NCBI GenBank assembly: GCA_018901315.1
Contig: JAHIFA010000113.1
Coordinates: 1-6,124, forward strand
Source: Nanobdellota archaeon
GTDB lineage: Archaea; Nanobdellota; Nanobdellia; Woesearchaeales; CG1-02-33-12
Length of the DNA: 6,124 nucleotides
Direction of reading: 5' to 3'
Of the stretch, positions 1 through 6,124 are shown piece by piece (positions within the stretch are counted from its first letter, which is position 1; every line of letters starts with the position of its first letter). The notes beneath the pieces were generated by a model. That model made no database searches and was not told the DNA's origin. It saw only the letters and a program-made list of their open reading frames with translations. The position numbers were made by a program, and so were the translations under genes.

Positions 1-22
1 ACCAGCATCTAAAGATGCTGGT
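1..22. repeat. Perfect 10-bp inverted repeat (hairpin)
   Basis: Bases 1-10 (ACCAGCATCT) are perfectly complementary to bases 13-22 (AGATGCTGGT), with only AA between them. The arm may extend beyond the window edge. Interrupted T-runs follow at 33-40. It could be a terminator for an upstream gene or the stem of a small RNA. It also overlaps a possible coding frame, so its role is open. Confidence 0.45.
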
Positions 23-85
23 TTGACGGAGTTTTCTTTTGACAATGGATTTTTAGGATGCCAGAAATGCTCATCCTCATACTAA
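2..85 (+). CDS. Possible C-terminal end of an upstream gene (partial)
   Basis: Reading from base 2 there are 27 sense codons and then TAA at 83-85. The peptide ends in GFLGCQKCSSSY and contains a CxxC pair, so it has a plausible protein-like composition. A 27-codon open stretch is not rare by chance, I do not recognise the family, and the same bases form strong inverted repeats that could instead be non-coding RNA or a terminator. If real, the gene lies mostly upstream of the window and ends about 80 bases before the next start codon. Confidence 0.25.
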   Translation, partial: PASKDAGLTEFSFDNGFLGCQKCSSSY

Positions 86-112
86 AGTAAGAGGTTTTCG
101 CAAGCATTTCTG
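55..112. repeat. Nested, mutually overlapping inverted repeats; possible structured RNA or pseudoknot
   Basis: Bases 62-71 (CAGAAATGCT) are perfectly complementary to 103-112 (AGCATTTCTG). Bases 55-60 (AGGATG) are complementary to 72-77 (CATCCT), and the first arm sits in that hairpin's loop. The two helices together would make an H-type pseudoknot or act as alternative folds. A third small helix, CCTC 75-78 with GAGG 91-94, fits inside the long one. I found no convincing C/D boxes or 3' ACA box, so no RNA class is assigned. Confidence 0.35.
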
Positions 113-136
113 TGCATAATATGAATCCAAAAGTTA

Positions 137-143
137 TTTATAT
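137..143 (+). promoter_or_regulatory. TATA box for the flippase-like/pyrH unit
   Basis: TTTATAT is centred about 28 bases before the ATG at 168. Archaeal transcription starts about 25-27 bases downstream of the TATA centre, so the transcript would be essentially leaderless. No Shine-Dalgarno sequence precedes the ATG, which agrees. It would drive 168-1552. Confidence 0.6.
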
Positions 144-167
144 GAATTAAGGGTTTTAGATTATTTT

Positions 168-521
168 ATGAAAACAAAAAAAGAGGCGATACTGCTTGTT
201 TTATTATGTACCTTCCTTACTGCAGCAGGCCAGATATTTCTTAAGATTGGCTCAGGGAACTTAAGTTTCAGTATTTTAAATCTATTAGGCAATTTACCAT
301 TGATAACTGGGTTTGTCCTTTATTTCCTGGGTGCTGTAATTTTAGTTATTGCATTAAAGCATGGAGAGCTTTCTGTGCTTTACCCTATTATTGCAACATC
401 ATTTGTCTGGGTAAGCTTTTTATCCATAATATTTCTTAATGAAATTATGAATTCATGGAAATGGGCAGGCGTTATAACAATAATAATTGGTATTAGCCTA
501 ATAGGAAGGGGTGCAGGCTGA
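168..521 (+). CDS. Four-TM EamA/SMR-like protein, ArnE-like flippase subunit
   Basis: A 117-aa integral membrane protein with four predicted helices at about residues 7-25, 44-63, 68-90 and 97-113. The layout resembles ArnE/ArnF, small DMT-superfamily proteins that pair to flip an undecaprenyl-phosphate-linked aminosugar. Shared points are an AGQ-x-x-x-K stretch after helix 1, a xxxYPxxxxxFVWV segment in helix 3 (residues 70-83), a conserved LNE before the last loop, and a KWAGVxxIIxGIxLIG helix 4. The acidic residue in helix 1 typical of SMR drug exporters is absent, which argues against a cation-drug antiporter. It begins a three-gene unit and its stop is one base before the next ATG. It is likely half of a heterodimer with that paralogue. 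The family is fairly secure; the lipid-sugar substrate is inference. Confidence 0.72.
   Translation: MKTKKEAILLVLLCTFLTAAGQIFLKIGSGNLSFSILNLLGNLPLITGFVLYFLGAVILVIALKHGELSVLYPIIATSFVWVSFLSIIFLNEIMNSWKWAGVITIIIGISLIGRGAG
504..513 (+). promoter_or_regulatory. Ribosome binding site deciding the start of the second flippase subunit
   Basis: The purine-rich GGAAGGGGTG lies 9 bases before ATG 523 and overlaps the 3' end of the preceding gene. A GTG at 511 is in frame but sits inside this motif, so ATG 523 is the better start. Confidence 0.45.
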
Positions 522-522
522 A

Positions 523-873
523 ATGGCAACACAACTATGGGCAATAACAACTGTTTTGTTTGGAACAATTATAGGCAGTTTTGGAGCACTTTATTTTAAG
601 ATAGGCTCTGAAACAATTTCAATAGATGTTAAAAAACTAATAAAAAATCATAAGCTGATTTTAGGGTTTGTATTTTATGGCATTTCATCTATATTTTTCA
701 TAATAGCATTAACTGGTGGAGAGCTTTCTGTGCTTTACCCTTTATGCGCAGCCTCTTATATATGGGTCTGCCTGTTGTCAATGAAATTCCTGAACGAAAA
801 AATGAACAAATTAAAATGGCTTGGCATAATAACAATAATAATAGGAATAACATTTATTGGGTTTGGTAGGTAA
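523..873 (+). CDS. Four-TM EamA/SMR-like protein, ArnF-like flippase partner
   Basis: A 116-aa membrane protein with four predicted helices, alignable almost column for column with the preceding gene. FKIGS matches LKIGS near residue 25, GELSVLYP occupies residues 67-74 in both, and the LNEKMN and KWLGIITIIIGI segments also correspond. The pair is therefore a tandem duplication that most likely forms an antiparallel or asymmetric heterodimer, as in ArnE/ArnF and other two-gene SMR-like systems. Such pairs translocate small polar or lipid-linked substrates; a polyprenyl-phosphate sugar is the preferred guess from similarity to ArnE/F, not proven. ATG 523 is one base after the upstream stop, and its own TAA is one base before pyrH, implying co-translation. 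The GTG at 511 would add four residues and is considered unlikely. Confidence 0.7.
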   Translation: MATQLWAITTVLFGTIIGSFGALYFKIGSETISIDVKKLIKNHKLILGFVFYGISSIFFIIALTGGELSVLYPLCAASYIWVCLLSMKFLNEKMNKLKWLGIITIIIGITFIGFGR

Positions 874-874
874 T

Positions 875-1552
875 ATGGCAAAAACAATTGTGATATCATT
901 GGGTGGCTCTATAATTGTGCCTGATAAAATAAATATTAAATTTCTGAAAGGATTCAAAAAATTAATAACAGATTTTGTTGAAAAAGAAAATAAGGCAATA
1001 ATTGTATGCGGCGGGGGAAACACTGCAAGAAAATACCAATCAGCTGCAGGAAAGATAAGCAACTTAAGGAATGATGACCTTGACTGGATGGGAATCCATA
1101 CTACAAGGCTAAATGCCCAACTCGTAAAAACCTTGTTTTTAGGAGATGTCCATGAGTTTGTAATACACGATCCAAATGATAAAATCGAGTTTAAGGAACA
1201 TGTTCTGATTGCAGCTGGATGGAAGCCGGGATGGAGCACTGATTATGATGCTATAAGGCTTGCAAATAATTTTAATGTTAAAACAGTTATAAACATAAGC
1301 GATGTTCCATATGTTTATGACAAATCTCCAAAAAATAATGGTGATGCAAAGCCAATAAAAAAAATGTCATGGAAAGAGTTAAGAAAACTTGTTGGAGATA
1401 AGTGGGATCCCGGCCTTAATGTTCCTTTTGACCCGATTGCTGCAAAAGAGGGAGAAAAGCTCGGCATAAAAGTTATAGTAATAGGAACTGATTTAATAAA
1501 TATTAAAAACTGCATGGAAGGAAAAGAATTTGATGGGACTGTTATCAATTAA
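875..1552 (+). CDS. pyrH: UMP kinase, archaeal type
   Basis: A 225-aa amino acid kinase family enzyme that phosphorylates UMP to UDP with ATP in the cytoplasm, the step feeding UTP, CTP and UDP-sugar synthesis. Visible motifs in order: phosphate-binding SLGGSII (8-14), CGGGNTARKY (45-54), UMP-binding DWMGIHTTRLNA (70-81), GWKPGWSTD (115-123), NISDVPYVYDKSP (140-152) and DPGLNVPFDPIAAK (178-191). Length and motif set match archaeal PyrH, which is shorter than the bacterial enzyme. ATG 875 gives the standard N-terminus MAKTIVISLGG; an in-frame TTG at 857 would lie inside the upstream gene. GGTAGG at 865-870 is a possible ribosome site. It is third in the unit with the flippase-like pair, and its TAA directly abuts the porB stop on the other strand. 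Confidence 0.93.
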   Translation: MAKTIVISLGGSIIVPDKINIKFLKGFKKLITDFVEKENKAIIVCGGGNTARKYQSAAGKISNLRNDDLDWMGIHTTRLNAQLVKTLFLGDVHEFVIHDPNDKIEFKEHVLIAAGWKPGWSTDYDAIRLANNFNVKTVINISDVPYVYDKSPKNNGDAKPIKKMSWKELRKLVGDKWDPGLNVPFDPIAAKEGEKLGIKVIVIGTDLINIKNCMEGKEFDGTVIN

Positions 1553-2461
1553 TTAGAATAATCTTGTTTTATTTTTTTCCAGGTCAAGAAGCCTTTGCCA
1601 CTGGTCATCTGTATGAGCCTGCACATCTTTTATTTCTTCTTCTGTCATATGCTTAAACCTGCCCTGGGTCTTAAGGTAATCTTTGACAGGAATCTTGTTT
1701 GCAGGCTTTTTTGAGATTGTTAATATTCCTTTTTCAATCTCGTAAAGAGGGACTATATTTGACTGAAAAGCGAGTTTTCCAATTTCTATTGTCGCATTAT
1801 TAAGAAACTTCCAGCCTGTTGGGCATGGAACATAAACCTCTATGTAAGCAGGCCCGTTAAATGCAAGGCCTTTTTTAACCTTATTAATAAAATCCAAGGG
1901 AAATGCTATGTTAGCTGTCGCAACATAAGCGCCGTGAGCTGCCATTATAAATGACATTGGCTTCTTGAATTCTGTTTTTCCATGTATTAATTTTCCTGCC
2001 GGGCTTGTTGTTGTTGAGGCATATTTTGGTGTTGCTCCTGAGCGCTGTATGCCTGTGTTCATGTAAGCTGCGTTATCAAAGCAGATATAGCAAAAGTTTT
2101 GGCCTCTCTCAACTGCTCCTGACAATGCCTGAAAGCCAATATCAAATGTTCCTCCATCACCACCAAACACTAAAAGATTTGTGTCTTTTCTCTTGCCTAA
2201 TGTTTTTAAAGCCCTGTCAATGCCAGAGGCAATTGCTGCTGCATTTTCAAAGGCGCCGTGTATCCATGGAATTTTCCATGATGTTTCCGGGTAGGGTGTG
2301 CTGAATACTTCCAAGCAGCTTGTTGCATTGACAACTATTGTGTTTTTGCCAGCTGCTTTTAGTGCATGCCTTGCTGCTAAAGCAACTCCGCATCCTGCGC
2401 AGGCCCTGTGGCCTGATGCAAAAAGTTCCTCTGTTGAGATTCCTGCAATTGTTTTTTCCAT
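1553..2461 (-). CDS. porB: Pyruvate:ferredoxin oxidoreductase beta subunit (TPP-binding)
   Basis: A 302-aa subunit carrying thiamine pyrophosphate and the proximal [4Fe-4S] cluster of POR, which converts pyruvate plus CoA to acetyl-CoA, CO2 and reduced ferredoxin. Cluster ligands are Cys21 and Cys24 (RACAGCG), Cys49 (NATSCLEVFSTPYP) and Cys213 (VPCPTGW). The TPP/Mg motif is GGDGGTFDIG around residues 100-109, followed by FDNAAYMNTG with Asn130 and Asn135. The CPTGW and PYPETSW stretches support POR rather than the other 2-oxoacid ferredoxin oxidoreductases, though substrate assignment from sequence alone has limits. ATG 2461 is preferred; an in-frame TTG at 2470 has no clear ribosome site and would overlap the upstream gene. 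The upstream zinc-ribbon gene's stop is one base away, suggesting coupled translation. It is the last gene of the operon. Confidence 0.93.
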   Translation of the reverse strand: MEKTIAGISTEELFASGHRACAGCGVALAARHALKAAGKNTIVVNATSCLEVFSTPYPETSWKIPWIHGAFENAAAIASGIDRALKTLGKRKDTNLLVFGGDGGTFDIGFQALSGAVERGQNFCYICFDNAAYMNTGIQRSGATPKYASTTTSPAGKLIHGKTEFKKPMSFIMAAHGAYVATANIAFPLDFINKVKKGLAFNGPAYIEVYVPCPTGWKFLNNATIEIGKLAFQSNIVPLYEIEKGILTISKKPANKIPVKDYLKTQGRFKHMTEEEIKDVQAHTDDQWQRLLDLEKNKTRLF

Positions 2462-2462
2462 T

Positions 2463-2708
2463 TTATTCAATCTTTTTTTCCAAGTTTTCTTTTATTTTAA
2501 AGCCATTTCCATCCCAATAGTCATGGCCAGAGCCGTGAAAGTCAACCTTAGTCCTGTTCTTTGTTTTACATCCAGGGCATATAACTGTCTTGTAATGATG
2601 CTCTGATTCAAACTCTGAATTCCATGTTTTTCCTTTAAGCTTGTCTCCGCAATACAAACATGTTTTTTTTGTATCTATTTCTTTTATTAAATGATGTGCT
2701 GCTGTCAT
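2463..2708 (-). CDS. Small zinc-ribbon protein encoded between porA and porB
   Basis: An 81-aa soluble protein that I do not recognise. Two CxxC pairs (Cys17/Cys20 in CLYCG and Cys44/Cys47 in CPGC) make a zinc-ribbon-like core with an insert rich in Glu and His (SEFESEHHY, 31-39). A segment with HGSGHDYWDG (58-67) follows, then a lysine/glutamate-rich tail. The start is secure: AGGAGGAT lies 4 bases upstream of ATG 2708. It begins 24 bases after the porA stop and ends one base before the porB ATG, so it is part of the operon. A role in POR assembly, iron-sulfur loading or regulation is possible from position only; it is not a standard POR subunit. Extra His residues could mean metal binding beyond one zinc site. 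Translation is likely; function is unknown. Confidence 0.8.
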   Translation of the reverse strand: MTAAHHLIKEIDTKKTCLYCGDKLKGKTWNSEFESEHHYKTVICPGCKTKNRTKVDFHGSGHDYWDGNGFKIKENLEKKIE

Positions 2709-2712
2709 TTCT

Positions 2713-2720
2713 ATCCTCCT
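2713..2720 (-). promoter_or_regulatory. Strong Shine-Dalgarno site of the zinc-ribbon gene
   Basis: On the minus strand AGGAGGAT, near-perfect to the archaeal anti-SD, lies four bases upstream of ATG 2708 in the porA-to-zinc-gene gap. It is the best ribosome site in the window and shows that the small gene is actively translated. Confidence 0.75.
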
Positions 2721-2732
2721 AAAAATAAAAAA

Positions 2733-3908
2733 CTAGAGCAACCACTCAATGTCACTGCTGTTCTCTATTTTGTTAAAAGCTGTTTTAATATGGCTAAGGG
2801 TAATGTCCCTGCCGCCAAGGCCAGCAATAAAGCCTTTTATTATTGGTTTTTTCTTTTGATTGTAAAATGCCGACCTTAATTCAGTGTATAATGCGCCTTC
2901 ATTTCCTAATGATATATTGCGGTCAATAACTGCAATTCCTTTTAGGTTTTTGCAGCAGTTTATTATTTTTTGTTTTGGGAAAGGCCTGAATGATTTTATC
3001 TTTATTAATCCAACTTTTCTGCCCTGTTTTCTCAGCTCATCAACAACAACTCTTGTTGTGCCGCATACAGTGCCCATTGCTGCAACAGCATAGTCTGCAT
3101 CATCAATTTTATAAATCTCTATTAAGCCATCTCCATAAGACCTGCTGAAAGATTTTTTAAAATCATTATTAGTATTTTTGATTACCTCAATTGAGTTCAG
3201 CATTGCCTCATGCGTTTCTTTTCTGAACTCCATGTAAGTGTTTGGGAATCCTATTGGTCCCATTGTGATTGGTTTTTTTGTATCTAATTTGAATAAAGGA
3301 TTATATTTGGGAAGGAATTTATCAACCTCCTTTTTCTCAGGAATATCAACAGGTTCATATACATGGCTTAAGGTAAAACCATCCAAGCAGACCATTACCG
3401 GCAATAAAATTTTTCTGTTTTCTGCTATTTTATATGCCTGGATTACTGTGTCAAGCGCTTCCTGCGCTGATTCAACATAAAGCTGTATCCATCCAGAATC
3501 GCGTTCTGATATTGAATCCTGATGGTCATTCCAGATGTTTATTGGAGCACTTAATGCACGGTTCGCAACAGCCATTACAACAGGAAGCCTCATTCCTGAA
3601 ACTACAAAAAGAATTTCATGCATTAATGCCAGGCCCTGCGAAGCTGTTGCTGTAAATGTCCTTACACCCATTGCTTCTGCACCTAAGGCTGCTGAGATTG
3701 CACTATGCTCTGACTCTGCATGAATCATCTCTGATTTAAGCAGGCCATCATTTATGTAATCTGCAAGGCGCTCTACTATGTGCGTATCCACTGGTTAAGT
3801 ATTTACTTAAACCAACTGTGGTGTTATAGGGTACATAGGAATTACCCCTGGCTCACATAGCTTAACACCTAAAGCAACGGCGGTACTTGCCTCAATTACT
3901 TTTTTCAT
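2733..3908 (-). CDS. porA: Pyruvate:ferredoxin oxidoreductase alpha subunit, interrupted by a 30-nt BHB intron
   Basis: The joined product is 381 aa: codons 3908-3816 (31 aa, MKKVIEAS to YPITPQ) joined to 3785-2733 (350 aa, from THIVERL). PorA carries the pyruvate-binding and core POR domains. Visible features are the YPITPQT motif (26-32), AESEHSA with the conserved Glu55 expected to activate TPP, TFTATASQGLALMHE (74-88), NRALSAPINIW (107-117), SERDSGW near 124-130, a C-terminal domain from about 245 with SFRPFP, and GFIAGLGGRD near the end. Read straight through, the gene stops at TAA 3809-3807 after 33 codons, and a second TAA lies at 3797-3795. Removing the 30 nt keeps frame and rebuilds the conserved motif exactly. 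The rest shows no decay. ATG 3908 is the first possible start after an in-frame TGA at 3926-3924. A private TATA box and ribosome site precede it. Confidence 0.9.
3786..3815 (-). other. Candidate 30-nt bulge-helix-bulge (archaeal tRNA-type) intron in porA mRNA
   Basis: Reading the minus strand, exon CCAC (3821-3818) pairs with intron GUGG (3791-3788) as the 4-bp central helix. The 5' bulge is AGU (3817-3815) and the 3' bulge is AUA (3787-3785). The internal stem pairs UGGUU (3814-3810) with AACCA (3796-3792), then after one bulged U, AAGU (3808-3805) with ACUU (3800-3797), closed by a 4-nt loop. Archaeal splicing endonuclease cuts after the second nucleotide of each bulge, giving CAG joined to ACG (Gln-Thr) and excising exactly 30 nt. 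The outer helix is weak: CUAU 3829-3826 can pair with AUAG 3779-3776 across an internal loop, so this is a relaxed BHB. Two in-frame TAA codons lie inside. Excision is inferred, not shown. Confidence 0.82.
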
Positions 3909-3922
3909 TTTTGACTTTTTTA

Positions 3923-3930
3923 CTCACCTC
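3923..3930 (-). promoter_or_regulatory. Ribosome binding site of porA
   Basis: GAGGTGAG on the minus strand matches the archaeal SD and lies 14 bases upstream of ATG 3908. That spacing is longer than usual, but no other in-frame start exists between the in-frame TGA at 3926-3924 and ATG 3908. Confidence 0.5.
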
Positions 3931-3957
3931 AATTTTTAACTAGTTTAATCAAGATTG

Positions 3958-3965
3958 TATTTATA
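3958..3965 (-). promoter_or_regulatory. Possible internal TATA box driving porA onward
   Basis: TATAAATA on the minus strand begins just after the porD stop. A start about 26 bases downstream (near 3935) would give a short leader containing the GAGGTGAG site. It suggests porA, the zinc gene and porB can be transcribed separately from porGD. Confidence 0.5.
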
Positions 3966-3967
3966 TT

Positions 3968-4228
3968 TTACTTTTCCTCTTTCACCATTTTTATTGCCTT
4001 AACAGGACATTCATTTGCGCAGATTCCACAGCCCTTACAATAATCATAGTTTACCTCAAAGTTTTCATTAATTGCATTATCAGGGCAGAACTGCCAGCAG
4101 GTTCCGCATTTTATGCATTTTTTATGATCTATAATCGGCCTGAAAGAGCGCCAGCCACCTGTCTTGTTTTTTATTGTCGAGCCCGGCTCATCTATTACTG
4201 CTCCCACACTAATTTTTGGTTTTGTCAT
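3968..4228 (-). CDS. porD: Pyruvate:ferredoxin oxidoreductase delta subunit (2x[4Fe-4S])
   Basis: An 86-aa ferredoxin-like subunit that relays electrons from the TPP-proximal cluster in PorB to external ferredoxin. Two complete CxxCxxCxxxCP motifs are visible: Cys38, 41, 44, 48 and Cys64, 67, 70, 74, each ligating one [4Fe-4S] cluster. The N-terminal stretch with [10 protein letters not shown] and [12 protein letters not shown] is the typical PorD lead-in and separates it from free ferredoxins. Its ATG overlaps the porG TGA by four bases (ATGA), a translational-coupling arrangement, and no separate SD is seen. A 59-base gap with a TATA box and ribosome site separates it from porA. Confidence 0.93.
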
Positions 4229-4773
4229 TTTGTCTGATTATAAACAGCTGTTATTACCTCTTTGTTAAGCTCAGCTATTTTCTTTCCTTTTGTTTCTAAA
4301 AATGTTTCATCAATTGCTTTTGTTAATGATTTTAATGAGATTTCTTTTGTTATTTTTGAGAATGCGCCAAGCATTGGCGTGTTTACAATAGGCTTTCCAA
4401 AAATCTTCAATGCAATTGAGGTTGCATCAACAGTATGAGTATTAAAATTTCCTTTTATTTTTAAATCGGCAGTCTTTTTGTTTGTATTAATTATTAATGT
4501 GCCTTTTTCCTTTAAGCCAGATGTTACATCAACTGTTTCAAGCAAAGAGGCATCTAAAACAATAACAATATCTGGATTATATACCTGGCTCCTTATGTTT
4601 ATTTTTTCATCAGAAATCCTTGCAAATGCCTGGACAGGTGCTCCTGATCTTTCAACACCAAACATTGGGAATGTCTGGCTCTGCTTGTTGTCATAAAAAG
4701 CTGCTATTGCCATTATCTGGCCTGTTGTAACAGCTCCCTGGCCACCCCTTCCGTGAATTCTTATTTCTATCAT
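4225..4773 (-). CDS. porG: Pyruvate:ferredoxin oxidoreductase gamma subunit
   Basis: A 182-aa gamma subunit of POR, needed for the assembled alpha-beta-gamma-delta enzyme and corresponding to the gamma domain of fused bacterial PFORs. The N-terminal [17 protein letters not shown] (4-20), the [20 protein letters not shown] segment (35-54) and [11 protein letters not shown] (68-78) are family hallmarks. The C-terminal part has [12 protein letters not shown] (131-142), typical of the conserved NxxMLGA motif. Length is normal. It opens the operon; ATG 4773 follows GAGG with no spacer, and a TATA box about 34 bases upstream predicts a very short leader, so initiation may be close to leaderless. 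PorD follows by a 4-base overlap. The first-gene position and four separate subunits match archaeal-type POR. Confidence 0.94.
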
Positions 4774-4803
4774 CCTCTTTCTAAAATTTGAAGTTATTGA
4801 AAC

Positions 4804-4811
4804 TATTTATA
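4804..4811 (-). promoter_or_regulatory. TATA box of the por operon
   Basis: TATAAATA on the minus strand is centred about 34 bases upstream of porG ATG 4773, predicting transcription from about 4781 and a leader of under 10 bases. It lies in the 110-base divergent intergenic region shared with the 51-aa zinc protein. Confidence 0.65.
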
Positions 4812-4854
4812 TCTTTTTGTTTTGGTTTAAGAAGGATTTAATATCTTAAAAAGG

Positions 4855-4862
4855 TTTATAAA
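4855..4862 (+). promoter_or_regulatory. TATA box of the zinc mini-protein / tRNA unit
   Basis: TTTATAAA is centred about 26 bases before ATG 4884, the classic archaeal distance to a transcription start, so the mRNA should be leaderless. No SD precedes the ATG. It points away from the por promoter on the other strand. Confidence 0.7.
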
Positions 4863-4883
4863 GCCATAATCTAACCTTAGTTT

Positions 4884-5039
4884 ATGAAATGCGAAATATG
4901 CAAGAAGAAGATTGAAGAGACTTTTTTGAAAAAGGTGTTAGGCACTTATGTAAAGGATGAAAAAGGCAAAAAGCATGCTGTATGTTTTGAGTGCCAGAAA
5001 AAGTTTTCAAATAAGGAAGAGCTCCTAAAACATATTTAA
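4884..5039 (+). CDS. 51-aa zinc-binding mini-protein
   Basis: An unrecognised 51-residue, lysine-rich protein. Cys3/Cys6 (CEIC) and Cys34/Cys37 (CFEC) form two CxxC pairs about 28 residues apart, followed by a predicted helix FSNKEELLKHI, so it looks like a small treble-clef or zinc-finger/ribbon fold. The second half, with two Cys, Phe, and Leu then His at the end, is reminiscent of a C2H2-like finger. Its correctly spaced TATA box, ATG at the predicted transcription start and clean TAA support it as a real leaderless gene. It ends ten bases before the tRNA, so the two are probably co-transcribed. Nucleic-acid binding is a reasonable guess from charge and fold, not demonstrated. Confidence 0.75.
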   Translation: MKCEICKKKIEETFLKKVLGTYVKDEKGKKHAVCFECQKKFSNKEELLKHI

Positions 5040-5049
5040 TTATGTAATT

Positions 5050-5123
5050 GCCTCGGTAGCTTAGCTAGCCAGAGCAGCAGACTCGTAATCTGCAGGTCGG
5101 GGGTGCAAATCCCTCTCGAGGCT
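5050..5123 (+). tRNA. tRNA-Thr, anticodon CGU
   Basis: A full cloverleaf. The acceptor is GCCTCGG/TCGAGGC (5050-5056/5116-5122, one G-U at the base) and the D-stem is GCTT/GAGC. The anticodon stem GCAGA/TCTGC carries loop CTCGTAA (5082-5088), giving CGU at 5084-5086, which reads ACG. A 5-nt variable loop AGGTC follows, then T-stem GGGGG/CCCTC. The discriminator at 5123 is T, as in archaeal tRNA-Thr; CCA is not encoded and no intron is present. Odd points are position 55 being G (T-loop TGCAAAT) and position 18 apparently A (D-loop AGCTAGCCA). No independent promoter is obvious, so it likely shares the transcript of the gene ten bases upstream. TTTT at 5123-5126 may help termination. Confidence 0.95.
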
Positions 5124-5163
5124 TTTATTATTAAGTTTAACAACAAAGGAGAAATTATTTGCT

Positions 5164-6124
5164 CTATTTAAAGAAATAAACCAATAAAAAAGTTATTGCT
5201 ACTAAGCTAATTAAAATTATACCTTTATTATTTTTCATATCAAGACCATCATAAGATATTCTTCCTGTGATTTTATTCAAATCCCTGCTATTTTTATCAG
5301 CTTCTCTATCAACTGAGGAATTTAATATGATCCCTGATAAAACCTCTTGTTGCACAAAACTAGTTTTATCTTCTTCATCTTTTATAGTTGTCTCCTCTTC
5401 TATTAGTGATTCTTTTTTCTTTTTAGTTTCAATTTTTTTTGGTGGTATGTAATTACATGATTGTGTTTCTGTTGGCTTTCCAGCTGTTGTTCTGCAATTA
5501 TTTTTATCAGTACATGTTCTTGTTTGTGTTCCTTCTTTTGAGCATTTTGACCATTTTGTGCATTGCCAGTCTGGAATACATCTAAGGCTACTGCCTCCAC
5601 CACCACCTCCAGAAGAGCTTGCAACATGTTTTTCTGGGGTTTTTGAAATATTGCATATTGAATTAGTAATGTTCTGTGATAAAGGTTCAGTGCAGTACTC
5701 ATATTTAGATGTTTCATTTCTGATTTGTTGCATATATCCATCAGAAACACATTCATCATCTTCCCAGTCTGTGTAATCGCATGAGCATGTTGAGTCTTGT
5801 TCTGTCTCATTGTATTCTGTTCCGCAGTAATCATAGTTCCATGTGTATGTTACTTCTGCAAAACCATCATCAATGCAGATTCTTGATGCTTCATAGGATT
5901 CACAATCACATATTGGATCAAGGATTTCCTGTTCAAGAGAATCTGTGCAATAATCATATCCAGAAGTTTCAGTTATTATCTGCCTCATTGTACCATTTGA
6001 TACACATTTCACATTTGTCCAGTCTGTGTATTGACATAAGCAGTTTTGATCCTCTACTATATCTGTGTATTGTTCTCCACAGAATTCATAGTTCCAATCA
6101 TAAGTCACATTAGCAAATCCATCT
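5164..6124 (-). CDS. Cys-rich surface protein with tandem repeats, TSP1-like domain and C-terminal membrane anchor (5' end beyond window)
   Basis: The last 319 residues of a larger protein; the frame stays open to the window edge, so a GTG at 6108 is not a true start. Counting from the first full codon (6123), residues 1-157 hold tandem Cys-rich repeats, with DGFAxVTYxWNYxxCG at 1-16 and again at 86-101. A low-complexity Ser/Gly linker (169-179) follows. A thrombospondin type-1-like module lies at 182-223, with CxPDWQCTKWSKC and TQTRTC and six more or less canonical Cys. Next are a Lys/Glu-rich stalk and a hydrophobic C-terminal helix (301-318) ending in FFK. The layout suggests an extracellular, disulfide-bonded adhesion or envelope protein anchored by its tail, a type frequent in DPANN archaea. 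The signal peptide would be off-window. It is convergent with the tRNA; 5124-5163 holds no clear gene. Confidence 0.82.
   Translation of the reverse strand, partial: DGFANVTYDWNYEFCGEQYTDIVEDQNCLCQYTDWTNVKCVSNGTMRQIITETSGYDYCTDSLEQEILDPICDCESYEASRICIDDGFAEVTYTWNYDYCGTEYNETEQDSTCSCDYTDWEDDECVSDGYMQQIRNETSKYEYCTEPLSQNITNSICNISKTPEKHVASSSGGGGGGSSLRCIPDWQCTKWSKCSKEGTQTRTCTDKNNCRTTAGKPTETQSCNYIPPKKIETKKKKESLIEEETTIKDEEDKTSFVQQEVLSGIILNSSVDREADKNSRDLNKITGRISYDGLDMKNNKGIILISLVAITFLLVYFFK
5653..6042 (-). repeat. Three ~43-residue Cys repeats within the surface protein
   Basis: CxC-type boundaries fall at visible residues 28, 72, 113 and 157, spacing 44, 41 and 44. Each unit reads CxCxxYxxxxxxxC, then a Gly, then a hydroxyl-rich strand ending YxYC (or FC in the preceding partial unit). 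Alternate units are most alike (TDW type versus EAS/DDGFA type), giving a higher-order period of 85 residues. Confidence 0.75.

What the first reader, a model, noticed from the sequence alone, without database searches (positions are those of the whole stretch)
3776..3829. Minimal 30-nt BHB intron inside a metabolic protein-coding gene (porA)
Seen: the YPITPQ codons end at 3816, family sequence resumes in the same frame at 3785 (THIVERL), and the 30 nt between contain two in-frame TAA codons. The bases form a 4-bp central helix (CCAC/GUGG), two 3-nt bulges (AGU, AUA) and an internal hairpin. Known: archaeal tRNA-splicing endonuclease cuts BHB motifs after bulge nucleotide 2. Applying that rule excises exactly the 30 nt that protein homology demands; two independent lines converge on the same bases. 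Protein-gene BHB introns are rare in archaea (cbf5 is the known textbook case); one in POR would be new to my knowledge. The outer helix is weak, so a broad-specificity endonuclease would be needed.
Basis: partly seen in the sequence, partly recalled or inferred. Interest (0 to 1): 0.93.

Follow-up and report, generated by a model that had tools for sequence, protein, structure and literature searches.

The report
Tiny mobile intron in archaeal porA
A 30-base insert splits the pyruvate-oxidising gene porA of a small uncultured archaeon; it is predicted to be spliced out of the RNA, and in related archaea such inserts often sit beside a predicted DNA-cutting gene that likely lets the tiny intron spread between species.

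Summary
Observation confirmed. porA (minus strand) is split by 30 nt at window 3786-3815 with two in-frame TAA codons; excision by the bulge-helix-bulge (BHB) rule restores YPITPQ|THIVERL. Seventeen genomes carry an insert at this codon boundary (16 of 27-35 nt, one of 13 nt), several not multiples of three. All 17 fit the central helix, with compensatory versions (CCAC/GUGG, CCUC/GAGG, CCGC/GCGG); many relatives, one in the same genus, have none. New here: a LAGLIDADG homing-endonuclease ORF lies beside porA in 11 of these 17 loci and in 0 of 25 insert-free loci on the tree; in ten it is upstream and antisense, in eight of these nested between porD and porA. Searches starting from the endonuclease led to two further intron-bearing porA genes in a second group (Aenigmatarchaeota by title). 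One genus member has a mosaic porA, as intron transfer would leave. Best reading: a minimal BHB intron likely spread by a separate neighbouring endonuclease; the window keeps the intron without it. Splicing and DNA cleavage are inferred, not assayed; the outer helix is weak and only one alpha-type splicing-endonuclease gene was found.

The parts
3816..3908 (-). porA exon 1 (31 codons, MKKVIEAS...YPITPQ)
   Evidence: alignment to intronless relatives
3786..3815 (-). 30-nt BHB intron (two in-frame TAA)
   Evidence: covariation
3818..3821 (-). central helix, 5' strand CCAC (exon 1)
   Evidence: pairs with 3788-3791; pair 3 is A-U, U-A or G-C in relatives
3815..3817 (-). 5' bulge AGU, predicted cut between 3816 and 3815
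3792..3814 (-). inner hairpin UGGUU...AACCA
3788..3791 (-). central helix, 3' strand GUGG (intron)
3785..3787 (-). 3' bulge AUA, predicted cut between 3786 and 3785
2733..3785 (-). porA exon 2 (350 codons plus stop; POR_N, PFOR_II)
   Evidence: dN/dS 0.08-0.13 in four comparisons within the genus
3909..3967 (-). porD-porA gap, the place where the endonuclease gene sits in eight relatives; here empty, possibly a scar of its loss (inference, compared by eye)
3968..4228 (-). porD (ferredoxin subunit)
4225..4773 (-). porG (gamma subunit, PF01558)
1553..2470 (-). porB (beta subunit, PF02775)

Best explanation
The 30 nt form a minimal bulge-helix-bulge intron in porA that is predicted to be cut out by the tRNA-splicing endonuclease, is likely rejoined by RtcB, and likely spreads between species through a separate LAGLIDADG homing endonuclease encoded beside porA in relatives. 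Shown: same-site inserts in 17 genomes with conserved, co-varying BHB structure and variable length; purifying selection on the interrupted porA; endonuclease, archease and RtcB genes in the own genome; an endonuclease ORF beside porA in 11 of 17 insert-bearing loci and none of 25 insert-free loci; a patchy distribution; and a mosaic porA in one genus member. Inferred: that splicing happens; that the endonuclease cuts intronless porA at or near the conserved PITPQT codons; that repair from an intron-bearing donor copies intron, exon edges and, when the tract reaches it, the endonuclease gene. In the window's genus the endonuclease was not found, so its intron would be the leftover stage of such a cycle.
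For: Same site, phase 0, in 17 genomes. Lengths 27, 28, 29, 30, 32, 34, 35 and one of 13, so in many loci the frame resumes only on exact excision. 17 of 17 fit the central helix at the predicted cut (14 printed; G005, G006 and G007 have G000's insert), as CCAC/GUGG, CCUC/GAGG or CCGC/GCGG. Covariation: 0 of 500 and 0 of 20,000 shuffles. dN/dS of exon 2 is 0.08-0.13; one porA match per genome in the family. Endonuclease ORF: LAGLIDADG_3 above cut-off in 6 of 9 full-length ORFs scanned; structure model pLDDT 88.6 matching I-DmoI, I-Tsp061I and intein endonucleases; acidic motifs GDGE and DEG kept in all seven full-length rows of the alignment; dN/dS 0.14 between two copies. Endonuclease-first searches: close hits (50% identity or more over long stretches) in 5 of 343 genomes and 2 of 34, and all 7 lie beside an intron-bearing porA. 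Independent pairs on the tree: 6 with, 0 against, 3 undecided, p 0.031. 13 changes of state on the best tree, 9 forced by well supported branches, no better clustered than shuffled labels. Mosaic in G005: in porA nt 0-80 it sides with intronless G002 at 9 of 11 informative sites, in nt 80-360 around and after the intron with G000 at 15 of 18 (counted on the row printed); mismatches to G000 are 9 of 280 there against 97 of 830 beyond, p 9.5e-6.
Against: No transcript was seen, so splicing is inferred. The outer helix does not form, which makes this a relaxed motif; a review says that only (alpha-beta)2 and epsilon2 enzymes remove relaxed motifs efficiently (PMC6379350, passages), yet one PF01974 match of alpha-type length was found in 16 of 19 genomes (partial in G006) and none in G002, G007 and G159. 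The own genome shows no copy of the endonuclease gene, nor do G001, G005, G129, G244 and G474: 6 of 17 carry the insert without it. Three of nine endonuclease ORFs give no Pfam hit at 1e-3. G540 and G541 were found through the endonuclease, so they enter the 11-of-17 count with bias. The limits of the G005 tract (80-360) were chosen, and the same stretch is also more alike between G000 and intronless G002 (20 of 250 against 116 of 830, p 0.012), so part of the signal is local conservation. Under the strict rule with 3 adjacent inner pairs, 12 of 14 representatives show the placement (G025 is shifted by one pair, G474 has no inner helix) and 6 of 14 allow a further placement. DNA cleavage and target site were not tested.
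Confidence: 0.82

Rival explanations
1. The BHB intron is real and spliced but not mobile: an old porA intron lost many times, with the LAGLIDADG ORF an independent passenger of the por operon.
For: cbf5 introns behave like this (gain in an ancestor, later losses; PMC2738675 passages). Six of 17 insert-bearing genomes show no endonuclease gene. Part of the G005 signal is local conservation.
Against: Endonuclease ORFs were seen beside intron-bearing porA only (11 of 17 against 0 of 25; flanks of the insert-free loci are 1.5-3 kb or less); endonuclease-first close hits all lie at such loci; G005 is a mosaic; the 30-nt insert is identical between two genera whose porA proteins are 78% identical.
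Confidence: 0.12
2. The insert is not spliced; porA is translated from the in-frame GUG at 3791 as an N-terminally shortened protein, with or without the 33-codon leader peptide.
For: A GUG lies six nt before exon 2 in frame in 12 of 14 representatives, and the 352-aa ORF from it is what an ORF listing gives.
Against: This would drop the conserved YPITPQ motif. The GUG follows automatically from the CCAC/GUGG helix and is GAG in G525 and GCG in G540. Exon 1 is conserved: 0-1 non-synonymous against 4-13 synonymous changes in four comparisons.
Confidence: 0.03
3. The ribosome skips the insert by programmed bypassing, as in T4 gene 60.
For: Short structured inserts with stops inside coding genes are known from bypassing (recalled).
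Against: Bypassing needs matching take-off and landing codons (recalled); here they are CAG or CAA against GAT, GAA, GAG or GAC in 14 of 14 representatives. Lengths vary by single bases and the BHB geometry is kept.
Confidence: 0.01
4. Assembly artefact, strain mixture or pseudogene.
For: The own genome is a fragmented draft (160 contigs).
Against: The insert recurs at the same site in MAG records with different titles (L011, L012, L014, L015, L017, L019, L021, L023, L028); porA is under purifying selection; no second copy in the family search.
Confidence: 0.02

Closest known systems
cbf5 pre-mRNA BHB introns of Desulfurococcales and Sulfolobales (PMC2738675, passages seen)
   Same: BHB intron in an archaeal protein-coding gene, 16-44 bp, relaxed motif frequent, removed by the tRNA-splicing endonuclease.
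   Different: Different gene, lineage and site. The cbf5 intron is described as more conserved than rRNA introns and too short to encode an endonuclease; the passages seen mention no neighbouring one. Here an endonuclease gene stands beside the host gene in most loci and the distribution is patchy.
Mobile archaeal rRNA BHB introns with LAGLIDADG genes, including hairpin-only introns of Pyrobaculum 16S rRNA (PMC4496867, passages seen)
   Same: BHB splicing, LAGLIDADG homing; in P. oguniense an endonuclease encoded in one intron co-converts a neighbouring hairpin-only intron 8 nt away.
   Different: There the endonuclease lies inside an rRNA intron; here it is a stand-alone antisense gene outside any intron, and the target is a protein-coding gene.
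Collaborative / trans homing in T4-like phages, mobE and the nrdB intron (PMC2988022, passages seen)
   Same: A free-standing endonuclease gene next to the host gene mobilises an intron that has no working endonuclease.
   Different: Phage, HNH endonuclease, group I intron (recalled); here archaea, LAGLIDADG, 27-35-nt intron predicted to be spliced by proteins.
BHB cuts in the 5' UTR of HVO_1309 of Haloferax (PMC7714728, passages seen)
   Same: An archaeal mRNA processed by the splicing endonuclease.
   Different: Untranslated region, not an insert inside a reading frame; no endonuclease gene mentioned in the passages.
Putative 12-bp introns in SIRV1 rudivirus genes (Peng 2004, known only as cited in PMC2738675)
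   Same: Very short inserts in archaeal protein genes proposed as introns.
   Different: Splicing not shown there; no endonuclease mentioned in the passage.

Membership tests
Archaeal BHB intron | 4-bp central helix between exon 1 and the intron's 3' end | tested here: met
   17 of 17 loci; three compensating versions
Archaeal BHB intron | two 3-nt bulges with cuts after nt 2 that restore the mature sequence | tested here: met
   excision gives ITPQT in 14 of 14 representatives
Archaeal BHB intron | inner helix in the intron | tested here: met
   56 of 60 inner cells pair in 12 distinct introns; not met in the 13-nt insert of G474
Archaeal BHB intron | outer helix (strict hBHBh' form) | tested here: not met
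   at most 2 of the 4 nearest outer positions pair in 11 sequences, never two in a row: relaxed HBh' form only
Archaeal BHB intron | cleaved by the splicing endonuclease and ligated by RtcB | not testable with these tools
   genes present; no RNA data
LAGLIDADG homing endonuclease (ORF beside porA in relatives) | LAGLIDADG domain and fold | tested here: met
   PF14528 in 6 of 9 full-length ORFs scanned, fold match to I-DmoI and others, weak sequence match to PI-PfuI, E 0.00047
LAGLIDADG homing endonuclease (ORF beside porA in relatives) | site-specific cut of the intronless allele | not testable with these tools
   no assay
Homing intron | patchy distribution and co-conversion of flanks | tested here: met
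   13 changes on the best tree; mosaic in G005, one clear case only and partly confounded by local conservation
Group I or II intron | catalytic RNA family match | tested here: not met
   no Rfam match at 3700-3920 up to E 1; 30 nt is too short

The most novel reading that the evidence does not exclude
A two-part mobile intron: a 27-35-nt BHB intron with no coding capacity, spliced by the host's tRNA enzymes, is spread through porA of DPANN archaea in two phyla by a stand-alone antisense LAGLIDADG endonuclease gene beside porA, with copies that have lost the endonuclease (the window) and one that has shrunk to 13 nt. It would be the first mobile BHB intron of an archaeal protein gene that I know of.
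Probability: 0.72. Interest if true: 0.92.

Novelty: new variant of a known kind. Interest (0 to 1): 0.87.

Why it matters
A 2020 paper names cbf5 as the only further BHB intron reported in archaea besides tRNA and rRNA, and itself adds cuts in one 5' UTR (PMC7714728, passages); how such tiny introns arise and spread is open. This case supplies a candidate vehicle, a separate endonuclease gene beside the host gene, and makes the question testable. It also means that porA is likely mis-annotated in these genomes (its first 31 codons lie outside the listed ORF), that a DPANN central-metabolism enzyme would depend on tRNA-splicing enzymes, and that a single alpha-type endonuclease may handle a relaxed motif.

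Tried and rejected
A scan for further BHB-interrupted ORFs in 121 contigs (660,827 bases: 120 of the own genome's 160 contigs, one of them cut at 20 kb, plus the window) gave 144 candidates with the right bulge size and 124, 158 and 136 with wrong sizes: no excess, so no further intron is claimed (one search showed that porA fails the short list only through an ATG at codon 20). Searching for the endonuclease in phage records and in IMG/VR contigs found none. The RNA model R1 hit only porA at E up to 0.1 in 352 and 371 genomes and at E up to 0.01 in 378 (its extra genome G640 shows the coordinates of L028); in these runs only 14-15 candidates per genome were scored, so weak introns elsewhere could be missed. 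In one search, 99 of 343 genomes had some match to the endonuclease; beyond the 5 close ones these are distant LAGLIDADG ORFs, of which I looked at the neighbours of three only (L140, L141 and, L174): the adjoining reading frames look intact and no intron was found. Alignment A3 had four rows with shifted or short ends and was not used. ARAGORN reported introns in 5 of 14 tRNA genes on these contigs, but none of the five has a clean central helix at ARAGORN's stated junction, so tRNA introns are not used as evidence. Bypassing, re-initiation, pseudogene and group I/II intron were considered and rejected for the reasons given under rivals.

Full report
What is there. The window (G000:C153, a fragmented draft of 871 kb) carries a por operon on the minus strand: porG 4773-4225, porD 4228-3968, porA 3908-2733, a small ORF 2708-2463 and porB 2470-1553. 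The nearest named relatives of porA are mostly MAGs titled Woesearchaeota. porA is open from 3908 to YPITPQ (3816), then come 30 nt with two in-frame TAA codons, then THIVERL from 3785 to the stop. Removing 3786-3815 by the BHB cut rule joins the two parts exactly. A single fold is not striking (z -0.9), so the case rests on comparison.

Relatives. A porA search in the family hit 9 of 9 genomes, one match each, two of them (G003, G004) fragments without the site; a scan of named genomes kept the best 80 of 203 loci. A script that looked for YPITPQ and the resuming frame in the fetched loci showed an insert at that point or none. A covariance model built from 11 rows was then searched in 352, 371 and 378 genomes (the samples overlap) and added G405, G513 and the 13-nt case G474. 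A search that started from the endonuclease added G541 and G540. In all, 17 genomes carry an insert: G000, G001, G005, G006, G007, G025, G055, G129, G159, G180, G244, G405, G513, G525, G540, G541 and G474. Sixteen have 27-35 nt; G474 has 13 nt and no inner helix. Several lengths (28, 29, 32, 34, 35, 13) shift the frame, so the downstream ORF is reached only if exactly these bases go.

Structure. 17 of 17 fit the central helix at the predicted cut: CCAC/GUGG in 15, CCUC/GAGG in G525 and CCGC/GCGG in G540. In 12 distinct introns 104 of 108 cells of central and inner helix pair, against 77.9 +/- 4.4 when whole 3' sides are exchanged, 0 of 20,000 reaching it; on the 11-row alignment 20 cells have two-sided changes, 0 of 500 shuffles. 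Under a stricter rule with three inner pairs next to the bulges, 12 of 14 representatives show the expected placement, G025 and G474 do not, and 6 of 14 allow one or more others. The proline codon in front, whose third base lies in the helix, is CCA in 15 of 17 insert-bearing loci and in 5 of 80 insert-free ones (the script sorted two insert-free loci, L109 and L113, under 'intron?', and I moved them by eye). The outer helix fails: at most 2 of the 4 nearest positions pair in 11 sequences, never two in a row. The motif is therefore of the relaxed HBh' kind.

Machinery. The own genome has one splicing-endonuclease match (195 aa, both Pfam domains; nearest solved chains are the N. equitans chain 3iey_A and 1a79_A, which I take from memory to be M. 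jannaschii). An archease gene lies directly before rtcB, which runs off contig C12 and resumes at the end of C117. One PF01974 match was found in 16 of 19 genomes tested (partial in G006), none in G002, G007 and G159. A review holds that only (alpha-beta)2 and epsilon2 enzymes remove relaxed motifs efficiently (PMC6379350, passages); the single alpha-type gene is thus the main biochemical puzzle.

The neighbour. In G405 and G513 an ORF upstream of porA, in antisense, matched LAGLIDADG_3 above the curated cut-off, and the two are 56% identical. A whole-genome search of 33 genomes found this family in 8, all insert-bearing and in each case beside porA. The other six insert-bearing genomes of that list (G000, G001, G005, G129, G244, G474) gave no match, nor did the 17 insert-free ones nor G003 and G004, whose state is unknown. 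The ORF is nested between porD and porA in G006, G007, G159, G180, G405 and, pieced over two contig ends, G055; in G025 and G513 no porD was seen in the stretch fetched. G541 and G540 show the same nesting, which makes eight. G525 has a different LAGLIDADG-like ORF (435 aa, no Pfam hit at 1e-3, 40% identity over 145 residues) between porA and porB. Endonuclease-first searches gave close hits in G006, G405, G025, G180 and G055 of 343 genomes (94 further genomes had distant matches only) and in G541 and G540 of 34 (one distant match besides): 7 of 7 lie beside an intron-bearing porA. The predicted fold (pLDDT 88.6) matches intein endonucleases, I-Tsp061I and I-DmoI. The acidic motifs GDGE and DEG are kept in the seven full-length rows aligned; G541 and G540 read GDGS and DEG. 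dN/dS between the G006 and G007 copies is 0.14. Between the ORF and porA the loci of the window's phylum share an AT-rich, nearly palindromic ATATTTAAATAT-like block (by eye), which I read as a two-way promoter (inference).

Mobility. On a 42-row tree of exon 2 (one partial row, L027, left out) the insert needs 13 changes, 9 forced by starred branches, no fewer than shuffled labels. Endonuclease and insert go together in 6 independent pairs, against 0, with 3 undecided (p 0.031); the plain table is 11 of 17 against 0 of 25 (Fisher 2.9e-6, not corrected for kinship; the insert-free loci were checked in the flanks held, at most 3 kb for most). The same 30 nt are shared letter for letter by two genera whose porA proteins are 78% identical. 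In G005 the first 80 nt of porA side with intronless G002 at 9 of 11 informative sites, whereas nt 80-360, around and after the intron, side with G000 at 15 of 18; mismatches to G000 are 9 of 280 there and 97 of 830 further on, p 9.5e-6. The limits were set, and this stretch is also somewhat more alike between G000 and G002 (p 0.012), so the test is not clean; the switch of sides is the better evidence. It is what copying an intron with its flanks into an intronless allele would leave.

Is porA alive? Exon 2 is open in every insert-bearing locus used, dN/dS 0.08-0.13 in the genus, one porA match per genome in the family search. So the gene is under selection although its frame is broken.

Literature. 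Searches of the PMC library listed no paper that I recognised as reporting a BHB intron in porA or a BHB intron paired with a free-standing endonuclease; I judged by titles, abstract beginnings and, for nine papers, passages. Subscription papers and preprints are not held, so this is not proof of absence. A 2020 paper states that cbf5 is the only additional BHB intron reported in archaea (PMC7714728); an older one says that introns in other protein genes had been predicted (PMC2738675).

Verdict. The intron is as near certain as sequence can make it. Its mobility by the neighbouring endonuclease is the best reading of the association, the patchiness and the mosaic, but rests on inference for cleavage. 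The window's own copy is an intron without its endonuclease.

Noticed in passing
L134/L190 (G474), porA junction: A 13-nt frame-shifting insert keeps the central helix and both bulges but has no inner hairpin; a shrunken intron or a decayed one.
   Followed up: partly
L174 1285-2412 (-), G405: Another LAGLIDADG ORF (PF14528 plus an ArsR-type HTH) directly upstream of a topoisomerase-like ORF (by eye) on the por contig.
   Followed up: partly
L140 1474-2649 (-) and L141 1432-2622 (-): Related LAGLIDADG ORFs overlapping the start of the same kind of downstream gene in two genomes; no interruption of that gene seen.
   Followed up: no
HEG-bearing loci L179-L186, upstream of porA: A shared ATATTTAAATAT-like block between the divergent endonuclease ORF and porA, possibly a two-way promoter.
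   Followed up: no
G002 (whole genome): The intronless genus member gave no PF01974 match although listed as 92% complete; a missing contig or a real loss.
   Followed up: no
window 2463-2708 (-): 81-aa Cys-rich ORF between porA and porB, no Pfam match; zinc-ribbon-like by eye.
   Followed up: no
window 5164-6123 (-): Repetitive Cys-rich ORF with a C-terminal hydrophobic end, cut by the window edge, no Pfam match; surface protein by look.
   Followed up: no
window 168-873 (+): Two tandem half-size EamA-like membrane ORFs, followed by an amino-acid-kinase family gene at 857-1552.
   Followed up: no
window 5050-5123 (+): tRNA-Thr (CGT) without intron.
   Followed up: yes
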